NCBI RefSeq assembly: GCF_022788695.1
Contig: NZ_CP085159.1
Span: 62,001-126,000, forward strand
Length of the DNA stretch: 64,000 nt
Origin: Pseudosulfitobacter sp. DSM 107133
GTDB taxonomy: Bacteria; Pseudomonadota; Alphaproteobacteria; Rhodobacterales; Rhodobacteraceae
Direction of reading: 5' to 3'
The notes below the pieces were generated by a model. The model did not search any database. It was not told the origin of the DNA and saw only the letters and a list, made by a program, of their open reading frames with translations. The position numbers were made by a program, and so were the translations under genes. Each line of letters starts with the position of its first letter. The stretch's first letter is position 1. This document shows, one piece after another, positions 1 to 64,000 of the stretch.

Positions 1-42
1 GCCTTTCTGGCCAAGGAAACACCCCGGTTTGAGGGAAAGTGA
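1..42 (+). CDS. 3' end of an upstream gene, possibly a crotonase-family enoyl-CoA hydratase
   Basis: The first 14 codons are open and end in TGA at 40-42. The visible peptide ends AFLAKETPRFEGK. A C-terminus of this shape (AFLxKRxPxFxGR) is common in enoyl-CoA hydratases and isomerases of the crotonase superfamily. Only 13 residues are visible, so the family call is a weak inference. The MFS permease starts 42 bases downstream on the same strand and could be co-transcribed. Confidence 0.35.
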   Translation, partial: AFLAKETPRFEGK

Positions 43-84
43 ACAAGTGCTGCAACAGCGTTTCCACCATAGACAGGGGCGGAT

Positions 85-1302
85 ATGACGACAGATGACG
101 TGCAGACACCAGGCCTTCGTGCGGCCATTTTTGCGGGCTGCATGGTGGCCTTTCTGGGTTTTGGATTTGCCGCCACCTTTGGTGTTTTTCTGACGCCCAT
201 GTCGCAGGACCTTGGCTGGGGCCGCGAAGTATTTTCTCTTTCCGTTGCAATCCAACTTCTCACTTGGGGGTTTGCTCAGCCCATTGCCGGGGCAGTTGCA
301 GACAGGTTTGGAACGGCACGGGTTCTTGCCTTTGGCGCGATATGCGCAGGGATTGGCTTTGCCCTGCGTGGCATGACGACCGACCCGACATTATTTGTTC
401 TGACAGGCATTCTGGTCGGCGCTGGCACCGGCGCGGCCTCGTTTCCAATCGTGATCGGCGCCCTGGGCAAGATTGTCAGTGCGGAACGTAGAAGTTTCAT
501 CTTGGGTCTGGGGACCGCAGCGGCCTCGCTTGGGATGTTTGTCGCGGCACCCACGGCAACAACGATGATTGGCACAATCGGATGGCAAACCGCTCTGATC
601 GTGATCGGATGCAGTTTTGCACTCATCCTGCCTTTCCTGATCTTCATCGCGCGCGTGGCAAAGCCAACCGCATCTGGGTCAAGCGCGAGCGATTTCGGCC
701 ACGCCTTGTCGGTTGCCTTCACCGACCGGAGTTATCTTTGCCTGTTCTTCGGCTTTTTCGTTTGCGGGTTTCACGTGGCGTTCATCCAAACCCATTTGCC
801 CGCCTATGTCATGGATCTTGGCCTTGCCGCATCTATTGGGGCCTGGTCGCTGGCATTGATCGGCCTGTTTAACATCGCCGGGTCGTTCTTCGCGGGATGG
901 TCGGGCCAGCATTTGTCAAAGAAAGCCGTTCTTAGCGGCATCTACTTTGCGCGCGCCGTGGTGATCTCGCTGTTTGTTCTTGTGCCGGTCACAGAGGTCA
1001 GTGTTCTGGTGTTCTCGGCCGTAATGGGCCTGCTTTGGCTTTCAACCGTGCCGTTGACGATGGGACTGGTGGCGCAGACCCAAGGATTGAAGTTCTTCTC
1101 AACCTTGGCGGGTCTTGTTTTCTTCAGTCACCAAACTGGCAGTTTCATCGGTGCTTGGCTTGGTGGTCGCATCTATGACGTTGCACAAGACTACACGCTG
1201 ATGTGGTGGGCTGCTGTGGTGCTGGGCCTGTTGGCCGCTTTGATCCACCTCCCCATTCGCGAAGAGCCGGGTCCACTTGCGCGGGCTGAAGCGAGGGGGT
1301 GA
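85..1302 (+). CDS. Major facilitator superfamily permease
   Basis: The 405-residue product is almost entirely hydrophobic and can form about 12 membrane segments, the normal MFS size. It opens with a short cytoplasmic tail and a first helix around residues 15-35, and the TM2-TM3 loop has the usual GxxADRFG signature (GAVADRFGTARV, about residues 70-80). The ATG is preceded by AGGGGCGG. It looks like the monocarboxylate or oxalate/formate antiporter side of the superfamily, but the substrate cannot be read from sequence. It lies just downstream of a possible acyl-CoA enzyme and outside the metal genes, so it may mark the end of the neighbouring metabolic locus. Confidence 0.85.
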   Translation: MTTDDVQTPGLRAAIFAGCMVAFLGFGFAATFGVFLTPMSQDLGWGREVFSLSVAIQLLTWGFAQPIAGAVADRFGTARVLAFGAICAGIGFALRGMTTDPTLFVLTGILVGAGTGAASFPIVIGALGKIVSAERRSFILGLGTAAASLGMFVAAPTATTMIGTIGWQTALIVIGCSFALILPFLIFIARVAKPTASGSSASDFGHALSVAFTDRSYLCLFFGFFVCGFHVAFIQTHLPAYVMDLGLAASIGAWSLALIGLFNIAGSFFAGWSGQHLSKKAVLSGIYFARAVVISLFVLVPVTEVSVLVFSAVMGLLWLSTVPLTMGLVAQTQGLKFFSTLAGLVFFSHQTGSFIGAWLGGRIYDVAQDYTLMWWAAVVLGLLAALIHLPIREEPGPLARAEARG

Positions 1303-1622
1303 TGCGTGATCCGAAAGGTAGACAGACTCAGAAACTGCCTCGTCCCGCGACTGAAGCGTTGGAACCGTCTGCGGCGAAAGCACGGTTTGAAATTTGTGGC
1401 TCGGCGGGGCTTTAAATGACCGATTTTGCGACTTTGGCTGCAACGCAGCGACGTGCGTACCGCACCCGCGAAGCGATGCTGCGTCAGCAACATGCCCAAG
1501 CATCAATGTCGGGAAAGTCCGCCCTCCGGACCTTACCACAGACAGCAGCGAACGGCTGGTATTTGAGTAACTTAGCACGCTCAAATTTCCGCAGTTTGAT
1601 AGTGCCGCTGTCTTTGTCAGCG
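1303..1622. other. Gene-free stretch of about 320 bp
   Basis: No frame here carries a convincing protein. Open frames exist on both strands but they are low-complexity in the wrong way (Arg/Ser/Gln-rich), have no ribosome binding sites and resemble no family I know. The stretch separates a rightward permease from a leftward secreted protein, so it holds the 3' ends of two convergent transcripts. I saw no clear hairpin terminator. Confidence 0.5.
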
Positions 1623-2318
1623 CTAGTAGTTCACCTGTTCGAAGCCGTAGTTGCCCTCATAGTCACGCCAATCGACGAAGACAGATCGGTGATAGATACC
1701 CGGGCAATTCTGGCCCCAACGTTCAAGTCCCACATGCGCCTCGGGCAGGGCAGTTATGGAAGATCGCTGCCATGAGAAATCGCCTTGGGTCCCATAGGTG
1801 CCGAGAACCACGGTCGCGCTTCGGTTGCAGTCACCATCGCGCCCGGACTCGTGCTGTCGTGCATACCGTACATCGAAGACGCGGATGGAACGCACGAAAT
1901 TGAACTCAGGTCCGCTGATATCGATGTCTGCGCGGTCCTGAACGCGCCGGAGTGCCTCGTCGGTGGGCACGAGATCGTCGACTGGCAAGGATTGGAGCGG
2001 TCGACGGTTGTCCGCCTGGTACAAGGCTTCAAAGATGCGGCCAGCGTTGTTTGATGGCCGATCGTTCTCATAGGAGGCGCCCATGGGACAGCGCCAGATT
2101 TGCAGCGGCGGTTCCACTGGCCAGGGCGTGATCCGCCTGATGAATTCGGCGCGAGCCCGGGCGCACGGGACGGATGCAGGCCAGCCGCCAGACAGGCACA
2201 AGAGGATCGCGCAGTCAATCGGGTATGTCTGCGCGCGGGCGGGTGCCGGCAGCGTAAAACCTGTCACAGTCAAAGCGACAGCGACCGAGGGGAGAAGCTT
2301 CTTGATTAGATGGTGCAT
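1623..2318 (-). CDS. Secreted protein of unknown function (Cys-rich N-terminal motif)
   Basis: The 231-residue product begins with a clear Sec signal peptide (KK charged start, VAVALTVTGF core, PARA cleavage before Q). The mature start has a dense motif YPIDCAILLCLSGGWP followed by C-A-R-A-R and later IWRCPMG, so four cysteines lie near the N-terminus. I chose the ATG at 2318 because GGAGG lies nine bases upstream. An in-frame start twelve codons upstream has no binding site. Similar proteins occur in alphaproteobacterial accessory regions, but I know no function. It stands alone, upstream of dsbB on the same strand with about 175 bases between. Confidence 0.7.
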   Translation of the reverse strand: MHHLIKKLLPSVAVALTVTGFTLPAPARAQTYPIDCAILLCLSGGWPASVPCARARAEFIRRITPWPVEPPLQIWRCPMGASYENDRPSNNAGRIFEALYQADNRRPLQSLPVDDLVPTDEALRRVQDRADIDISGPEFNFVRSIRVFDVRYARQHESGRDGDCNRSATVVLGTYGTQGDFSWQRSSITALPEAHVGLERWGQNCPGIYHRSVFVDWRDYEGNYGFEQVNY

Positions 2319-2492
2319 GCTGCGAAACCTCCGGGAGAGGAGTTCAGCATACATACGATAATATACTATCGCAATACTAAGTATAACTACGCATAATGAA
2401 GTTTATGTTAATAATTGAACAAACGGCGCAGAGGGTTTATTATGTAAAATTGGGATACTTGAATGGTGTTTTTGGCGACTGAGCCTCAGGGG

Positions 2493-2999
2493 TCATGGTG
2501 AAGTGAGACTTGGCCCGGCGCTGTTACTTTGACGCATCGCGAATGCGAACACCCATAGCCCCGCAAGCACCAGACTTAACAATGCGTTCCAACTGGCCAT
2601 CGACAAAGTTAGAAATTCCCATGCCACCTGATCGCACATGACTAAGTTAGATGCCCCATCGGTAGACAAAAGGTCCTCGGCCGACATTGAGCTCATGTCG
2701 AGCCCGGATCCCGTACAGGACGTAGGCCCTTCCCACCAATCCCGTTCGACACCCGTGTGGAAGACGCCGAGTGCCGCAGTCGTTGCCGCAGAAGCTGCGC
2801 CGATGAGCAAGAGTGGAATTATCGGTAGCCCCATCGTCAAAAGCAGACCCATGCCGATTGCAACTACATGCGGATACCGCTGCCAAATGCACATCGCGCA
2901 GGGTGCATAGCCCAAAGCCTGAAACACGAAAGCTGCAAAGAGCAAAGCCGCCGACCCAGCAGCCGCGAGAAGACCAATTTGTTTTCCCGAATAGCTCAA
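2493..2999 (-). CDS. dsbB: DsbB-family disulfide bond formation protein
   Basis: The 168-residue inner-membrane protein has four hydrophobic segments. It has the first DsbB redox pair as CAMC at residues 34-37, followed by IWQRYPH, the usual context. A second periplasmic loop carries GPTSC and later MCDQVAWE, the second redox cysteine pair. DsbB oxidises DsbA with quinone as acceptor. The frame opens at a TTG, with a stop just upstream, so TTG is the longest possible start. It is divergent from a DsbA-like gene at 3189, which makes a DsbA/DsbB pair next to ScsB. Confidence 0.88.
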   Translation of the reverse strand: MSYSGKQIGLLAAAGSAALLFAAFVFQALGYAPCAMCIWQRYPHVVAIGMGLLLTMGLPIIPLLLIGAASAATTAALGVFHTGVERDWWEGPTSCTGSGLDMSSMSAEDLLSTDGASNLVMCDQVAWEFLTLSMASWNALLSLVLAGLWVFAFAMRQSNSAGPSLTSP

Positions 3000-3188
3000 G
3001 CTTTAATCCGTTCATGACAGCAATATCGCCAGAGGCTGAAGATGCATTTGCACTCAACCTCCGATCGCTTGACTATCTCCGCAATGCTATGTTTTCACGA
3101 ATAATATTGTATCGGTTTGTAAAGTTGACGCGTCGCAAGTTGAGACGGTATGATTGACCGCCAATGCGACCCCAATTTACGGCTGAGG

Positions 3189-3971
3189 ATGGACACCAAG
3201 AAGCGATCAACGCTATTGACGATCGGTGCGATCTTAGCGGGTTACACTGCCCTCCGTACGGTGCCCTCTTTGCTGCCCGAAAGGCTCGAACTCGTTCCGC
3301 TCGACACTCCGATTGGTTTTCGAAAATATGTGGCGGGAGAGACTTCAGGCGGATTTGACCCATTCGTAGGTTTGGGCAACGTTGACAGTGCTGAGGCGAC
3401 AGCACGGAAAGCCGCGGCCCTGAAGAGGGTTTCCGAAGATATTTGTGGTGCGCTCTATGGGGGTCTTGAAACGACTGCATCGAAGATTCCGATGGCCTCG
3501 TTCTCAGATTATTACTGTCCTTTCTGCCGAGTGCAAACCAAACGTCTGGCGGATATGTCACAAGAGATGGATGACGAGGTTGTGGTCGCATGGCATGAGC
3601 TTCCGTTGCTCGGAGATAGCTCGAACCTGGCCGCCAAAGCCGCGTTAGCGGCAAAACGACAAGGGGCCTACGTCGCGTTCCATGAGAGGTTGATGAAGAG
3701 CCCATTTCAAGCAACGCCCGAGTATCTCCGTCGACTTTCGGATGATCTTGGTGTTGATGGCACCCAATTGGTTGCCGACATGGAAAGCGCCGAGATTGCC
3801 CAAGAACTGGAAAATAGTGCGGCTCTTGCCCGGGTCTTTGCCTTTGTAGGCACACCTGCGCTTGTGATTGGTCGTACCGTCGTTCAAGGCCAGATCAGCG
3901 ACAAAATGATCGGACAGATCGTCGAACTGGAACGCGAAGAAGGTTGGGGCGTGGTATGTGTTTCAGTGTAG
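3189..3971 (+). CDS. DsbA-family thiol:disulfide oxidoreductase
   Basis: The 260-residue protein has an N-terminal hydrophobic segment (LLTIGAILAGYTALR) that anchors or exports it, then a thioredoxin fold. The active site is CPFC in DYYCPFCRVQT, and the cis-Pro loop appears as VGTPALVIG. This is the DsbA type that oxidises periplasmic proteins. The ATG at 3189 starts the exported segment directly. An ATG at 3150 in frame is also possible. Its partner dsbB is divergent and scsB lies 127 bases downstream on the same strand, so the three form a periplasmic thiol-redox cluster. Confidence 0.85.
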   Translation: MDTKKRSTLLTIGAILAGYTALRTVPSLLPERLELVPLDTPIGFRKYVAGETSGGFDPFVGLGNVDSAEATARKAAALKRVSEDICGALYGGLETTASKIPMASFSDYYCPFCRVQTKRLADMSQEMDDEVVVAWHELPLLGDSSNLAAKAALAAKRQGAYVAFHERLMKSPFQATPEYLRRLSDDLGVDGTQLVADMESAEIAQELENSAALARVFAFVGTPALVIGRTVVQGQISDKMIGQIVELEREEGWGVVCVSV

Positions 3972-4098
3972 AGCCTAATTGGATTTGCCATGCCCGTCTC
4001 CTTCGGGGCCTTAGGAACTGTCGCAAAAATTCCGCCGCCAATAGGTTGGCCCAGGGATCTGCGCCTGCTTTTGAGCAACAACGACGAAAGCGCCCCAA

Positions 4099-6174
4099 AT
4101 GATGTTGCGAGCCCCGTGGTGTCTTGTTTTGGCGTTGATGGCGTGTCTCTGGGCATCCATGAGCGTCGCAGCGTCAACTGATACTTACGAGAACACGGCG
4201 ATTTCAGCGCGGCTTATCTCTGTCGAAAATGGCGTTGCGACGAATTCCGGAACTTTGTCACTCGGCCTCGACATCAAGCTGGCCGAGGGCTGGAAAGCCT
4301 ATTGGCGCTCACCCGGCGAGGTCGGTCTGCCGCCTGAAATCTCGTGGGATGGATCGACAAACCTGGCGACGGCACAGATACTCTGGCCTGCGCCTGAGCG
4401 TTTCACAGCATTCGGGATCGAGAATTTCGGGTACAACAAACGTGTTGTCCTTCCCATCCAGGCGGTTCTTGAAACAGCCGGACAGGCGGTCGAGCTTCAG
4501 GCGGGAGTCACGCTGTTAACCTGCTCGACCGTGTGCGTGCCCCATGATTTCAACCTCGCTCTGACGATCCCGGCTGGCGCTGGAATTGATGCGGCCTCCG
4601 CTGCGCTTATCTCCGAGTTTGCCGAACGGGTGCCGCTTGGTCCCGATGCGGCTGACATCGAGGTCGAGACGGCTGTAATCGCCGATGGCGCGCTCTACGT
4701 CACAGCGCGCAGTGCAAACGCCTTTGTGAACCCGGACGTATTCCCGGAAATGGGACCGACATTTACCTTCGGAAAGCCGGACATCCGAACGAATAGCGCG
4801 GGAACGGAACTTTGGGCGAAATTGCCCCTCTTGGCCAGTGAAGAACAATTGCCACTGTTGCAAGTTACGGTGACAGACGGGTCACGCGCCGTGACGGCCA
4901 TGCCTGAGTGGTCAAATACCGTCCCGGATGCGCCTTTCGAGCTTGTGGCGAACCTGCCTGATCTGGCGCAGATACTGGCGATCGCCGCCTTTGCTTTCCT
5001 CGGTGGTTTGATCCTGAATGTCATGCCCTGCGTTCTGCCCGTCCTGTCCATCAAACTGACATCGGTTCTCAATCATGGAGACAAACCATCACACGAGGTT
5101 CGGAACGGATTCCTGATGTCGGCGCTTGGCGTGCTGGTGTTCATGTGGGTGCTGTCCGCTGGAATTTTGGTCTTGCAGTCCGTCGGGATCACGGTGGGAT
5201 GGGGTCTGCAATTCCAAAACCCTGTTTTCCTGACAATCATGTTTCTGGTCCTGACTGTCTTTGCCGCCAATCTGTTCGGGATATTCGAGATTTCGCTGCC
5301 TTCCGGGTTACAGTCGCGGCTGGCCAGATCAAGCGTTCGGGACGGTTACATCGGGGATTTCGCGACGGGTGCCTTTGCTGCGGTACTGGCAACGCCCTGT
5401 TCAGCCCCCTTCCTTGGGACGGCGGTGGCCTTTGCCCTGTCCGGTCGCCCAATTGATGTCATCATCGTGTTCACGGCTTTGGGCCTTGGGCTGTCCCTGC
5501 CCTATCTGCTGTTTGCCTGGAAGCCCGGCATGGTCCGACTGTTGCCCAAGCCCGGCCGATGGATGCTTGTCGTTAAGTGGGTGCTTGCCGGTCTTTTGGC
5601 TGGCACCGCGATCTGGCTGCTCTGGGTCCTGATGGGCGTGTCGGGTGTCCGGGTTGCCGTCTCGGTTCTGGTACTTGCAGTGCTCTTCGTTCTCTTTGCC
5701 ACTATCCAGCTGCCGGGGAGATATACGCGAACTGCCGCGCTGGCTGCCGTTGCCGTCCTCAGCCTTGCACTTCCGGGTACCTTGACCCCCCCGCCAACGA
5801 TAAAAGAGATTGGTCAGGATTGGGTCACATTCGACCGCTCCGAAATCCCAAGACTGATCTCTCAGGGCCAGACGGTCTTTGTCGACGTCACCGCAGATTG
5901 GTGCCTGACCTGCAAGGCAAACAAGACGCTGGTGCTGGACCGAGTGCCGGTCGTTGACCGATTGCGAGACGAAAAAGTCGTCGCAATGCAGGCCGACTGG
6001 ACGCGGCCCAATCCCGATATTTCGCGATATCTGGAGGCTCACAACAGGTTTGGGATACCCTTCAACATCGTCTATGGGCCGAATGCACCAGACGGGATCA
6101 TATTGTCCGAAGTCCTGACATCTGACGCTGTTCTAAACGCATTGGACGCCGCCGCGCTCGCCACAGACAAATAA
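4099..6174 (+). CDS. scsB: ScsB/DsbD-type protein-disulfide reductase
   Basis: The 691-residue protein has a signal peptide and then a DsbD-like periplasmic domain with the pair LLTCSTVC near residues 141-145. The central multi-span membrane domain carries one cysteine in MPCVLP (about 311) and one in ATPCSAP (about 433), the electron-carrying pair. The C-terminal thioredoxin domain has WCLTC (about 602). These three modules pass electrons from cytoplasmic thioredoxin to the periplasm. The long N-terminal domain matches ScsB, named for suppression of copper sensitivity. It ends two bases before the convergent cueR and follows dsbA on the same strand. Confidence 0.88.
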   Translation: MMLRAPWCLVLALMACLWASMSVAASTDTYENTAISARLISVENGVATNSGTLSLGLDIKLAEGWKAYWRSPGEVGLPPEISWDGSTNLATAQILWPAPERFTAFGIENFGYNKRVVLPIQAVLETAGQAVELQAGVTLLTCSTVCVPHDFNLALTIPAGAGIDAASAALISEFAERVPLGPDAADIEVETAVIADGALYVTARSANAFVNPDVFPEMGPTFTFGKPDIRTNSAGTELWAKLPLLASEEQLPLLQVTVTDGSRAVTAMPEWSNTVPDAPFELVANLPDLAQILAIAAFAFLGGLILNVMPCVLPVLSIKLTSVLNHGDKPSHEVRNGFLMSALGVLVFMWVLSAGILVLQSVGITVGWGLQFQNPVFLTIMFLVLTVFAANLFGIFEISLPSGLQSRLARSSVRDGYIGDFATGAFAAVLATPCSAPFLGTAVAFALSGRPIDVIIVFTALGLGLSLPYLLFAWKPGMVRLLPKPGRWMLVVKWVLAGLLAGTAIWLLWVLMGVSGVRVAVSVLVLAVLFVLFATIQLPGRYTRTAALAAVAVLSLALPGTLTPPPTIKEIGQDWVTFDRSEIPRLISQGQTVFVDVTADWCLTCKANKTLVLDRVPVVDRLRDEKVVAMQADWTRPNPDISRYLEAHNRFGIPFNIVYGPNAPDGIILSEVLTSDAVLNALDAAALATDK

Positions 6175-6176
6175 GG

Positions 6177-6566
6177 TCAGGATCCTTTGGCGAGGTCCTC
6201 CAGTATTGGACAATCTGGCCGATAATCGCCTTGGCACGCGTCAACGAGGTGCGATAGCGTCTGTCGCATTGACTTGAGTTGCGCGATTTTTCTGTCAATG
6301 GCCGTAAGATGCTCTTTCGCGACCGATTTTACTTGCGCGCTTTCGCGGGATTCATCTTCGTAGAGGTCGAGAAGCGTGCGGCAGTCTTCAATCGAAAAAC
6401 CCAGTGTTCGGGCACGGCCCAGGAACGCCAGCTTGTGAATGTCGCTCTCCCGAAAGGCGCGGTACCCGTTATCGCTGCGCAGAGGTCGAACAAGACCAAT
6501 ATCCTCGTAGTAGCGGATTGTCTTTGGTGGCAAGCCCGCGCGTTCTGATACTTCCCCGATATTCAC
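6177..6566 (-). CDS. cueR: CueR, Cu(I)-responsive MerR-family activator
   Basis: The 129-residue protein has the MerR winged helix at the N-terminus (IGEVSERAGLPPKTIRYYE) and a long dimerisation helix. The metal loop is CQGDYRPDC, cysteines 111 and 119 with seven residues between, and Ser76 replaces the cysteine that marks divalent-metal sensors. That combination is typical of CueR, which senses monovalent Cu, Ag or Au. It starts nine bases after the copA stop on the same strand, so copA-cueR is an operon. CueR-like dyads lie in promoters of copA, copZ, and genes at 18515, 30358 and 31054. Confidence 0.92.
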   Translation of the reverse strand: MNIGEVSERAGLPPKTIRYYEDIGLVRPLRSDNGYRAFRESDIHKLAFLGRARTLGFSIEDCRTLLDLYEDESRESAQVKSVAKEHLTAIDRKIAQLKSMRQTLSHLVDACQGDYRPDCPILEDLAKGS

Positions 6567-6575
6567 CTTGTTCTC

Positions 6576-9086
6576 CTATTCTGCTGGCTGCGTTGTGAGT
6601 TTCGTTGCGGGTTGCTGGGGCGCGTCACCTTCTGCCATCGTCGGTTTGATACGGCGCAGACGAAGCGCATTGCTCAGAACCGATACCGAAGACAGCGCCA
6701 TGGCCCCGGCGGCAAAGATGGGTGACAACAGCAGCCCAAAGGCGGGATAGAGTGCGCCCGCTGCGACCGGAATCAACGCCACATTGTATCCAAAGGCCCA
6801 TATGAGGTTCTGCCGGATGTTGCGCATGGTCGTGCGAGCCACTTCAATGGCGTTCACCACGCCGCGCAAATCCCCGGACATCAACACCACGTCGGCACTT
6901 TCAATGGCCACATCCGTGCCGGTTCCGATGGCGATGCCGACATCGGCATGGGCCAGCGCTGGTGCGTCGTTGATGCCATCGCCGACAAAGGCGATCTTGC
7001 GATTGCCCTGCTTCAGTTCCTGGAGCGCTGCAACTTTTCCATCTGGCAGCACCCCGGCCACAACGTGGTCGATCCCGACCTCGCGGGCAATCGCGTCTGC
7101 TGTGGCCTTCTTGTCGCCAGTGATCATGGCGACTTTGATCCCGCGATCATGCAGGGCACGGATGACATCGGCGCTGGACGATTTCACCGGGTCAGAAACA
7201 GCAATCACTGCCGCAAGGGATCCATCAACGGCGGCAAAGAGCGCGGTACGTCCCTTGTCAGCCAATGCCCGTTCCCGATCTTCCAACGGGCCAATGTCGA
7301 TGCCCCGTTGCGCCATGAAGCGATCGGCGCCAACAAGTACTTTGCGGCCCTGGACCAGAGCTTCGACGCCGTAGCCCGTCACGGAACGGAACTCCGTAGC
7401 ATCCGGCCAGGACACGCCTTCGTTTTCCGCAGACTGCACAATGGCTTCGGCCACGGGATGCTCGGATTGCGCTTCGACAGATGCGATGAGGGCGAGTGTC
7501 TCTGCACGATCAAAGCCATCAGTCGTAATGAGATCGGTCAGGCTTGGCTGACCGTGTGTGACGGTTCCCGTCTTGTCGAGCGCAACAATATCAACTTCAT
7601 CCAGATGTTGCAGCGCATCCCCTTTGCGGAAGAAAACCCCCATTTCGGCCGCGCGGCCCGTGCCCACCATGATTGAGGTAGGCGTGGCCAATCCCATGGC
7701 ACAAGGGCACGCAATGATCAAAACAGACACGCCTGCGACCAGGGCAAAGGTCAGGGCCGGATCAGGACCAACCAGAAGCCAGACAGCCACGGTCACGAGC
7801 GCCAGAACCAGAACGGCCGGTACGAACCACATGGTGACACGATCGACAAACCCCTGGATCGGCAGCTTCGCGCCCTGCGCTTCTTCCACCATACGAATGA
7901 TCTGGGCGAGCGTGGTATCGGCCCCGACCCGAGTGGCCGCGATGGTCAGGCTACCGGTGCCGTTCACGGTGCCGCCGGTCACTGGATTGCCCGCCGTTTT
8001 CGGAACGGCAAGGGGTTCGCCAGTGATCATGCTTTCATCGACATTGCTTGACCCGTCTGTCACGTCGCCATCGACGGGCACCCTTTCACCGGGACGCACT
8101 AGGACCAGATCCCCGATCCGCAGTGCCTCGATCTCGACCTCGCTGGCCTTTCCGTTGCGCAGAACCCGCGCCGTCCTTGCCTGCAAGCCCAAAAGCGCCT
8201 GTATGGCGGCACCGGTCTTACCCTTTGCGCGGGCTTCCAGAAAGCGCCCCAGCAGGATAAGCACGACAATGACCGCAGCCGCTTCGAAATAAACGGCTCG
8301 AACGCCGTCGGGCAGCAGGTCGGGCAAAAACGTCGCCACGACTGAATAGCTCCATGCCGCACCTGTGCCGAGTGCGACAAGGCTGTTCATATCCGGAACA
8401 CGTCTGAGCAGCGCCGGAATGCCTTTTGCAAAAAAGCCCCAACCCGGTCCAAACAGAACCACCGTCGCAAGCGCGAACTGGATCAACCAAGAAGTCTGGA
8501 TGCCGATTGTACGCTCAATCAACTCCTCAAAGCCCGGGATCGTGTGTTTGCCCATTTCCAGAATGAACACCGGAACGGTCAGAATAGCGGCAAACACGAC
8601 GCGGCGCGCCAGGGCCTTTGCCTCGTCGGCCTTGCGTTCTGATCGGCTGACCTGCGCATCTGTATCTGCAACTTCGGCAGGGTATCCTGCAGCCGTGCTA
8701 GACTCGGCGATTTCTTTAGGTGCGATGACATCTGGCAGATAGCTGACAGCCGCCGTTTCGGCAGCGAGATTGACCGCCACGTCTAAAATACCCGGCGCGG
8801 CCTTTAGGGCCTGTTCAACCTGACCCACACAGGATGCGCAGGACATCGCCCCCACATTCAACGTGACCCGGGCCGTTCTGGCCGGATAGCCAGCAGCTGA
8901 CAGGGCCTCGATTGCGGCACCTGTGGCGGCAGGAAAATCACTTTGGAACCGCGCCGTCTCATTGGCAAGGTTCACGCTTGCGCCCGAAACACCAGGCACA
9001 TCATTCAGGGCATTTTCGACCCGTCCGACACATGACGCACAGCTCATGCCGGTGATTGAAAGCTGTATGGAACTGGAACCTGTCAT
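6576..9086 (-). CDS. copA: CopA, Cu(I)-exporting P1B-1 ATPase
   Basis: The product is 836 residues. Two N-terminal heavy-metal domains carry GMSCASC and AMSCASC. Then come the membrane helices, the CPC motif in [13 protein letters not shown], the phosphorylation site DKTGT, the GDGINDAP hinge, YN in the next helix and MALSSVS in the last, which is the P1B-1 Cu(I) signature. It pumps cytoplasmic Cu(I) to the periplasm using ATP. The ATG at 9086 follows AGAGGA by seven bases and lies about 20 bases from the predicted transcription start. A TTG six codons upstream has no such site. cueR follows in the same operon. Confidence 0.95.
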
Positions 9087-9113
9087 CAAAGCATCCTCTA
9101 CCAAGTCGCTTTC

Positions 9114-9144
9114 AATCTAAGGCTTCCAGTTGCGGGAAGCTCAA
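9114..9144 (-). promoter_or_regulatory. CueR-type promoter of copA-cueR
   Basis: Reading leftward, a -35 box TTGAGC (9139-9144) and a -10 box TAGATT (9114-9119) are separated by 19 bp. The spacer holds the dyad CTTCC-N7-GGAAG. An over-long spacer with a central dyad is the hallmark of MerR-family promoters, and the half-sites match CueR sites. The predicted start lies about 20 bases upstream of the chosen copA ATG. Confidence 0.85.
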
Positions 9145-9179
9145 GAGGGGAACTGAATTTTTTTGCGGTCAAAAGTGTC

Positions 9180-9211
9180 TTGACCTTCCCGCCAGTGGAA
9201 TCAGCAACAGT
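9180..9211 (+). promoter_or_regulatory. CueR-type promoter of copZ
   Basis: TTGACC at 9180-9185 is followed by CTTCCCGCCAGTGGAA, a CueR-like dyad. The -10 is weak (AACAGT at 9206-9211 with a 20-bp spacer), which fits a promoter that depends on the activator. It lies back to back with the copA promoter, so one intergenic region carries two CueR sites. Confidence 0.75.
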
Positions 9212-9238
9212 CAGGTCGCGTTGCAAATGGAGACCCTC

Positions 9239-9433
9239 ATGATTTTTTCCGTCCCGAAAATGACCTGTGAACACTGCACATCCGCCATCGAAAGCGGTAT
9301 CAAGGCGAAAGACCCATCGGGCGTCATTGCGACCGATCTGGACCTTTGCCTCGTCACTGTCCAAAGCACATTGGAACAAGCCGCCGTGCGGCAACCCATC
9401 GTTGACGCAGGCTACGACGCTTCAGCCGCGTAG
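9239..9433 (+). CDS. copZ: CopZ-like cytosolic copper chaperone
   Basis: The 64-residue protein is a single heavy-metal-associated domain beginning MIFSVPKMTCEHC, with the Cu(I) site MTCEHC at residues 8-13. Its length is that of stand-alone CopZ, which hands Cu(I) to CopA. The ATG at 9239 is preceded by GGAGACC. A further upstream ATG (9226) would add four residues. It is divergent from copA-cueR and convergent with the DsbA-like gene, whose stop is eight bases away. Confidence 0.9.
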   Translation: MIFSVPKMTCEHCTSAIESGIKAKDPSGVIATDLDLCLVTVQSTLEQAAVRQPIVDAGYDASAA

Positions 9434-9441
9434 GCTTGTCC

Positions 9442-10161
9442 TTATTCGGCGGCCCGGGCCTGATCGACAAGTTCAATCATCTGGTCCGCCTGAATCAGAC
9501 CCGGCGCAAGACTGTCGCCGATCACGAATGAAGGTGTGCCACTGAACCCCAGCGACTGCGCAAGCCGCATGGAAGTTTGAATGTGCTCTTCAATTTCCGG
9601 TGCGGTCATGTCGCGACGCAGCTGTGCAACATCGAGGCCGATGTCTTCCGCAACGCGAATAATCGTGGCTTCCTCAGCGCGTTGCTTTAACTGCATCATC
9701 GCCCAGTGGAATTCTTCATACTTGCCCTGATTGCGCGAAGCCAATGCCGCGCGGGCGGCAAACACCGAACCCTCCCCCAAAATCGGCCACTCTCGATACA
9801 CGACCCTGACGTTGGGATCGGCGGCAAGCAGTGCCTCCATTTCAGGTTTGACCCTACGGCAATATGGGCAGTTGTAATCGAAGAATTCCACAACCGTGAC
9901 ATCGCCCTCCGGATTGCCCAGAACAGGTGCGTTTGGATCATTTTCAAGCGTGGCTTTTTCAGTATCGAGAACCTCCGCTGCGGCTTGCGCCTGCAAAGCT
10001 TGTTGCTGCTCTTCGAACAATTGGGCGGCCTCGAATACAATGCCCGGATTTTCGCGGATGGCTTCCAGCACAAGTTCCTTGATCCGGTTTTCGTCAAGGC
10101 CGTCTGCCATCGCAGCTATGGGAAGCATCACAAGTGCAGCGGTGGCTAAAAATCTCTTCAT
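9442..10161 (-). CDS. DsbA/ScsC-like periplasmic thiol oxidoreductase
   Basis: The 239-residue protein has a signal peptide ending AMA and an N-terminal helical stretch rich in Gln and Glu (about 45-65) of the kind that precedes the fold in ScsC and Com1-like DsbA proteins. The active site is CPYC in DYNCPYCRRVKPE, and the cis-Pro loop is SGTPSFVIG. ScsC proteins work with ScsB in copper tolerance, and scsB lies in this window. The ATG overlaps the TAA of the upstream cytochrome (TAATG), with AAGGAG just before, so translation is coupled. It is the last gene of a leftward run. Confidence 0.88.
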   Translation of the reverse strand: MKRFLATAALVMLPIAAMADGLDENRIKELVLEAIRENPGIVFEAAQLFEEQQQALQAQAAAEVLDTEKATLENDPNAPVLGNPEGDVTVVEFFDYNCPYCRRVKPEMEALLAADPNVRVVYREWPILGEGSVFAARAALASRNQGKYEEFHWAMMQLKQRAEEATIIRVAEDIGLDVAQLRRDMTAPEIEEHIQTSMRLAQSLGFSGTPSFVIGDSLAPGLIQADQMIELVDQARAAE

Positions 10162-10655
10162 TACCCGTCTCCTTTTGACGCTATGTCCTGTGCCGTTCGA
10201 TCGGCCTGCGCGGCGCGTTCACGCTCCGGCCAGATTGATTTGATGTATGCGAGGATGTTCCAGATGTCCTCGTCGCTCAGTTGTTCGCCGAAACCCGGCA
10301 TGCCGCTGTTGAATTCAATGCCTTGCGCGGCGAGCGTCGCCTGGCCCCCTTGCTTGGTGTAGGTAAAAAGCATGCTGTCAGGATGATGCCATGTATGTCC
10401 GGTCGCGTCGTGCGGAGGAGCTGGCAGGCTTCCATCTTCGCGCGGCGTGCGCCAGTCTTCCTCGCCCTCTAGGTTTGCACCATGGCACGCGGCGCAGTTT
10501 TCCGCGTAAAGGATCTCACCTGCGGCTATGTCGACCGGGCCGGCGCTCGCGGAGTTTGACGAAAGGGGCGCGTCGCCGATTTCAGTCCAAAGGAAGGCCG
10601 CAACCGCCGCGACACCCGCAAGTCCAAGCCCGAGATATGCAGATCGGGTCATCAT
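10161..10655 (-). CDS. Exported monoheme c-type cytochrome
   Basis: The 164-residue product has an N-terminal membrane segment (YLGLGLAGVAAVAAFLW) that acts as signal or anchor. The mature domain has one heme c site, CAACH in YAENCAACHGANLEG, and a likely Met ligand in NSGMPGFG, so it is a class I cytochrome c. The ATG at 10655 overlaps the stop of the multicopper oxidase gene (ATGA). A second ATG follows at once. Its position between an oxidase and a DsbA suggests that it carries electrons for copper oxidation or for the oxidase, but that is inference. Confidence 0.85.
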   Translation of the reverse strand: MMTRSAYLGLGLAGVAAVAAFLWTEIGDAPLSSNSASAGPVDIAAGEILYAENCAACHGANLEGEEDWRTPREDGSLPAPPHDATGHTWHHPDSMLFTYTKQGGQATLAAQGIEFNSGMPGFGEQLSDEDIWNILAYIKSIWPERERAAQADRTAQDIASKGDG

Positions 10656-12040
10656 CCAACAACGATCTTGGTCATCATGCCCGAGGCCGCATGTGACAAC
10701 ATATGGCAATGCAGCAGCCACTGGCCAGGATTGTCCGCCACGAACGCGACTTCACGCGTCTCTCCGCGTTCAAGGAGCGTGGTATCACGTAGTGGTCCGA
10801 GCGTGCCATCCTCTGCCACTTCATGAAAGTGCATACCATGCAGGTGCATGGCATGTGGGAAAACCGTATCGTTCACCATCTTCAAACGCACATTCTGCCC
10901 TCGGTCCAATCGCGCGAAAGGTTCGCCGTCGATACCGTCAACCTTCCCGTTGAACGACCAGAAATACCCGGCTTGAACAAGCTCGCCCATCGGCTTGATT
11001 TCCCCACCAAGAGAAGCGGAACTCAAACGGCCCATCGCGCCCCCTTCCATACTCAGACTGAGCGTTGTGGCGTCCTGCAGATCAACCATTGCGTGGTCAT
11101 TCGGAGGCAGGGCCGCGGGCGCATCCCTGCGGTTTACGGTGCCACCTTCCTCGACCTCGAAAGCGACCTGGCTAAAAGTCTCTTCGCGACCAACCTGAAC
11201 GATATGGGCCGTTTCTCCGACGTTCGCCGTTACATCGACGATTAGGTCAATACGTTGGGCCGGTGCAAGGGTCATGGTGTCAGTTACTTTAATTGGTGCA
11301 GTCAACGGCATCCCATCAAGGGCGACCATCCACCCGTCGAGGCCATCGAGGCTCAACTGGAAATTGCGCGCGTTGGAGGCATTGACGAGCCGCAGACGCA
11401 GGCGTTCATTCCTGCGCGCAGACAAAGCGAGATTAAAAGTCCCGTTGGTCGTAATCAGGTTTCCGAGCCTTCCCGCGTGGCTGAGATCACGAGGCGCACC
11501 AAAGTCATTCTGGATCTGGGCGGTTTCGGGATTGATGCGCCAATCATCAAGTATCAAAATCTCCTCCCGATCGATATCGAGGGCCTCCGCTTCTTCAACG
11601 ATCAGGGCGCCATAGAGTCCCCTGGCCACCTGTTCCAACGAACGGTTATGCGCGTGATACCAGTAGGTGCCAGCGTCCGGGACAATAAAGTCATAGTCGA
11701 AGGCATCCCCTGGCTGGACGGCATCCTGCGTCAGGCCCGAAACGCCATCCATGGCGTTGTCGATCCGGATTCCGTGCCAGTGCGTTGAAGTTCCTTGGGA
11801 AAACCGGTTGACTAATCTGCGCTGCACCCGACCACCTTGGGCGACACGGATTTCCGGGCCCGGTGAACTCCCGTCAAAGCACCAAAGCGAAGTTTTGCCA
11901 TAGTCACCAGGCAGCAACTGCACGTCGCTCTCTTGTGCAATCAGGTTGGTTGGCGGCGTATTCGCGAAACCAGCAGACGCCGATATCCCGGCAAATGCGC
12001 TGGACGTAGCGAGAAATTGTCGGCGATTGAGCGTGATCAT
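10652..12040 (-). CDS. Multicopper oxidase, Tat-exported (CueO/CopA-oxidase type)
   Basis: The 462-residue protein begins with a twin-arginine signal (NRRQFLA). The copper ligands are in the four expected blocks: HWHG, YHAH, HAMHLHGMHFH and HCHMLSHAASGMM. This is a three-domain multicopper oxidase that would oxidise periplasmic Cu(I) or other substrates with oxygen. Unlike the oxidase at 28012 it has no obvious Met-rich insertion. It is preceded by the diheme cytochrome gene and overlaps the next cytochrome gene by four bases, inside one leftward operon. Confidence 0.93.
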   Translation of the reverse strand: MITLNRRQFLATSSAFAGISASAGFANTPPTNLIAQESDVQLLPGDYGKTSLWCFDGSSPGPEIRVAQGGRVQRRLVNRFSQGTSTHWHGIRIDNAMDGVSGLTQDAVQPGDAFDYDFIVPDAGTYWYHAHNRSLEQVARGLYGALIVEEAEALDIDREEILILDDWRINPETAQIQNDFGAPRDLSHAGRLGNLITTNGTFNLALSARRNERLRLRLVNASNARNFQLSLDGLDGWMVALDGMPLTAPIKVTDTMTLAPAQRIDLIVDVTANVGETAHIVQVGREETFSQVAFEVEEGGTVNRRDAPAALPPNDHAMVDLQDATTLSLSMEGGAMGRLSSASLGGEIKPMGELVQAGYFWSFNGKVDGIDGEPFARLDRGQNVRLKMVNDTVFPHAMHLHGMHFHEVAEDGTLGPLRDTTLLERGETREVAFVADNPGQWLLHCHMLSHAASGMMTKIVVG

Positions 12041-12056
12041 CAGTTGATTTCCAGTA

Positions 12057-12947
12057 CTATATATCGTTGTCCATAAGGTAGATGGCCATCGCGGTCAGGT
12101 CTGCATCGCTTAGGAAGCTCGTTCCATAGCGTACAACTTCGGCCATTGATCCGCCAAAAACATCACCCGAAGGCGTGATGCCAGATCGCAATGCATAAGC
12201 CAGATCGTCTACTGTCCAACCTTCTGACAAAAGATCGCCGGAACGGATCGATGGGGCCTTGCCGCCTCCAGGCAGGGCATCGTTGCCCGAAAACCGTTCA
12301 GCCACAATGCGTGCACCTACAACGTTCCGCGTCGTATGACAGGCAGAGCAATGTGCGGCACCGTTAACCAGCAGCTTGCCTCGGTTCCAGACGTCGCTTT
12401 TGTCGGCTTCGGGTGCCGTAAAGGGTTCCGTCAAAAACGCCGCTCTCCAAAGCTTCATCCCCCATCGTTGATCGAACGGAAAAGGGACGTCGTGGGCTGG
12501 CGCTGGCACGTTCACGGCTGGCACGGTCTGGAATGCGGCCCACAGGTCAGCAATATCCTGATCCGTGAAATTTGCATAAAACGGATACGTAAAGGTCGGA
12601 TAATATGGATCGCCGTCAGGAGAGATACCCTGCCTCACTGCTTTTGCGAAGTCTGCCACGGTCCAGTTTCCCATTCCATGTTCCGCGTCGGTTGTAAGAT
12701 TTGGCGGGTAAAAGGTGCCAAAGTCTGTCTTGAGAGGAGCACCCCCGGCCAGCGGGGCACCTCCGGATTCAAAGTTGGTGTGGCACGCGATACAACCGCT
12801 GGCCCGTGCCAAATACGATCCCCGGTCAATATCCCCGGCCAGACTTATCTCTGTAACGGCTGCTCCGATCGGCCAGGCTATCGTTGCCGCGACAACGCCG
12901 ATCCCGCCGACGCCCACCGCGCCAATAATCCAACGCCCCCAACGCAC
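12057..12947 (-). CDS. Membrane-anchored diheme cytochrome c
   Basis: The 296-residue product has an N-terminal membrane anchor (WIIGAVGVGGIGVVAATIAW) and two heme c domains, with CIACH near the start and CSACH in the second half. The architecture resembles cytochrome subunits of membrane dehydrogenases and of copper or sulfur oxidation systems. I placed the start at the GTG at 12947, five bases after the preceding gene's stop. The open frame extends 31 codons upstream into that gene, to an ATG at 13040, so the start is uncertain. It is followed 16 bases later by the multicopper oxidase. Confidence 0.85.
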   Translation of the reverse strand: MRWGRWIIGAVGVGGIGVVAATIAWPIGAAVTEISLAGDIDRGSYLARASGCIACHTNFESGGAPLAGGAPLKTDFGTFYPPNLTTDAEHGMGNWTVADFAKAVRQGISPDGDPYYPTFTYPFYANFTDQDIADLWAAFQTVPAVNVPAPAHDVPFPFDQRWGMKLWRAAFLTEPFTAPEADKSDVWNRGKLLVNGAAHCSACHTTRNVVGARIVAERFSGNDALPGGGKAPSIRSGDLLSEGWTVDDLAYALRSGITPSGDVFGGSMAEVVRYGTSFLSDADLTAMAIYLMDNDI

Positions 12948-12951
12948 TTGC

Positions 12952-13542
12952 TTACTCGTCTTCTTTGCGGAATTTCTGATGACAGGCCGAACATGTCTGA
13001 GCAACCATTGTGAACGCCGCGTCTGCGGGCATGTTGGCAAACATCTCGCCCGTCATGACCTGGTTCGATTCCATCATACCTCCACCCATCATGGAGGAAG
13101 CGCCACCGCCCATCATCCCGCCGGTTGTACCGCCCATCATTGATCCACTGTCGTTGCTTTGTGCTGTGGCCAGCCCATTGCCTGCGCTCAACTTCAATCC
13201 TTCTGCGGCTGTTTTCAGGTCTTCCGCGAGGGCCGCGAACTGTTCGCTGTCTTCCCACACTGACGGCAACGCTTTGGACACGCCCCCACCCGACCCCTCG
13301 GGAAACAGCCGTGCCATCTGTTCACCCGAATGCCCGACCATTGCGTCTGCCTCACGACGTACCAGATCGGCATCGTATGGAACTTGACCCCGCATCATCG
13401 GGGTGAGTGTCTTGATGGATTCTCCCATCGCAGACATGCCTTGCATGCGCTCGAGGACAACACCCGTTGCCCCAGTATGCGCCCAAGCCGCGACGCCGAT
13501 CGTCGCAATGACCGTGGATGTGATCCAAACCTTTATTCGCAT
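12952..13542 (-). CDS. Cytochrome c-prime (class II) with a Met-Gly insertion
   Basis: The 196-residue product has a signal peptide, a helical body and one heme site CSACHQKF at the very C-terminus, the layout of class II cytochromes such as c-prime. Between the third and fourth helices (about residues 135-157) is an insertion of repeated MMGG units, which usual family members lack. Such Met clusters bind Cu(I) in other copper proteins. The ATG follows GGAG by eight bases. It sits in the leftward run with an L,D-transpeptidase, other cytochromes and an oxidase. Confidence 0.85.
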   Translation of the reverse strand: MRIKVWITSTVIATIGVAAWAHTGATGVVLERMQGMSAMGESIKTLTPMMRGQVPYDADLVRREADAMVGHSGEQMARLFPEGSGGGVSKALPSVWEDSEQFAALAEDLKTAAEGLKLSAGNGLATAQSNDSGSMMGGTTGGMMGGGASSMMGGGMMESNQVMTGEMFANMPADAAFTMVAQTCSACHQKFRKEDE

Positions 13543-13555
13543 TTCCAGCACTCCA

Positions 13556-13713
13556 TTAGTTGATCCCGTTTGCACGCTGCAGTTCCCGCACATATGCAAC
13601 AGCCATTTTCACGCCGCTGTTTATGAAGCTTTCGACCGGCTGCAACTGCTGCCAGATCACAGGCGCCCCCCGACAACCAGGACCGCCGCGATGAAAATGC
13701 CGGATCTCGCCAT
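13556..13713 (-). pseudogene. Small single-span protein gene with an apparent one-base frameshift
   Basis: An ATG at 13713 overlaps the stop of the L,D-transpeptidase gene (TGATG). It starts a peptide MARSGIFIAAVLVVGG that hits a stop within 19 codons. Just after that point the neighbouring frame continues without interruption to a TAA at 13558-13556 (reading QQLQPVESFINSGVKMAV and onward). The switch lies at a run of six G. With seven G the whole would be one 52-residue single-span protein filling the gap before the cytochrome c-prime gene. It is either a broken gene, a sequencing error or a slippage site. Confidence 0.6.
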
Positions 13714-14279
13714 CAGATTAGCTTGACTTGAGTGCCAACTGGCGTCTGGTCATACACTTCGATGATTTGTTCGTTAAACAGACCAATGCAGCCGTTTGAT
13801 GAGCGCCGCCCGATCTTGCGTGTATCGTTTGTCCCGTGGATTCTGTAATACTGCCATGTCAAATGCATGGCCCGGATGCCCAAAGGGTTTTCCGGTCCGG
13901 GGGGCACATAGGATGGCAGAGTGGGGTCTCTTTCAAGCATGGACGGTGTTGGCGCCCAGTCCGGCTCTGGATCCTTGAAGACGATTTCGGTGTATCCGCG
14001 CCGCGTCAGCTCGTCTGTCATCGGCACGGACGTTGGATATATACGCATTTCGCCGTCTGCCGTCCAATGCTGCAGAACACGTGAGACCGTATCCGAAATG
14101 ATGATGCCATTTCCGAGCCGATCAAAGTGATCCTGCCAAGCATGCGTTCGGAACGAAGACATGTTGCGCCGAACCGGAGCTTGTTCTTGAGCGCCCAGAA
14201 TAGAAGGCGCTGCGAATGCTGCCGCCCCTACCCCGGTAGAGAATGAGCGACGTGTCAAAACTGTTTGTTTTTGGATCAT
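13713..14279 (-). CDS. L,D-transpeptidase (YkuD family), copy 1
   Basis: The 188-residue protein starts with a Tat-like signal (TRRSFSTGVGAAAFAAP). The YkuD catalytic block is present: IHGTND followed by RRSSNGCIGL, with the catalytic Cys in NGC and the conserved His in HGT. These enzymes make 3-3 peptidoglycan links or attach proteins to the wall, in the periplasm. It is closely related to the copy at 36464 (shared WQDHFD, ELTRRGYT, PPGPxNPLG, SSNGCIGL). It is the first gene of the leftward cytochrome/oxidase run, overlapping the small gene that follows. Confidence 0.92.
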   Translation of the reverse strand: MIQKQTVLTRRSFSTGVGAAAFAAPSILGAQEQAPVRRNMSSFRTHAWQDHFDRLGNGIIISDTVSRVLQHWTADGEMRIYPTSVPMTDELTRRGYTEIVFKDPEPDWAPTPSMLERDPTLPSYVPPGPENPLGIRAMHLTWQYYRIHGTNDTRKIGRRSSNGCIGLFNEQIIEVYDQTPVGTQVKLI

Positions 14280-14414
14280 GGAACTAACCTCGATTAGGGT
14301 ACCTGCTTCCGCGTTAGATTACCCAATCGCATGGTTTCCCTGAATAGCTGGGCGGTTGGTTTTTTGTAACTATATGTATCGCTACCAAGGCTCTGCGAGC
14401 GTTTTTTGCTGTTC

Positions 14415-15008
14415 TCAAGCGGCGATAGGTTTGAGCACAACACGCGTCTGGAGCGGGACTTGCTCGTAAAGCTCGACAATTTGGTTGTTCGTGAGCCTCG
14501 CGCAACCGTTCGAGACGCGTCGACCGATCGTCTTCGGGTCCGTGGTTCCGTGAAGCCTTAGGTATGTGTCTCCTCGACCCGGTTGAAAGAGGTACAACGC
14601 TCTTGCACCCAGTGGATTTTTTAGTCCCCCAGGAACACCGCCGGCAAAACGAAGATATCGGCCGGGCTCTCTGCTTATCATTGCAGGTGTCGGCGTCCAG
14701 CGCGGCCACTTTTGCTTGCGCGCGACATAGAACTCGCCGGATTCATAGAGGCCTTCCCTGCCAATTCCGACCGTGTACCTGATCGCCCGATGGTTCGGTA
14801 AAGTCCAAAACAACGCGAACTGGTTCGGATCGACATGTATTTCTCCCGGCTTCCCAGCCTCGGAATACTCAACTTCGCGCGGCAAATGCTCAGGAGGCAC
14901 GACAGATGGTCCGATGCGGCGATCATGCTCTGCGTCACTATGTGCAAATGCTGTTTTTACGCACACCGAAAGAGCAACAACAGACGTCAGAAAATGTCTT
15001 CGTTTCAT
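14415..15008 (-). CDS. L,D-transpeptidase (YkuD family), copy 2
   Basis: The 197-residue protein has a signal peptide (MKRRHFLTSVVALSV to AFA) and the YkuD catalytic block LHGTTDPKTIGRRVSNGCARL. The His and Cys of the active site are both present. It belongs to the ErfK/YbiS-like group more than to the paralogs at 13713 and 36464. The ATG follows AAGG by eight bases. It begins 17 bases after the histidine kinase stop, so it is probably co-transcribed with the two-component genes, which suggests an envelope-stress output. Confidence 0.92.
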   Translation of the reverse strand: MKRRHFLTSVVALSVCVKTAFAHSDAEHDRRIGPSVVPPEHLPREVEYSEAGKPGEIHVDPNQFALFWTLPNHRAIRYTVGIGREGLYESGEFYVARKQKWPRWTPTPAMISREPGRYLRFAGGVPGGLKNPLGARALYLFQPGRGDTYLRLHGTTDPKTIGRRVSNGCARLTNNQIVELYEQVPLQTRVVLKPIAA

Positions 15009-15025
15009 ATACGTACCTTTGGAAA

Positions 15026-16468
15026 TTATTGTGGTTTGAGGCTAGTAATAGCATGCGCTATACGTGGCGAAAGTGACTCTTGTCGCGAGGTTCCGGCACC
15101 CGGCATGATTGGCAGCGTGATTTCTGCGCGGAGCCCCGCGCCAACGCGATTTTTCAACAAAATGGAACCGCCGTGCTCAAGGACGATACTTCGCGCAATT
15201 GACAGCCCCAAACCATGACCGCCCGTTTCTTGTGATCGCGACGTCTCAAGTCGGACATAAGGCCCGAAGACTGCCTCTAGTTGATTTTTGGGGATGCCGG
15301 GCCCATTGTCGTCAATGGCGATCACTACCTCATCGCCCGACCTTTCCCAAGATACTCTGGCCTCGTTCCCATAGCGGATCGCGTTCTCAATCAGGTTTCT
15401 CATGGCGCGCCCCATCGCACTTGGCTTCACAGATGCGATCAGGGGCCCTTCGCTGTTCATTTGAACCTTGTCCAACCCCAAACCGATAATCAGATCATGA
15501 AGATCAATGGATTGGACGTCTTCATGCTGGCCCACACCCTTCGCGAAATCCAGAGTTGCATCGACCATTTGTTGCATCTCTTCGCTCGATGTCACTAAGG
15601 ATGCGCGTGTATCCTCATCATCTACCATCTCTGCCCGCACGCGAAGGGCGGTCAGAGGGGAACGGAGATCGTGCGCCAGCGCCGCAAGCATCTGGGTTCG
15701 GTCACTGACAAAACGTGTCAAGCGATCCTGCATAGTATTGAACGCATGGGTCAGGTCTTGCACTTCCTTCGGTCCCACAACCGGCAAGTCCCCCTCTCCG
15801 GCACCACGCCCCAAGCGTTCGGATGCGTTTGCCAGGTTGTTGAGCGGGCCGGTCAATCTGGAGAGAAGAAACCAGAAACTGGCAACCAACAGAAGGCCCG
15901 CAGTCACAGCAAATGATATGTTGGAGGCGAGGGACCATTGCAGCGGCGGCCTTTCAAATCGCGTACCGACGTTGAGCCAACTTCCACCTGCCAATGCAAT
16001 AGAAAGCTCCATTTCAATGGCAGCAAGGCTGCCTTGCATCATTTCAGCATGCATTTCCGCCATTTCAGGAGACAGATTTGGAAGTGGCAGCAGGCCTCCT
16101 TCAATTTCATGAACCTCAACCCGAATATCACGGCTGTAACTCTCTCCCAGCAATGCCCGGATCCGTGCCTCAACCGCCCCGCCTTCATCATGATCTCCAT
16201 GGGGGACCGTTGGAGCATTTGCCAGATCGAAACGCACAAGCGGTGAGGTCGCAGCGCGAATGATCTGCGCGTGCAGTTCCGGGGGAGCCCCTTCAATCAA
16301 CTGAGCGACGTTTGCCGCGCGCGCCGCTGCTTCGGCACCGATCGCAGCCTGTACGGCAAGCGATCTTTCATCAACAAAGAACCACAGGCTTAGGGCCTGT
16401 GCGAGGGACAGTACGCCGAGGACCAGAAGCGCAATCTGCGCGCGCAACGTCCGTGGTAACATCTTCAT
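15026..16468 (-). CDS. Two-component sensor histidine kinase
   Basis: The 480-residue protein has a first membrane helix near the N-terminus, a periplasmic sensor region of roughly 130 residues, a second helix and a HAMP linker. The HisKA domain follows, with the phosphoacceptor His in AHDLRSPLTAL, then an ATPase domain with RNLIENAIRYG, DNGPGIP and GHGLGLSIA. The periplasmic loop has several His and Met but no recognisable metal motif. The ATG at 16468 overlaps the regulator's stop (ATGA). The signal is unknown. The location suggests metal or envelope stress. Confidence 0.9.
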   Translation of the reverse strand: MKMLPRTLRAQIALLVLGVLSLAQALSLWFFVDERSLAVQAAIGAEAAARAANVAQLIEGAPPELHAQIIRAATSPLVRFDLANAPTVPHGDHDEGGAVEARIRALLGESYSRDIRVEVHEIEGGLLPLPNLSPEMAEMHAEMMQGSLAAIEMELSIALAGGSWLNVGTRFERPPLQWSLASNISFAVTAGLLLVASFWFLLSRLTGPLNNLANASERLGRGAGEGDLPVVGPKEVQDLTHAFNTMQDRLTRFVSDRTQMLAALAHDLRSPLTALRVRAEMVDDEDTRASLVTSSEEMQQMVDATLDFAKGVGQHEDVQSIDLHDLIIGLGLDKVQMNSEGPLIASVKPSAMGRAMRNLIENAIRYGNEARVSWERSGDEVVIAIDDNGPGIPKNQLEAVFGPYVRLETSRSQETGGHGLGLSIARSIVLEHGGSILLKNRVGAGLRAEITLPIMPGAGTSRQESLSPRIAHAITSLKPQ

Positions 16469-17184
16469 GCGCATATCTCGACATCGCAAGACAGGCTGTA
16501 TCCACCATTACGCACAGTCGCGATGACCCTGGGCCGCAATACATCCTGCTCGATTTTCCTGCGCAATCGGCTCACCTGATTGTCTATTGTTCGATCCAGA
16601 GGCCCCGCTATGCGTCCTGTGCTGAGTTCAAGAAGGTGGTCTCTGTCGAGGACGGCCCTCGGCCTTTTGAGGAACAGCGTTAGCAATTTCAGTTCCCCGG
16701 ACGTGAGTTGCGTGCGGGACCCAGTTTGGTCAATCAGAGTGCGACCGTCGACATCTAGCTCAAGATGTGCAAATTTGACTGTCTTCCCGGCAAAGTCGTC
16801 GATCTGCGGGATTTGCTGCGTTCGTCGCAGAATTGCATTAATCCGCGCCAACAGTTCTTTGGGGTTGAAGGGCTTCGCAAGGTAGTCGTCCGCCCCGCCG
16901 TCCAGGCCAGCTATGCGGTCGTCATCGTCTCCCAATGCGGTCAGCATCAGGATCGGTGTATGTCCTTCCCTGCGCAGCCGCCGACACGCGGACAACCCGT
17001 CTTCCCCCGGCATCATGACATCCAACACGATGAGATCGAAATTGGCTTCTGCGAGCTTACTGTCCATCTGTTCGGCATTCTCTGCCGCAGATGCACGTAG
17101 TCCGTTCCGTTCCAGATAACTTGTTACGGATTTTCTGATCTCTGAATGGTCGTCGACGACCAGTATACGTGGTTGCTCTTTCAT
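16465..17184 (-). CDS. OmpR-family response regulator
   Basis: The 239-residue protein has a receiver domain with the phosphoacceptor Asp in LIVLDVMMPGEDG and the Lys in LAKPFNPKEL, then a winged-helix DNA-binding domain ending near the C-terminus. I chose the ATG at 17184, which starts directly at the receiver fold. The frame extends further upstream without a better start. It is the first gene of a regulator-kinase-L,D-transpeptidase operon and is divergent from the DUF411 gene, with a shared 126-bp intergenic region. Confidence 0.9.
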   Translation of the reverse strand: MKEQPRILVVDDHSEIRKSVTSYLERNGLRASAAENAEQMDSKLAEANFDLIVLDVMMPGEDGLSACRRLRREGHTPILMLTALGDDDDRIAGLDGGADDYLAKPFNPKELLARINAILRRTQQIPQIDDFAGKTVKFAHLELDVDGRTLIDQTGSRTQLTSGELKLLTLFLKRPRAVLDRDHLLELSTGRIAGPLDRTIDNQVSRLRRKIEQDVLRPRVIATVRNGGYSLSCDVEICA

Positions 17185-17310
17185 ATTGTCTTTATAGACA
17201 TTCCGGCTCAGGAACGCCCATCCCGTGATTGTAGCCAAATGTAACAACGTCTACCGGTCGACTCCCGAACGCATGTCAAGTATCAGAACCAAGAGAAAAA
17301 GGAGTTCGAA

Positions 17311-17757
17311 ATGGACAGACGCCAATTTGTCTTGACGGTCGCCAGTGCGATTGCAGCAGGTCCCGCATTGTCACAGACTGCTACCCCGATGTTGCAGGTA
17401 ACCAAAACACCGACCTGCGGCTGCTGCGGTGCGTGGGTTGATGAGATGATCTCTGCCGGGTTCAAAGCATCAGTTGAAGACGTCGACTATGACACCCTTC
17501 AAGTGTTGAAGCAGAAATACGGCATCGCGCCAGAGCTCGCCGGATGTCACACGACTTCTGTGAGTGGCTACTTCGTTGAGGGCCACGTGCCTGCCTCCGA
17601 CATCGCGCGGTTGCTGCAGGAAAAGCCTGCGGCGCGCGGCGTGACAGCGCCGGGCATGCCTATGGGGTCGCCCGGTATGGGCACCAGGGGCGATCCGTAT
17701 GATGTGATGCTTGTGCTTATGGACGGATCGACCCGGGTTTTCGCGACACACGGCTGA
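17311..17757 (+). CDS. DUF411 metal-binding protein, copy 1
   Basis: The 148-residue secreted protein has a signal with a twin Arg (MDRRQFVLTVASAIAAG). The DUF411 core follows: TPTCGCCGAWV, then LAGCHTT and EGHVPASDI, and a Met/Gly-rich loop PGMPMGSPGMG. Families of this type accompany copper oxidases and transporters and are thought to bind copper or another soft metal through CGCC, Cys-His and Met. GGAG precedes the ATG. A second copy lies at 47017. The next gene begins two bases after its stop. Confidence 0.9.
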   Translation: MDRRQFVLTVASAIAAGPALSQTATPMLQVTKTPTCGCCGAWVDEMISAGFKASVEDVDYDTLQVLKQKYGIAPELAGCHTTSVSGYFVEGHVPASDIARLLQEKPAARGVTAPGMPMGSPGMGTRGDPYDVMLVLMDGSTRVFATHG

Positions 17758-17758
17758 C

Positions 17759-18397
17759 GTGCTTTCTCCCGATACGTTCCGACAAAGCTATTCTCCCGCG
17801 CTGCCATTTGGTAGGTTTTGTTGGAACGTATCCCTTCTGAGCATGGCAAGCATCCTGCCGTTTCTGTTTGTCTACGTCGTCAGCACGCCCAATTTTGCGG
17901 CGATGCTCGTGACGAATTCCACAGCGCTCGGGCGGTTTCTGCGTCAGGTGATGACAAACGGGCTGCCGGTTGTATTTATTGTCAACTATATCGGGTTTGT
18001 CTTCGCACATAACACGTTGAATAATCCCGACCGCTCGGAGATCGGGTATATCGTTCTGGATGGCCTCCTTCGAAGCGCCACTTTCATCGCGATTCACATT
18101 CTCGTTTATGTACTGTCGGCTGACTTGTTTGGCTCCTTCAGCGGCAATCGCGCAACCGCAGTAAGCGTGGTTGGACCAACGCTTGAGCGGTCGTTCATTT
18201 TTCACAACATCTCTGGCGTGTATCTCTACGCCGTTGTGCCGGGCGCATTCATCGCGCTTCTGGCCGTTCTGACAAAACGTTCAGGCGAGACGTCTGATAC
18301 AAGCAAATCCAAAACGAGGAATATAGCTCTGCTCTTCAGCCTGGTCTCGATCCCCGGTGTGACAGTCTTGTCTTACGCGCTGAATTCGGCAACCTGA
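17759..18397 (+). CDS. Polytopic membrane protein of unknown function
   Basis: The 212-residue product has about five hydrophobic segments (for example ILPFLFVYVV, GLPVVFIVNYIGFVFAH, FIAIHILVYVL) and few charged residues between. It has no metal motif I recognise. I placed the start at a GTG two bases after the DUF411 stop. The frame also reaches upstream into that gene, and a later ATG (MASILPFLF) is possible. Tight linkage to a DUF411 gene suggests a role in the same copper-related function, but I do not recognise the family. Confidence 0.7.
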   Translation: MLSPDTFRQSYSPALPFGRFCWNVSLLSMASILPFLFVYVVSTPNFAAMLVTNSTALGRFLRQVMTNGLPVVFIVNYIGFVFAHNTLNNPDRSEIGYIVLDGLLRSATFIAIHILVYVLSADLFGSFSGNRATAVSVVGPTLERSFIFHNISGVYLYAVVPGAFIALLAVLTKRSGETSDTSKSKTRNIALLFSLVSIPGVTVLSYALNSAT

Positions 18398-18458
18398 CTG
18401 ATTTACCCGGACAACTATTCGTAGACCGTCATCTGATCAAGTGTATCGAAATGTACCC

Positions 18459-18489
18459 TTGACCTTACCTCACTGGAATGTTGCACAGA
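18459..18489 (+). promoter_or_regulatory. CueR-like promoter upstream of the DUF2933-like gene
   Basis: TTGACC at 18459-18464 is followed by TTACCTCACTGGAATG, a weaker version of the dyad seen before copZ and copB. The -10 is poor (CACAGA after 19 bp). The gene downstream begins at 18515 with GGAGAGC before its ATG. The site is assigned by likeness to the stronger ones. Confidence 0.6.
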
Positions 18490-18514
18490 CGTCCGAGAAT
18501 GTCTGGAGAGCTAC

Positions 18515-18826
18515 ATGTCTGACACTCAAAGCCAAAAACCCACCTGGTCATCGAAACTGATGCACTATGGCATGGTGGTCTGTTGTGCCGTCATGCTGTT
18601 GCCGATCGCGGCCTTCTTTGTCGCTGGGGGTACAATTGCCGGTCTGTGGACCAACGTCGGGCTTTTTGCGCCGATCGCACTCTGCCTCGGGGCACACGTT
18701 GTGATGCACAAATTGATTGGAAAGTCGTGCCACGGGTCAAAAGATGAGCAGGCGCAAGAGGATACATTGGATGCAGAATTCCGCGATGGACAGGTTCCTG
18801 CTCGGGACATTGCACGCTCGCGCTAA
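18515..18826 (+). CDS. Small membrane protein, DUF2933-like
   Basis: The 103-residue product has two hydrophobic segments (MVVCCAVMLLPIAAFFVAGG and LFAPIALCLGAHVVMH). It ends its membrane part with CLGAHVVMHKLIGKSCHG, the Cys/His pattern seen in DUF2933 proteins of copper loci. The vicinal CC in the first helix could also bind a soft metal. It has a good ribosome binding site and a CueR-like promoter 50 bases upstream. Its last 41 bases overlap the start of the lipoprotein gene that follows. Confidence 0.72.
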   Translation: MSDTQSQKPTWSSKLMHYGMVVCCAVMLLPIAAFFVAGGTIAGLWTNVGLFAPIALCLGAHVVMHKLIGKSCHGSKDEQAQEDTLDAEFRDGQVPARDIARSR

Positions 18827-19043
18827 GCGTCGTCTGGCCCTCAGTTCCACCATCGTCGGTCTGCTTGTCCTGGGCGGATGCTCGACGTCAGGCGGGATTT
18901 GTCCGTTAGAGCCTCCGTCGGTTACACGGGCCGCTGCCGACAATGTGCGTCTACCCGATGGTTGCCGACTGGTGGGCCTGTCTGGAAAGGGCGTTCAAAA
19001 AGTATCCTGCGACGATGGAAGGAGCGGGTTTGCTTTCAATTAA
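18786..19043 (+). CDS. Small lipoprotein of unknown function
   Basis: The 85-residue product has a charged N-terminus (ARAKRRLALSS), a hydrophobic core IVGLLVLGG and a lipobox LGGC, followed by STSGGICPLEPPSV. The mature part is about 50 residues with three more cysteines. The ATG lies inside the preceding gene, a 41-base overlap, and no strong ribosome binding site is seen, so the start is uncertain. It is convergent with merA. Lipobox and codon pattern support a real gene, but the family is unknown to me. Confidence 0.55.
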   Translation: MDRFLLGTLHARAKRRLALSSTIVGLLVLGGCSTSGGICPLEPPSVTRAAADNVRLPDGCRLVGLSGKGVQKVSCDDGRSGFAFN

Positions 19044-19100
19044 GGCATCTTGCAACACGCTGTAGTGGTTGCCAGAGCCTCCAGTTTTTTTGCCGATCTG

Positions 19101-20531
19101 TCATCCCGCGCAGCAGCTCAGCTTCGCCACGTCCATGTCGAAGGTTTGCGCCGCCAACTTCAGCCCTTCCACGGTCGTCAGATACGGGAAGATCGTCTCG
19201 CCGAGCGCCTTTGTTGTCATGCCGAACTTCAGCGCCATGACGAGGGTCTGGATCGTATCGGACCCCTCGGGCGCGATGATCTGGCCACCAAGCAGCCGGT
19301 CGGTCTTTCTGTCCGCCACCAGCTTGATCAATCCGCGCGTGTCGCGTGCGGCCAGCGCGCGCGGCACTTGATCGAGCGGCACGATGGACGTCTTGACGTC
19401 GAAGCCCGCGTCCCGAGCCTGGGTTTCACTGGGACCGACGCCCGCGACCTGCGGGTCGGAAAACACAACCCAGGGCATCGCGGCGTTGTCGTAACGATGG
19501 TCCTCACCAAGCACTGCGTTTTTGGCTGCGAGCTTTGCACCATAGGCCGCCATATAGACGAACTGGTCACGGTTGGTCACATCGCCCGCAGCATAGATGC
19601 CGGGCACCGATGTCTGCATGTCCTCGCCGACGACGATGGACCCACGCGCGTCGGTTTCCACGCCGATTGCGTCCAGGCCCATATCTTCGGTATTGGCCCG
19701 CCTGCCAGCGGTCGAAACGAGGTGATCCGCCGTCACTTCGACAGGCTTTCCGTTCTGGATCACGCGCAGTGTCACGCCCGCGTCGTCGCGGCGCACAGTG
19801 TCGTAGCTTAACCCGGTCAGAAGGGTGATGCCTTCGGCCTCGAACGCCGCCGCCAATGCCTCCGAGACCTCTGGTTCCGCGCCGGGCAACAGATGCGAAC
19901 GGGCAACAAGCGTGACCTTCACGCCCATGCGGCTCATCATCTGGGCCAGTTCCGCGCCGATGTAACCCGCGCCGATGAAGATCAGGCTTTTCGGCAGTAC
20001 TTCGAGCTCCAGAAGACTGGTGCTGTCGAGCGCGCCGATTTCCTCGATGCCGTCGATGGTCGGCAGGACGGGACGCCCGCCCGTGGCGATGATGGTCCTC
20101 GGTGCTTTCAGGGTTCGCTCACCGACTGTCACGCCACCTTCGATCAGCCGCGCGGGACCGGCGTCGATGTAATCGACACCCTCATATTCCGGCAGAAGGT
20201 CCGCGTATTTCTTCTGGCGCAGGGTCTCGACCAGATCGTCCTTGGACTGAACGAGCGTCTGCCAGTCATCGACTTGCGCGTGGCCTGATAGACCGGGGAA
20301 CCGTTTGGCAGCTCCCGCACCGTGCACGGCCTCTGCCGCGCGGATCATCGCCTTGGACGGCACGCATCCCACGTTGACGCAGGTTCCGCCGATGGTGCCA
20401 TGTCCCACGAGAGCGACGCGCTTTCCGGCATCCGCGCCGGTAATTGCGGCGGAGAACCCCGCCGATCCGGCCCCAAGAACGATCAGGTCATAGCCGCCCT
20501 GTCCATCGTCGTTTTTGTTCAGGTCTTTCAT
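19101..20531 (-). CDS. merA: MerA, mercuric reductase
   Basis: The 476-residue flavoprotein has the FAD fold at the N-terminus (YDLIVLGAGSAGFSAA), the redox disulfide CVNVGCVPSK, an NAD(P)H site (FIGAGYIGAELAQ) and the C-terminal SCCAG. The vicinal cysteine pair at the end is the Hg(II) entry site of MerA. There is no N-terminal MerP-like domain, so this is the short form. It reduces Hg(II) to Hg(0) with NADPH in the cytoplasm. The ATG follows GAGG by nine bases and lies one base after the stop of the small gene before it. It is the last gene of the mer operon. Confidence 0.95.
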   Translation of the reverse strand: MKDLNKNDDGQGGYDLIVLGAGSAGFSAAITGADAGKRVALVGHGTIGGTCVNVGCVPSKAMIRAAEAVHGAGAAKRFPGLSGHAQVDDWQTLVQSKDDLVETLRQKKYADLLPEYEGVDYIDAGPARLIEGGVTVGERTLKAPRTIIATGGRPVLPTIDGIEEIGALDSTSLLELEVLPKSLIFIGAGYIGAELAQMMSRMGVKVTLVARSHLLPGAEPEVSEALAAAFEAEGITLLTGLSYDTVRRDDAGVTLRVIQNGKPVEVTADHLVSTAGRRANTEDMGLDAIGVETDARGSIVVGEDMQTSVPGIYAAGDVTNRDQFVYMAAYGAKLAAKNAVLGEDHRYDNAAMPWVVFSDPQVAGVGPSETQARDAGFDVKTSIVPLDQVPRALAARDTRGLIKLVADRKTDRLLGGQIIAPEGSDTIQTLVMALKFGMTTKALGETIFPYLTTVEGLKLAAQTFDMDVAKLSCCAG

Positions 20532-20532
20532 C

Positions 20533-20670
20533 TCAGCGCGCCTCACCATACTCGGGGTTGTTCGATTTGGCAGCGAACAGATAAATGACCGCGCCGATTG
20601 CGATCAGCGGTGTGAGCATGCCGAGAAGACCGAAGAACATACCGGTGGCGGTGCAACATCCCATCATCAT
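20533..20670 (-). CDS. 45-residue membrane protein with a Cys-Cys pair, between merF and merA
   Basis: The peptide begins MMMGCCTATG, has one long hydrophobic stretch (MFFGLLGMLTPLIAIGAVIY) and ends in a charged tail. Its ATG overlaps the merF stop (ATGA), and merA starts one base after its own stop, so it is translationally tied to both. The vicinal CC at the N-terminal membrane edge recalls the Hg-binding pairs of MerT and MerF. I know no named family of this size, so the role in mercury handling is inferred from context. Confidence 0.75.
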   Translation of the reverse strand: MMMGCCTATGMFFGLLGMLTPLIAIGAVIYLFAAKSNNPEYGEAR

Positions 20671-21053
20671 GAGAGCGTTCCTTTCTTTTGCGCACGGTTC
20701 AGCAGAACCGCGTAGAGTGCTGTGGCGGCGAAAACGCCGATTGTGATCCGTATTGCGAACCTGAATTCGAGAAGAATGATCAGGATCGACAGGGCCACCG
20801 CGAGGCCGGTGGCCCAAAGTTTCGGGGCCGGTCCCGGCTTGCCAGCGCGCAGCCAAAGGGCCTGTGCCACCACGGCGAGGCTGAAAAACAGCAGCGGGAA
20901 CAGGGCGTAATCGAGCCAACCCGTTAGGGCCGACAATCCGACGCCAGCGACGATGACGACCAGAAGCGGCGTAAAGCAGCAGAGCGCGGCGAAGAGCGCA
21001 CCGCCAAGCCCCCATTTCAGCAGACGGTCGGAATTTTCAGGTGTGCCAGTCAA
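20667..21053 (-). CDS. merF: MerF-like mercury transport protein, C-terminally extended
   Basis: The N-terminal half has the MerF signature: a first helix with ALCCFTPLLVV and then GVGLSALTGWLDY. MerF moves Hg(II) across the inner membrane to MerA. The product is 128 residues against about 81 for classical MerF. It continues with two extra hydrophobic segments (LWATGLAVALSILIILLEF and ITIGVFAATALYAVLL), and lacks the usual second Cys pair. The start is a TTG overlapping the previous stop (TTGA). The frame extends further upstream but only through the preceding gene. Confidence 0.8.
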   Translation of the reverse strand: MTGTPENSDRLLKWGLGGALFAALCCFTPLLVVIVAGVGLSALTGWLDYALFPLLFFSLAVVAQALWLRAGKPGPAPKLWATGLAVALSILIILLEFRFAIRITIGVFAATALYAVLLNRAQKKGTLS

Positions 21054-21301
21054 GGAGCCGTCTTTCTCTGTGATGGGTCGGGGCCGGAGGCGCGTTTCAT
21101 TTGCGAACGACGCAATGCGCGGACGATCAGGTAGGTCAGACCCGCCAAAACCAGCACGGCAATGCCACTCATTCCAGAGAGCCAAGCCCCAACGCCGCCG
21201 AACAACGCTGCAAGCACGGCAGTTCCGCCGCCGCAGCAGACGACCACGACCGGAGCTGCTATTCCGAAGGCCAGCAGGCCACCCATCAGATTGTCACGCA
21301 T
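21050..21301 (-). CDS. Small membrane protein with a Cys-Cys pair, between merP and merF
   Basis: The 83-residue product has two hydrophobic segments. The first contains VVVVCCGGGTAVLAAL, a vicinal cysteine pair inside the membrane helix as in MerT, MerF and MerC. The second is GIAVLVLAGLTYLIV. It is shorter than MerC or MerT and does not match MerE clearly. The ATG at 21301 lies ten bases after the merP stop, and its own stop overlaps the merF start. It probably belongs to the Hg(II) uptake set. Confidence 0.75.
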   Translation of the reverse strand: MRDNLMGGLLAFGIAAPVVVVCCGGGTAVLAALFGGVGAWLSGMSGIAVLVLAGLTYLIVRALRRSQMKRASGPDPSQRKTAP

Positions 21302-21311
21302 TGCAGGCGGC

Positions 21312-21614
21312 TCAGGAGGCTGTGTCGGGCAGCACCTGCGCCGGATAGCCATTGGCCGTCACCGCGCCGATGATGCTTTCGATGGAAGTTTCGGCGTCAT
21401 CGTAGGTCACGCTGTAAACACCCTGCCCGTATTCGGGGCCGTCCTCGAATGCGGCGATCTCGACCGACGGAACACCGCGCATCGAGCTGGCGACGATGAA
21501 TGAACAGGACGGGCATGTCAGTTCGCTGACGGCGATCTCGACCTGGCGCTCTTCAGCGAGGGTCGGAGTCGAGAGTGCGGCGATAGTCAGGGCGGATAGC
21601 AGAAGATGCTTCAT
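21312..21614 (-). CDS. merP: MerP-like periplasmic Hg(II)-binding protein
   Basis: The 100-residue protein has a signal peptide (MKHLLLSALTIAALSTPTLA) and one heavy-metal-associated domain. The metal site is LTCPSCSF rather than the classical MTCAAC, and the domain ends in VTANGYPAQ, as MerP does. It collects Hg(II) in the periplasm and gives it to the membrane carriers. The ATG at 21614 follows GAGGA by eight bases. Another ATG two codons upstream is too close to it. merT precedes it in the operon. Confidence 0.87.
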   Translation of the reverse strand: MKHLLLSALTIAALSTPTLAEERQVEIAVSELTCPSCSFIVASSMRGVPSVEIAAFEDGPEYGQGVYSVTYDDAETSIESIIGAVTANGYPAQVLPDTAS

Positions 21615-21629
21615 GGTCATTGTCCTCGT

Positions 21630-22037
21630 TCAGAATTTCAGGATGAAGGGGGTGATGTAGGGAAAGATCATGGCGACAGCGACAATCGCGGAAGCGGCCC
21701 AGAGGGTCGCCCGCATGATTTGGCGGTCGATGGGGCGGGCGCAGGTGCCATCGGCACAGGACTCGGCATCTACAGGCTTGTAAGCCTTGTAGAAGCCGTA
21801 TCCCAAGAACGCGGCGCTCAGCGCGAAGGTGTACCACTTGTAGGCATAGAGGGCCCCGAGCTGCGCGATGAACACGCCCGTCACGCCAAAGCTGACCAGA
21901 ACAAGCGGCAGAATGCAGCACGAGGTCATCGCCAGCGCACCGAGGACGCCGAGGCCGGTCACGCCCCATCCCTTGGTGGTTTCGTCGCCAATTTTCTGCG
22001 ACCGAGATTGCGGAAGTTCCGCCAAATTTTGTTCCAT
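21630..22037 (-). CDS. merT: MerT, mercuric ion transport protein
   Basis: The 135-residue product has three hydrophobic segments. The first carries TSCCILPLVLVSFGV, the Hg-binding CC pair of MerT. A second cysteine pair lies in the loop ESCADGTCARP, again as in MerT. It takes Hg(II) from MerP through the inner membrane. The ATG at 22037 follows AAGGAAG by five bases and lies about 23 bases from the predicted start of transcription. It is the first gene of the mer operon. Confidence 0.92.
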   Translation of the reverse strand: MEQNLAELPQSRSQKIGDETTKGWGVTGLGVLGALAMTSCCILPLVLVSFGVTGVFIAQLGALYAYKWYTFALSAAFLGYGFYKAYKPVDAESCADGTCARPIDRQIMRATLWAASAIVAVAMIFPYITPFILKF

Positions 22038-22066
22038 CGAATCTTCCTTGAACAGATATTTCCACC

Positions 22067-22097
22067 GTTCTAGGGTCTGTAGTTGATACAGGCTCAA
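22067..22097 (-). promoter_or_regulatory. MerR-controlled mer promoter
   Basis: Reading leftward, -35 TTGAGC (22092-22097) and -10 TAGAAC (22067-22072) are separated by 19 bp. The spacer holds the dyad CTGTA-TCAAC-TACAG, which plays the part of the classical mer operator. It lies between merT and divergent merR, whose own promoter must overlap it. Confidence 0.85.
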
Positions 22098-22113
22098 GGG
22101 GTTTTTTTGCGAA

Positions 22114-22527
22114 ATGAGTAACACAAGCGTGAGTTCAATTCGGCGGGGTGATTTGGCACGAGCGACGGGCTGCAACCCGGAAACCATTCGCTATTATGAG
22201 AAAATCGGCATCATGCCGGACCCGCCGCGCAGTACGAAGGGCTATCGAAGCTACGATGATACCCATGTACGACGATTGAAGTTCGTCATGCGGTCCCGAG
22301 CTCTCGGTTTCTCGCTAGAAGAGGTTCGCGGGTTGCTGGGCTTGGTTGATAATCGGATCCAGACTTGCGCCGAAGTCCAAGCCATGGCCGAAGTACATCT
22401 CGGAGAAGTGCGCGCAAAAATAGCCGATCTGACACGGATAGAACGCGTCTTATCAGAAACCGTCGCGCGCTGCACGGGCGATGCGGCACCCGACTGTGCC
22501 ATCATTGATGCGCTTTTCGATGCATGA
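22114..22527 (+). CDS. merR: MerR, mercury-responsive regulator
   Basis: The 137-residue protein has the MerR DNA-binding domain (LARATGCNPETIRYYEKIG). Its three conserved cysteines, 85, 120 and 128, have nearly the spacing of Tn501 MerR (82, 117, 126). The loop is CTGDAAPDC, one residue shorter than in Tn501. It is divergent from the merT-merA operon, the usual arrangement, and the shared region carries the stretched promoter. It represses the operon without Hg(II) and activates it with Hg(II). It is convergent with ccmI. Confidence 0.93.
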   Translation: MSNTSVSSIRRGDLARATGCNPETIRYYEKIGIMPDPPRSTKGYRSYDDTHVRRLKFVMRSRALGFSLEEVRGLLGLVDNRIQTCAEVQAMAEVHLGEVRAKIADLTRIERVLSETVARCTGDAAPDCAIIDALFDA

Positions 22528-22552
22528 GCACGAAAACAGGTCTGGAAAGATG

Positions 22553-23710
22553 CTATTGGCGCATCCTGGCCAGTGCCTCTTGTAGAGTTTGCCGCCGCGG
22601 ATCGTTTTGCGGAGCTACTGATAACAGTACTTCAGCACGTTCAAGTGCGGCGATTGCCTGTTCCCTATCACCCAAGACGGAGAAAGCGTTGCCAAGCCGC
22701 ATCCACCCGTCAAAGTCATCCGGCTCATCTTCAAGACGCGCAGCCAGCCGTTCAACCATCGACATGATGAACGCCTGTCTCTCCTCCACGGTCAGGTCTA
22801 GAGCGTCTTCCATATCTTCCTGAGAAGGCCCGGGTGCACTGACCAACGGTGCAAAATCAGCCAGTGAGATCGGAGCTCTGCTGATCTCGGCGCCAATTCG
22901 GTTTGCTTCAGCAACAAAGCTTTCCATCCAGGGATAGAAACTGTCCGCGTTGTTCAGTCGTCTTATCAGCAAGTCATGTGCCTGCGCGATGTCGCCCTTC
23001 TGTCTCAATGCGACTGCCTTGTAGAAGACCGCCGCGGGATTGGACGGGTCCAGTTCCATCGCATGCTCGATTGCGGTCACCGCAGCCGGTGTCACAACAC
23101 CTTGCTCTGCCGAGATAAGGGCCTCTGCAAGCATGGAGAAAACGGCCGAAGTGGCTTCTGGTCGTTTGGCGACAATCCCGAAGGCCTCGGCAGCATCTGC
23201 GAACCGACCCATTCTGGAATAGGTTTGTCCCAGAAGCATCCAGCCTTCTGACGGTCCTCCGGAGGGATCAGTCGTGAGCCGATCATAAAGCTGATTTGTC
23301 AAATCTGCGACTTTCGCCGTCTCTTGACGTTCAGCTGTCCGCTCGGAAAATGCAATGCCGGGTATCTCCGGTGATCCCATGACCGCGTAGTAACCGAATG
23401 CGAAGGCCGGAACGAACATAGCACTCAGAACAATGGCAAAGCGACCACCCGATGTCAGTTCCTTGGTCGCCTGAGCAGTCTTGCGCGACTGCATGAGAAT
23501 CCGTCTCTTGATCTCCTGTTCTGCCGCGGTGGCCTCTGCGCCAGAAATGACACCGCGCTCAAGATCCCGTTTGACCTCATCCAATTGGTCCAAGAGAACG
23601 GCGGGGGTTGTATCCGCCATGACCGACGTCATTTCTGACCGGCGTCGGAGCGGTAGTCCCACAAAGAGCAGTCCAATTGTGGACAGTGCGGCAAAAACCA
23701 ACCAGATCAT
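22553..23710 (-). CDS. ccmI: CcmI, c-type cytochrome biogenesis protein
   Basis: The 385-residue protein has two N-terminal membrane helices (MIWLVFAALSTIGLLFVGLP and FAIVLSAMFVPAFAFGYY) separated by a leucine-zipper-like cytoplasmic loop, then TPR repeats in the periplasm (for example GWMLLGQTYSRMGRFADAAEAF, in part). This is the layout of CcmI/CycH, which holds apocytochrome c for the heme-ligation complex. The ATG overlaps the ccmH stop (TGATG). It is the last gene of ccmF-ccmG-ccmH-ccmI. Confidence 0.92.
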   Translation of the reverse strand: MIWLVFAALSTIGLLFVGLPLRRRSEMTSVMADTTPAVLLDQLDEVKRDLERGVISGAEATAAEQEIKRRILMQSRKTAQATKELTSGGRFAIVLSAMFVPAFAFGYYAVMGSPEIPGIAFSERTAERQETAKVADLTNQLYDRLTTDPSGGPSEGWMLLGQTYSRMGRFADAAEAFGIVAKRPEATSAVFSMLAEALISAEQGVVTPAAVTAIEHAMELDPSNPAAVFYKAVALRQKGDIAQAHDLLIRRLNNADSFYPWMESFVAEANRIGAEISRAPISLADFAPLVSAPGPSQEDMEDALDLTVEERQAFIMSMVERLAARLEDEPDDFDGWMRLGNAFSVLGDREQAIAALERAEVLLSVAPQNDPRRQTLQEALARMRQ

Positions 23711-24177
23711 CAATTGTCCTTTGGCGTGTTAATGTCGATGAAACGCGCAATCTCGGCTTCCTCAACCTCGGAAAAATCCGCAACGACGCCTTTGCGCCGG
23801 CTTTTCAAAATGATCGCCCAGCCCGCCAGGAGAGAAACGACAGCCAAAACAAAGGGCGCCAACCAAAGGGCCAGGGTGGAGGCATTGAAAGGCGGGCGCA
23901 TCAAAACGTAGTCGCCATAGCGCGCATGAATAAACGCGATGACCTCTTCATCGCTGTCGCCAGCGACCAACCTTTCACGCACCAAAATCCGCAAATCCCG
24001 CGCAACGCCAGCATTGGAGCTGTCGATATCCTGATTTTGACAGACGACGCAGCGCAGTTCCTTTGAAATCATCCGCGCGCGCTCTTCAAGCACCAGATCC
24101 TGCAACATCTCGTCCGGCTCGACCGCAAAGGCCATCACCGGAAGAAGCAAAAAAAGCGCGATGATCACATGCCTCAT
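23710..24177 (-). CDS. ccmH: CcmH, apocytochrome thiol reductase
   Basis: The 155-residue protein has a signal peptide, the active motif LRCVVCQNQDI, the conserved YGDYVLMRPPF region and a C-terminal membrane anchor. CcmH reduces or holds the CxxCH cysteines of apocytochromes together with CcmG. Its start lies inside the ccmG end (four-base overlap) and its stop overlaps ccmI, so the module is translationally coupled. Confidence 0.95.
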   Translation of the reverse strand: MRHVIIALFLLLPVMAFAVEPDEMLQDLVLEERARMISKELRCVVCQNQDIDSSNAGVARDLRILVRERLVAGDSDEEVIAFIHARYGDYVLMRPPFNASTLALWLAPFVLAVVSLLAGWAIILKSRRKGVVADFSEVEEAEIARFIDINTPKDN

Positions 24178-24740
24178 CCGTTCTGCCCCCTCGGCAATGC
24201 GCCTGCCTGTTCGAGCGCCTCTCTGAACCTAGCAATGGCTTCATCACCAACAACAGGCCCGACGTATCTGAACAACACAGTTCCATCGGGTCCGACAATG
24301 AACGTCTCGGGTACGCCCGACAGGCCCCATTCAATGCCAGCCCTTCCACTCAAGTCTGAGCCAATCTTTTCATAGGGATTGCCAAGCTCCGCCAGCCATT
24401 TTGTCGCATCTTCCGGCTTGTCCTTGTAGTTGATACCGAACAGCCTCAGCCCATCTTTTTCGACCATTTGGGTCAGTATGCCATGCTCCGCCCGGCAGGG
24501 TACGCACCACGAAGCAAACACATTCACGATGACCGGTCCGGCGTTATCCACGAGATCGGCGCGGGACAAGCCGGGCGTCTCCAGCCCCTCAATGGCAGCC
24601 AGATCGAACTGGGGCGCAGGCTGGGAGATCAAAACAGATGGAATGTTGTTTGGATCCCGATCGGGGTTCAGCCCCCATAGGAAGAACCCGCCAAATACCG
24701 CCGCGATCGTGAGCGGGATGAATGCCAGTATACGTCCCAT
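24174..24740 (-). CDS. ccmG: CcmG/DsbE, thioredoxin-like cytochrome c maturation protein
   Basis: The 188-residue protein has an N-terminal anchor helix and a thioredoxin fold with the active site FASWCVPCRAEH and the family loop GVPETFIVGPDG. CcmG keeps apocytochrome cysteines reduced and gets its electrons from a DsbD-type protein. ScsB elsewhere in this window might serve. It starts two bases after the ccmF stop. Confidence 0.95.
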   Translation of the reverse strand: MGRILAFIPLTIAAVFGGFFLWGLNPDRDPNNIPSVLISQPAPQFDLAAIEGLETPGLSRADLVDNAGPVIVNVFASWCVPCRAEHGILTQMVEKDGLRLFGINYKDKPEDATKWLAELGNPYEKIGSDLSGRAGIEWGLSGVPETFIVGPDGTVLFRYVGPVVGDEAIARFREALEQAGALPRGQNG

Positions 24741-24742
24741 CG

Positions 24743-26743
24743 TTACTCTGCCGGAACCCGAGCGGTCACAGCTGCTTTGCGACGAGGTGCACCAACGCGC
24801 AGCCGACGATCCGACAGCGAAAGACCGCCGCCTAGAACAAGCATCGCAGACCCGATCCAGATGAAATTGACCAACGGTTCATACAGAATTCGAAGAGTCC
24901 ATGCGCCTTGTGTACTGGCGTCCTCCGAGGCCGGGTTCGCGATGGACGTATAGAGATCTCCTGCCAGTGTGGAGCGTATCGCGCTCTCGGTCGTGGTGCT
25001 TTGAGCAACCGGGTAAGTCCGCCGCTCCGGGAAGAGATCGGTCAAGTATTTTCCATCCCTCGAAACGGTCAATTCACCGCGATCCGCAAAGTAATTGGGC
25101 CCACGCACCCGTTCGACTCCGTTGAACCTTACATCAAACCCGCCGATACTGATGTCAGCGCCGGGCTGGACAAACATAATTTCCTCGGATTTCCAAACTG
25201 TTGAGCCAATGAATCCGAACATGGCAACAGCAAGACCTGCGTGAGCCAACGTCATGCCATGCGCAGATCTGGGCAGATTTGAAGCCCGGCGCCAGGATGT
25301 TGAAACCGGGCCCTCAAACAGCTTGATCCGCATCGTCCATTCCCGCACCGTCGCCATGAACAGCCAAAAGGCGAGCATCAGAGACAGATAGCCCAACACC
25401 GGGCCACCTTCCGCCAAATACCAGACCGCAAGCGTCCCCAGAACGGCAAGAAGGGCGACAAAGCGCAGACGTTGCAGGACGCCCGGCAAATCCGCGCGCT
25501 TCCACGACAAGAAGGGTCCACACCCCATTGCAAAGACAAGCGGCAACATGACCGGAATGAACGCAGCATTGAAAAATGGCGGGCCTACCGACAGTTTTTC
25601 GCCGCCTGTCATTGCTTCGTAGAACAGAGGGTACAATGTACCAAAAAGGACGACGCCAGTGGCCGTTGTCAGAATCAGATTGTTTACCAACAGGCCCGCT
25701 TCACGGCTGATCGGTTTGAACAGCCCACCCGGTTCCATCATCGGCGCGCGCCATGCAAATAGCGCGAGCGAGCCACCGATTGACACCGCCAGCAGTCCCA
25801 GAATGTAGAGGCCTCTTTCGGGATCAACCGCAAATGCATGCACAGAGGTCAGCAGCCCCGACCTGACGACAAATGTTCCCAAGAGGGACAGGGAAAAGGT
25901 CAGGATCGCGAGGAGAATTGTCCAGCTTTTGAAGGCGTCTCTTTTTTCCGTCACGATTGCGGAATGCAGCAGTGCCGTGCCCATCAGCCAGGGCATGAAA
26001 CTGACGTTTTCGACAGGATCCCAGAACCACCAGCCGCCCCAGCCAAGCTCGTAATAGGCCCACCAAGACCCCAAGGCGATGCCCGCGGTCAGGCTCATCC
26101 AGGCGGCCAGTGTCCACGGACGCACCCACCGCGCCCAGGCGGCATCCACCCGTCCTTCGATAAGGGCTGCAACGGCAAAAGAGAAAACAATCGAAAACCC
26201 GACATATCCAAAATAAAGGAGCGGTGGATGCATCGCGAGGCCAACATCCTGCAGCAGCGGGTTAAGGTCCTGGCCGTCGCTGGGTGGCGGGAAGACGCGA
26301 TCAAAAGGGTTGGACGTAAACAGCATGAAGGTCAGAAAGCCGACACTGATCCATGCCTGTACCGACAGCGTTCGCGCCTTCAGTGCTTGCGGAATATTGG
26401 ATCCAAACAAAGCAACAGCAGCCCCGAAAACCGTCAAAATGAGTGTCCAGAGCAAAAGCGAGCCTTCATGGCTGCCCCATGTGCCCGCCACCTTATACAA
26501 CATCGGTTTGAGTGAATTCGAATTCTCAACAACATTCTTGACCGTAAAGTCGCTGGTGATGAATGCCTGCATGAGCGCAAGGAATGCAACGGTGACGAAG
26601 AGCACCTGTCCAAACGCGGACCATCGGGCCGATTGCATCCAAAGAATATTTCCACGTTTGGCACCGAGGATTGGCAATACACTTTGAACAAGAGCCAGAG
26701 CCAAGGCCAAGGCCAGCGCGAAATGACCAACTTCAGGTGTCAT
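24743..26743 (-). CDS. ccmF: CcmF, heme lyase subunit
   Basis: The 666-residue multi-span protein has the tryptophan-rich WWD signature GGWWFWDPVEN and MPWL, plus the conserved histidines of the heme-handling family. CcmF with CcmH and CcmI attaches heme to apocytochrome c. The ATG at 26743 is preceded by GGAGTGG. In-frame starts further upstream lack such a site. No ccmE gene precedes it here, so the operon starts with ccmF, which is unusual. Confidence 0.95.
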   Translation of the reverse strand: MTPEVGHFALALALALALVQSVLPILGAKRGNILWMQSARWSAFGQVLFVTVAFLALMQAFITSDFTVKNVVENSNSLKPMLYKVAGTWGSHEGSLLLWTLILTVFGAAVALFGSNIPQALKARTLSVQAWISVGFLTFMLFTSNPFDRVFPPPSDGQDLNPLLQDVGLAMHPPLLYFGYVGFSIVFSFAVAALIEGRVDAAWARWVRPWTLAAWMSLTAGIALGSWWAYYELGWGGWWFWDPVENVSFMPWLMGTALLHSAIVTEKRDAFKSWTILLAILTFSLSLLGTFVVRSGLLTSVHAFAVDPERGLYILGLLAVSIGGSLALFAWRAPMMEPGGLFKPISREAGLLVNNLILTTATGVVLFGTLYPLFYEAMTGGEKLSVGPPFFNAAFIPVMLPLVFAMGCGPFLSWKRADLPGVLQRLRFVALLAVLGTLAVWYLAEGGPVLGYLSLMLAFWLFMATVREWTMRIKLFEGPVSTSWRRASNLPRSAHGMTLAHAGLAVAMFGFIGSTVWKSEEIMFVQPGADISIGGFDVRFNGVERVRGPNYFADRGELTVSRDGKYLTDLFPERRTYPVAQSTTTESAIRSTLAGDLYTSIANPASEDASTQGAWTLRILYEPLVNFIWIGSAMLVLGGGLSLSDRRLRVGAPRRKAAVTARVPAE

Positions 26744-26951
26744 CTGATCATCCACTCCTTCGATGAACTCACCGCTTTGTGCGGTTCGTACCATTCCTAC
26801 CAAGTCGGCCTGCAGGCTGTCAGGGGTTGCTTTGTCACCGTTTGTAACAAAGAGCCCTGAGACATATCATTACAAAACACCCCCTCCCCCGGTCTTTATC
26901 TGATCCGACATAATAATGATGTTTCGAGAGTAAGTTGGAAAGGAAAGACCG

Positions 26952-27503
26952 ATGGCAAATAGAAGCATTTTTGCACTTTGCGTGCTGACTACCTTTGGCA
27001 TATCGCAAGCTGCGTTTGCGGAGTCGCATGTCGGCGGCGAAACTCAGCCTGATACGGGCGCAATGTCCAACATGACAATGGGCGATGGTGCCGCGCAAAC
27101 TGGTATGATGAGTGGGGACATGATGTCCATGATGCAGAACATAATGAAGATGCACGCATCCAGGATGGGTGGCCGCGGCGGTATGATGGGTATGATGGAT
27201 CGTGATATGATGGCCATGATGATGCCCAGCGGTGATCCTCAGAACATGCGCGCACACATGGGCGTGAAGTTGCGAGAATTTGATGCCGACGCCAACGGTG
27301 CGCTGACCCTCGAGGAATTCGAGACCTTGCACATGAGTGTCGTTCGCGACCGCATGGTTGACCGATTCCAGCATCTGGACGCGGATGCCGATGGTCAGAT
27401 CACTCAGCAAGAAATGGACGCCGCCGGTACACGGATGGGCGACATGCAAACAACGTCGGATGCTTCCGGATCTGCCGATCACCATGGTAGCGACAATGAA
27501 TAA
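26952..27503 (+). CDS. Met-rich secreted EF-hand protein
   Basis: The 183-residue product has a signal peptide and a long Met/Gly-rich region (about residues 37-95, with MMSGDMMSMM and GGMMGMM). Two EF-hand loops follow, DADANGALTLEEF and DADADGQITQQEM, and the tail is His/Asp-rich. The Met-rich part suggests periplasmic Cu(I) binding and the EF-hands suggest Ca binding. GGAAAGG precedes the ATG. It heads a rightward run with a rhodanese, a multicopper oxidase, a TVP38 protein and a Rieske protein. Confidence 0.85.
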   Translation: MANRSIFALCVLTTFGISQAAFAESHVGGETQPDTGAMSNMTMGDGAAQTGMMSGDMMSMMQNIMKMHASRMGGRGGMMGMMDRDMMAMMMPSGDPQNMRAHMGVKLREFDADANGALTLEEFETLHMSVVRDRMVDRFQHLDADADGQITQQEMDAAGTRMGDMQTTSDASGSADHHGSDNE

Positions 27504-27542
27504 ACAAAGCCTCAGGCCTGCCTATTCCAAAGGAGGCCTCCG

Positions 27543-28010
27543 ATGCCATCCGATCTGACACGTCGCACGGTCGGATTAGCCTTGATCGCTGCAGCCGTCT
27601 CACCAACTTTAGCCGTCGCACAGACAGCCAAGATTTGGTCATCTGACTCCGCGTATAATGCGCTGCGGCAAGATCGTGTCCGGATGATCGACGTCCGTTC
27701 GCGGCCGGAATGGGCCGACACCGGGATTGCTGAAGGAGCCTGGCCGATCAGCATGCACGAAGATCGGTTCCCCGAGCGGCTTTTTTCAGCCCGTGCAATG
27801 GCTGAAGGCCGGCCTGTCGCCCTCATTTGTGCAACTGGTGGTCGGTCAGGAAGTGTCATGCGGAGTCTCCAGCAAGCTGGGTATAGTGACTTTGTTGATG
27901 TATCCGAAGGAATGCTCGGATCTGCCGCCGGGCAAGGTTGGATTGCAGCCGGCCATCCGGTTGTCAGCATGGAAGCTGCCCTGGCGGCCCTTCCGGAAGG
28001 CTTGGCCTGA
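27543..28010 (+). CDS. Periplasmic rhodanese-like sulfurtransferase
   Basis: The 155-residue protein has a Tat- or Sec-type signal (LTRRTVGLALIAAAVSPTLAVA) and one rhodanese domain. The motif MIDVRSRPEW starts the fold and the active loop is LICATGGRSG, with the catalytic Cys present. A secreted rhodanese next to copper genes could move sulfane sulfur or sequester copper, but its substrate is unknown. AAAGGAGG precedes the ATG. The oxidase gene begins one base after its stop. Confidence 0.85.
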   Translation: MPSDLTRRTVGLALIAAAVSPTLAVAQTAKIWSSDSAYNALRQDRVRMIDVRSRPEWADTGIAEGAWPISMHEDRFPERLFSARAMAEGRPVALICATGGRSGSVMRSLQQAGYSDFVDVSEGMLGSAAGQGWIAAGHPVVSMEAALAALPEGLA

Positions 28011-28011
28011 C

Positions 28012-29460
28012 GTGCGCCTCTTGAACCGCCGTGAAGCTATTGGATATGCCGCAGGTTTCGGAGCCGCCGCTGTGCTGCCATCTGCTGCGCTATCCGGCAC
28101 AGGGCGGAAGCTTGAATACCCAGAGCTTCTGGATGCAACAACATCGCGACGATTTCAGCTGAAAGCTCAATCTGGCGCGACCCGATTTCGCGGCAGTTCC
28201 GCGACCGAAACCATCGGTTACAACCAAGGCTATCTTGGACCAACGATCCGGCTTTTGACCGATGCAGATACTTTGGCCGAGGTGCAAAACACTCTGGACG
28301 AACCCGTCTCGTCGCATTGGCATGGGTTGCTTGTTCCTGGCCCCTTCGATGGTGGGCCGCATCAGGCCATCGCGCCCGGACGATCATGGGACCCGGTACT
28401 CAACCTTGATCAGCCTCCAGCAACAGCATGGTATCATAGCCATGTGCACGGTTCGACAGCCCGACAGGTCATGTTCGGACTGGCAGGTGTTCTGCATGTT
28501 ACCGATGGGGAAGACGATGAACGTGGTCTGCCGTCCACCTATGCGGTTGATGACTTGACCCTCGTGCTGCAGGACCGTCAATTTAATTGGCGCGGTCGCA
28601 TGACATACGATGTCGGCATGCATCAATCGATGAATGGTTTTCGAGGTGACACAATGCTCGTGAACGGGCAGGCAGGAGCCTCAGCGGCAGTTCCCAAGGG
28701 GGTCGTGCGGTGCCGTCTTGTCAACGGTTCGAATGCGCGGATTTACCGACTGTCCTTGGCCGACGATCGGCCACTTCACCTCGTGGCGACGGATGGTGGA
28801 TTCCTGGATCGACCGGTTGCACTCACTCGTATGGTGCTTGCGCCAGGAGAAAGGGTCGAAGTTCTCATTGATTTCACGGATGGCAGGGACAGCGTCCTGG
28901 TGTCCGACGATATTGCAAACTCCGCCATGGGTGGAATGATGGGAAGTGGTTCTGGCGGTCGTTTTACGGTGCTGCACTTCGCCGTCGATACAACCCTCCC
29001 CGTCCGTATCGACACCCTGCCCGATGCCATGGATGGCCCGTTGCCTGACCTTTCTTCCAACGATATCCCCGTTCGGCGTCTAACTCTAGAAATGTCGATG
29101 GGAATGGGCATGATGATGTCCCGCTCCGGCAATCAGTTTTCAATCAATGGCGCGCCCTATGATCAAAACGCCCTCAATTTCTCTACCAAGCTCAACAGCA
29201 CCGAGCGCTGGATTGTCCGCGGCGACATGATGATGCACCCGTTCCATATTCATGGGGTGCGCTTTCAAGTCTTGTCCGACAACGGACGCCAGCCGCGGGC
29301 AGAGAACAGGGGCTGGAAAGACACCGTTCTCGTGGCTGGCGAGGTTGAACTGGCGATAACGTTCGAAAAACCGGCGCCATCGTCGGCACCGTATATGTAT
29401 CATTGTCACATTCTTGAACATGAAGACGGCGGCATGATGGGACAATTCAGTGTCTCATGA
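28012..29460 (+). CDS. CueO-like multicopper oxidase with Met-rich loops
   Basis: The 482-residue protein begins with a Tat signal (NRREAIGYAAGFGAAA). Copper ligands appear as SHWHG, YHSHVHG, HPFHIHG and HCHILEHEDGGMM. Two Met-rich loops (MGGMMGSGSGG and MSMGMGMMMSR) lie where CueO has the insertion that binds Cu(I). This fits cuprous oxidase activity in the periplasm. The start is a GTG one base after the rhodanese stop. The frame stays open far upstream inside the rhodanese gene, but the Tat motif fixes the start region. Confidence 0.92.
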   Translation: MRLLNRREAIGYAAGFGAAAVLPSAALSGTGRKLEYPELLDATTSRRFQLKAQSGATRFRGSSATETIGYNQGYLGPTIRLLTDADTLAEVQNTLDEPVSSHWHGLLVPGPFDGGPHQAIAPGRSWDPVLNLDQPPATAWYHSHVHGSTARQVMFGLAGVLHVTDGEDDERGLPSTYAVDDLTLVLQDRQFNWRGRMTYDVGMHQSMNGFRGDTMLVNGQAGASAAVPKGVVRCRLVNGSNARIYRLSLADDRPLHLVATDGGFLDRPVALTRMVLAPGERVEVLIDFTDGRDSVLVSDDIANSAMGGMMGSGSGGRFTVLHFAVDTTLPVRIDTLPDAMDGPLPDLSSNDIPVRRLTLEMSMGMGMMMSRSGNQFSINGAPYDQNALNFSTKLNSTERWIVRGDMMMHPFHIHGVRFQVLSDNGRQPRAENRGWKDTVLVAGEVELAITFEKPAPSSAPYMYHCHILEHEDGGMMGQFSVS

Positions 29461-29612
29461 TGAAGAATGTGCTTGACCCTCTACTCGCTGGAACCATGAC
29501 AGTTGTGCTTGGCCTTTATTGAGGGATCAAAATGGATAATGGATCGAACATCGGGCGTCCTTTTCACGTCGACGTTGTAGCGGTTTTCGTGGCGCTCTAT
29601 GCGATCGGGTAA
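29457..29612 (+). pseudogene. Possible small membrane peptide gene interrupted by TGA
   Basis: An ATG overlapping the oxidase stop opens a frame reading MMKNVLDPLLAGTMTVVLGLY, meets a TGA at 29520-29522, then continues GIKMDNGSNIGRPF to a TAA at 29612. Read through, it would be a 51-residue one- or two-span protein whose end overlaps the next gene. A GAGGGATCAAA before the ATG at 29532 could instead start a separate 26-residue peptide. It may be a gene broken by a TGG to TGA change or two tiny frames. Confidence 0.35.
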
Positions 29613-30273
29613 CACGCATCCCCGTCACTTGGGACTAGTTCTGATCGCAGTGCTTGCGGCGCTGCTCACTGGCATGTGGGCCTTGGATTATTGGCCGAAC
29701 ATAACCCGGGAAACCATCGAGGGCTGGGTTGATGGTGCCGGTCCTTGGGGGCCACTTCTCATTGTTTTGCTGATGATGGGATCAATCGTTGCAAGCCCCA
29801 TTCCCAGTGCCCCGATCGCCCTTGTAAGCGGAGTTGCCTATGGCCACATGGAAGGAGCCATCTATGTAGCCATCGGGTCGGAACTGGGTGCATTGTCAGC
29901 GTTCATCATCGCGCGTTACCTAGGGCGCGTCTACGTCGAGCGATGGCTAGGTAACAAGGCCGCTTATGGTTTGCTCGGGTCTCAAAATTTGCTTACTTTG
30001 ACGGTGTTTGCTTCCCGACTTTTGCCCTTCATCTCGTTTGATGCAATGAGCTATGCTGCGGGCCTTAGCCGCCTTCACCTTTGGCGCTTTTTGATTGCAA
30101 CACTCGCCGGAATTCTTCCCGCGAGCTTCCTGCTCGCGCATATTGGAGCAGAAGCGATGTCAGGGAGTTTCGACGCTGCTGAGTGGGTCATCGTTGGTCT
30201 CGGAGTGATGACAGCAACACCGTTGATTCTGGTGGCGATTTTGCGCCCCTCCGGCCGAAACAAAGCTTCCTGA
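29599..30273 (+). CDS. TVP38/TMEM64-family (DedA-like) membrane protein
   Basis: The 224-residue protein has about six hydrophobic segments and the family core: a re-entrant region SPIPSAPIALVSGVAYG, then GSELGALSAFIIARYLGR and the later FASRLLPFISFD. Members occur often beside mercuric reductases and other metal genes, and the wider DedA superfamily has been linked to lipid or small-anion transport. Its function here is unknown. The ATG lies inside the previous small frame, so it may be translationally coupled. Confidence 0.85.
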   Translation: MRSGNTHPRHLGLVLIAVLAALLTGMWALDYWPNITRETIEGWVDGAGPWGPLLIVLLMMGSIVASPIPSAPIALVSGVAYGHMEGAIYVAIGSELGALSAFIIARYLGRVYVERWLGNKAAYGLLGSQNLLTLTVFASRLLPFISFDAMSYAAGLSRLHLWRFLIATLAGILPASFLLAHIGAEAMSGSFDAAEWVIVGLGVMTATPLILVAILRPSGRNKAS

Positions 30274-30320
30274 GTTTGGATTACCGACTAGAGCAACTCC
30301 TTCACCCGCCTTGCTCAACA

Positions 30321-30351
30321 TTGACCTTCCCACGCAGGAGGCCCCTAGAGT
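30321..30351 (+). promoter_or_regulatory. CueR-type promoter directly before the Rieske gene
   Basis: -35 TTGACC (30321-30326) and -10 TAGAGT (30346-30351) are 19 bp apart. The spacer holds CTTCC-N6-GGAGG, a CueR-like dyad. Transcription would begin about seven bases after the -10, at or next to the ATG at 30358, so the monocistronic mRNA may be leaderless. Confidence 0.8.
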
Positions 30352-30357
30352 CGAATC

Positions 30358-30918
30358 ATGACAGAGTTGCAAACCGAACAGCATCGCCGGGATTTTCTCT
30401 ACTATGCGACTGCCGGAGCGGGAGCAGTTGCCACTGGCTCGGCAGTTTGGCCTTTGATCAATCAAATGAATCCATCTGCAGATGTTCGGGCTCTCTCAAG
30501 CATCCGGGTCGACATTTCGGATGTAGAGCCTGGAACACAACTGACAGTAAGTTGGCGGGGCAAACCGGTCTTTATCCGCCACCGAAATGAAGAAGAGATC
30601 GCTCAGGCGCGCTCCGAGGACGTGTCGTCATTGCCCGATGCAGTGGCTCGAAATCCAAATATTCCTGGTGAAGATCCGGCCACAGACGAAAATAGAGCAC
30701 TGCCCGGACATGAGAATTTCTTGGTTATGATTGGTGTTTGCACACATCTCGGTTGTGTGCCCCTCGGTGATGGTGCCGGCGACTTTGGCGGCTGGTTCTG
30801 TCCATGTCATGGATCCCACTATGATACTGCGGGACGTATCCGGAAAGGGCCCGCACCAGAGAACCTTCACATTCCCACATTATCGGTTTCGGAAGGCATG
30901 ATATTGACACTGGGCTAG
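30358..30918 (+). CDS. petA: Rieske iron-sulfur protein (PetA-like), stand-alone copy
   Basis: The 186-residue protein has the twin-arginine and membrane anchor of PetA ([19 protein letters not shown]) and the conserved hinge region. The cluster-binding motifs are both present: [10 protein letters not shown] and CPCHGSHYD. It has the full length of the bc1 complex subunit, which moves electrons from quinol to cytochrome c1. No cytochrome b or c1 gene is nearby, so it must be a second copy or work elsewhere. Its promoter has the CueR form. Confidence 0.93.
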
Positions 30919-30990
30919 CGGGTTTCACGGGCGGAGACCTAAAAATCTCGAACCCGATACGAATTGTTACATATGCATGCTGAGTCTGCC

Positions 30991-31021
30991 TTGACCTTCC
31001 AGCTACTGGAGGAGCTAGTTG
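30991..31021 (+). promoter_or_regulatory. CueR-type promoter of the second copper ATPase
   Basis: -35 TTGACC (30991-30996) and -10 TAGTTG (31016-31021) are 19 bp apart. The dyad CTTCCAGCTACTGGAGG is the most symmetrical of the CueR-like set (CCAG-N3-CTGG core). The ATPase ATG follows at 31054 with AAGGA before it. Confidence 0.85.
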
Positions 31022-31053
31022 TATGATCGTCTTGAATATCAAGGATTGAGACG

Positions 31054-33399
31054 ATGAGCACGGATCAAGATCAACACCACAACACCATGCAGGCCGCGAC
31101 CGCTTCGAACGCCACGACAGTGATCGATCCGGTGTGTGGCATGACCGTTGAGGTCAACGAAAATCCCCGGAATACTGAATTTGGAGGGGAGACCTTCCAT
31201 TTTTGTTCAGAGAACTGTGAAACGAAGTTTCGCAGCGACCCATATTACTACGCCTCGGGACATGCGCAAAAGGCGCAAACGCATAGCAAGGCAAGTACTC
31301 AATGGACTTGCCCGATGCATCCCGAAATCCTCAGGGACGAGCCTGGCGCGTGCCCGATTTGTGGTATGGCGCTTGAGCCAATGCTCCCATCGGATGAGCC
31401 GTCCGAAGAACTCTCCGATTTCACGAAGCGCATGTGGATCAGCGCGGCAGCCGCAGTTCCGCTGGTCATCTTGACCATGGGCGAACTGGTCGGTCTGCCC
31501 GTGCGCGCGTGGATCGGTCATCAGAATGCAGTCTACATCGAATTCCTCCTCGCAACGCCGATCATTCTCTGGGCCGCGCTCCCGTTCTTCAAAAGGGGGT
31601 GGGATTCCATAAGGACTCTATCTCCAAACATGTGGACGCTTATCGCGCTCGGGGTCGGAGCCGCCTACACCTATTCGCTTGCCGCGACCTTCTTGCCTGG
31701 AATTTTTCCTTCGGCGTACCAAACCGGCGAAGGCGTCGGGACTTATTACGAAGCCGCAGTTGTGATCGTCACATTGATCTTTGTCGGTCAGGTGCTTGAA
31801 TTGCGTGCACGGGAACGAACGGGTGATGCAATCCGCGCCTTGCTTGATCTCGCACCGAAAACAGCCCGCCGTATTATGCCGGACGGGACCGAATACGACG
31901 CACCGCTGGAGCATATCATTGCTGGCGATACGCTACGCGTGCGACCCGGTGACAGCATCCCAGTGGACGCTGACGTGCTTGAGGGGCGTTCATCAATCGA
32001 CGAAAGCATGATTACTGGAGAGCCGCTTCCCGTTGAAAAAACACAAGGGGACCGGGTCACGGGCGGGACGATCAACAAAAACGGCACGTTGATGGTGAGG
32101 GCCACGCAAGTCGGGGCGGACACAGTCCTTTCTCAGATCGTGGATATGGTCGCTGGAGCGAAACGGTCGCGCGCGCCAATTCAGGGACTAGCAGACCGTG
32201 TGTCGTCAGTATTCGTGCCAACGGTCGTTCTCATTGCGGTCACATCGTTCATCGCTTGGCTCATGTTCGGGCCAGATCCGGCACTTGCATTTGCGATAAC
32301 AGTTGCAGTCTCTGTGCTTATTATCGCCTGCCCTTGCGCATTGGGTCTCGCAACACCGATCTCGATCACCACTGCTGCGGGCCGCGGGGCACAAGCGGGT
32401 GTCTTGATCAAGGATGCAGAGGCACTTGAGCGGATGGCGCGCGTCGATACGGTCATTGTTGATAAGACTGGCACCCTCACCCAAGGGCGTCCGAAGCTCA
32501 CAGATTTGGTGGTCACGGGTGGGCACTCTGAAAATGATGTTCTTACCCTTGTTGCAGCCTTAGAACGAGGCTCAGAGCACCCCCTTGCGGAGGCGATTGT
32601 GGAGGGTGCACGAGAGCAAGGCCTGTCGCTTTTTGAAGCAACAAACTTCGAGGCTATCACTGGCAAAGGTGTCAGAGGTCAAGTTGACGGCCATGATGTC
32701 GCTCTCGGAAATCCAGCAATGATGGACGAAATCAATGTGGACCATTCGGTTGCTGAACATGCTGCAAATGACCTCAGGGCGTCTGGAAAGACTGCCATGT
32801 TCATAGCAGTCGATGGTAGGTTCGCCGGGATCGTGGCAGTCGCTGACCCGATCAAAGAAACCACGGCCGGAGCCATTGACGATCTTCATCGCCTCGGGCT
32901 CAGGGTCATCATGGCGACTGGTGACAATCAAAAGACGGCGGAAGCCGTCGCTTTGAAGCTTGGAATAGATGAAGTTCATGCAGGGGTTTTGCCAGAAGAT
33001 AAGAAAGCCCTGGTGGAAAACTTGAGGCATGAAGGCGCCCAGATTGCCATGGCCGGAGATGGCGTAAACGATGCGCCTGCCCTAGCGGCTGCCGATGTCG
33101 GGATTGCGATGGGTACCGGTGCCGACGTTGCCGTCGAAAGCGCTGGCATCACACTATTGGGAGGCGATCTGGTAGGCATTGTCAGAGCCCGCAGGCTCGC
33201 AAAAGCAACGGTTCGAAATATCAAACAGAACCTATTTTTTGCGTTTGCCTATAACACTGCAGGTGTTCCTGTCGCGGCTGGCATTCTCTACCCCATTTTC
33301 GGGTTGCTTCTTTCGCCAATGATCGCTGCCGCAGCCATGAGCCTGTCGTCAGTATCGGTCATTGCGAATGCGCTTCGATTGCGGCGTGCCGAACTTTGA
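31054..33399 (+). CDS. Cu(I)-type P1B ATPase with YHS and HMBD domains
   Basis: The 781-residue pump differs from CopA at its N-terminus. It has a YHS domain ([10 protein letters not shown] to [10 protein letters not shown]) and then a short heavy-metal-binding domain WTCPMHPEI to [10 protein letters not shown], with no classical CxxC domain. The core has [30 protein letters not shown], a YN helix and MSLSSVS, which is P1B-1 and so Cu(I) or Ag(I). Pumps of this kind often supply or clear copper under a different condition from CopA. It has its own CueR-type promoter. Confidence 0.93.
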
Positions 33400-33559
33400 C
33401 CCCTGTATGCGAAATTGTCATCAGATTCTTGAGCTTTCCACCAAGCCGCAACTCAAGAAGGACAGGTCCAATCCCGCCTTCATGGTCCAGATTGCCATTG
33501 TGCGGCACAATAGCTCTAAGTATCTGTGGTGCAGGAAAGCCGGATTGCCTTCATTTCAT

Positions 33560-36031
33560 TCAGTTGCGCAGTGGCAGCAGACTTGTCGTTCCCACCGACC
33601 CGGCATTCACGAGTTGTCGCTCAAGATACATAGGGACATACTCTCCACGCCGCCACAATCGACCAAGATCATCGTAAAAGCGGCTGAGAAAATGGCCCGA
33701 CTGTCCGGTTGATGCTATGTATACCGAACTGTTTGGATCAGAAAGGTCATAGACCCCACGGAAAGTCGATCCAAAATCAGCCTGGAACGGGTCCTCGGAT
33801 GCACCCGCAGAAAATCCAAGGAAAAGAGTAGTGTCGCCGCCTGAGAACGGAAGTCGAATGTTTGACATGAAACTGAAACCTCGAGACCAACTCAGGATAG
33901 GATGATCAAGTGCGGTTTGATGGGCATCTCCCCACCTCAAAGTACTCAAATCGCCACGCCCAAATGTTTCTTCGAGCCATAACAGTGAATCGTCGAGCGC
34001 GAGGCTAGCGATCTGATCACAGGTCTCGATTTCTTCCGATTGAACTACGTCGCACCAGATTGAGGCACCATCGACATCGCGGAACACGCGCTCGAGAAAA
34101 AGTGTCTGAATGACAGGCAATCCCTCAGCCATTTTGCTCAACTCGTCGTTTATCAACCGTTGCTGGAGGGCGCGCATCCAAGCGGTATAGATCAGGGGTT
34201 CCGCCATGTGCTCGTTCATGTCGCCGTTCCAATCTGCTAGCATTTGCAGAGCATCGGCACGCCGCCGGGCAAGAGTTCCCGAGGGCGCGGGAGGCTCAGA
34301 AAACCACAAGTTCTTGGCGATGAGTGGCAATAGGCCCCTTGCGGCCGGACTGATAGTGTCTTGCTGATACTCAATGAAACCGTCCCGGGTGTGGACGTCG
34401 CGCGCCTCGAGGAGCCTCTCGAGGCGGCTTAACCTAAAATCCTTTGCGTCGGCCCTAACAATGTTGGGCGAGAGTACTTGTTGGCCAATGTTGCTATCAT
34501 TTTGCGTTTGCATTCCTGAATCGTCCGCATTGCTTGGCTTCGCAACGCCTCGCGCGCGCCATTGGCTCTCCCATAACCATCCAGGAGCAGGCATGAACCC
34601 GCCAAAAACATTTCGAGGATCTCGAATTGGCCGTTCGCCTACAAACTGATTTGCGAGATTTTCCTCGTCTGCAATGATCATCGTCATAGCGGGCGCGATG
34701 AAGGATCGCATTGCCAAGAACCCTTGATCTGTACTCTTTGCAGTCATCAAACCCATGAGCGCACTTATGGAAGTGTCATTTGTGGACAGGCCGGTCCATG
34801 CCAGAGAGGCAATGTGCCCTTCTGGAATGACCGATGATAGACCGAACAAGTCAGATTGAATGATCGGACCGTTTTCGCTTCGCTCCAAGCGAATAGTCAC
34901 GGGCGCTTCGCCCCGAATGCGTATGACGGAGGGGCGCGAAACGATTGGCCGGGGTCCCGCCGGTGTCAGTACCTCACGAGAGCCTGTGTCGAGTAGCTTC
35001 TCAATAAAAAGATCCTGGTCGTCAATGTTCGATGTGGTTCCAGACCATGCCAGACTGCTGTTGCGACCTGACAGTATGACCGGCAACCCAGGTATTGTCG
35101 CACCGATGACGCCACCGACTTGAAGCTCCAACCCAGCGAGGTACCAGAGCGAAGGTATGGCCAACTGAGTGTCGAAAATACCGGCAACTACCGCGTTGCC
35201 TGAAACGGTTCGGTTGCGGGTGGCAGCCCAGGCAAGCATCGACGAATTGAGATTGGGACTTCTAAGAGGCGACAATCTGCTCAGTTCAGCGGGTTCAAAT
35301 CGAATGGCGCCGAGACGAGCATTCGGAAACTGGTCAAAGTACCTTGGTATGTTGCGATCATCATTGGCAAATGACGCCGGGAGAAGATCAGAAACGCGTG
35401 CGGGGGGAATGAGCATAGAGAGGCGAGCCCTCAAAACCTCTTCTTGGAATTGACCCGAGCTCTGTAACGCAAAAAGCTTGAGAATTGCGATGCTGTCCTC
35501 TGGTCTCCATGGCGCGATGGAGCTTTCAAACAGAAAGAATTCTGGTGCACCTCGCCCCAACGCACCTTTGTTGATTTCCTCAATCCACGCATTCACCCCT
35601 TCCGCATAGGCGTTGAGAGCTTCACGCGTTTTGTCGTCCTGGGCGGAAAGCGAAGAACGAGCGGCCTCGGCCAGATCAAGTCTGCGCATGAAATCGTCAT
35701 AGGCCAAAGTGCTTCGTCCGAAGAGTTCAGACAAGCGTCCTTGGGCAATTCTTCTCAGAAGGGTCATTTGCCACAGCCTGTCTTGCGCGTGAGCGACTCC
35801 AAGCCCAAAAAAGACATCGGGGTCGTTCGTTCCAAAAATGTGTGGAACTGCGTAAGCGTCTCTCACGATATCGACCGGTGCCGATAGACCCTCAACATTG
35901 AAACTTGCCGTGTAGTCTGGAATTGATCGAGTCATCAGCCAAATCGCCAACGCGGTCGCAACTATTGTTATGATTGCTGCGGCGATGAACCCTCTAAGCA
36001 AAAGTCGGAATAGACGTCTCATCCGTACCAT
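33560..36031 (-). CDS. Penicillin-acylase-family N-terminal nucleophile hydrolase
   Basis: The 823-residue protein has an N-terminal membrane or signal helix (GFIAAAIITIVATALAIWL) and then the alpha subunit region with VAHAQDRLWQM and the spacer. The self-cleavage site with nucleophile Ser is LNSSMLAWAATRNRT, a variant of the usual SNNW. The beta region follows with LAWSGTTSN, the family form. These enzymes cleave amide side chains, for example penicillins or acyl-homoserine lactones. The true substrate is unknown. Base composition looks more AT-rich than in the copper genes. It is convergent with the copper ATPase. Confidence 0.85.
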   Translation of the reverse strand: MVRMRRLFRLLLRGFIAAAIITIVATALAIWLMTRSIPDYTASFNVEGLSAPVDIVRDAYAVPHIFGTNDPDVFFGLGVAHAQDRLWQMTLLRRIAQGRLSELFGRSTLAYDDFMRRLDLAEAARSSLSAQDDKTREALNAYAEGVNAWIEEINKGALGRGAPEFFLFESSIAPWRPEDSIAILKLFALQSSGQFQEEVLRARLSMLIPPARVSDLLPASFANDDRNIPRYFDQFPNARLGAIRFEPAELSRLSPLRSPNLNSSMLAWAATRNRTVSGNAVVAGIFDTQLAIPSLWYLAGLELQVGGVIGATIPGLPVILSGRNSSLAWSGTTSNIDDQDLFIEKLLDTGSREVLTPAGPRPIVSRPSVIRIRGEAPVTIRLERSENGPIIQSDLFGLSSVIPEGHIASLAWTGLSTNDTSISALMGLMTAKSTDQGFLAMRSFIAPAMTMIIADEENLANQFVGERPIRDPRNVFGGFMPAPGWLWESQWRARGVAKPSNADDSGMQTQNDSNIGQQVLSPNIVRADAKDFRLSRLERLLEARDVHTRDGFIEYQQDTISPAARGLLPLIAKNLWFSEPPAPSGTLARRRADALQMLADWNGDMNEHMAEPLIYTAWMRALQQRLINDELSKMAEGLPVIQTLFLERVFRDVDGASIWCDVVQSEEIETCDQIASLALDDSLLWLEETFGRGDLSTLRWGDAHQTALDHPILSWSRGFSFMSNIRLPFSGGDTTLFLGFSAGASEDPFQADFGSTFRGVYDLSDPNSSVYIASTGQSGHFLSRFYDDLGRLWRRGEYVPMYLERQLVNAGSVGTTSLLPLRN

Positions 36032-36173
36032 GCCCGCTGACGGTAGCTTCGCAGAACATTCGTCCTTTCAGTAAAGCGCGTACCGAAAAAGGTCGACTTC
36101 CAGTTCTTTTTATACGCGAGGTCACAGCTCCGTCTTGAAGATCGGGCGTCGGCTGGCGAGTTCAATATGGCGA

Positions 36174-36311
36174 TTACTTCCGGTTTCGGTCTTTCCATCG
36201 CTTGCAGATCCAAAAGACACAAAACAGAGCCAAAATCACAGCGAATACAAAAGCCGCCCATGTGATGCCAATAGTGAATATGGTTGTCGTCCCGTCGCTG
36301 TCACCTTGCAT
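36174..36311 (-). CDS. 45-residue single-span membrane protein
   Basis: The frame begins ATG with GGAGG nine bases upstream and ends TAA. The peptide reads MQGDSDGTTTIFTIGITW and continues through a hydrophobic helix to WICKRWKDRNRK. An uncharged helix of about 24 residues with a strongly basic tail predicts an N-out, C-in single-span protein. It lies between an L,D-transpeptidase and the acylase gene on the same strand. I recognise no family. Confidence 0.65.
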   Translation of the reverse strand: MQGDSDGTTTIFTIGITWAAFVFAVILALFCVFWICKRWKDRNRK

Positions 36312-36463
36312 CAACTTCTGCCTCCAAGAAAGAGGTAGAGCAACGTCGATCCACGGCAGTTTCTATCATGAACCCTTGGCTGTTTCGCAGTGCATAAGAT
36401 CTTTGCAATACACTTGAGATTGGCGGCCAAGTCGCCCGCTGCTATCACGGGGCAATCAGTGAA

Positions 36464-37042
36464 CTAAAAGAGTCTGACTTGGGTGCCGACTTCCGCCAGA
36501 TCGAACAACTCTGCGATATGCTCGTTGTACAGCCCAATGCACCCATTGGAAGACTGACGCCCGATCTTGCGTGTGTCGCCGGTCCCGTGGACACGGTAAT
36601 ATTGCCAGGAAAGATAGAGCGCGTGTGTGCCGAGAGGGTTGTCCGGGCCCGGTGGCCAGTAGTCAGGCCATTCAGGATTACGCTCCTTCATCGAAGGTGT
36701 CGGTCTCCAACTCGGACCTTCCACTTTTTGAACGACCCTTGTGTATCCCCGCCGGGTCAGCTCTTCTGATTGAGGTACGCTCGACGGGTAGAGCTTGTAA
36801 ATACTTTCGTCCTCAGACCAGAACTGAACGGCTCTTGAATTGATGTCGCAGAGGATCGCCCCATGCTCGAGATTATCAAAGTGGTCTTGCCATGGCTGAG
36901 CGCTGAAGGACGAGATATTCCTGCGTACCGCCGTTCCGGTCGGTTGCTCCACAGACTGGGCCTTTACCAAGGCCGGAAGTCCGATGACGGCGGCGGCTGT
37001 TGTTGACAGAAACTGCCTGCGGTTTTTAATTATTCTGCTCAC
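36464..37042 (-). CDS. L,D-transpeptidase (YkuD family), copy 3
   Basis: The 192-residue protein has a twin-arginine-type signal (NRRQFLSTTAAAVIGLPAL) and the catalytic block VHGTGDTRKIGRQSSNGCIGL, with active-site His and Cys. It is a close paralog of copy 1 at 13713. The start is a GTG preceded by GGAGGAAAGCT. The promoter about 22 bases upstream has the stretched MerR form with a CTCTAG dyad, so this cell-wall enzyme appears to be induced by a metal. Confidence 0.92.
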   Translation of the reverse strand: MSRIIKNRRQFLSTTAAAVIGLPALVKAQSVEQPTGTAVRRNISSFSAQPWQDHFDNLEHGAILCDINSRAVQFWSEDESIYKLYPSSVPQSEELTRRGYTRVVQKVEGPSWRPTPSMKERNPEWPDYWPPGPDNPLGTHALYLSWQYYRVHGTGDTRKIGRQSSNGCIGLYNEHIAELFDLAEVGTQVRLF

Positions 37043-37063
37043 AGCTTTCCTCCATTTTTTTGA

Positions 37064-37094
37064 GTCGTAAGACCTCTAGTAGCTAGAGGGTCAA
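37064..37094 (-). promoter_or_regulatory. MerR-type (divalent metal) promoter of L,D-transpeptidase copy 3
   Basis: Reading leftward, -35 TTGACC (37089-37094) and -10 TACGAC (37064-37069) are 19 bp apart. The spacer contains CTCTAG-CTA-CTAGAG, a near-perfect dyad that matches the sites at 42785 and 57889. It resembles operators of CadR, ZntR and PbrR rather than CueR. Confidence 0.82.
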
Positions 37095-37126
37095 GCGATC
37101 CGGGAATGACATTTTTGTGAAGCGAT

Positions 37127-37678
37127 TTAGAGAAAGCGACGGGTTGAAGCCCGATACTCTTCAAATTCAGAACCGTACAGGTCCTTTAGCCACGGCTCTT
37201 CTGCGAATGGCGCGGCAATCAAAACAAGGATGGCCGCTGTTCCTACAATGAGAGCCGAGGGTGAAGACGTAAGGATCATCCATCCACCGACGATTGCCAT
37301 ATCCGCCATGTATTGAGGGTTTCGAGAGTAGCGATACATGCCGGTAGTCTTCAACGTGCCTTTAGCTCCACCAGTTTGCGCTATCCCGAAATGAGCGACT
37401 TCAGTCCAGACGACAAAATTGCCAAACAGAATGAGAGGTATCCCAACCCCGAACCGGAGCCAGTTGGGAAACGCCAAAATGCCCCACCCCAAGACGCCAA
37501 GCACAATGAATACGCCAAACAACGAAAACGTTGGCACCCAGACCAGAATTGGAGTGATCGCCGTGTAACGTTGGGGCGGCCAGATACGGCGCTTTGGGGA
37601 AACAATTGACCAAAGGATCGAAGCCAGTGTTGCTGCAGCAATTCCTAGACCAGAAAGAACAAGCGTAGTTTCCATCAT
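37127..37678 (-). CDS. Isoprenylcysteine carboxyl methyltransferase-like membrane protein
   Basis: The 183-residue protein has about five hydrophobic segments and the family block GMYRYSRNPQYMADM, followed by EEPWLKDLYGSEFEEYR at the C-terminus, the SAM-binding half of the ICMT/PEMT group. Bacterial members methylate lipids or small molecules, and the substrate is usually unknown. The ATG overlaps the CDF stop (ATGA), so it is the third gene of the transglutaminase-CDF operon. Such proteins are often seen next to cation exporters. Confidence 0.82.
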   Translation of the reverse strand: MMETTLVLSGLGIAAATLASILWSIVSPKRRIWPPQRYTAITPILVWVPTFSLFGVFIVLGVLGWGILAFPNWLRFGVGIPLILFGNFVVWTEVAHFGIAQTGGAKGTLKTTGMYRYSRNPQYMADMAIVGGWMILTSSPSALIVGTAAILVLIAAPFAEEPWLKDLYGSEFEEYRASTRRFL

Positions 37679-38595
37679 GCTTTTGTCTGCTCGTGTCCAT
37701 AGAGTTGTGCGCTCTCATGAGCATTCTCCAAGTCTTCGAATTCGAGCGTGGAGTGCCGGATGCCGAACTCTTCGGCGAGACGCGCCTTTATGGCAGCTTT
37801 GATCCCTTCGCCGGATGAGCCATCGATGGTCACTATATGGCAATCCAGCGCCGTCTCGTTCTCTTGCATCTGCCAAAGATGAACGTGGTGGACGTCATGG
37901 ACCCCGTCGACGTCTCTGATTGCGGCAACAATTGCGTCATTGTCGAGGTCAGGTGGACTTCCCAGCATCAGGATGCGAACGGGGCCGCCGATTTCAGTTA
38001 GAGCGAGGTAAAGGATGTAGAGCGCGATGCCGATCGTGATCGCCGGATCGACCCACCACATATTATAGAGCAGGATGAGCGAGCCGCCGATGATCACCGC
38101 AACAGAGGCCAGTGCGTCTGACAGATTGTGCAGGAAAAGCGCCCGGATGTTCACGCTGCCCTTTTGCATCGAATACGTCAGCAGCGCTGTCAGCGTGTCG
38201 ACGACCAGCGCCACTGAGCCAAGGATCACCACAGTCCAACCGGCCACTTCGGTCGGTTCGATCATGCGCATCCCGCCCTCGTAAATGAGATAGATACCGA
38301 CGAGGATGAGGGTGGTGTAGTTGATCAAGGCAGCCACAACTTCAATCCGGCCATAGCCAAAAGTCATGCGCTTGTCGGCGGGTCTTCGGGATATCTTTCG
38401 GGCTGCGAACGCGATTACCAGAGACGCCATGTCTGAGAAGTTGTGCAGTGCATCCGCTATGAGAGCGAGGCTGCCAGAGAGGATGCCGCCCACAATCTGT
38501 ACAACCGTCAGAAGTGCGTTGGCCCAGATAGCGATGGAGACACGGCGGTCGCCTGACGCGGGATCAATATGCGCGTGGCCGTGATCATGAGGCAT
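37675..38595 (-). CDS. CzcD-type cation diffusion facilitator
   Basis: The 306-residue protein has a His-rich N-terminus (HDHGHAH), six membrane segments and the two zinc-site motifs HNFSD in TM2 and HNLSD in TM5, which mark Zn/Cd/Co exporters. The cytoplasmic C-terminal domain has VHHVHLWQM. It would export divalent metal against protons. It overlaps the transglutaminase gene by 11 bases and the methyltransferase gene by four. The operon promoter has a CadR-like dyad. Confidence 0.93.
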   Translation of the reverse strand: MPHDHGHAHIDPASGDRRVSIAIWANALLTVVQIVGGILSGSLALIADALHNFSDMASLVIAFAARKISRRPADKRMTFGYGRIEVVAALINYTTLILVGIYLIYEGGMRMIEPTEVAGWTVVILGSVALVVDTLTALLTYSMQKGSVNIRALFLHNLSDALASVAVIIGGSLILLYNMWWVDPAITIGIALYILYLALTEIGGPVRILMLGSPPDLDNDAIVAAIRDVDGVHDVHHVHLWQMQENETALDCHIVTIDGSSGEGIKAAIKARLAEEFGIRHSTLEFEDLENAHESAQLYGHEQTKA

Positions 38596-39355
38596 GACGC
38601 GATTCCTCGTGTCTATGATTAGGCAATGCCAAGCCAGGGATCTGCGGCACGCTACCTGATCTGATCCGGCGCACGCGGGCGTTCATCCAATGGCGTATGA
38701 TATGGCGATACAATATGCCCTTTACGAAGCTGAATGACTGCTGATGAGCGGCGTAGAAGTTGTCGGGCGCGTCGAAAGTACCAAAGTCCTGGGTAATACC
38801 GGTCTCTTGGATGTAGGTATCGCCCCCCGTCCACTCCACTGGCGGCGCCTGCAGGCAGTCGGTCCCTGCCCCGTAACCGCAGAGACTGTGTGAATCGGTA
38901 AATTTGGATTGCAGCGCTGATAGAAACTCCGCATCCAGAATGAATCCTTCGAGGTTTGCCCAACCCGTCTCCGTCTCCACCTCAACCCATGAGTGAATGA
39001 TCTCTTCTGGAGCAATCGGATACACGAGTTCGGGCACGACGCCCCGTTGAAGCTCTTTATGAATCGTGAAGCCGTGAAGGCGGCACCGCACACTTACCGC
39101 GCGCAACAGGGCCATGAGAAGCGTGCCCTTGGTGTTGCATTGACCAAAACCGTCAGCGAGCACCTCGGCGGCCGAGATGTCGTCAGCGCGGTTGTACCCA
39201 AAGGCAATTTCATTGCGGACGAAATCGTAGACAGCGCCGATCCGGTCATGTTGAGAAAGGGCTTTCCACCCTCGGTCCTCGATCAGTTGTGCAATCGACG
39301 GGTGGTCGAAGTTCAGGATTGGGGTTGTTGCCAACAGCCGATCATTCGCGCTCAT
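38585..39355 (-). CDS. Transglutaminase-like cysteine protease domain protein
   Basis: The 256-residue protein has no signal peptide. It has the transglutaminase-like triad: Cys in GFGQCNTKG, His in IHSWVEVE and Asp in EGFILDAEF. A Cys pair (LCGYGAGTDC) lies further on. Domains of this kind act as proteases, amidases or transglutaminases. Its pairing with a metal exporter is unusual. GAGGAG precedes the ATG and the promoter lies about 30 bases upstream. Confidence 0.82.
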   Translation of the reverse strand: MSANDRLLATTPILNFDHPSIAQLIEDRGWKALSQHDRIGAVYDFVRNEIAFGYNRADDISAAEVLADGFGQCNTKGTLLMALLRAVSVRCRLHGFTIHKELQRGVVPELVYPIAPEEIIHSWVEVETETGWANLEGFILDAEFLSALQSKFTDSHSLCGYGAGTDCLQAPPVEWTGGDTYIQETGITQDFGTFDAPDNFYAAHQQSFSFVKGILYRHIIRHWMNARVRRIRSGSVPQIPGLALPNHRHEESRHAS

Positions 39356-39384
39356 TTTATATCTCCTCGAATCGTCTACGTGAA

Positions 39385-39415
39385 GATGTAATTGCTACAG
39401 TCACTATAGGTTCAA
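39385..39415 (-). promoter_or_regulatory. CadR/ZntR-like promoter of the transglutaminase-CDF operon
   Basis: Reading leftward, -35 TTGAAC (39410-39415) and -10 TACATC (39385-39390) are 19 bp apart, with the dyad CTATAG-TGAC-TGTAG. The CTATAGTG half resembles CadR operators known from Pseudomonas. The CadR/ZntR-like regulator at 42252 is the obvious candidate. Confidence 0.82.
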
Positions 39416-39445
39416 GATCCAAATTTCATTTTAGTTTAGCACACG

Positions 39446-39463
39446 CTGTCACAAATCTGATGC
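39446..39463 (+). promoter_or_regulatory. Possible Pho box before the alkaline phosphatase gene
   Basis: The 18 bases read CTGTCAC-AAAT-CTGATGC, two seven-base near-repeats with a four-base AT-rich spacer, similar to the PhoB consensus CTGTCAT-N4-CTGTCAT. It lies about 50 bases before the gene. The second repeat is imperfect. Confidence 0.5.
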
Positions 39464-39515
39464 TTAAGACCCGCATCTTCGCTGCAAACTCATCCTTCTT
39501 TTCAGGAGCAAAACT

Positions 39516-40991
39516 ATGAAGACGTTAACAGCGGTATCCGCCCTTGCCATCGCGGTATCAGGCATGGCGACAGCACAAGACCTGCCGCAGGCAGAAAATG
39601 ATTGGTTCGTATCCGGCCAAGAGCGTCTGGCCGAAGAGTTGGCAAAACTGCCCAATACCAACAGAGCCGTCAACATCATTTTGATGATCTCTGACGGCAA
39701 CGGCGTTGGTACAAACTACGCATCGCGTCTGTTTGCAGGCCAGCAAGAGGGCGGCTTTGGTGATGAGTATGTTCAACCCCAGGAGGCCTTTCCAAACCTC
39801 GCTCTGGTCAAGACCTACAACGTTAATGCCCAGACGCCGGACAGCGCTGGAACAGGCACGGCCATGATGGCCGGGATCAAGACCAAGGCTGGCATCATCG
39901 GTGTGAATGAAAACGTGAACCGCGGCGACTGTTCGACGCTGCCGGGCAATACGGTTGCCTCCATGAACGAACTTATGAGTGAGATGGGAAAAGAAACCGG
40001 CATTGTCTCCACAGCGCGCATCACACATGCAACGCCGGCCTCGGCCTATGCAAAGACAGTGGACCGCAATTTCGAGGCGTCAGTGCCTGAAGGTTGCGAC
40101 ACCCAGACTGACATTGCGACGCAGCTGATCGAGGCCATGCGTTCCGGGATGATCGACGTCGCTATGGGCGGCGGCATGCGCAACTTTCATGGTGACGAAG
40201 GCGGGCGCCGCGAAGACGGGGTCAATCTGATGGACGTAGCCCAAAGCGAACTAGGCGCTCATTTGGCGACCGATCAGGCGTCTTTCGAAAACACCCCTTT
40301 GGATGGGACCCCGATCCTCGGGCTGTTTGAAAGCAGCCACATGATGTACGAAGCTGACCGCGAAGACGAACCCAGCCTGGCCGACATGACCGGTGCGGCC
40401 ATCCAGGCGCTTCAGGCAAAATCGGGGGACAATGGCTACTTTCTTCAGGTCGAAGCGGGTCGCGTGGACCATGCCAACCACGGCGGTAACCTTGCACGCG
40501 CGGTACGTGACCAAAAGGCGTTCTCCGACGCCGTCGCGATCGCTGATGAACTGACGGACGATGCCGACACCCTGATCATCGTGACGGCTGATCATGAACA
40601 TGCGCTGGCCTTCAATGGTTATTGCGGGCGTGGGTCGGACATCCTTGGCCTGTGCATGGGCATCGACGGCGAAGGCGTGGCGCATACCGGGGAGCCCGAA
40701 TTGGGAGCCGACAATAAGCCGTTCACCGTCGCAGGCTACCTGAACGGTGCGGGATCGGTTCTGACGGAACAAGCGGATGGTTCTTTCTTTGGTACGCGAC
40801 CGGTGCTCACCGAAGAGGCCGCGACAGACCTGGACTATTTGCAGCAGGCGGTGGTTCCCAAGTCCTCCGAAACCCATTCGGGTGAGGATGTCGCCGCCTA
40901 TGCCAAAGGCCCGTGGGCACACCTTGTCGATGGCACAATTGAACAGAACATGATTTTTCACATCATGAACTATGCCGCGACGGCCGAATAA
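39516..40991 (+). CDS. phoA: Alkaline phosphatase (PhoA family)
   Basis: The 491-residue protein has a signal peptide (MKTLTAVSALAIAVSGMATA) and the catalytic block TPDSAGTGTAMMAG with the nucleophilic Ser. The metal ligands are in place: ISDGNG at the start of the fold, EAGRVDHANHGG, TADHEHAL and AHTGEP. It hydrolyses phosphomonoesters in the periplasm using two Zn and one Mg. A strong terminator follows and a Pho-like box precedes it, so it is a separate single-gene unit. CAGGAGC precedes the ATG. Confidence 0.93.
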   Translation: MKTLTAVSALAIAVSGMATAQDLPQAENDWFVSGQERLAEELAKLPNTNRAVNIILMISDGNGVGTNYASRLFAGQQEGGFGDEYVQPQEAFPNLALVKTYNVNAQTPDSAGTGTAMMAGIKTKAGIIGVNENVNRGDCSTLPGNTVASMNELMSEMGKETGIVSTARITHATPASAYAKTVDRNFEASVPEGCDTQTDIATQLIEAMRSGMIDVAMGGGMRNFHGDEGGRREDGVNLMDVAQSELGAHLATDQASFENTPLDGTPILGLFESSHMMYEADREDEPSLADMTGAAIQALQAKSGDNGYFLQVEAGRVDHANHGGNLARAVRDQKAFSDAVAIADELTDDADTLIIVTADHEHALAFNGYCGRGSDILGLCMGIDGEGVAHTGEPELGADNKPFTVAGYLNGAGSVLTEQADGSFFGTRPVLTEEAATDLDYLQQAVVPKSSETHSGEDVAAYAKGPWAHLVDGTIEQNMIFHIMNYAATAE

Positions 40992-41011
40992 TCTGATTTG
41001 GTCTGATCACG

Positions 41012-41042
41012 ACATCCCCAAGAGTTCCGCTCTTGGGGATGT
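41012..41042 (+). terminator. Rho-independent terminator of the alkaline phosphatase gene
   Basis: A perfect 13-bp stem (ACATCCCCAAGAG, loop TTCCG, CTCTTGGGGATGT) is followed by TTTGCTTTTT. It begins 20 bases after the phosphatase stop. Confidence 0.92.
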
Positions 41043-41248
41043 TTTGCTTTTTCGGATGGAGACCAGGGAGATCCGTCCTGGGCTTAGTTTTTCTCGGAAA
41101 GTTGAAGAGATGAGTTGATGTAACTAGCTGTTTGATGGAGTAGTTTTGTGTTATCTCGCATCATACTTGGGCAAAATTTGGTTGCCACAGCGACTACACA
41201 CCAACTGCATTCTACAAACCATCTTGACTCGGGCAGGCCGAGGATATC

Positions 41249-41437
41249 AGGTGCTCGGACTTGGTCCCAAAGCCGATTTGCGGCGGCGGGGTAAATGGGA
41301 ACGCGGTAGGGACATCAAGTCCTGTCCTGATCCGAGACTGCCCACGCAACTGTGAGCGTTAGCTGCATTCCGAATACCACTGGAGAGATCCGGGAAGGTG
41401 AAATTGCAGCGATGAAGCGCGAGTCAGGAAACCTGCC
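41249..41437 (+). promoter_or_regulatory. Cobalamin (B12) riboswitch
   Basis: The region has the ordered landmarks of the class: GGTGC near the start, GGGAACGCGGT, then GACTGCCCACGCAACTGTG, a TTAGCTGC to GCAG pairing, CACTGG, GAAGG and the B12 box AGTCAGGAAACCTGCC at the end. Downstream are small hairpins (GCCTC-TATG-GAGGC) and then the ribosome binding site of the permease gene, which could form the switch. B12 would lower expression of that gene. Confidence 0.93.
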
Positions 41438-41498
41438 AAGTACACTGTAACGCCTCTATGGAGGCATCTTGCACGATGGGTGCAGAAGGAACGAAATT

Positions 41499-42179
41499 AT
41501 GCATATCGAACCTGGCGTCGTGGACGGCGCAAAAATTGTACTGGGGACTGCGACCGGTGTTGCTTCGGTTGGGATCGTCGCCAAGCTCGCTGTTGATCAC
41601 GTGAAGCAGAACGGCAACATCTTAGCTTTGGCCGGACGCTCCGCTGCGGCAAGCGCGATGGTGCTAGGATTCTTTGAATTTCTGCCGCATCCACCTGTTG
41701 GCGTGTCAGAAGTACATTTGATACTTGGAACCACACTTTTCCTGATCCTCGGCACAGTTCCAACAGCTATTGGTCTGATCTTTGGTCTTGTAGCGCAAAG
41801 CTTCCTGTTTTCACCTTCCGACATTCCGCAATTGGGAATGAACCTGACCACGCTTATTCTGCCAGTTTTGGCAATGACCGCATTGGCACGAAGGATTATC
41901 CCGGCCGACACGCCGTACACCGAGGTTTCCTACACTCAAGCAGCAAAGCTATCTGCGGTGTTCCAAGGTGGCATTGTGGCGTGGGTGGCCTTCTGGGTTT
42001 TCTACGGACAGGGCTTTACCGCGGAGACCTTGGCAAACGCGGGAGCATTCGCGTCGGTCTACATCATCGTTGTTTTGCTTGAACCCATCATTGACCTTGG
42101 TGCTCTGGCTTTGGCAAAGACATTCCGGAGGTTCGAGAAAACAGGCCTTCCGCACGCCCGGCTCTATCAACCCGCCTAA
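41499..42179 (+). CDS. CbiM-like cobalt/ECF transporter permease
   Basis: The 226-residue membrane protein starts MHIEPGVVDGAKI, comparable to the MHIxEG start that binds Co or Ni in CbiM. It has about six hydrophobic segments, including HPPVGVSEVHLILGTTLF and TAIGLIFGLVAQSFLF. It belongs to the energy-coupling-factor permease group for cobalt. No CbiN, CbiQ or CbiO lies nearby, so it may share an energising module coded elsewhere. The riboswitch just upstream supports a role in cobalt supply for B12. AGAAGGA precedes the ATG. Confidence 0.8.
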   Translation: MHIEPGVVDGAKIVLGTATGVASVGIVAKLAVDHVKQNGNILALAGRSAAASAMVLGFFEFLPHPPVGVSEVHLILGTTLFLILGTVPTAIGLIFGLVAQSFLFSPSDIPQLGMNLTTLILPVLAMTALARRIIPADTPYTEVSYTQAAKLSAVFQGGIVAWVAFWVFYGQGFTAETLANAGAFASVYIIVVLLEPIIDLGALALAKTFRRFEKTGLPHARLYQPA

Positions 42180-42251
42180 GGTAAAAGCAGCCATGTACGA
42201 CCGACCATTGTCGTTTTACACACCGTTTTGGATTGCGAGCAATTGGCGCGA

Positions 42252-42680
42252 CTATGCGCCGATTGCATCGTGGTCGGTCAGACACTCTGAGTGATCGCGC
42301 AAGACCTCGAGAACCTTACAATCCGCGGTATTGCCTCCACTGCATTCGTGGATCATGCGCTTCAGTTCGGTCTGCAGCGCTTTCAAGCGATCCATCCGCA
42401 ATTCGACCTGTTTGAGTTGTCGACGAGCGATGGAGTCGGCCTCGTGGCAAGATCGATCCGGATTGTCGCTAAGATCAAGTAGCTCGCGGATCGCCTCCAG
42501 CGGAAATCCCAACTGGCGCGCGTGTCGAATAAATGACAAGCGGTCGACTTCGGCGTCACCGTAACGCCGTTGCCCCCCTTCTGTGCGACCCGGTTCGGGC
42601 ATCAACCCGATCTGTTCGTAATACCGGATGGTCTGAACTTTTGTTCCGGTCTTCTTTCCCAAACTTCCAATTGTAAGCAT
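42252..42680 (-). CDS. MerR-family divalent-metal sensor, CadR/ZntR-like
   Basis: The 142-residue protein has the MerR DNA-binding domain (SLGKKTGTKVQTIRYYEQIG). It has cysteines 78, 113 and 121, the positions that bind Zn, Cd or Pb in ZntR and CadR, plus Cys133 in the tail. GGAGG precedes the ATG. A longer frame without ribosome binding site extends upstream. It is divergent from the SCO operon, whose promoter carries a CTCTAG dyad, and is a likely controller of the promoters at 37064, 39385 and 57889. Confidence 0.88.
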   Translation of the reverse strand: MLTIGSLGKKTGTKVQTIRYYEQIGLMPEPGRTEGGQRRYGDAEVDRLSFIRHARQLGFPLEAIRELLDLSDNPDRSCHEADSIARRQLKQVELRMDRLKALQTELKRMIHECSGGNTADCKVLEVLRDHSECLTDHDAIGA

Positions 42681-42784
42681 GTGACCTCCATATCTATAGT
42701 GTTGGTAGCTATAGCTATTGGCATGCACAAGCCACTGGTCTGTTCACGGGTCCGTGACAAACCGCCTCTGTGCCAAGAAACAGC

Positions 42785-42815
42785 TTGAACCTCTAGCAGC
42801 TAGAACATTTAGAAT
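42785..42815 (+). promoter_or_regulatory. MerR-type promoter of the SCO/Dsb/PCu(A)C operon
   Basis: -35 TTGAAC (42785-42790) and -10 TAGAAT (42810-42815) are 19 bp apart. The spacer holds CTCTAG-CAG-CTAGAA. It lies about 100 bases from the divergent sensor gene and about 40 bases before the first SCO gene. Strength of the -10 and dyad makes this one of the clearest of the set. Confidence 0.87.
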
Positions 42816-42852
42816 TCACGAAAAATGGGCGGAATCGGGCGCAAAACGACCA

Positions 42853-43449
42853 ATGAGATTATCTGCGTTACAAAAAGTGCTTTGGGGACTCGCTGCGATC
42901 GCGATCGTGGGGTTCGTCTGGCTGCAAGTTTCTACCAGAGTCGAACAGCGCGCTTATGAGCCCGCGTTCCGGGCGGATTTCGAACTGACCGATCATAATG
43001 GGATGGTCCAAACAGACGAATATCTCGCAGGGCGCTGGATGCTCGTTTTCTTTGGCTTTGCGAATTGCCCCGACGTGTGCCCCACAACTCTGGCGGAGGT
43101 AGCCGCTGTGATGGACGGGCTCGGCTCCGATGCGACACAAGTCCAGCCGCTTTTTATCTCGATTGATCCAGAACGCGACACGCCGCAAGCGCTTGCTGAG
43201 TTTATCCCATATTTTGACGCAAACATCATCGGACTGACAGGCACCGCTGATCAAATTGAGAGAACGTCCAAGACATTTCGCATCTACTACGAAAAGATTG
43301 AGGAAGCCGCTTCGCCCGACGGATACACGATGGGGCATTCGTCTCAGCTGTTTCTCTTTGATCCGCAAGGCGGATATGTCGGTGCCTGGACATATGGCAC
43401 GCCGGCAGAGGAGATCCTTGCCGATCTGAAGGCGCGGATGTCGATATGA
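42853..43449 (+). CDS. SCO1/SenC-family copper protein, copy 1
   Basis: The 198-residue protein has an N-terminal anchor (VLWGLAAIAIVGFVWLQV) and a thioredoxin-like fold with the copper site NCPDVCPTT, the later DPERDTP and the His in MGHSSQLFLFD. SCO proteins load copper into the CuA site of cytochrome oxidase or act as thiol reductants. The ATG at 42853 has no good ribosome binding site. No other in-frame ATG is better. It overlaps the next gene by four bases. Confidence 0.9.
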   Translation: MRLSALQKVLWGLAAIAIVGFVWLQVSTRVEQRAYEPAFRADFELTDHNGMVQTDEYLAGRWMLVFFGFANCPDVCPTTLAEVAAVMDGLGSDATQVQPLFISIDPERDTPQALAEFIPYFDANIIGLTGTADQIERTSKTFRIYYEKIEEAASPDGYTMGHSSQLFLFDPQGGYVGAWTYGTPAEEILADLKARMSI

Positions 43450-43871
43450 GCCGGGTGATGTCAAAAGAGACGGCTTTGACCGCCGCGTGGATCGTCGCTT
43501 TGGGGAGTTCCTTGGCCGTGCTCTATATCGGTGAGGTTCTGGGGCAGGCTCCGTGCAATCTGTGCTGGTTTCAGCGTGCGTTTATGTTCCCTCTGGCCGT
43601 CCTTCTGGGCCTTGGTCTGTGGTTCGAGGATCATCGGGTCGGTCGCTACGGCGTTGCGCTTGCCCTCGGTGGCGCTGCCATCGCGCTTTGGCATCTTGGT
43701 CTCTATACTGGAGTTCTGCCCGAGCCGATCCAACCCTGCACGGCGACTGGCCCGTCCTGCACCGGCGACAATCAGCTGTTTCTTGGAATCCCTATCCCGC
43801 TGTTGGCGCTGATTGCCTTTGCGTTTATCGGGTTCTTGTCATTTTTCTCTCTGAAGGAGCCGCGCGCGTGA
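43446..43871 (+). CDS. DsbB/BdbC-family disulfide bond formation protein
   Basis: The 141-residue protein has four hydrophobic segments, the redox pair in GQAPCNLCWFQRAFMFP and the second pair in QPCTATGPSC. The short form and the pairing with an adjacent DsbA-like protein are typical of BdbC/BdbD. It oxidises its partner using quinone. It overlaps both neighbours by four bases (ATGA and GTGA), so it is firmly inside the operon. Confidence 0.9.
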   Translation: MSRVMSKETALTAAWIVALGSSLAVLYIGEVLGQAPCNLCWFQRAFMFPLAVLLGLGLWFEDHRVGRYGVALALGGAAIALWHLGLYTGVLPEPIQPCTATGPSCTGDNQLFLGIPIPLLALIAFAFIGFLSFFSLKEPRA

Positions 43872-44527
43872 AAAACAAATCTCTAGTTCTATCGGTCTTA
43901 CTTGTCGGCCTTGCAGTCTTTGCCGCCGCCGTTTGGTATCAGTCCCGCCCCGCCCCGGTCGCTCAGGTCGAACCGGTCCAGCCCGAGGTCGCAGAAGCAT
44001 TGATGCGTCCCTACTCCCCCATCATGGGACCGAAAGACGCGCCCGTGACAATCGTAGAGTTCTTCGACCCTGCGTGCGAAGCCTGTCGGGCATTCTACCC
44101 AGTGATCAAGGAGATCATGGCGGAGCACGGCGATCAGGTTCGCGTCGTTCTGCGATACACGCCATTTCATGGCGCCGCTTCCGAAGAAGCGATCAGGGTG
44201 ATGGAAGCCGCGCGCATGCAGGACGTATATATTCCGGTCAAAGAAGCGATCCTCGAATTTCAGCCACGATGGGCATCCCACGGTGAACCAGCGCCCGGAT
44301 TGATCCTTGGCATTGCAGAGCAGGCCGGTCTGAACGTAGAAGTCGCAAAAAACCAGATGAAAGCGCCCCAGACGCTCGCAATCCTTAATCAGGATCGTGC
44401 GGATGTGGAGACAATGGGCGTGCGTCAGACACCAACGTTCTATGTGAATGGCAAACCGCTTGACCCGTTCGGAGCCGACGAGCTGCGCGCCTTGGTTGCG
44501 GCCGAAGTCGCGGCGGCCGGGTCGTGA
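43868..44527 (+). CDS. DsbA/BdbD-family thiol:disulfide oxidoreductase
   Basis: The 219-residue product starts at a GTG overlapping the BdbC stop. It has an anchor helix (VLSVLLVGLAVFAAAVWY), then a thioredoxin fold with FFDPACEACRAFYP, an active site CEAC rather than the usual CPHC or CPYC, and a cis-Pro loop RQTPTFYVNG. It should form disulfides in exported proteins, perhaps the SCO and PCu(A)C proteins of this operon. Confidence 0.9.
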   Translation: MKNKSLVLSVLLVGLAVFAAAVWYQSRPAPVAQVEPVQPEVAEALMRPYSPIMGPKDAPVTIVEFFDPACEACRAFYPVIKEIMAEHGDQVRVVLRYTPFHGAASEEAIRVMEAARMQDVYIPVKEAILEFQPRWASHGEPAPGLILGIAEQAGLNVEVAKNQMKAPQTLAILNQDRADVETMGVRQTPTFYVNGKPLDPFGADELRALVAAEVAAAGS

Positions 44528-44555
44528 TCAGAAGACTGATTTTAGGAGCAAACCT

Positions 44556-45020
44556 TTGAAATCAACCGTTGCAGCCATCGCACTTGCATTCAGTGTGTTT
44601 GTCGGATTACCGACCACCTCTTTCGCTGGCTCTGAGGATATTGTCGTTGAAGACGCATGGGCCCGCGCGTCCATCGGCATCAACCGTCCAGGTGCGGCCT
44701 ACATGACACTGCGCAATACGGGGACCGATCCAGTGACACTGGTGGAGCTGGAAACGCCGCTCGCCATGATGCCTGACATTCATGAGACCAAGACCGACGC
44801 AAATGGCGTCAGTTCCATGGGCCCAGTCGGTGAAATCACCATCCCAGCGGGCGAAAGTGTCGCGCTTGAGCCAGGTGGCATGCATGCCATGCTGATGCGA
44901 TTGCAAACCAAGATGGTGGAAGGCGAGACCTTTCCGCTGAGACTGAACTTTGCCGATGGCGGGACGCTGACCGTTGATGTTCCTATTCTTGGTATTGCGG
45001 CGCGTGGGCCTGAGGGGTGA
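44556..45020 (+). CDS. PCu(A)C copper chaperone
   Basis: The 154-residue protein has a signal peptide (AAIALAFSVFVGLPTTSFA) and the copper site pattern of the family: His in IHETK, Met in SSM, then after 21 residues HAM. It binds Cu(I) in the periplasm and gives it to oxidase assembly with SCO. The start is a TTG seven bases after AGGAG, since no ATG lies before the signal peptide. It overlaps the second SCO gene by one base. Confidence 0.9.
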   Translation: MKSTVAAIALAFSVFVGLPTTSFAGSEDIVVEDAWARASIGINRPGAAYMTLRNTGTDPVTLVELETPLAMMPDIHETKTDANGVSSMGPVGEITIPAGESVALEPGGMHAMLMRLQTKMVEGETFPLRLNFADGGTLTVDVPILGIAARGPEG

Positions 45021-45643
45021 TGAGCCGACGCAACCTCTTCACCTATGGTGCCGCAGTCACCGTCGCGCTTGCGCTCGCGCTGTTCATCGGCTGGTGGCGT
45101 GTGGACGGTCCCGGCGCGCCTGAACCGGTGGCTCAGCGACCTTTGCCGCTTACCCAGATGGAATTCCAGATGACTGATCAAGGCGGTGAAACTGTCGGAC
45201 CTGCGTCGCTTCTGGGCAATCCATCCATGGTGTTTTTTGGCTTTACATACTGCCCCGATGTTTGCCCCACCACATTGTCGGATATCTCTGGCTGGCTTGA
45301 CGATCTTGGGGAAGCCGTCGCGGAGATGAATGTCGTGTTCATCACGGTCGATCCGGAGCGCGACACCGTGGACGCCATGGCAGAGTATGTCAGCTATTTT
45401 CACCCAGCGATCCAAGGCTGGAGTGGGACGCTGGAAGAGACAGCACGCGCTGCTGAAGGTTTCCGTGCGAGCTATGAGAAGGTCGCGACAGACGGCGACT
45501 ATACGATGAACCACACGGCGAGCGTTTTTCTCTTCGATGCTGAGGGACAGTTTGCGAGCATCATCGATTACCATGAACCGCGAGAATTCGCAGCGCCGAA
45601 GATCCGCCGTGTTCTCGCAAGAGCAGAAGAAGAAACGTCATGA
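45020..45643 (+). CDS. SCO1/SenC-family copper protein, copy 2
   Basis: The 207-residue protein has an N-terminal anchor (GAAVTVALALALFIGWW) and the site YCPDVCPTTLSD, then DPERDTV and the His in TMNHTASVFLFD. It differs clearly from copy 1, and the two flank a DsbB-DsbA-PCu(A)C block. The ATG overlaps the chaperone stop (TGATG). A GTG one codon upstream is an alternative start. SCO with PCu(A)C is the standard team for copper insertion into cytochrome oxidase. Confidence 0.9.
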   Translation: MSRRNLFTYGAAVTVALALALFIGWWRVDGPGAPEPVAQRPLPLTQMEFQMTDQGGETVGPASLLGNPSMVFFGFTYCPDVCPTTLSDISGWLDDLGEAVAEMNVVFITVDPERDTVDAMAEYVSYFHPAIQGWSGTLEETARAAEGFRASYEKVATDGDYTMNHTASVFLFDAEGQFASIIDYHEPREFAAPKIRRVLARAEEETS

Positions 45644-47013
45644 AATTGAGATACCTTGCCGTCGGCGTCGCAGCGGCAGGCGTTGCTGTCGCGTTGATAA
45701 TGGGGCTCCCGACCAATTGGAAAATGGCACCTGTCCCGGAAGCGCTTGTTGCGGTGTCTGATTGGCAGCCCGCGCCGTTGCAGAGCCCGGCAATGCGAAC
45801 TCAACCGCTGATGCCCTTCGAGCTAACGGTTGTTAGATCGGACACAGTCGCTTGGGCACCAGAACCGCCATCGCGTCCAGTCCTTGATGTGGCTTTGCCA
45901 GAGACCAAACCTCCAATGGAGATGTGGTCGGGCAGTTTGTCCTCAGGTGAAACCCTGGACGCCTTGCTATCCAAAGCAGGCCTCTCTGCACCCGATCGCG
46001 CCGAGGTGGCGCTGGCGCTGGCCGCGGAATATGACCTGCGCAAGCTCAAACCGGGATATGGGATTGAGGTTGAAACGTCGCTTTCGGGGTCGCTCAGACG
46101 GGTGGTATTGTCCGTCGACGCAGGCGTGCAAATCGAAGCCGTGTTTGCAGATGAGATTGCCATACGGAAGATCGTGCCTGAGCCCGACCTGGTTCTGCGT
46201 GCGGCGGACACGACGGTGGGAACCTCGATCTTTGCAACCCTTGCATCGGCAGATATTCCGGCGCAATTTGCCGTAGACTTGGCTGAGATGTTGGGCGGGA
46301 CTGTCGATTTCCGACGTGATCTGAAAGGCGGCGAGCGGCTACAGTTGATGTGGCGCGAGGACACGCTCGGCGACCAGGTTATCAGACAGCCTCGCCTGTC
46401 TTTCGCCGCGCTGGCCATAGATGAAACCCTCTATGAAATCGTGTGGCCTGACGACAAATCCGGAAACGCGACGATTTTTGTTGATGGGGAATTGCTACGG
46501 GTGTTTGCACAACCCGTGAAGGGCGCGCGGCTGAGTTCGGTATACGGCAATCGCAGGCACCCGGTTTTTGGGGATGTGCGCATGCACACCGGGGTTGATT
46601 TTGCGGCGCCCCAAGGGACGCCAGTCTACGCAACGGCACCGGGCCGCATCTCGTTTATTGGGCGGCGCGGCGGCTATGGGCGCGTGGTCGAGATCGCGCA
46701 TGGTTCCGACACCATGACCCGCTATGCGCATTTGAGTTCTACGCCTGAAGGTCTCTCCATCGGGGACCGGGTTGCCGCAGGCGACATGATCGGCCGCGTT
46801 GGCGCCACAGGCACGGCGACCGGTCCAAACCTGCATTATGAAGTGCGCGTAGATGGCCGTCCGACAGATCCGATGTCAGAAGAACGGCTTGCCGAAGTGG
46901 CAAGCGCAGAAGGAACCAATTCAGACATTGTGTCGCGCCTTGAAGACAGCCGAGCGCAGTTTTCAGGATTGCTGGACACCGACGTCGCCACCGCGACATC
47001 AGAAAGGCTCTAG
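45640..47013 (+). CDS. M23 (LytM-type) peptidoglycan endopeptidase
   Basis: The 457-residue protein has an N-terminal anchor helix, a long middle region with a LysM-like or OapA-like part (GETLDALLSKAGLS), and a C-terminal M23 domain. The Zn site is complete: RHPVFGDVRMHTGVDFAAP, the catalytic His in RYAHLS and LHYEV. It cuts peptide cross-links in the wall. It overlaps the SCO gene by four bases and is followed three bases later by the DUF411 gene. Confidence 0.9.
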   Translation: MKLRYLAVGVAAAGVAVALIMGLPTNWKMAPVPEALVAVSDWQPAPLQSPAMRTQPLMPFELTVVRSDTVAWAPEPPSRPVLDVALPETKPPMEMWSGSLSSGETLDALLSKAGLSAPDRAEVALALAAEYDLRKLKPGYGIEVETSLSGSLRRVVLSVDAGVQIEAVFADEIAIRKIVPEPDLVLRAADTTVGTSIFATLASADIPAQFAVDLAEMLGGTVDFRRDLKGGERLQLMWREDTLGDQVIRQPRLSFAALAIDETLYEIVWPDDKSGNATIFVDGELLRVFAQPVKGARLSSVYGNRRHPVFGDVRMHTGVDFAAPQGTPVYATAPGRISFIGRRGGYGRVVEIAHGSDTMTRYAHLSSTPEGLSIGDRVAAGDMIGRVGATGTATGPNLHYEVRVDGRPTDPMSEERLAEVASAEGTNSDIVSRLEDSRAQFSGLLDTDVATATSERL

Positions 47014-47016
47014 AAC

Positions 47017-47466
47017 ATGAGACAACTATCGCTCGCAATTGCCTTCTTCCTCGGGCTCGCCACCCAGGCGCTCGCTGAAACCACGCCGATTGAGGTTAAT
47101 AAGACAAATGGCTGCGGTTGCTGCCTTGCGTGGATGGAGCACCTCGAAGAATACGGTTTTGCACCCACCGACGAAGATATGTTCGCCGGGCTTCTCGTCC
47201 GCTTCAAACTCGACAATGGCGTTCCGCAACGTATGGTGTCCTGTCACACGGGTCTCATCGATGGGTACGTGATCGAGGGCCATGTGCCCGCAGATGATAT
47301 TCGCAGGTTGCTCAGCGAGAGACCGGACGCTGTCGGCCTCGCGGTGCCAGGGATGCCGCTTGGCTCCCCCGGCATGGACCAGAGCCGCTGGCGCGAAGCT
47401 TATGACGTGTTTCTCATCAACAACGATGGAACGACGGAAGTGTTTGCCAGCTATCCCGGCGATTGA
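47017..47466 (+). CDS. DUF411 metal-binding protein, copy 2
   Basis: The 149-residue secreted protein has a signal peptide (SLAIAFFLGLATQALA), the cysteine block TNGCGCCLAWME, the Cys-His pair VSCHTG, the EGHVPADDI block and the Met loop PGMPLGSPGMD. It is the same architecture as copy 1 at 17311. It starts three bases after the M23 stop, in the ten-gene run. Its substrate metal is probably copper, by family and context. Confidence 0.9.
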   Translation: MRQLSLAIAFFLGLATQALAETTPIEVNKTNGCGCCLAWMEHLEEYGFAPTDEDMFAGLLVRFKLDNGVPQRMVSCHTGLIDGYVIEGHVPADDIRRLLSERPDAVGLAVPGMPLGSPGMDQSRWREAYDVFLINNDGTTEVFASYPGD

Positions 47467-47542
47467 GGGCTCGCACTATTCAATTCAAAGACGCCCATTC
47501 CCGCGTCACTTTGCGGTCCCTGGGCAGCGTGAAGGCCAGAGC

Positions 47543-48013
47543 ATGAAACACACGATAACTCTCGGGCTGGTGAGCACACTCAGTGCTGTCGTCGTGGATC
47601 AGGCGAGTAAAATGGCTGTCGTCGCAAACGCTTCTACACTGAGCTCCGGTGTTTCCGTCTTTCCTGGTTTCAATCTAGTCTACCATCGCAATGATGGCGT
47701 GACTTTTGGTCTGTTAAATGGTGCGCCATGGTGGGGGCTAGTATTACTGGCAACGGTTGTATGCCTATGGCTCGTAGTCCTGATGTTCAGAACGAAAGAA
47801 GAGGGCGAGGCCGTGGCCCATGGCCTGATCATTGGCGGAGCCTTGGGGAATGTTATTGATCGGATCAGAGTAGGCTCCGTCACCGATTTTCTGGACTTTT
47901 ATGTTTGGGATCTGCATTGGCCAGCCTTCAACCTCGCAGACACCGCTATTTTTTGCGGTGTCGCCCTGCTGCTGGCCTGGCCTGGGTTGAAAAGAACCCA
48001 ACCCGAGCAATGA
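47543..48013 (+). CDS. lspA: LspA, prolipoprotein signal peptidase II, copy 1
   Basis: The 156-residue membrane protein has four helices and the LspA blocks: HRNDGVTFGLL, GGALGNVIDRIR with the first catalytic Asp, and FNLADTAIF with the second. It removes signal peptides from lipoproteins. Copies in metal loci are known, for example pbrC in the lead-resistance operon. The ATG lies 76 bases after the DUF411 stop and the stop overlaps lnt. Confidence 0.92.
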   Translation: MKHTITLGLVSTLSAVVVDQASKMAVVANASTLSSGVSVFPGFNLVYHRNDGVTFGLLNGAPWWGLVLLATVVCLWLVVLMFRTKEEGEAVAHGLIIGGALGNVIDRIRVGSVTDFLDFYVWDLHWPAFNLADTAIFCGVALLLAWPGLKRTQPEQ

Positions 48014-49587
48014 CAGTAACTGTCGGAGAGAAAGACGATAACCGGCAAGTCGCGCGTGCACCTCTGCTGGTTCACGCCGGGATAGGTGTTTGCCTCGGTG
48101 CGCTTACTGTCCTGACTCTTCCACCCTTCTCCTTTCTCATACTTGCTCCGGCGACCTACGGAGCCTTGTTTCTTATTTTGCGAGGGCTTCGCTCTTTTCG
48201 CGCTGCGGTCACTGGTTGGACGTTTGGTCTGGGGTATTTCGCCGCTGGGATCTTCTGGATCGCGGAGAGCTTTTTTGTGGATGCGGACCGCTTTGGTCTG
48301 CTTGCCATTCCTGCGGTCGCCGGGTTAAGCGCGCTGCTTGCGTTCTTTCCCGCACTGGCCTCTTTCGCGTTTGCAGTGTTGGCGCGGTCGCGATTGTCTG
48401 AAGGTCTGGCCAGCCCTCTGCTCTTTGCAACATGCTGGACCGCCGCCGAATGGTTGCGCGGGCATGTCCTGACGGGATTCCCCTGGAACCTGTCAAGTTA
48501 TGCGCTCGTCGAATATGAGCCGCTGCGGCAACCGGCGGCGTGGATTGGCAGTTACGGTCTCGGCTTTCTCTTTGTTTTTCTGGTTGTTCTGCCAACCCAT
48601 CTGATTGCCAGTCGCAATAGTAGACGTCCGTGGGGCCTGGTCTTGGCGCTTGGGTTTGCCGCAAGCCTTTGGGGTGCAGGGCAAACCCGTCTCTGGCTTG
48701 GCATAGAAGAGCCGACAAACATCACTGTTCGGATTGTTCAGGGAAACGTGCCGCAGCAAGACAAGTGGCGTCCGGAACTGCGAGAAGAAACCGTATCACG
48801 GTACATTGACCTGTCGAGCCAGGGTGACGTTCCTGACATCGTATTGTGGCCTGAAACGGCCTATCCGGGGTTTCTGGACGAGGTTGAAGCAGATCGTCAG
48901 AGGATCATGCGCGCGCTCCCCCAATCAAGCATCCTCATGACCGGTGTGCCAGACCGGGTCGCGTCGGGCGCCAACACCCTCTACTTCAATACCGTCCAGG
49001 CATATGACACAAAGGGGCGCAGCCTTGGTGGCTATGCGAAACACAAACTGGTTCCTTTCGGCGAGTATGTTCCTTTTCGAAAATGGCTACCGTTTGAGCG
49101 TCTGACCGAAAGTCTTGGGGATTTTACACCGGGCCCAGGGCCACGCACCTTAGCCTTGCCTAGAATACCTTTTGTTGGCGTTGCGATATGCTACGAGATC
49201 ATTTTTCCGGGTCATGTGGTCGATGATGCCATTCGTCCGGACTGGATATTCAATGCCACAAACGATGCATGGTTTGGAACATCAATCGGACCGGAACAGC
49301 ATTTGGCGGCGGCACGGATGCGCGCTGTCGAAGAAGGCTTGCCAGTGCTTCGCGCCGCAAACACCGGCATTTCCGCAGTCATTGATGCCAGAGGCCGCGT
49401 GTTGGCCAGCCTTGACCTTGAGCAGACTGGAGTCCTAGACGTGCCTCTGCCCCCGGCCCTGCCAAGGACACTCTATGCCCGCTTCGGTGACTGGACGCTT
49501 TTGTCGCTGGTTTTGACATGTTGGTTTCTGGGTGTAGGCCTGCCTGCTATCGCAAAGAAGTTATTGGCCACTCGGAAAGGGGTCTGA
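48010..49587 (+). CDS. lnt: Lnt, apolipoprotein N-acyltransferase
   Basis: The 525-residue protein has about six membrane segments and a nitrilase-like periplasmic domain. The catalytic triad is in PETAYPGFL (Glu), KHKLVPFGEYVP (Lys) and ICYEIIFP (Cys). It N-acylates lipoproteins, the last maturation step after LspA. The ATG overlaps the lspA stop (ATGA), so the two enzymes are made together. Lnt is usually coded with housekeeping genes. Here it is in a metal-resistance run and may be a second copy. Confidence 0.93.
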   Translation: MTVTVGEKDDNRQVARAPLLVHAGIGVCLGALTVLTLPPFSFLILAPATYGALFLILRGLRSFRAAVTGWTFGLGYFAAGIFWIAESFFVDADRFGLLAIPAVAGLSALLAFFPALASFAFAVLARSRLSEGLASPLLFATCWTAAEWLRGHVLTGFPWNLSSYALVEYEPLRQPAAWIGSYGLGFLFVFLVVLPTHLIASRNSRRPWGLVLALGFAASLWGAGQTRLWLGIEEPTNITVRIVQGNVPQQDKWRPELREETVSRYIDLSSQGDVPDIVLWPETAYPGFLDEVEADRQRIMRALPQSSILMTGVPDRVASGANTLYFNTVQAYDTKGRSLGGYAKHKLVPFGEYVPFRKWLPFERLTESLGDFTPGPGPRTLALPRIPFVGVAICYEIIFPGHVVDDAIRPDWIFNATNDAWFGTSIGPEQHLAAARMRAVEEGLPVLRAANTGISAVIDARGRVLASLDLEQTGVLDVPLPPALPRTLYARFGDWTLLSLVLTCWFLGVGLPAIAKKLLATRKGV

Positions 49588-49588
49588 C

Positions 49589-49756
49589 GTGATTGTAATC
49601 ATTATGACATTAATCGGGGCGTTCTGGGGCGCATACCTTGCAAAAAAACGTAAAGGCAATCGACTTGACATCGCTCAACATGCTGCGAGTTCTGCCATTC
49701 TGTTTTGTTTGATCGGATTGTTTGCCACGATCATGATCGCCCGGATTCTTGGATAG
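49589..49756 (+). CDS. 55-residue two-span membrane protein after lnt
   Basis: The product starts at a GTG one base after the lnt stop and reads VIVIIMTLIGAFWGAYLAKK, then a charged loop RKGNRLDIAQHAAS and a second helix AILFCLIGLFATIMI. Two helices with a basic loop predict a hairpin with its loop in the cytoplasm. The frame has coding character and a clear stop. I recall similar unnamed proteins next to alphaproteobacterial Lnt genes, but no function. Confidence 0.7.
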   Translation: MIVIIMTLIGAFWGAYLAKKRKGNRLDIAQHAASSAILFCLIGLFATIMIARILG

Positions 49757-49915
49757 TCTGGTTGTTGGGCGGCGTTGTGGGTAATTCAACCGGCTGTCCG
49801 GTTCGAGCGATCGAGTCCCCTTCGATGCTCGCTATGGTTCTCGTGATGGCGATACCCGTCCTGCAACTTTACTGAACACCAATGGTCGACGGCTCAGCCC
49901 ATTTTTGGACCAGGA

Positions 49916-50377
49916 TCAATCGGATCCCTTGATATGGTTTTCGAAAGCTATCAACGTTGCCTCGCTGACATGGTGTTCGATGCCTTCGGCATCACGCTCG
50001 GCCGTTACTTCGTCAATCCCGAGGCTTTGCAGAAATGCGACCACGATCCTGTGGCGCCTGCGGCAGGCCTCAGCGAGGGCCTGGCCTCTTTCGGTCAGGA
50101 AAATCGAGCGGTATTTTTCACGGCGCACCAGCCCTGCTTGCTTCAGGCGCGAGATGTTCTTGGTCACCGTCGGTGCTTTGACCCCCAGCCGCTCTGCGAT
50201 ATCGACCGGTCGCGCCTCCCCATGGGCTTCAATCAACTCCGCGATCAGCTCCACATAATCTTCCGCCATCTCGCTTTCATGCGCATTGCGCACGTTGGCG
50301 AATCCGTCGGCCTGGGCTTCGGGATCGCGGGAATCAGGCGTGAAATCTTCACGCGTCTGTGATGCGCCGGACGACAT
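49916..50377 (-). CDS. mntR: MntR-like DtxR-family metalloregulator
   Basis: The 153-residue protein has the winged helix (ARPVDIAERLGVKAPTVTKNISRL) and the ligand residues of MntR: EDYVELI in the first helix and the later His, Glu and EHH. There is no C-terminal SH3 domain as in DtxR/IdeR, so Mn(II) sensing is more likely than Fe(II), though not certain. The ATG at 50377 lacks a clear binding site. A GTG at 50443 inside the operator is the other option. It is divergent from the diheme operon with the dyad between. Confidence 0.85.
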   Translation of the reverse strand: MSSGASQTREDFTPDSRDPEAQADGFANVRNAHESEMAEDYVELIAELIEAHGEARPVDIAERLGVKAPTVTKNISRLKQAGLVRREKYRSIFLTERGQALAEACRRRHRIVVAFLQSLGIDEVTAERDAEGIEHHVSEATLIAFENHIKGSD

Positions 50378-50432
50378 ATGACGACTTTGCCCGATGGTTG
50401 ATGGATTGACAACAAGTTGGCTTTGGGTAGAT

Positions 50433-50452
50433 AAGTTAGACACGTCTAACTT
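50433..50452. promoter_or_regulatory. DtxR/MntR-type operator
   Basis: AAGTTAGACACGTCTAACTT is a nine-base inverted repeat around a two-base centre. Its GTTAGAC/GTCTAAC half-sites resemble DtxR-family boxes. It lies six bases before the diheme cytochrome gene, between that gene and the regulator, so binding would control the rightward operon and perhaps the regulator itself. Confidence 0.8.
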
Positions 50453-50457
50453 TTTGA

Positions 50458-52350
50458 ATGGAGCCGCCTGTGATCCATCACGTCCTGCGCGTGATCCTCT
50501 ACGCGATTGTCACCGCTTCGGTGTTGGCTGGTCCCTCTTTGGCAACACCCGCCAAGGAAGCCCCCTGGCTGCCCGAAGCGGCCGCCTATCGCCTGACGCT
50601 GTTTCTGGGCAATCTCGCGCCGGTCCCGTGGGACAAAGTGGAACAAGCCTGGACCGAGCCCTATCGCGGATCGGAGTATCGTCTCGGAGCCCTTGACTGG
50701 CTGGACCGAGAAAGCGCCATTGATGTCGGTGATCTGTCCGACGCGATTGGCAGGCAGGATCGGCATGCCGTTCATGTGGCAGCCACCCGCCTCATCGCGC
50801 TGAGAATTGAAGAAGAGCTGGATGCAGCCATTGCTGCCGATAACCCGGCGGTATCGCAACAGGCAGTGGCCACTGCCAAGGAGCTTTACCGCGCGTTTGC
50901 CGACCATATCAAAGCCGCAGACCCTGATGCGGCCCGGACACTGGGTCGGGCGTGGCTGGAACTCAACAATGCCACAGGCTCGGCCGGCGTGCTCGGCGCT
51001 GGCGCCAAGGATAGGAATGTTGAGGAAATGACTGCCGCGCGCGCGGAAATTTCAGCCTATCTGGCCGAAAATTACCTCGTCGCGGATCCTGCCCTGCGCC
51101 AGACGCTGACTGCCGTGCCCGAGGCGATTGCCCGAACCGGACAGCCGGTTGAATTGCCCGCCGCTCTGCCCCCCGGCTCAGACATCTTCGATCAGGACCC
51201 TCTACCACTTCTCGTGCTCAATTTCGAGGAGCAGGGGATCGACGAAACCGACCTGCCCCTCATCGTCTACGGTGACATGCTGTTTGACAGTGCAGAGATA
51301 TTCGGCGGACCGGCCCGCGATCTGGGCATAGCCTGTTCGACTTGTCACAATCGCTCGGACATCAATCAGCGATTTTTCATTCCCGGTGCCAGTCACCAGC
51401 CCGGAGCAGTCGACGTGGATGGCGCTTTCTTCAACCCGATGTTCAACGACCGCCGCGATGATCCGATCGATATCCCAAGCCTGCGCGGGCTGCGCTTTAC
51501 CGGACCTTACGGGCGAGACGGTCGTTTCGCGTCGCTGCGGGATTTCTCCCGCAACGTGATCGTCAATGAATTCGCTGGCGAAGAACCCACACCCTTCATG
51601 CTGGACGCACTCGTGGCCTACATGACCGAGTTCGATTTCCTGCCCAATTCCCTGGTCACCGGCGACGGCCAGTTGACGGAGGCCGCGCCGGATGCTGCGC
51701 GGCGTGGCGAAGAGGTATTCAACCGCCCCTTCGTCGGAATGGGCAACCAATCCTGTGCCAGCTGCCATACGCCATCCGGCAACTTTCTTGATCGCAAATC
51801 GCACGACATCGGATCGGTGGCTGCGGCTTACGAAGGGTCACATGCAGGTGCCCTCGACACGCCCACCTTGCTCGGTACGCTCTACACAGCGCCGTATTTC
51901 CACGACGGTCCCCTGCCGACGCTGGCAAGTGTTGTGGATTGGTTCGACGAGACAAAGAACCTTGGCCTGACCGATGCCGAGCGGTCGGACCTGACCGCCT
52001 ATCTGGAAACGGTTGGCGCAGCCGATGAGCCATACGAGGCTTTCGATACCGCGAACACGCCCTTCCGTCTGGCCTTCGCCGAACTCACGACCTTTGCCTC
52101 GACGCTCGACACGCTTCTACCGAAACGCGATGCGCAGCACATCCTGGTCCTGACCGACACGGTTGCGGCCGATCTTGCGGCCGATGCAGGCACGATGGCC
52201 AATCTTTCGTCGCGGCCCGAGGTCTACGCACTGGCCGAGCGCTTGGCAGAGGTCGGCGCAGCCGTTCGGGCAGAGAACTGGGCGGCCGCGGAAACGAGTT
52301 GGAGTCTGTTCAAGACGGATGCCGCCGCCATAGAAGAAAAGGCGTTTTGA
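50458..52350 (+). CDS. Diheme c-type cytochrome, MauG/cytochrome c peroxidase family, with N-terminal extension
   Basis: The 630-residue secreted protein has a signal peptide (VILYAIVTASVLAGPSLA), an all-helical region of roughly 200 residues with no heme site, then a diheme peroxidase-like unit with CSTCHN and CASCHT, and a helical C-terminus. Standard family members are about 350 residues, so both extensions are unusual. The family reduces peroxide or oxidises proteins and metals. An alternative GTG start at 50470 has GGAG at a good distance. It opens an operon with a PhnCDE-like ABC transporter. Confidence 0.88.
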   Translation: MEPPVIHHVLRVILYAIVTASVLAGPSLATPAKEAPWLPEAAAYRLTLFLGNLAPVPWDKVEQAWTEPYRGSEYRLGALDWLDRESAIDVGDLSDAIGRQDRHAVHVAATRLIALRIEEELDAAIAADNPAVSQQAVATAKELYRAFADHIKAADPDAARTLGRAWLELNNATGSAGVLGAGAKDRNVEEMTAARAEISAYLAENYLVADPALRQTLTAVPEAIARTGQPVELPAALPPGSDIFDQDPLPLLVLNFEEQGIDETDLPLIVYGDMLFDSAEIFGGPARDLGIACSTCHNRSDINQRFFIPGASHQPGAVDVDGAFFNPMFNDRRDDPIDIPSLRGLRFTGPYGRDGRFASLRDFSRNVIVNEFAGEEPTPFMLDALVAYMTEFDFLPNSLVTGDGQLTEAAPDAARRGEEVFNRPFVGMGNQSCASCHTPSGNFLDRKSHDIGSVAAAYEGSHAGALDTPTLLGTLYTAPYFHDGPLPTLASVVDWFDETKNLGLTDAERSDLTAYLETVGAADEPYEAFDTANTPFRLAFAELTTFASTLDTLLPKRDAQHILVLTDTVAADLAADAGTMANLSSRPEVYALAERLAEVGAAVRAENWAAAETSWSLFKTDAAAIEEKAF

Positions 52351-53222
52351 TGATGCCTCGCTTGAATCGCCGTCACCTTCTTATTCTCGCAGCGGCCGGT
52401 CTTGTCTCGCAGCCGATGCCTGCTCTGGCGCAGTCTGGCCCGTTGCGCCTGGCCTTTATACCGCAGGAGAACCCCGACAAGCTTCTGGGCGATATCAAGG
52501 CGATCACCGCCTGGCTTTCGTCTGAAATCGGTGTGCCAGTCGAAGGGTTCGTTACCATCGACCACGCGGCGGCCGTCGAAGCATTGCGCAACGGCGATGC
52601 CGATATTTCCTTTATGGGTGCCCTACCCTTCGTTCTGGCCGAAAGGGAAATCGGTGCCATCCCGCTCTTGTCAGAGGTCTACCGCGATACGCCCAGTTAT
52701 ACGGGCCGCGTCTTTGTGCGCCGTGACAGCGGCTTCAAGATGCTGGCCGATCTGGAAGGTCGCGACATCGCCTTTGCCGACCCGATTTCGGAATCGGGAT
52801 ACATGTACCCCCTGGCCGAGTTTGAGCGCGCAGGCCTGGTATCCAGCCCGGATGCGGCAGAGGACTTCTTTGGCCGCATTTTCTTTGCCGGTGGCTACCA
52901 ACAGGCAATGCAGGCGATGGCGGAGGGCCTGGTCGATGCAGCCGGGGCCAGCCAATACGCCGACCTTCTTCTCACCCCCGAGCAGCAATCTCAGGTTACT
53001 TGGATCGCGGAAAGCGATGCCATTCCAAGCCATGTCGTCATCGCACGTCCCGAACTGGACGCGGAGCTTCGCGAGAACTTCGTTGCCGCGATGATGAAGC
53101 TCAACATGCCAGAACACCGCGACAAACTCCGCTATCTCTACGGCCCGGATGGCTATGTCGAAGCCGACCCTTCGGTGTTCGACGGTGTGCGGACTATGGC
53201 GCAGCGCTTCGGATTACTATGA
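52350..53222 (+). CDS. PhnD-like periplasmic substrate-binding protein
   Basis: The 290-residue protein has a signal peptide (NRRHLLILAAAGLVSQPMPALA) and the fold of the phosphate/phosphite/phosphonate binding family: LRLAFIPQENP at the start, GDADISFMGALPFVLA, ADPISESGYMYP in the middle and DAIPSHVVIA. In PhnD-type proteins the residues after these turns bind an oxyanion. The ligand here is unknown. Control by an MntR-like protein hints at a metal or metal complex. It overlaps the diheme gene by one base (TGATG) and phnC by four. Confidence 0.88.
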   Translation: MMPRLNRRHLLILAAAGLVSQPMPALAQSGPLRLAFIPQENPDKLLGDIKAITAWLSSEIGVPVEGFVTIDHAAAVEALRNGDADISFMGALPFVLAEREIGAIPLLSEVYRDTPSYTGRVFVRRDSGFKMLADLEGRDIAFADPISESGYMYPLAEFERAGLVSSPDAAEDFFGRIFFAGGYQQAMQAMAEGLVDAAGASQYADLLLTPEQQSQVTWIAESDAIPSHVVIARPELDAELRENFVAAMMKLNMPEHRDKLRYLYGPDGYVEADPSVFDGVRTMAQRFGLL

Positions 53223-54004
53223 TGCAGAACGCCATTCACATCGACGATCTGAGCTTCGGCCATCACGGTGCTGAGCAGCGCGCCATCGATCAGGTGTCCC
53301 TGCACATAGCCGCCGGGGAGTGCGTTGCCCTTCTTGGTCCTTCCGGAGCAGGCAAGACCACGCTTTTGACGTTGCTGGATGGACGGTTGCGCGATTGGCA
53401 AGGGCGGGTCTCTGTCCTTGGTGTACCATTCGAACCCAACCGTGCGCTGCCCTTGGAAAAGCGCGCTGAAACAGGTTTCATCTTTCAGGAGTTTGCGCTT
53501 GTCGAACGATCGACAGTGATGCGCAACGTCTTGAACGGCAGGCTGGGCCGGATGCCCGGCTGGCGCGCGTTGCTTGGCAACGTGTCGAAGTCCGACATGG
53601 ACATAGCCCGATCGGCACTCTCCGACTGCGGCATCGCGGACCTCGCAGACCGGCGCGTGGACTCGCTCAGTGGCGGCCAGCGCCAGCGGGTGGCAATTGC
53701 CCGTTGTCTCGCACAAGAGCCTAAGCTGATCTTCGCGGACGAGCCGGTCAGCAACCTTGATCCGTCCAGAGCAGCGGACATCCTGACACTTCTCACCAGC
53801 GCCGCCCAGGCACGTGGGGCAACGACTGTGTTCTCGTCGCATCAACCGGAACTGGCACGGCGTTTTGCCGACCGTATCATCGGAATGCGCAACGGGCGGA
53901 TCGTCTTTGATGTCGCGACGCACGATCTGACGGATGACGCGACGGCGGCGCTCTATGACGACACCGACCCGGCATCCGGCGCACGGCTCAAGGTCGTAAG
54001 CTGA
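53219..54004 (+). CDS. PhnC-like ABC transporter ATPase
   Basis: The 261-residue protein has Walker A GPSGAGKTT, the Q-loop FQEFALVERSTVMRNVLNGR (part of the PhnC family signature), LSGGQRQRVAIARCL and Walker B LIFADEPVSNLDP. It energises the PhnE-like permease. It overlaps the binding-protein stop (ATGA) and the permease start (TGATG), so the whole operon is coupled. Confidence 0.92.
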   Translation: MMQNAIHIDDLSFGHHGAEQRAIDQVSLHIAAGECVALLGPSGAGKTTLLTLLDGRLRDWQGRVSVLGVPFEPNRALPLEKRAETGFIFQEFALVERSTVMRNVLNGRLGRMPGWRALLGNVSKSDMDIARSALSDCGIADLADRRVDSLSGGQRQRVAIARCLAQEPKLIFADEPVSNLDPSRAADILTLLTSAAQARGATTVFSSHQPELARRFADRIIGMRNGRIVFDVATHDLTDDATAALYDDTDPASGARLKVVS

Positions 54005-54762
54005 TGCGGTCGCGCAATCTGGGCGGGTTCTGGGCCGGGATGTTGGTTGCCGGTGTGGTGCTGTGGTCGCTGATCACCACCGATGTCGAACTGTCCCGAC
54101 TGCTGTCTGCAGGCCCTCGCATTGCGGATTTCCTTGGCCGCATGTTCCCGCCGGATCCGACCGTTATGGATGAGATCTGGAAGGGGAGCGCCGAGACGCT
54201 GCGGATCGCGATCCTCGGTACTGTCGGTGCGGTGATCCTTTCCGTTCCGCTTGGCATCCTCGCCTCCGAGACGATGGTGTCGGCAACGGTGCACCGGCCG
54301 ATCCGCACTGTTCTGGCATTTATTCGCGCGATCCCGCTGATCCTGGTGGCAATGCTGATGGTGGGCGCGGTTGGGCTGGGGCCATTGCCCGGCATCATCG
54401 CGGTGGCGCTCCACGCGACAGGCATGCTGGCCAAATTCTACGCCGAAGCGATCGATGGTGTGTCCCGCGCTCCGATTTCCGCTTTGGAAAGTGCCGGAGC
54501 CGGGCCGTTGCTGCGTTTACGCCATGCGATCTGGCCGCAAATGGCCCCTGTTGTAGCGCGGGACACGATCTTTCGGTTCGAGCTGAACCTGCGCGAGTCT
54601 CTGATCCTTGGCATTGTCGGGGCAGGTGGAATCGGGTTCTACATTCAGACCTATGTGCGCTCGTTCCAATACGACAAGGCCGCAAGCGTGACGATTGCAG
54701 TGGTCATCATGGTGATCGCCATTGAAGGGATCAATGTTGCGCTGCGCCGCCGGTTTGCCTGA
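54004..54762 (+). CDS. PhnE-like ABC transporter permease
   Basis: The 252-residue protein has about six membrane segments and the permease EAA-loop region (AIDGVSRAPISALESAGAG) followed by NLRESLILGIVGAGGIGFYI, typical of PhnE. It forms the membrane channel with the PhnC-like ATPase. No C-P lyase or phosphite genes are nearby. It is the last gene of the operon, convergent with an L,D-transpeptidase. Confidence 0.92.
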   Translation: MRSRNLGGFWAGMLVAGVVLWSLITTDVELSRLLSAGPRIADFLGRMFPPDPTVMDEIWKGSAETLRIAILGTVGAVILSVPLGILASETMVSATVHRPIRTVLAFIRAIPLILVAMLMVGAVGLGPLPGIIAVALHATGMLAKFYAEAIDGVSRAPISALESAGAGPLLRLRHAIWPQMAPVVARDTIFRFELNLRESLILGIVGAGGIGFYIQTYVRSFQYDKAASVTIAVVIMVIAIEGINVALRRRFA

Positions 54763-54794
54763 TCCGGTTGAGCTTCAGTGAGTCTCAGAAGCTG

Positions 54795-55307
54795 CTAGGC
54801 ATAAATCTCGATAGGTGTCCCATCGCGCACCATTGCATAGACATCTTCGACCTGCCGATCGGTGACCGAGATGCATCCAGCCGTCCAGTCCCGCTTGTTC
54901 ATCGGGTCGATGCCCTTTCGGGGACCGCCATGGATGAAGATATCACCGCCAGGAGATTTGCCCTGCGCTTCAGCAAAGGCGATATCCTCCTCGTTCGGAT
55001 AGGAAATTCCGACAGACAGATGAAACAGGCTGTTCGGATTGCGACGGTCGATGGTGTACGCACCTTCAGGCGTGCGTCCATCGCCCTCGAATTGCTTGTG
55101 TCCTTCCGGCGCGAACCCCAAGCCAACCGGATAGGTGCGCAAAACGCCCTCCGTGCCATCAAGCACCAGCAGTCTTTGCGACTTGTAGAGGCGCACGCGC
55201 GTCACTTCTGGACCGTTGTACGAGCGAAACTTGCTGGCGCATCCCGAGAGAAAGGCCGCCACGCCACCCAAGAGAAAGAAACGTCTCGGAAGTCTGTCAA
55301 TCATCAC
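54795..55307 (-). CDS. L,D-transpeptidase lipoprotein (YkuD family), copy 4
   Basis: The 170-residue product has a lipobox FLSGCAS after a twin-Arg signal (LPRRFFLLGGVAA), so it should be lipid-anchored. The YkuD block has IFIHGGP and DWTAGCISV, with His and Cys in place, in the smaller YafK/ErfK style. It is unlike copies 1-3. Two adjacent ATG codons could start it. It stands alone next to the IS element and may be cut off from a former context. Confidence 0.9.
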   Translation of the reverse strand: MMIDRLPRRFFLLGGVAAFLSGCASKFRSYNGPEVTRVRLYKSQRLLVLDGTEGVLRTYPVGLGFAPEGHKQFEGDGRTPEGAYTIDRRNPNSLFHLSVGISYPNEEDIAFAEAQGKSPGGDIFIHGGPRKGIDPMNKRDWTAGCISVTDRQVEDVYAMVRDGTPIEIYA

Positions 55308-55425
55308 TGCTCGATGCCCCTTTTTCGGACTAATTGATTAAGGCAAGAATATTAAAAAGTTGATTTTGGATCAACCGTTGCCAGCGAGCGAAAGACTTTC
55401 CAACTGCTGCGGGCGTGCATGAAGA

Positions 55426-55450
55426 GAGTGTCCGACCTTCTGTGTATGAG
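55426..55450 (+). repeat. Left inverted repeat of the IS256-family element
   Basis: Begins GAGTGTCCGACC and ends TCTGTGTATGAG. Pairs with 56732-56756, 21 of 25 bases matching. Confidence 0.85.
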
Positions 55451-55491
55451 TAATATGGCCCATGCTTCACCAACGAAGGAGCATGACTGCA

Positions 55492-56706
55492 ATGACAATT
55501 TCCAAGGAACTACTGGACGAGCTGCTCAGCGGCGTTGAACGACCTGAGGATTTACTCGGCGACAAAGGCCTGATGAAGGAACTGAAGGTCCGGCTGATGG
55601 AACGGATGTTGGGCGCGGAACTGACCGAGCATCTGGGCTATGAGCCACATGGTGAGCCTGCCAGCCAGCAGGCCAACCGGCGTAATGGGGCGACGCGCAA
55701 AGTGCTGAAGGGCAACGACGGTGCGGTGCCGATTGACATCCCACGAGACCGGGAAGGCAGTTTCGAACCTGAGCTGATCCAGAAGGGCCAAACCCGGATC
55801 GACGGGATGGATGACAAGATCATCGGGCTTTATGCTGCAGGTTTGTCGACCCGCGATATCCGCGCCCACCTTGAAGAGGTTTATGGCCTGAAGGTTTCCG
55901 CCGACCTGGTCAGTCGCGTCACCGATGCGGTTCTGGAGGAGGTTTCAGATTGGCAAAACCGTGCCTTGGAACCAGTTTATCCTATCGTTTTTCTCGACGC
56001 TCTCAGGGTCAAAATCCGCGACGCTGAAAGTCGCCAGGTTAAAAACAAGGCCGTCTACGTGGCCTTGGGGGTCACCGCGGAGGGTGAACGCGAGGTTCTG
56101 GGCCTGTGGATCGCGGCCAACGAGGGGGCCAAATTCTGGCTGTCGATCATGAACAACCTGCGCAATCGGGGCGTCGAAGACATCCTGATCGCCGTCGTCG
56201 ATGGCCTTAAGGGCTTCCCTGACGCCATCAACGCAGCCTTCCCCGATACGACTGTGCAAACCTGCATCGTGCACCTTGTGCGCCACTCCCTGAACTTCTG
56301 CGGCTGGAAAGACCGCAAGGCCGTGGCCAAAGACCTGCGTCGGGTTTATCAGGCGGTGGACGACGAGGAAGCCGCCAAAGCCTTGGATGATTTCGAAGCT
56401 GAATGGGGTACAAAATACCCCTCAATCGCGCCAAGCTGGCGGCGCGCATGGCAGGAGGTCATCCCGTTCTTTGCCTTCCCGCCCGCGGTGCGCAAAATCA
56501 TCTACACCACCAACGCCATAGAAAGTCTGAACCGGGTGATCCGGAAAACCACGAAAACACGTGGCAGCTTTCCAACAGATGATGCCGCAACCAAGCTGAT
56601 CTATTTGGCAATCCGAAAATTCGAGAACACCGGACGGTGTGTCAGGGAATGGGTTGCTGCCCGAAACCAGTTCGCTATTCTCTACCCTGAACGGTTCAAC
56701 CGATGA
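55492..56706 (+). CDS. IS256-family (Mutator) transposase
   Basis: The 404-residue protein has the IS256 pattern: EHLGYEPHGE near the N-terminus, RNGATRKVLKG, the first acidic residue in PIVFLDALRVKIRD, the second in VVDGLKGFPDAI, and the C-terminal TTNAIESLNRVIRK with the catalytic Glu. AAGGAGC precedes ATG at 55492 by nine bases. An ATG three codons upstream is also in frame. The frame is intact to the stop near the right repeat. Confidence 0.95.
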   Translation: MTISKELLDELLSGVERPEDLLGDKGLMKELKVRLMERMLGAELTEHLGYEPHGEPASQQANRRNGATRKVLKGNDGAVPIDIPRDREGSFEPELIQKGQTRIDGMDDKIIGLYAAGLSTRDIRAHLEEVYGLKVSADLVSRVTDAVLEEVSDWQNRALEPVYPIVFLDALRVKIRDAESRQVKNKAVYVALGVTAEGEREVLGLWIAANEGAKFWLSIMNNLRNRGVEDILIAVVDGLKGFPDAINAAFPDTTVQTCIVHLVRHSLNFCGWKDRKAVAKDLRRVYQAVDDEEAAKALDDFEAEWGTKYPSIAPSWRRAWQEVIPFFAFPPAVRKIIYTTNAIESLNRVIRKTTKTRGSFPTDDAATKLIYLAIRKFENTGRCVREWVAARNQFAILYPERFNR

Positions 56707-56731
56707 CCTGTTTCAACCGCATGGGCTAAGC

Positions 56732-56756
56732 CTCATACACAGAGTTTCGGATACTC
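56732..56756 (-). repeat. Right inverted repeat of the IS256-family element
   Basis: Read inward on the minus strand it begins GAGTATCCGAAA and ends TCTGTGTATGAG. It is the partner of the left end and lies 25 bases after the transposase stop. Confidence 0.85.
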
Positions 56757-56777
56757 CCTGGATGAATGTCAACAAGC

Positions 56778-57692
56778 TCAAGTGCCGTAAACATGGCAAG
56801 AATCCAGCTCCCTGTCCGGCGTTTCCATCTCGAGGGTGCTGTGTTCTACTCCGAACTTATGGATTAGAATTGCTTCGATGTGATCCCTGATGGCTTCGGC
56901 TTTAGGCCAATTCGGTACTGTGACAACGACATGAGCGTCGATGGCCAGTCTCTGTTCCGGGAGCCGCCAGAAGTGTAGATGATGAATATCTTGCACCCCT
57001 TCTACGGAAATTATTTGTTGCACAACATCTGCCGCATCCAGGTTTGATGGCGCTCCAAGCAGCGACGATCTAAGCGCCTCCCCAATACCGCGGAGGGCGA
57101 ACCAAAGAAGCGCGCCGGACAATAAAACTGCAATAATCGTGTCAGTTCGCCCGGAACCAAGCAACAAAATAGCTACGCCGCCAGCGAGAACTGGTAGCAA
57201 GAACGCTAAACGGTCTGACCATAGGGGCGGTGATGTGCCGATTTTACGTCGGCGCCACGATGTTGGTGCCGGTTTCGAGAACACCAGTAACTCAATCCCT
57301 ATCAAGACAGAGACGAGCACCACTATGATCCAGCCTTGCGCCAGATGAGGGGAATTTAGGCGCATAACGCCGTGGTAAATGACCGAAGCGGATAGCAGTA
57401 CCACAGCAACACAATTCGCCAACTCTGTCGCAATTTCCAATCGCCCATATCCTAGAACAACGCGGTCCTCTTTCTGACGTCGTGTCAGCCTAGTCGCCGC
57501 TGAACTCATCAACAACTCGACCACGTCCGAAGCGTAGAGCAATGCGATGGCAATAAGGGCAAGGCTTCCAGAAAAAAGGCTGCCGACAGACAACGCCAAG
57601 GCAATCGGCAAGTACAACCACTTGTTCCATCGCGCTTGCCTCTGACAACTGGCGACGCCCGCGAACACTTCGATTTGCTTATCGCTCTTCAT
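56778..57692 (-). CDS. Degenerate cation diffusion facilitator
   Basis: The 304-residue protein has the six-helix CDF shape and the C-terminal domain (DIHHLHFWRLPEQRL and HSTLEMETPD). Yet the transport site is altered. TM2 reads LLYASD where exporters have xHNxSD, and TM5 reads PLWSD in place of HNLSD. Both site histidines are missing and only the aspartates remain. It may be inactive, regulatory, or specific for another ion. Start choice between ATG at 57692 and GTG at 57722 is open. Its promoter has a CTCTAG MerR-type dyad with a long leader. Confidence 0.82.
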   Translation of the reverse strand: MKSDKQIEVFAGVASCQRQARWNKWLYLPIALALSVGSLFSGSLALIAIALLYASDVVELLMSSAATRLTRRQKEDRVVLGYGRLEIATELANCVAVVLLSASVIYHGVMRLNSPHLAQGWIIVVLVSVLIGIELLVFSKPAPTSWRRRKIGTSPPLWSDRLAFLLPVLAGGVAILLLGSGRTDTIIAVLLSGALLWFALRGIGEALRSSLLGAPSNLDAADVVQQIISVEGVQDIHHLHFWRLPEQRLAIDAHVVVTVPNWPKAEAIRDHIEAILIHKFGVEHSTLEMETPDRELDSCHVYGT

Positions 57693-57888
57693 GTACCGGC
57701 CAAACCTTGTCCGGCCGAGCACTCTGCTCGACCAAAAATACTGCCGCTGATCTCCTTGCGTCGATGCTCTTCTTGCAACGCAGGAGACGCTCTACTTCTC
57801 TTGTCACTCTCTCTAGGACACGATCAGAAGATCTTTGAAACAGGCGAGATTGCTATCGCAAGTCTAGCTCCTCCACAGCTCAACACAC

Positions 57889-57919
57889 ATGTTACAACCT
57901 CTAGCAACTAGAGGTTCAA
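57889..57919 (-). promoter_or_regulatory. MerR-type (divalent metal) promoter upstream of the degenerate CDF
   Basis: Reading leftward, -35 TTGAAC (57914-57919) and -10 TAACAT (57889-57894) are 19 bp apart with CTCTAG-TTG-CTAGAG between, a perfect dyad. It predicts a leader of about 160-190 bases before the gene, longer than for the other promoters. Confidence 0.82.
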
Positions 57920-57976
57920 GCAATTTCGCTCCCAATAGGATCAATCACAGCCGATACCCAAAGTATGCAACATCTG

Positions 57977-59350
57977 TCACCGCTGTATCAGCTGCGGCAT
58001 ATCTGCGGTCCCAAGGGCCATCTCAGGCAGCCAAGTGATAAGCTGAGGAAACGAGATCAGCGCCACGATCAATACAATCTCAATGGCAACAAGAGGTACC
58101 GCTCCGCGATAGATATCGGATAGGTTGATACCCTTCGGTGCCGCCATCTTAGCAAAAAACAGGGCATAGCCGAAAGGAGGCGTCAGGAAGGACGTTTGCA
58201 AGGCCAACGCAATCAGGCCAGCGATCCAGATCTGCGCAAAGTAGGCAGAGCCGACGTGATCTGCGAAGTCGAGCTCTGAAATAATCGGCATCAGTACGGG
58301 TACAAAGACCAGCAGCACCTCGATCCAGTCAAAAACAAACCCAAGTATGATGATCACGCCAAGGAGGATCGCCAACAGTTCCCACCGGGTGAGATCGAAT
58401 GCGGATATCCACTCGAAGATGACGTCCGGTCCACCGACCAGGTGGAAACTGAGCGAGAATACCGATGCGCCCAATACGATGAAGAAGACCATCGACGTCA
58501 TCGTGCTTGTCTGCACCGTGACAGAGTTCAACGATGAGAAAGACAAGCGCTTTCGCGCCAGCGCGACCAATAGCGCGCCAAAAACCCCTACTCCAGCCGC
58601 CTCTGTTAGTGTCGCAAAGCCCAGAATGATGCTGAGCGGAATGGATGCGATGACCGCGACAGACGCGAGTACAAACAAGAGGTCTGACACAAGATTGGTC
58701 TTGGGTGTGTCCAGCGGGATTTCGACCGTTTTTCTCAAGGTGACCGCAAAGTAGACCGCGAAGGCCATGACCATCAGAAGCACAGGTACGATGAGGGCCA
58801 CATACATCAATCCGATGCGCAGATAGAACACGTTCGAGATGAAGAACAGCATCACGGCTGGCGGGAACACGACACCCAATGCTCCAGAAGCTGCGACAGC
58901 GCCTCCTGCGGTTCGCGGTGCGTAGCCCGACGCCATCATCGGGGCATAGGCCACCAACGCCACAGTTATGACGGAAGCACCGATCACCCCGGCGGCGGGC
59001 GCAAGAACGAGGCCGATCAGCAAAGTCGCAATGGCGTAGCGACCGGGAACGCCTGTCAGAAGACGCCCCAGCAAGCGAAACATGGTTTCGGCAATCCCGC
59101 TGGCATTCAAGATCAGGCCAAGAAAAATCAACATTGGAACGCTGGTGAATTGGACTGATTCATTGGTCAGTACACCACGGGCCCGCAGGTAGATCAGCCC
59201 CAGATGCTGAAAATCAGTGATCCCCACCCAAACCGCAGCGACAAACCCCAAGAAGCCTGTCCCCGCGAGCACCAGAGCCACCGGAAAGCCGCTGAAGACC
59301 CCGATGGCCATCACGACAAGCATGGCAACCGTGAAGACCTCATTCACCAT
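57977..59350 (-). CDS. dctM: TRAP transporter large permease (DctM type)
   Basis: The 457-residue protein has 12 or so membrane segments and the DctM signature regions (TSVPMLIFLGLIL, GVIGASVITVALVAYAPMM, GALGVVFPPAVMLFF and SFLTPPFGYALFF). It carries the sodium-driven uptake of organic acids that a periplasmic binding protein delivers. The ATG at 59350 overlaps the small-permease gene by 11 bases. Nothing follows it in the same direction before the CDF promoter. Confidence 0.92.
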   Translation of the reverse strand: MVNEVFTVAMLVVMAIGVFSGFPVALVLAGTGFLGFVAAVWVGITDFQHLGLIYLRARGVLTNESVQFTSVPMLIFLGLILNASGIAETMFRLLGRLLTGVPGRYAIATLLIGLVLAPAAGVIGASVITVALVAYAPMMASGYAPRTAGGAVAASGALGVVFPPAVMLFFISNVFYLRIGLMYVALIVPVLLMVMAFAVYFAVTLRKTVEIPLDTPKTNLVSDLLFVLASVAVIASIPLSIILGFATLTEAAGVGVFGALLVALARKRLSFSSLNSVTVQTSTMTSMVFFIVLGASVFSLSFHLVGGPDVIFEWISAFDLTRWELLAILLGVIIILGFVFDWIEVLLVFVPVLMPIISELDFADHVGSAYFAQIWIAGLIALALQTSFLTPPFGYALFFAKMAAPKGINLSDIYRGAVPLVAIEIVLIVALISFPQLITWLPEMALGTADMPQLIQR

Positions 59351-59861
59351 TGTGCAGGCCGCTTGTTTGTTCCGGTGCACCTTGCGCACGTCTCCCTGTC
59401 AGAAAGGCGATGTTGCGAAGGGCTACAATCATCCCGGCAAGAGCCAGCAAGATCGGGCCGATGACCCCGGCAATGCGTTGTGCCCACAACTGGGTTTCCG
59501 CGAATTTCGTGGTGCGCATCAAACCGTCCCATCCGTAGTAGGTCAGGATGGCGGCGAGCGGCAGAAGGACAAAAAGGCCGCCAATCAGTTCGATCCACGC
59601 AATGCGGCGGGCGGACCAATGTCTGCGAAGAACATCAACGCGCACGTGACCGTCGCGCAGATAGGTATACCCAAAGGTCAAGAAAATCAGGATGAACAGC
59701 AGTGACGTGGACAGGTCGGGCAAATAGCTTGACACGCCAAGTTGTAGCTTGCGATCCAGCATCTGAAGCGCGCCATAAGCAGCAATCGAAACAACTGTCA
59801 GCCACGCAGTCACGACGCCGATGCCGCGAATGCCACGGTCAATCCAATCCAAAAATCTCAA
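59340..59861 (-). CDS. dctQ: TRAP transporter small permease (DctQ type)
   Basis: The 173-residue protein has four hydrophobic segments and the DctQ pattern YGALQMLDRK, TFGYTYLRDGHVRVDVL and RRIAWIELIGGL. It pairs with the large permease. The start is TTG, nine bases after GGAGG. A DctP binding-protein gene normally lies in front, but here the gene 37 bases upstream is lspA. The transporter must use a binding protein coded elsewhere or is a remnant. Confidence 0.9.
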   Translation of the reverse strand: MRFLDWIDRGIRGIGVVTAWLTVVSIAAYGALQMLDRKLQLGVSSYLPDLSTSLLFILIFLTFGYTYLRDGHVRVDVLRRHWSARRIAWIELIGGLFVLLPLAAILTYYGWDGLMRTTKFAETQLWAQRIAGVIGPILLALAGMIVALRNIAFLTGRRAQGAPEQTSGLHNGE

Positions 59862-59898
59862 GCCGAATTCCCTCCCAAAGTTCTTTGCCTGTTAGCTG

Positions 59899-60408
59899 TT
59901 ATCCCCCCGTGACATCTCCCTTGCGATTGTCTTGTTCCCGATTTTCCGGCCTGACTTTCGAGGTGCGAAAGCTGTCCCAGAACAGCAATGCTGCCCCACA
60001 AAAGATCGCCACGTCAGCCAAGTTGAAGGACGGCCAGTGGTATGACCCGTAATGGAAGTCGAGAAAGTCAGGGACGGCCTGATAGCGCAGACGGTCAAGG
60101 ATATTGCCAAGCGCGCCTCCGATGATCAGACCGAGCGCCGCACCTGTCAGCCTGTCCGGAGCCTTCCACAGCCAGATCAGCAGCCATGCCACGACCACGG
60201 CAGCAAGTGCGACCAGACCCCACCAGGGTACGACCCCGCCGAGCATACCGAAGCTGACCCCATCGTTCAAAACCCGCACGAGGTTGAGAAAGGGCAGAAC
60301 CTCGACCCCGTTCTCAAGCGCCGGGGAGTTCAGGGCAAGAGCCTTGGTGCCCTGATCAACACCAAACGCGGCGATGGCGCAAAGCCCACCGAGAACGCGG
60401 CTGTTCAT
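59899..60408 (-). CDS. lspA: LspA, prolipoprotein signal peptidase II, copy 2
   Basis: The 169-residue protein has the LspA blocks VLNDGVSFGML, GGALGNILDRLR and FNLADVAIF with both catalytic aspartates. It is a clear paralog of copy 1 at 47543. Its ATG overlaps the stop of the CDF gene (ATGA), so it belongs to the Cd/Zn module. A signal peptidase II gene in lead and cadmium operons is known from pbrC of Cupriavidus. Confidence 0.92.
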   Translation of the reverse strand: MNSRVLGGLCAIAAFGVDQGTKALALNSPALENGVEVLPFLNLVRVLNDGVSFGMLGGVVPWWGLVALAAVVVAWLLIWLWKAPDRLTGAALGLIIGGALGNILDRLRYQAVPDFLDFHYGSYHWPSFNLADVAIFCGAALLFWDSFRTSKVRPENREQDNRKGDVTGG

Positions 60409-61253
60409 GCCACCGCCTTCAGATCGGCCCGCGCGTCGCGGATGATCGCCCATGACGAGTGCAGGAACAGTCCGGCGATCCCGACGGCTACGATGAGATC
60501 GGGCCATGCGCTGCCTAGCCAAACCACCAGCCCGGCGGCGATAACGACTGCGGCGTTGCCGATGGCGTCGTTGCGCGAGAACAGCCAGACAGCGCGCATG
60601 TTCGCGTCGCCCTTGCGGTACCGCAGCAACGGCAGCACGGAGATGACATTTATCACAAGAGCAATCAGGCCCAGAATCCCCATCAAAGTGGCGTCTGGGG
60701 TTGTCGGCTCGAATGCCCTTATGATGGTCGTGCCAAAGACTCCAAGACCAAGCAGGCCGAGGAAGATGCCCTGGATCAGGGCCGACCGCGCTCGCCAAGC
60801 GAGGCTCCAGCCGATGGCCAACAGGCCGAGGAAGGTGATTGCGCCGTCGCCGATGAAATCCAACGCGTCGGCCTTCACGGCCTGTGACCCGGCAATGAAC
60901 CCGCCGATCATTTCAAGAACGCCATAACCAACATTCAGGATCACAACGATCCAGAGCGCGCGGCGATAGCCAGGGTCCTGATGGGCCGCACCTTGCTGAA
61001 TATCTTCGTCGCTCTCGATGCGGTCAAACCCATACCCTGTTGTCTCGACGGCTTTTTCAATTTCCGGCAAGCGCGCTTCGGGAGCTGTCAAAGTCATTAT
61101 GTGCGTTGCAGTAGACACTTTCACGGCGTCAGGCGCGATACCTGCAGATTGCGCCGCCCGCTCGATCTGGGCGGCATCCTTGGCGCAATCCATACCGGAA
61201 ACGCGGTAACGGAAGGATGGGATATCTGCTATCGCGCTTTCTGCGTTGGCCAT
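60405..61253 (-). CDS. Cation transporter with N-terminal metal-domain-like region and CDF core
   Basis: The 282-residue protein has an N-terminal heavy-metal-associated-like domain (YRVSGMDCAKDAAQIERAA) in which the second Cys of CxxC is Asp, then six membrane segments with DALDFIGDG in TM2 and RNDAIGN in TM5. AGGAGAA precedes the ATG. It lies between the regulator and lspA in the cadmium-type module, where such CDF-like proteins are usual. It should move Zn, Cd or Co outward. Confidence 0.88.
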   Translation of the reverse strand: MANAESAIADIPSFRYRVSGMDCAKDAAQIERAAQSAGIAPDAVKVSTATHIMTLTAPEARLPEIEKAVETTGYGFDRIESDEDIQQGAAHQDPGYRRALWIVVILNVGYGVLEMIGGFIAGSQAVKADALDFIGDGAITFLGLLAIGWSLAWRARSALIQGIFLGLLGLGVFGTTIIRAFEPTTPDATLMGILGLIALVINVISVLPLLRYRKGDANMRAVWLFSRNDAIGNAAVVIAAGLVVWLGSAWPDLIVAVGIAGLFLHSSWAIIRDARADLKAVA

Positions 61254-61288
61254 GATCGCAGTTCTCCTGCTAAAGTGGGAAAAGAAAT

Positions 61289-61318
61289 AATATATCAGTG
61301 AGTAGTGATATGGACCAA
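61289..61318 (-). promoter_or_regulatory. ArsR-type operator inside the CDF-lspA promoter
   Basis: A dyad ATATCA-N8-TGATAT (61292-61311) lies between a leftward -35 TTGGTC (61313-61318) and -10 TATATT (61289-61294), 18 bp apart. Binding of the CmtR-like repressor there would block transcription directly. The dyad also covers both candidate start codons of the repressor gene. Confidence 0.72.
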
Positions 61319-61660
61319 ATTGTCGCCTGCTGCAATAGTGGGACAACCGCTATTGAGAGAAGAGCGAAGCTGTTTCGCGGTTTTGCGGACCCAAGCCGCC
61401 TCGCGATCCTCGACGCCTTGCGCGAAGCGCCGTTGGCCGTTCATGAGATTGTGACGTGCACGAAGTTATTGCAGCCAAACGTCTCCAACCATCTCAGGTG
61501 CCTTCTGGATTGTGGGCTTGTCGCCAGCGACCGCGACGGACGTTTTATCCGCTACCGTATAAGCAGTCCGCGCATTACAGCTCTCTTGAATGATGTGGAC
61601 GTCCTTCTCGATGTGGTCGCAGAAGGTGTTGATGCTTGTGACAATTATCGCGGGACATAA
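61298..61660 (+). CDS. CmtR-like ArsR/SmtB-family repressor
   Basis: The 120-residue protein has the ArsR winged helix with a Cys pair in the recognition region, NVSNHLRCLLDCGLV, and a Cys near the C-terminus (VDACDN). This is the ligand set of mycobacterial CmtR, which senses Cd(II) and Pb(II). A further pair ACC lies near the N-terminus. The start is GTG at 61298 or ATG at 61310. Neither has a good ribosome binding site. It is divergent from the CDF-lspA genes. Confidence 0.87.
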   Translation: MSSDMDQIVACCNSGTTAIERRAKLFRGFADPSRLAILDALREAPLAVHEIVTCTKLLQPNVSNHLRCLLDCGLVASDRDGRFIRYRISSPRITALLNDVDVLLDVVAEGVDACDNYRGT

Positions 61661-61952
61661 GCGACCTTTTTTGCTGCTCTGCCCTAACCCACCCCATGCC
61701 AGGTCAATTGCTTAGTCTGGACAAAACCCCGGCAAAACCCTTGAGGATTTGGCGGTTTTTTTGCCCTTGCCGGTTCAGGGTACGATAAGGTCGGTAGTTC
61801 CAGACAGACCGAACTCTAGCTACGGCGGGACCATTTGCCGCTTTGGTCGGTCAGGGCACCATTGACCGAGGGGCAATAGTCTGCACCCAACGTTCAATCC
61901 AATCTAACAGTTGCAAACCGCCTGCTCCCACTGGTTCTTGCCAGTCACATTG
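61661..61952. other. Gene-free stretch between two convergent genes
   Basis: No frame here looks coding on either strand. A run of seven T follows a weak GC-rich inverted repeat near 61728-61766 and could end the cmtR transcript. Otherwise I see nothing that I can name. Confidence 0.45.
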
Positions 61953-63992
61953 CTAGTGACCGTGCGCCAGTGCCGCCTTTGCCATTTCTTCGCCAACCTC
62001 ATCGCCACCACGCGGTTCATCGTCGTTGTCGCGCGCGCGCAGCAACCGCAAGGCGTTGGCGACAACGAGAAGGGAAACGCCAACATCGGCCGCGATCGCG
62101 CCCCACATCGAGGCCATGCCGAAGGCTGTTGCCACCACGAATGCAGCCTTGGTCGCAAGCGACAGCCCGATGTTCTGCTTAATAATTGCCATGGTCCGGC
62201 GGGAATGCCCGATAAGCCATGGCACTTTGCCAATGTCGTCTGTCATCAGCGCGATATCGGCCGTTTCAATTGCGGCGTCGGATCCCACGGCTCCCATAGC
62301 GATGCCGTAATGCGCGCGCGCCATCGCCGGAGCGTCATTCACACCATCCCCGATCATCGCGACAGTGCCATATTGTGTCACCAGTTCCTCAATGGCGGTG
62401 ACCTTGTCCTCGGGCAGCAGTTCCGCGCGCACCTCGTCGATGCCGACTTGGGCAGCCACAGCCTTTGCCGTGGCCGTGTTGTCGCCGGTGAGCATCACGA
62501 TCTTTTTCACGCCTTGTGCGTGCAAGCGGGCAACGATGCCCTTGGCATCAGGCCGGATCCGGTCGCGCAATTCCAATACGCCGCTGACGCCAGCCGCGTC
62601 CCCAACGGCGACCAGTGTGTTGCCTGCCCCTTCGATGCGGTCGCGCAAATCAGATGGAATTGCGGACCCGAACCCTTTTTCTTCGGCAAATCGGTCTGAC
62701 CCCAGCCAAATGGACTGGTCGCCCATGTCTCCTTCGAGGCCGCGGCCCGGCACGGTGCGTGTGTTGTCGGCTGCGGAAACGGAGAGGCCGTCTTGTTCTG
62801 CACGGCTCAGGATCGCGCGGGCCAGCGGGTGTGACGATCTTGCTTCAAGCGCGGCGGCGCGCTTAAGCAGGTCGCGTTCGGACGTCTCGCCAATCGGATA
62901 GACCGCAGCGACTTCCGGTTCTCCCATCGTGATCGTGCCGGTCTTGTCCATCGCAAGCGCCGTCGTGCGACCCGGCGCTTCAACATAGGCCCCGCCCTTG
63001 ATCAACACGCCATTGCGCGCTGCGGCCGCAAGGGCAGCGACAATAGAAACCGGCGTTGAGATCACCAAGGCACAAGGGCAGGCGATGACCAGCAGAACCA
63101 GCGCGTTGTAGAACCAAAAGCCCCAGTCACCGCCTGCGACAAGCGGTGGAACCAAGGCAATTAGAACGGCCAGCCCCATTACAACCGGTGTGTAGATGCG
63201 CGCGAACTTCGTCACCCATTGTTCAACCTCGGCGCGGCGTGAATGTGCATCGCTTACCATGCGGATGATTTTGGACAAGACCGTGTCGGAGGCAGTTTTT
63301 GTTGCCCGTACAGTTAAAGTGCCCTCGCCATTGATGGTGCCGGCGTAGACATCATCGCCCGCTTCTTTTGGCACCAAGGCGCTTTCACCCGTAATGGGGG
63401 CCTGATCGACGGCCCCTGCCCCGTCGACAACTTCCCCGTCGAGCGGAATACGGTCGCCACCTCGCACGATGAACCGCGCACCGACAGCTACAGCCGCGGC
63501 GGGAACGTCGGCCTCTGAGCCATCGTCATAGAGCACCCGGGCTGTCGGTGGTGCGAGGTCGAGAAGCGCTGACACAGCATTGCGCGCGCGCCCCACGCTC
63601 CAACTCTCAAGATAGAGCGAAAGCGAAAAGAAGAACGCGACCGTCGCGGCCTCGAAAAACTCGCCAAGCCCGATGGCCCCGGCCACGGCGACCACCATCA
63701 ACAGGTTCATGTCCGGAGAAAGCCGACGCGCCGACGACCACGCTTTGGGTGCGACCAGCCACACGCCCAAGAGGATCGCTATTGCGAACAACCCTGCTTC
63801 GGCAATGGGCATCGGCGCTTCACCATGGCCCGAGAACAATCCGATGGCGCCGCCGAACCCAGTCTCAATGACGTGGTAGATGAACCCTGCCGCCCAGAAT
63901 CCGCCACTAAGCAACGTGAACAGTTTTTGTTTTTTCAGATGTGCGGCCTGATCCGCGCTGGCATCTTCGGCATCCCAGGGTTTGGCCGTCAT
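61953..63992 (-). CDS. Zn/Cd/Pb-exporting P1B-2 ATPase (ZntA/CadA type), 5' end at window edge
   Basis: The 679 residues have the P1B-2 marks: CPC in VIACPCALVIS, MDKTGTITMG, the HP motif [16 protein letters not shown], a Lys in LSLATKAAF and the Asp in IAADVGVS. It exports Zn(II), Cd(II) and Pb(II). The ATG at 63992 is eight bases from the window end and the frame is still open, so an N-terminal metal domain may lie outside. From this ATG there is no CxxC domain, only a short linker before the first helix. It shares the Cd/Zn module with cmtR and the CDF. Confidence 0.92.
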   Translation of the reverse strand: MTAKPWDAEDASADQAAHLKKQKLFTLLSGGFWAAGFIYHVIETGFGGAIGLFSGHGEAPMPIAEAGLFAIAILLGVWLVAPKAWSSARRLSPDMNLLMVVAVAGAIGLGEFFEAATVAFFFSLSLYLESWSVGRARNAVSALLDLAPPTARVLYDDGSEADVPAAAVAVGARFIVRGGDRIPLDGEVVDGAGAVDQAPITGESALVPKEAGDDVYAGTINGEGTLTVRATKTASDTVLSKIIRMVSDAHSRRAEVEQWVTKFARIYTPVVMGLAVLIALVPPLVAGGDWGFWFYNALVLLVIACPCALVISTPVSIVAALAAAARNGVLIKGGAYVEAPGRTTALAMDKTGTITMGEPEVAAVYPIGETSERDLLKRAAALEARSSHPLARAILSRAEQDGLSVSAADNTRTVPGRGLEGDMGDQSIWLGSDRFAEEKGFGSAIPSDLRDRIEGAGNTLVAVGDAAGVSGVLELRDRIRPDAKGIVARLHAQGVKKIVMLTGDNTATAKAVAAQVGIDEVRAELLPEDKVTAIEELVTQYGTVAMIGDGVNDAPAMARAHYGIAMGAVGSDAAIETADIALMTDDIGKVPWLIGHSRRTMAIIKQNIGLSLATKAAFVVATAFGMASMWGAIAADVGVSLLVVANALRLLRARDNDDEPRGGDEVGEEMAKAALAHGH

Positions 63993-64000
63993 CCCGGTGG

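Follow-up and report, generated by a model that had tools for sequence, protein, structure and literature searches.

ABC importers that are controlled by a metalloregulator and work together with a periplasmic partner are already known, and several described systems resemble parts of the locus analysed here. The importers PhnCDE, PtxABC and HtxBCDE take their binding protein, ATPase and permease from the same families, but the present cassette differs in its binding pocket (H72/E148/Y183/H228), in the attached MntR and diheme protein, and in having no C-P lyase on the window, which is the whole 64,000-nucleotide stretch of DNA analysed. SitABCD and MntABC under MntR share with it ABC import under a metalloregulator, whereas the cassette's binding protein (SBP) belongs to PF12974 and has no PF01297 match. 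The likeness to EfeUOB iron uptake is one of logic only, both having a periplasmic heme protein, a periplasmic binder and an importer; the secreted diheme c-type cytochrome of the cassette (DHC) is not a DyP peroxidase, its channel is an ABC system, and FTR1-type permease and DyP peroxidase families were absent among the matches of the five cassette proteins. The Stenotrophomonas TBDR-pTFP module is likewise a previously undescribed set of envelope proteins placed under a predicted MntR site, and unlike the cassette it uses a TonB-dependent receptor and a thioredoxin-fold protein (PMC13217887). MauG, MbnH and BthA have two c-type hemes and PF03150 in common with DHC, which differs from them by a Phe at the heme 2 Tyr/Met position, two added helical regions and scores far below the cut-offs.

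In public records the genes are annotated as a transporter of the phosphonate type accompanied by a cytochrome c peroxidase. None of the literature matches listed, most subscription journals being outside their scope, described this set of genes, and MntR and PhnD were mentioned together among those matches only in a riboswitch paper. We know of no earlier example of these families in this use, of the switch in the pocket or of the diheme partner, and from the features described below the cassette probably serves to take up manganese (or iron) as a system not described before.

Organization, conservation and mobility of the locus

The genome comprises 5.2 Mb in 13 contigs, and the locus is situated on contig C6 (Table 1). 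The preliminary description had placed an MntR-like gene divergent from four tightly overlapping genes, in the order DHC, SBP, phnC and phnE, with a near-perfect dyad between mntR and DHC, and this arrangement was borne out by the coordinates and family matches. The three operon junctions are one-base TGATG overlaps, the genes at the SBP junction being a few bases apart if SBP starts at the ATG at 52353 instead of 52350. DHC is 626-630 aa long, and the GTG at 50470 is a likely alternative start, since GGAG is found 7 bases upstream and many of the listed homologs are 625-626 aa long. A transposase-like gene (ORF 55462-56706) lies within window positions 55424-56758, a segment recognized as an insertion because in each of L091 and L019 its two flanks are joined directly and have 8 bases in common, as expected of an 8-base target duplication.

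Table 1 Features of the cassette, with positions in the window and supporting matches
Feature	Position	Strand	Basis
mntR, DtxR-family manganese-sensing regulator	49916-50377	-	NCBIfam NF008273 197 bits, cut-off 153
Conserved TTGACA box, putative -35	50406-50411	+	Each letter 93-100% conserved, 81 loci
TAGATA, weak putative -10	50428-50433	+	16 bases from TTGACA, touches dyad
Operator dyad AAGTTAGACACGTCTAACTT	50433-50452	no strand	Motif scans, shuffles, conservation across loci
DHC, secreted diheme c-type cytochrome	50458-52350	+	PF03150 39.2 bits, cut-off 25.6
SBP, PhnD-like binding protein	52350-53222	+	PF12974 186 bits, cut-off 27
PhnC-like ATPase	53222-54004	+	PF00005; TIGR02315 236 bits, under cut-off 266
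PhnE-like permease	54004-54762	+	TIGR01097 245 bits, cut-off 217

Relatives of DHC were sought in one genome per species and the best 80 of 137 were kept, most of them from Rhodobacterales and others from Hoeflea, Oricola and Ahrensia, with some records labelled Porticoccus, Erythrobacter or Chromatiales. Among these best 80, MntR is encoded beside DHC in 80/80, and SBP is present in 77/80; two loci without SBP end too early (L078 and L084), and the third (L082) has lost SBP and phnC through an internal deletion that starts at the end of DHC and reaches into phnE. Under a stricter test, requiring 85% of the length and no stop, the counts are 79 for DHC, 74 for SBP, 75 for PhnC, 70 for PhnE and 76 for MntR, with many of the misses at contig ends; single loci carry one stop in SBP (L040 and L045), a broken DHC (L091) or a stop in the mntR alignment (L074). 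A genome of another alphaproteobacterial family has the four operon genes at 54-69% identity and no mntR beside DHC, on a contig that ends 1.5 kb upstream, so that MntR is not needed everywhere. SBP is present in 23 of 394 sampled genomes of the family (E <= 1e-60), and a DtxR-family gene was found in all 23 of these versus 48/371 of the others (Fisher P 2.7e-19, from a cross-tabulation made by eye); in 22/23 it is on the same contig as SBP and within about 4 kb of it. Clustering of the SBP homologs with phosphonate or phosphite systems had been named beforehand as an outcome that would speak against a metal-related role, and the homologs examined associate with MntR and DHC, not with phosphonate genes.

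The cassette is accessory, patchy and horizontally mobile, and is often plasmid-borne in marine bacteria. SBP is matched by 41 plasmid records and DHC by 53, of which 42 are matched over at least 80% of DHC and several of those 42 are typed as conjugative or mobilizable. A divergent plasmid group of 18 records at 56-58% identity comes from Labrenzia, Roseibium, Leisingera and Ruegeria, and the order mntR, "cytochrome c peroxidase", SBP, ATPase and phnE is kept in the four records of this group that were examined and on one Roseovarius plasmid. The window and Planktotalea frisia have 14.3 kb in common at 99.99%. In ten plasmids the match to DHC is confined to its first 90 residues, and on Dinoroseobacter shibae pDSHI03 (L179 5460-6291) mntR adjoins such a 90-residue stump, the rest of the operon being gone.

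Recurrent neighbours in 81 loci, with cluster names assigned by comparison with annotated plasmids, are DUF411 (57), LspA (52), a ZntA-like ATPase (52), an M23 peptidase (48), Lnt (43), a ZIP transporter (40), SCO (34) and CDF (20), and the window also encodes copper-type P-ATPases, a multicopper-oxidase-like protein, mercuric reductase and CDF transporters. These metal-resistance surroundings fit a need for manganese while other metals are in excess. A large metal-resistance island (window 6576-42700 and the flanks of related loci) carries envelope-maturation genes that recur around the cassette, including LspA, Lnt, SCO, M23, L,D-transpeptidase and CcmI-like genes, and within it an alkaline-phosphatase-like protein is encoded at 39516-40991 (PRK10518 109.6 bits, under the cut-off of 540).

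MntR and its operator

The regulator matches MntR chains of solved structure (2h09 and 1on1) and is the sole PF02742 match of the genome in a profile search. The six MntR metal ligands, which we take to be D8, E11, H77, E99, E102 and H103 in the Bacillus subtilis protein, are kept in 84/84 aligned loci. The dyad AAGTTAGACACGTCTAACTT occurs at a single place in the genome with up to 3 mismatches, both strands of the same place being matched, and in 100 shuffles of the window the average number of matches at the same tolerance was 0.00. Conservation of the dyad had also been set beforehand as a point on which metal regulation could fail. An earlier operator scan took in 68/80 loci; in the present scan 84 loci were given, 3 lacked an anchor, and the operator core TTAGNCNNGNCTAA was kept in 81/81 of the loci scanned, with no mismatch in 69 and one mismatch in 12. 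This core is found at two places in the genome, where a reversed control pattern gave 6 matches per strand, and the second place, upstream of an integrase-like gene, looks like chance. The case for the operator is one of conservation and not of rarity. A control of 1600 random windows returned 37 perfect and 6 one-mismatch cores, numbers that overstate chance because some of the drawn windows cover the operator itself.

The TTGACA box is located 22-27 bases upstream of the dyad, and a plain consensus promoter scan of the mntR-DHC stretch reported no promoter. Because the TAGATA element touches the dyad, binding of MntR should block transcription, and from this arrangement we infer that the operon is repressed by MntR. 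With ample manganese, metal-loaded MntR would occupy the dyad at the operon start and keep the operon off, and under manganese shortage it would leave the dyad and the operon would be expressed. The original proposal of a metal-regulated uptake operon gains support from the MntR-type sensor, its six kept ligands and the conserved operator just before the operon.

The binding protein pocket and its predicted cargo

SBP belongs to the PhnD/PtxB fold family (PF12974) and exceeds the threshold of the broader subfamily TIGR01098 (142 vs 112 bits), while the PhnD equivalog TIGR03431 is not reached (149.4 vs 261.1 bits). Its closest solved relatives by sequence are PtxB, ArrX, HtxB and AioX, whose ligands are phosphite, arsenate or arsenite. 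The oxygens of phosphite are contacted in Te_PtxB by Y55, Y100, S130, T131, S132 and H160, and Y208, itself held by D22, forms a cap over the pocket (PMC5700983). The six contacts align with H72, Y117, S147, E148, S149 and Y183 of SBP, and Y208 and D22 align with H228 and Q39, so that three of the six oxyanion contacts (H72, E148 and Y183) and both cap positions are replaced. The full eight-place set Q-H-Y-S-E-S-Y-H is present in 197/201 close SBP sequences, comprising that of the window, 80 loci (including L098, the window's own copy) and 120 listed of 1303 homologs, redundant sequences included; of the remaining four, two have one aligned letter missing, a third carries Lys in place of the Glu and the fourth Pro in place of a Ser. 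The outgroup consisted of 22 alphaproteobacterial SBPs drawn from 28 distant loci, L104, L106, L116, L120, L126 and L127 being left out for having no match at 1e-5, and these proteins have Tyr in 16 and His in one at position 72, Thr in 17 and Glu in 0 at position 148, and His in 20 at position 183.

With a carboxylate in the anion loop and new His and Tyr ligands, SBP is unlikely to take an oxyanion and likely to take a cation. The preliminary description had taken PhnD-type oxyanion binding as a guide to the cargo, and the pocket argues against this: it points to a protein without the oxyanion site of the phosphite binders, whose predicted cargo is a cation, with manganese or iron the likeliest, although manganese, iron, a metal complex and an organic cation are not told apart by the SBP sequence alone. 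To our knowledge, no solved PF12974 protein binds a metal. A system that imports an oxyanion or phosphonate and is under MntR by coincidence would agree with the PF12974 and PhnE family memberships and with the ligands of the nearest solved relatives, but it is quite improbable given the replaced contacts and cap positions, one of them by Glu, the missed PhnD cut-off, and the location of PhnJ and another PhnC/D/E set on a different contig. The earlier observation that C-P lyase genes are absent nearby holds for the window, whereas the genome does carry PhnJ on that other contig (C1:900196), and further PhnC/D/E-like genes are found at a distance of about 13 kb from it.

A loose twin-arginine (RR) signal pattern was found in 80/80 close versus 7/22 distant SBPs. 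Tat export lets some metal-binding proteins, such as FutA2 and MncA, fold before they meet periplasmic zinc or copper. SBP, a descendant of proteins that bind oxyanions and a probable Tat substrate, would hold a metal through His/Glu/Tyr/His and pass it to PhnE/PhnC.

The same anatomy could instead carry iron, with DHC in an EfeB-like role as in EfeUOB. His/Glu/Tyr is a ferric-type ligand set, as in FbpA, and the EfeUOB route includes a periplasmic heme peroxidase (PMC9174327). The regulator is nevertheless of the manganese type (NF008273) with the MntR ligand set kept, and iron as the cargo is considered unlikely.

The diheme cytochrome and the proposed function

DHC is assigned to the bCCP/MauG superfamily by its two CxxCH motifs, at residues 293-297 and 433-437, and its PF03150 match; no NCBIfam equivalog, MauG and MbnH included, was near its cut-off. 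Its Phe496, invariant in DHC alignments A1 and A2, aligns to a Met of the peroxidases 3o5c and 2c1u and to a Tyr of the diheme enzyme 6e1c. The aligned residue is presumably the distal sixth ligand of heme 2 in cytochrome c peroxidases (Met) and in MauG/BthA (Tyr), so heme 2 of DHC should be without the usual sixth ligand, and it is not safe to presume that DHC acts as an ordinary peroxidase. The N-terminal region is predicted to be a helical bundle (model pLDDT 84.5) for which family searches found no family, and there is also a C-terminal extension. Features of canonical bCCP or MauG proteins include a distal Gln, Pro and Glu and an inter-heme Trp (PMC6405878), and in the first heme domain of DHC, by an alignment made only by eye, the Trp, Gln and Pro seem replaced while Glu371 may take the place of the Glu. 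Other alphaproteobacterial families have shorter relatives of the diheme part (L015 8567-9931, L016 8042-9364 and L017 9393-10646), without the N-terminal region and with no transporter seen alongside.

DHC may oxidize or reduce a metal, free it from a complex, modify SBP or handle peroxide. Peroxide defence and manganese shortage are linked, and a PF03150 protein that merely removes peroxide could be co-regulated with a manganese importer and have no part in transport. This is thought quite unlikely, since the DHC-SBP pairing persists even at 58-61% DHC identity (L164 and L095) and the extra helical domains and Phe496 set DHC apart from plain peroxidases. As a MauG/MbnH-like modifier, DHC could oxidize a residue of SBP to complete its binding site, a role compatible with the importer reading. 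MbnH modifies MbnP, DHC is of the same superfamily, and W55 and W218 of SBP are near-invariant (200/201 and 201/201 close sequences, with Tyr at position 55 in 12/22 outgroups), but DHC scores are not near the MauG or MbnH cut-offs and the MauG/BthA Tyr position is Phe, and the proposal is judged improbable.

The reading that we favour, at roughly even chances, is a horizontally mobile, MntR-repressed ABC importer of a transition metal, most likely manganese, with a diheme partner acting on the same substrate. The co-expressed DHC would act in the periplasm, most plausibly by setting the redox state of the metal or freeing it from a complex; this redox step and the ligand identity of SBP are what we infer from sequence. 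Manganese-oxidizing Pseudomonas putida GB-1 contains more intracellular manganese than non-oxidizing mutants (PMC3798386), which indicates that manganese oxidation and uptake can be linked. In a narrower form of the importer, considered unlikely, DHC would oxidize periplasmic Mn(II) and the hard His/Glu/Tyr ligands of SBP would take only the oxidized ion. Zinc and cadmium are not oxidizable in this way, so such a gate would let the cell feed on manganese amid an excess of other metals and, if true, would account for the company of metal-resistance genes in which the cassette is found on plasmids. An ABC system of the phosphonate family would in that case have been converted to metal import.

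Against an importer of metal under MntR count the distant locus with no mntR beside DHC, the PhnE that still scores as PhnE, and the ZnuA/SitA-type importers already in the genome. Three PF01297-type binding proteins are encoded on other contigs, one of them with a SitABCD-like set identified by eye, and an Nramp profile search of the genome gave no match; with its own PF01297-type importers and no Nramp, the organism would use the cassette as a special-purpose system. If the cassette is a metal importer, the names in the public records mislead, and another way for marine bacteria to take up manganese can be put to the test. A few traceable substitutions would then have switched a family known for binding oxyanions to cations, and a reason would be offered for the presence of an uptake system on metal-resistance plasmids.
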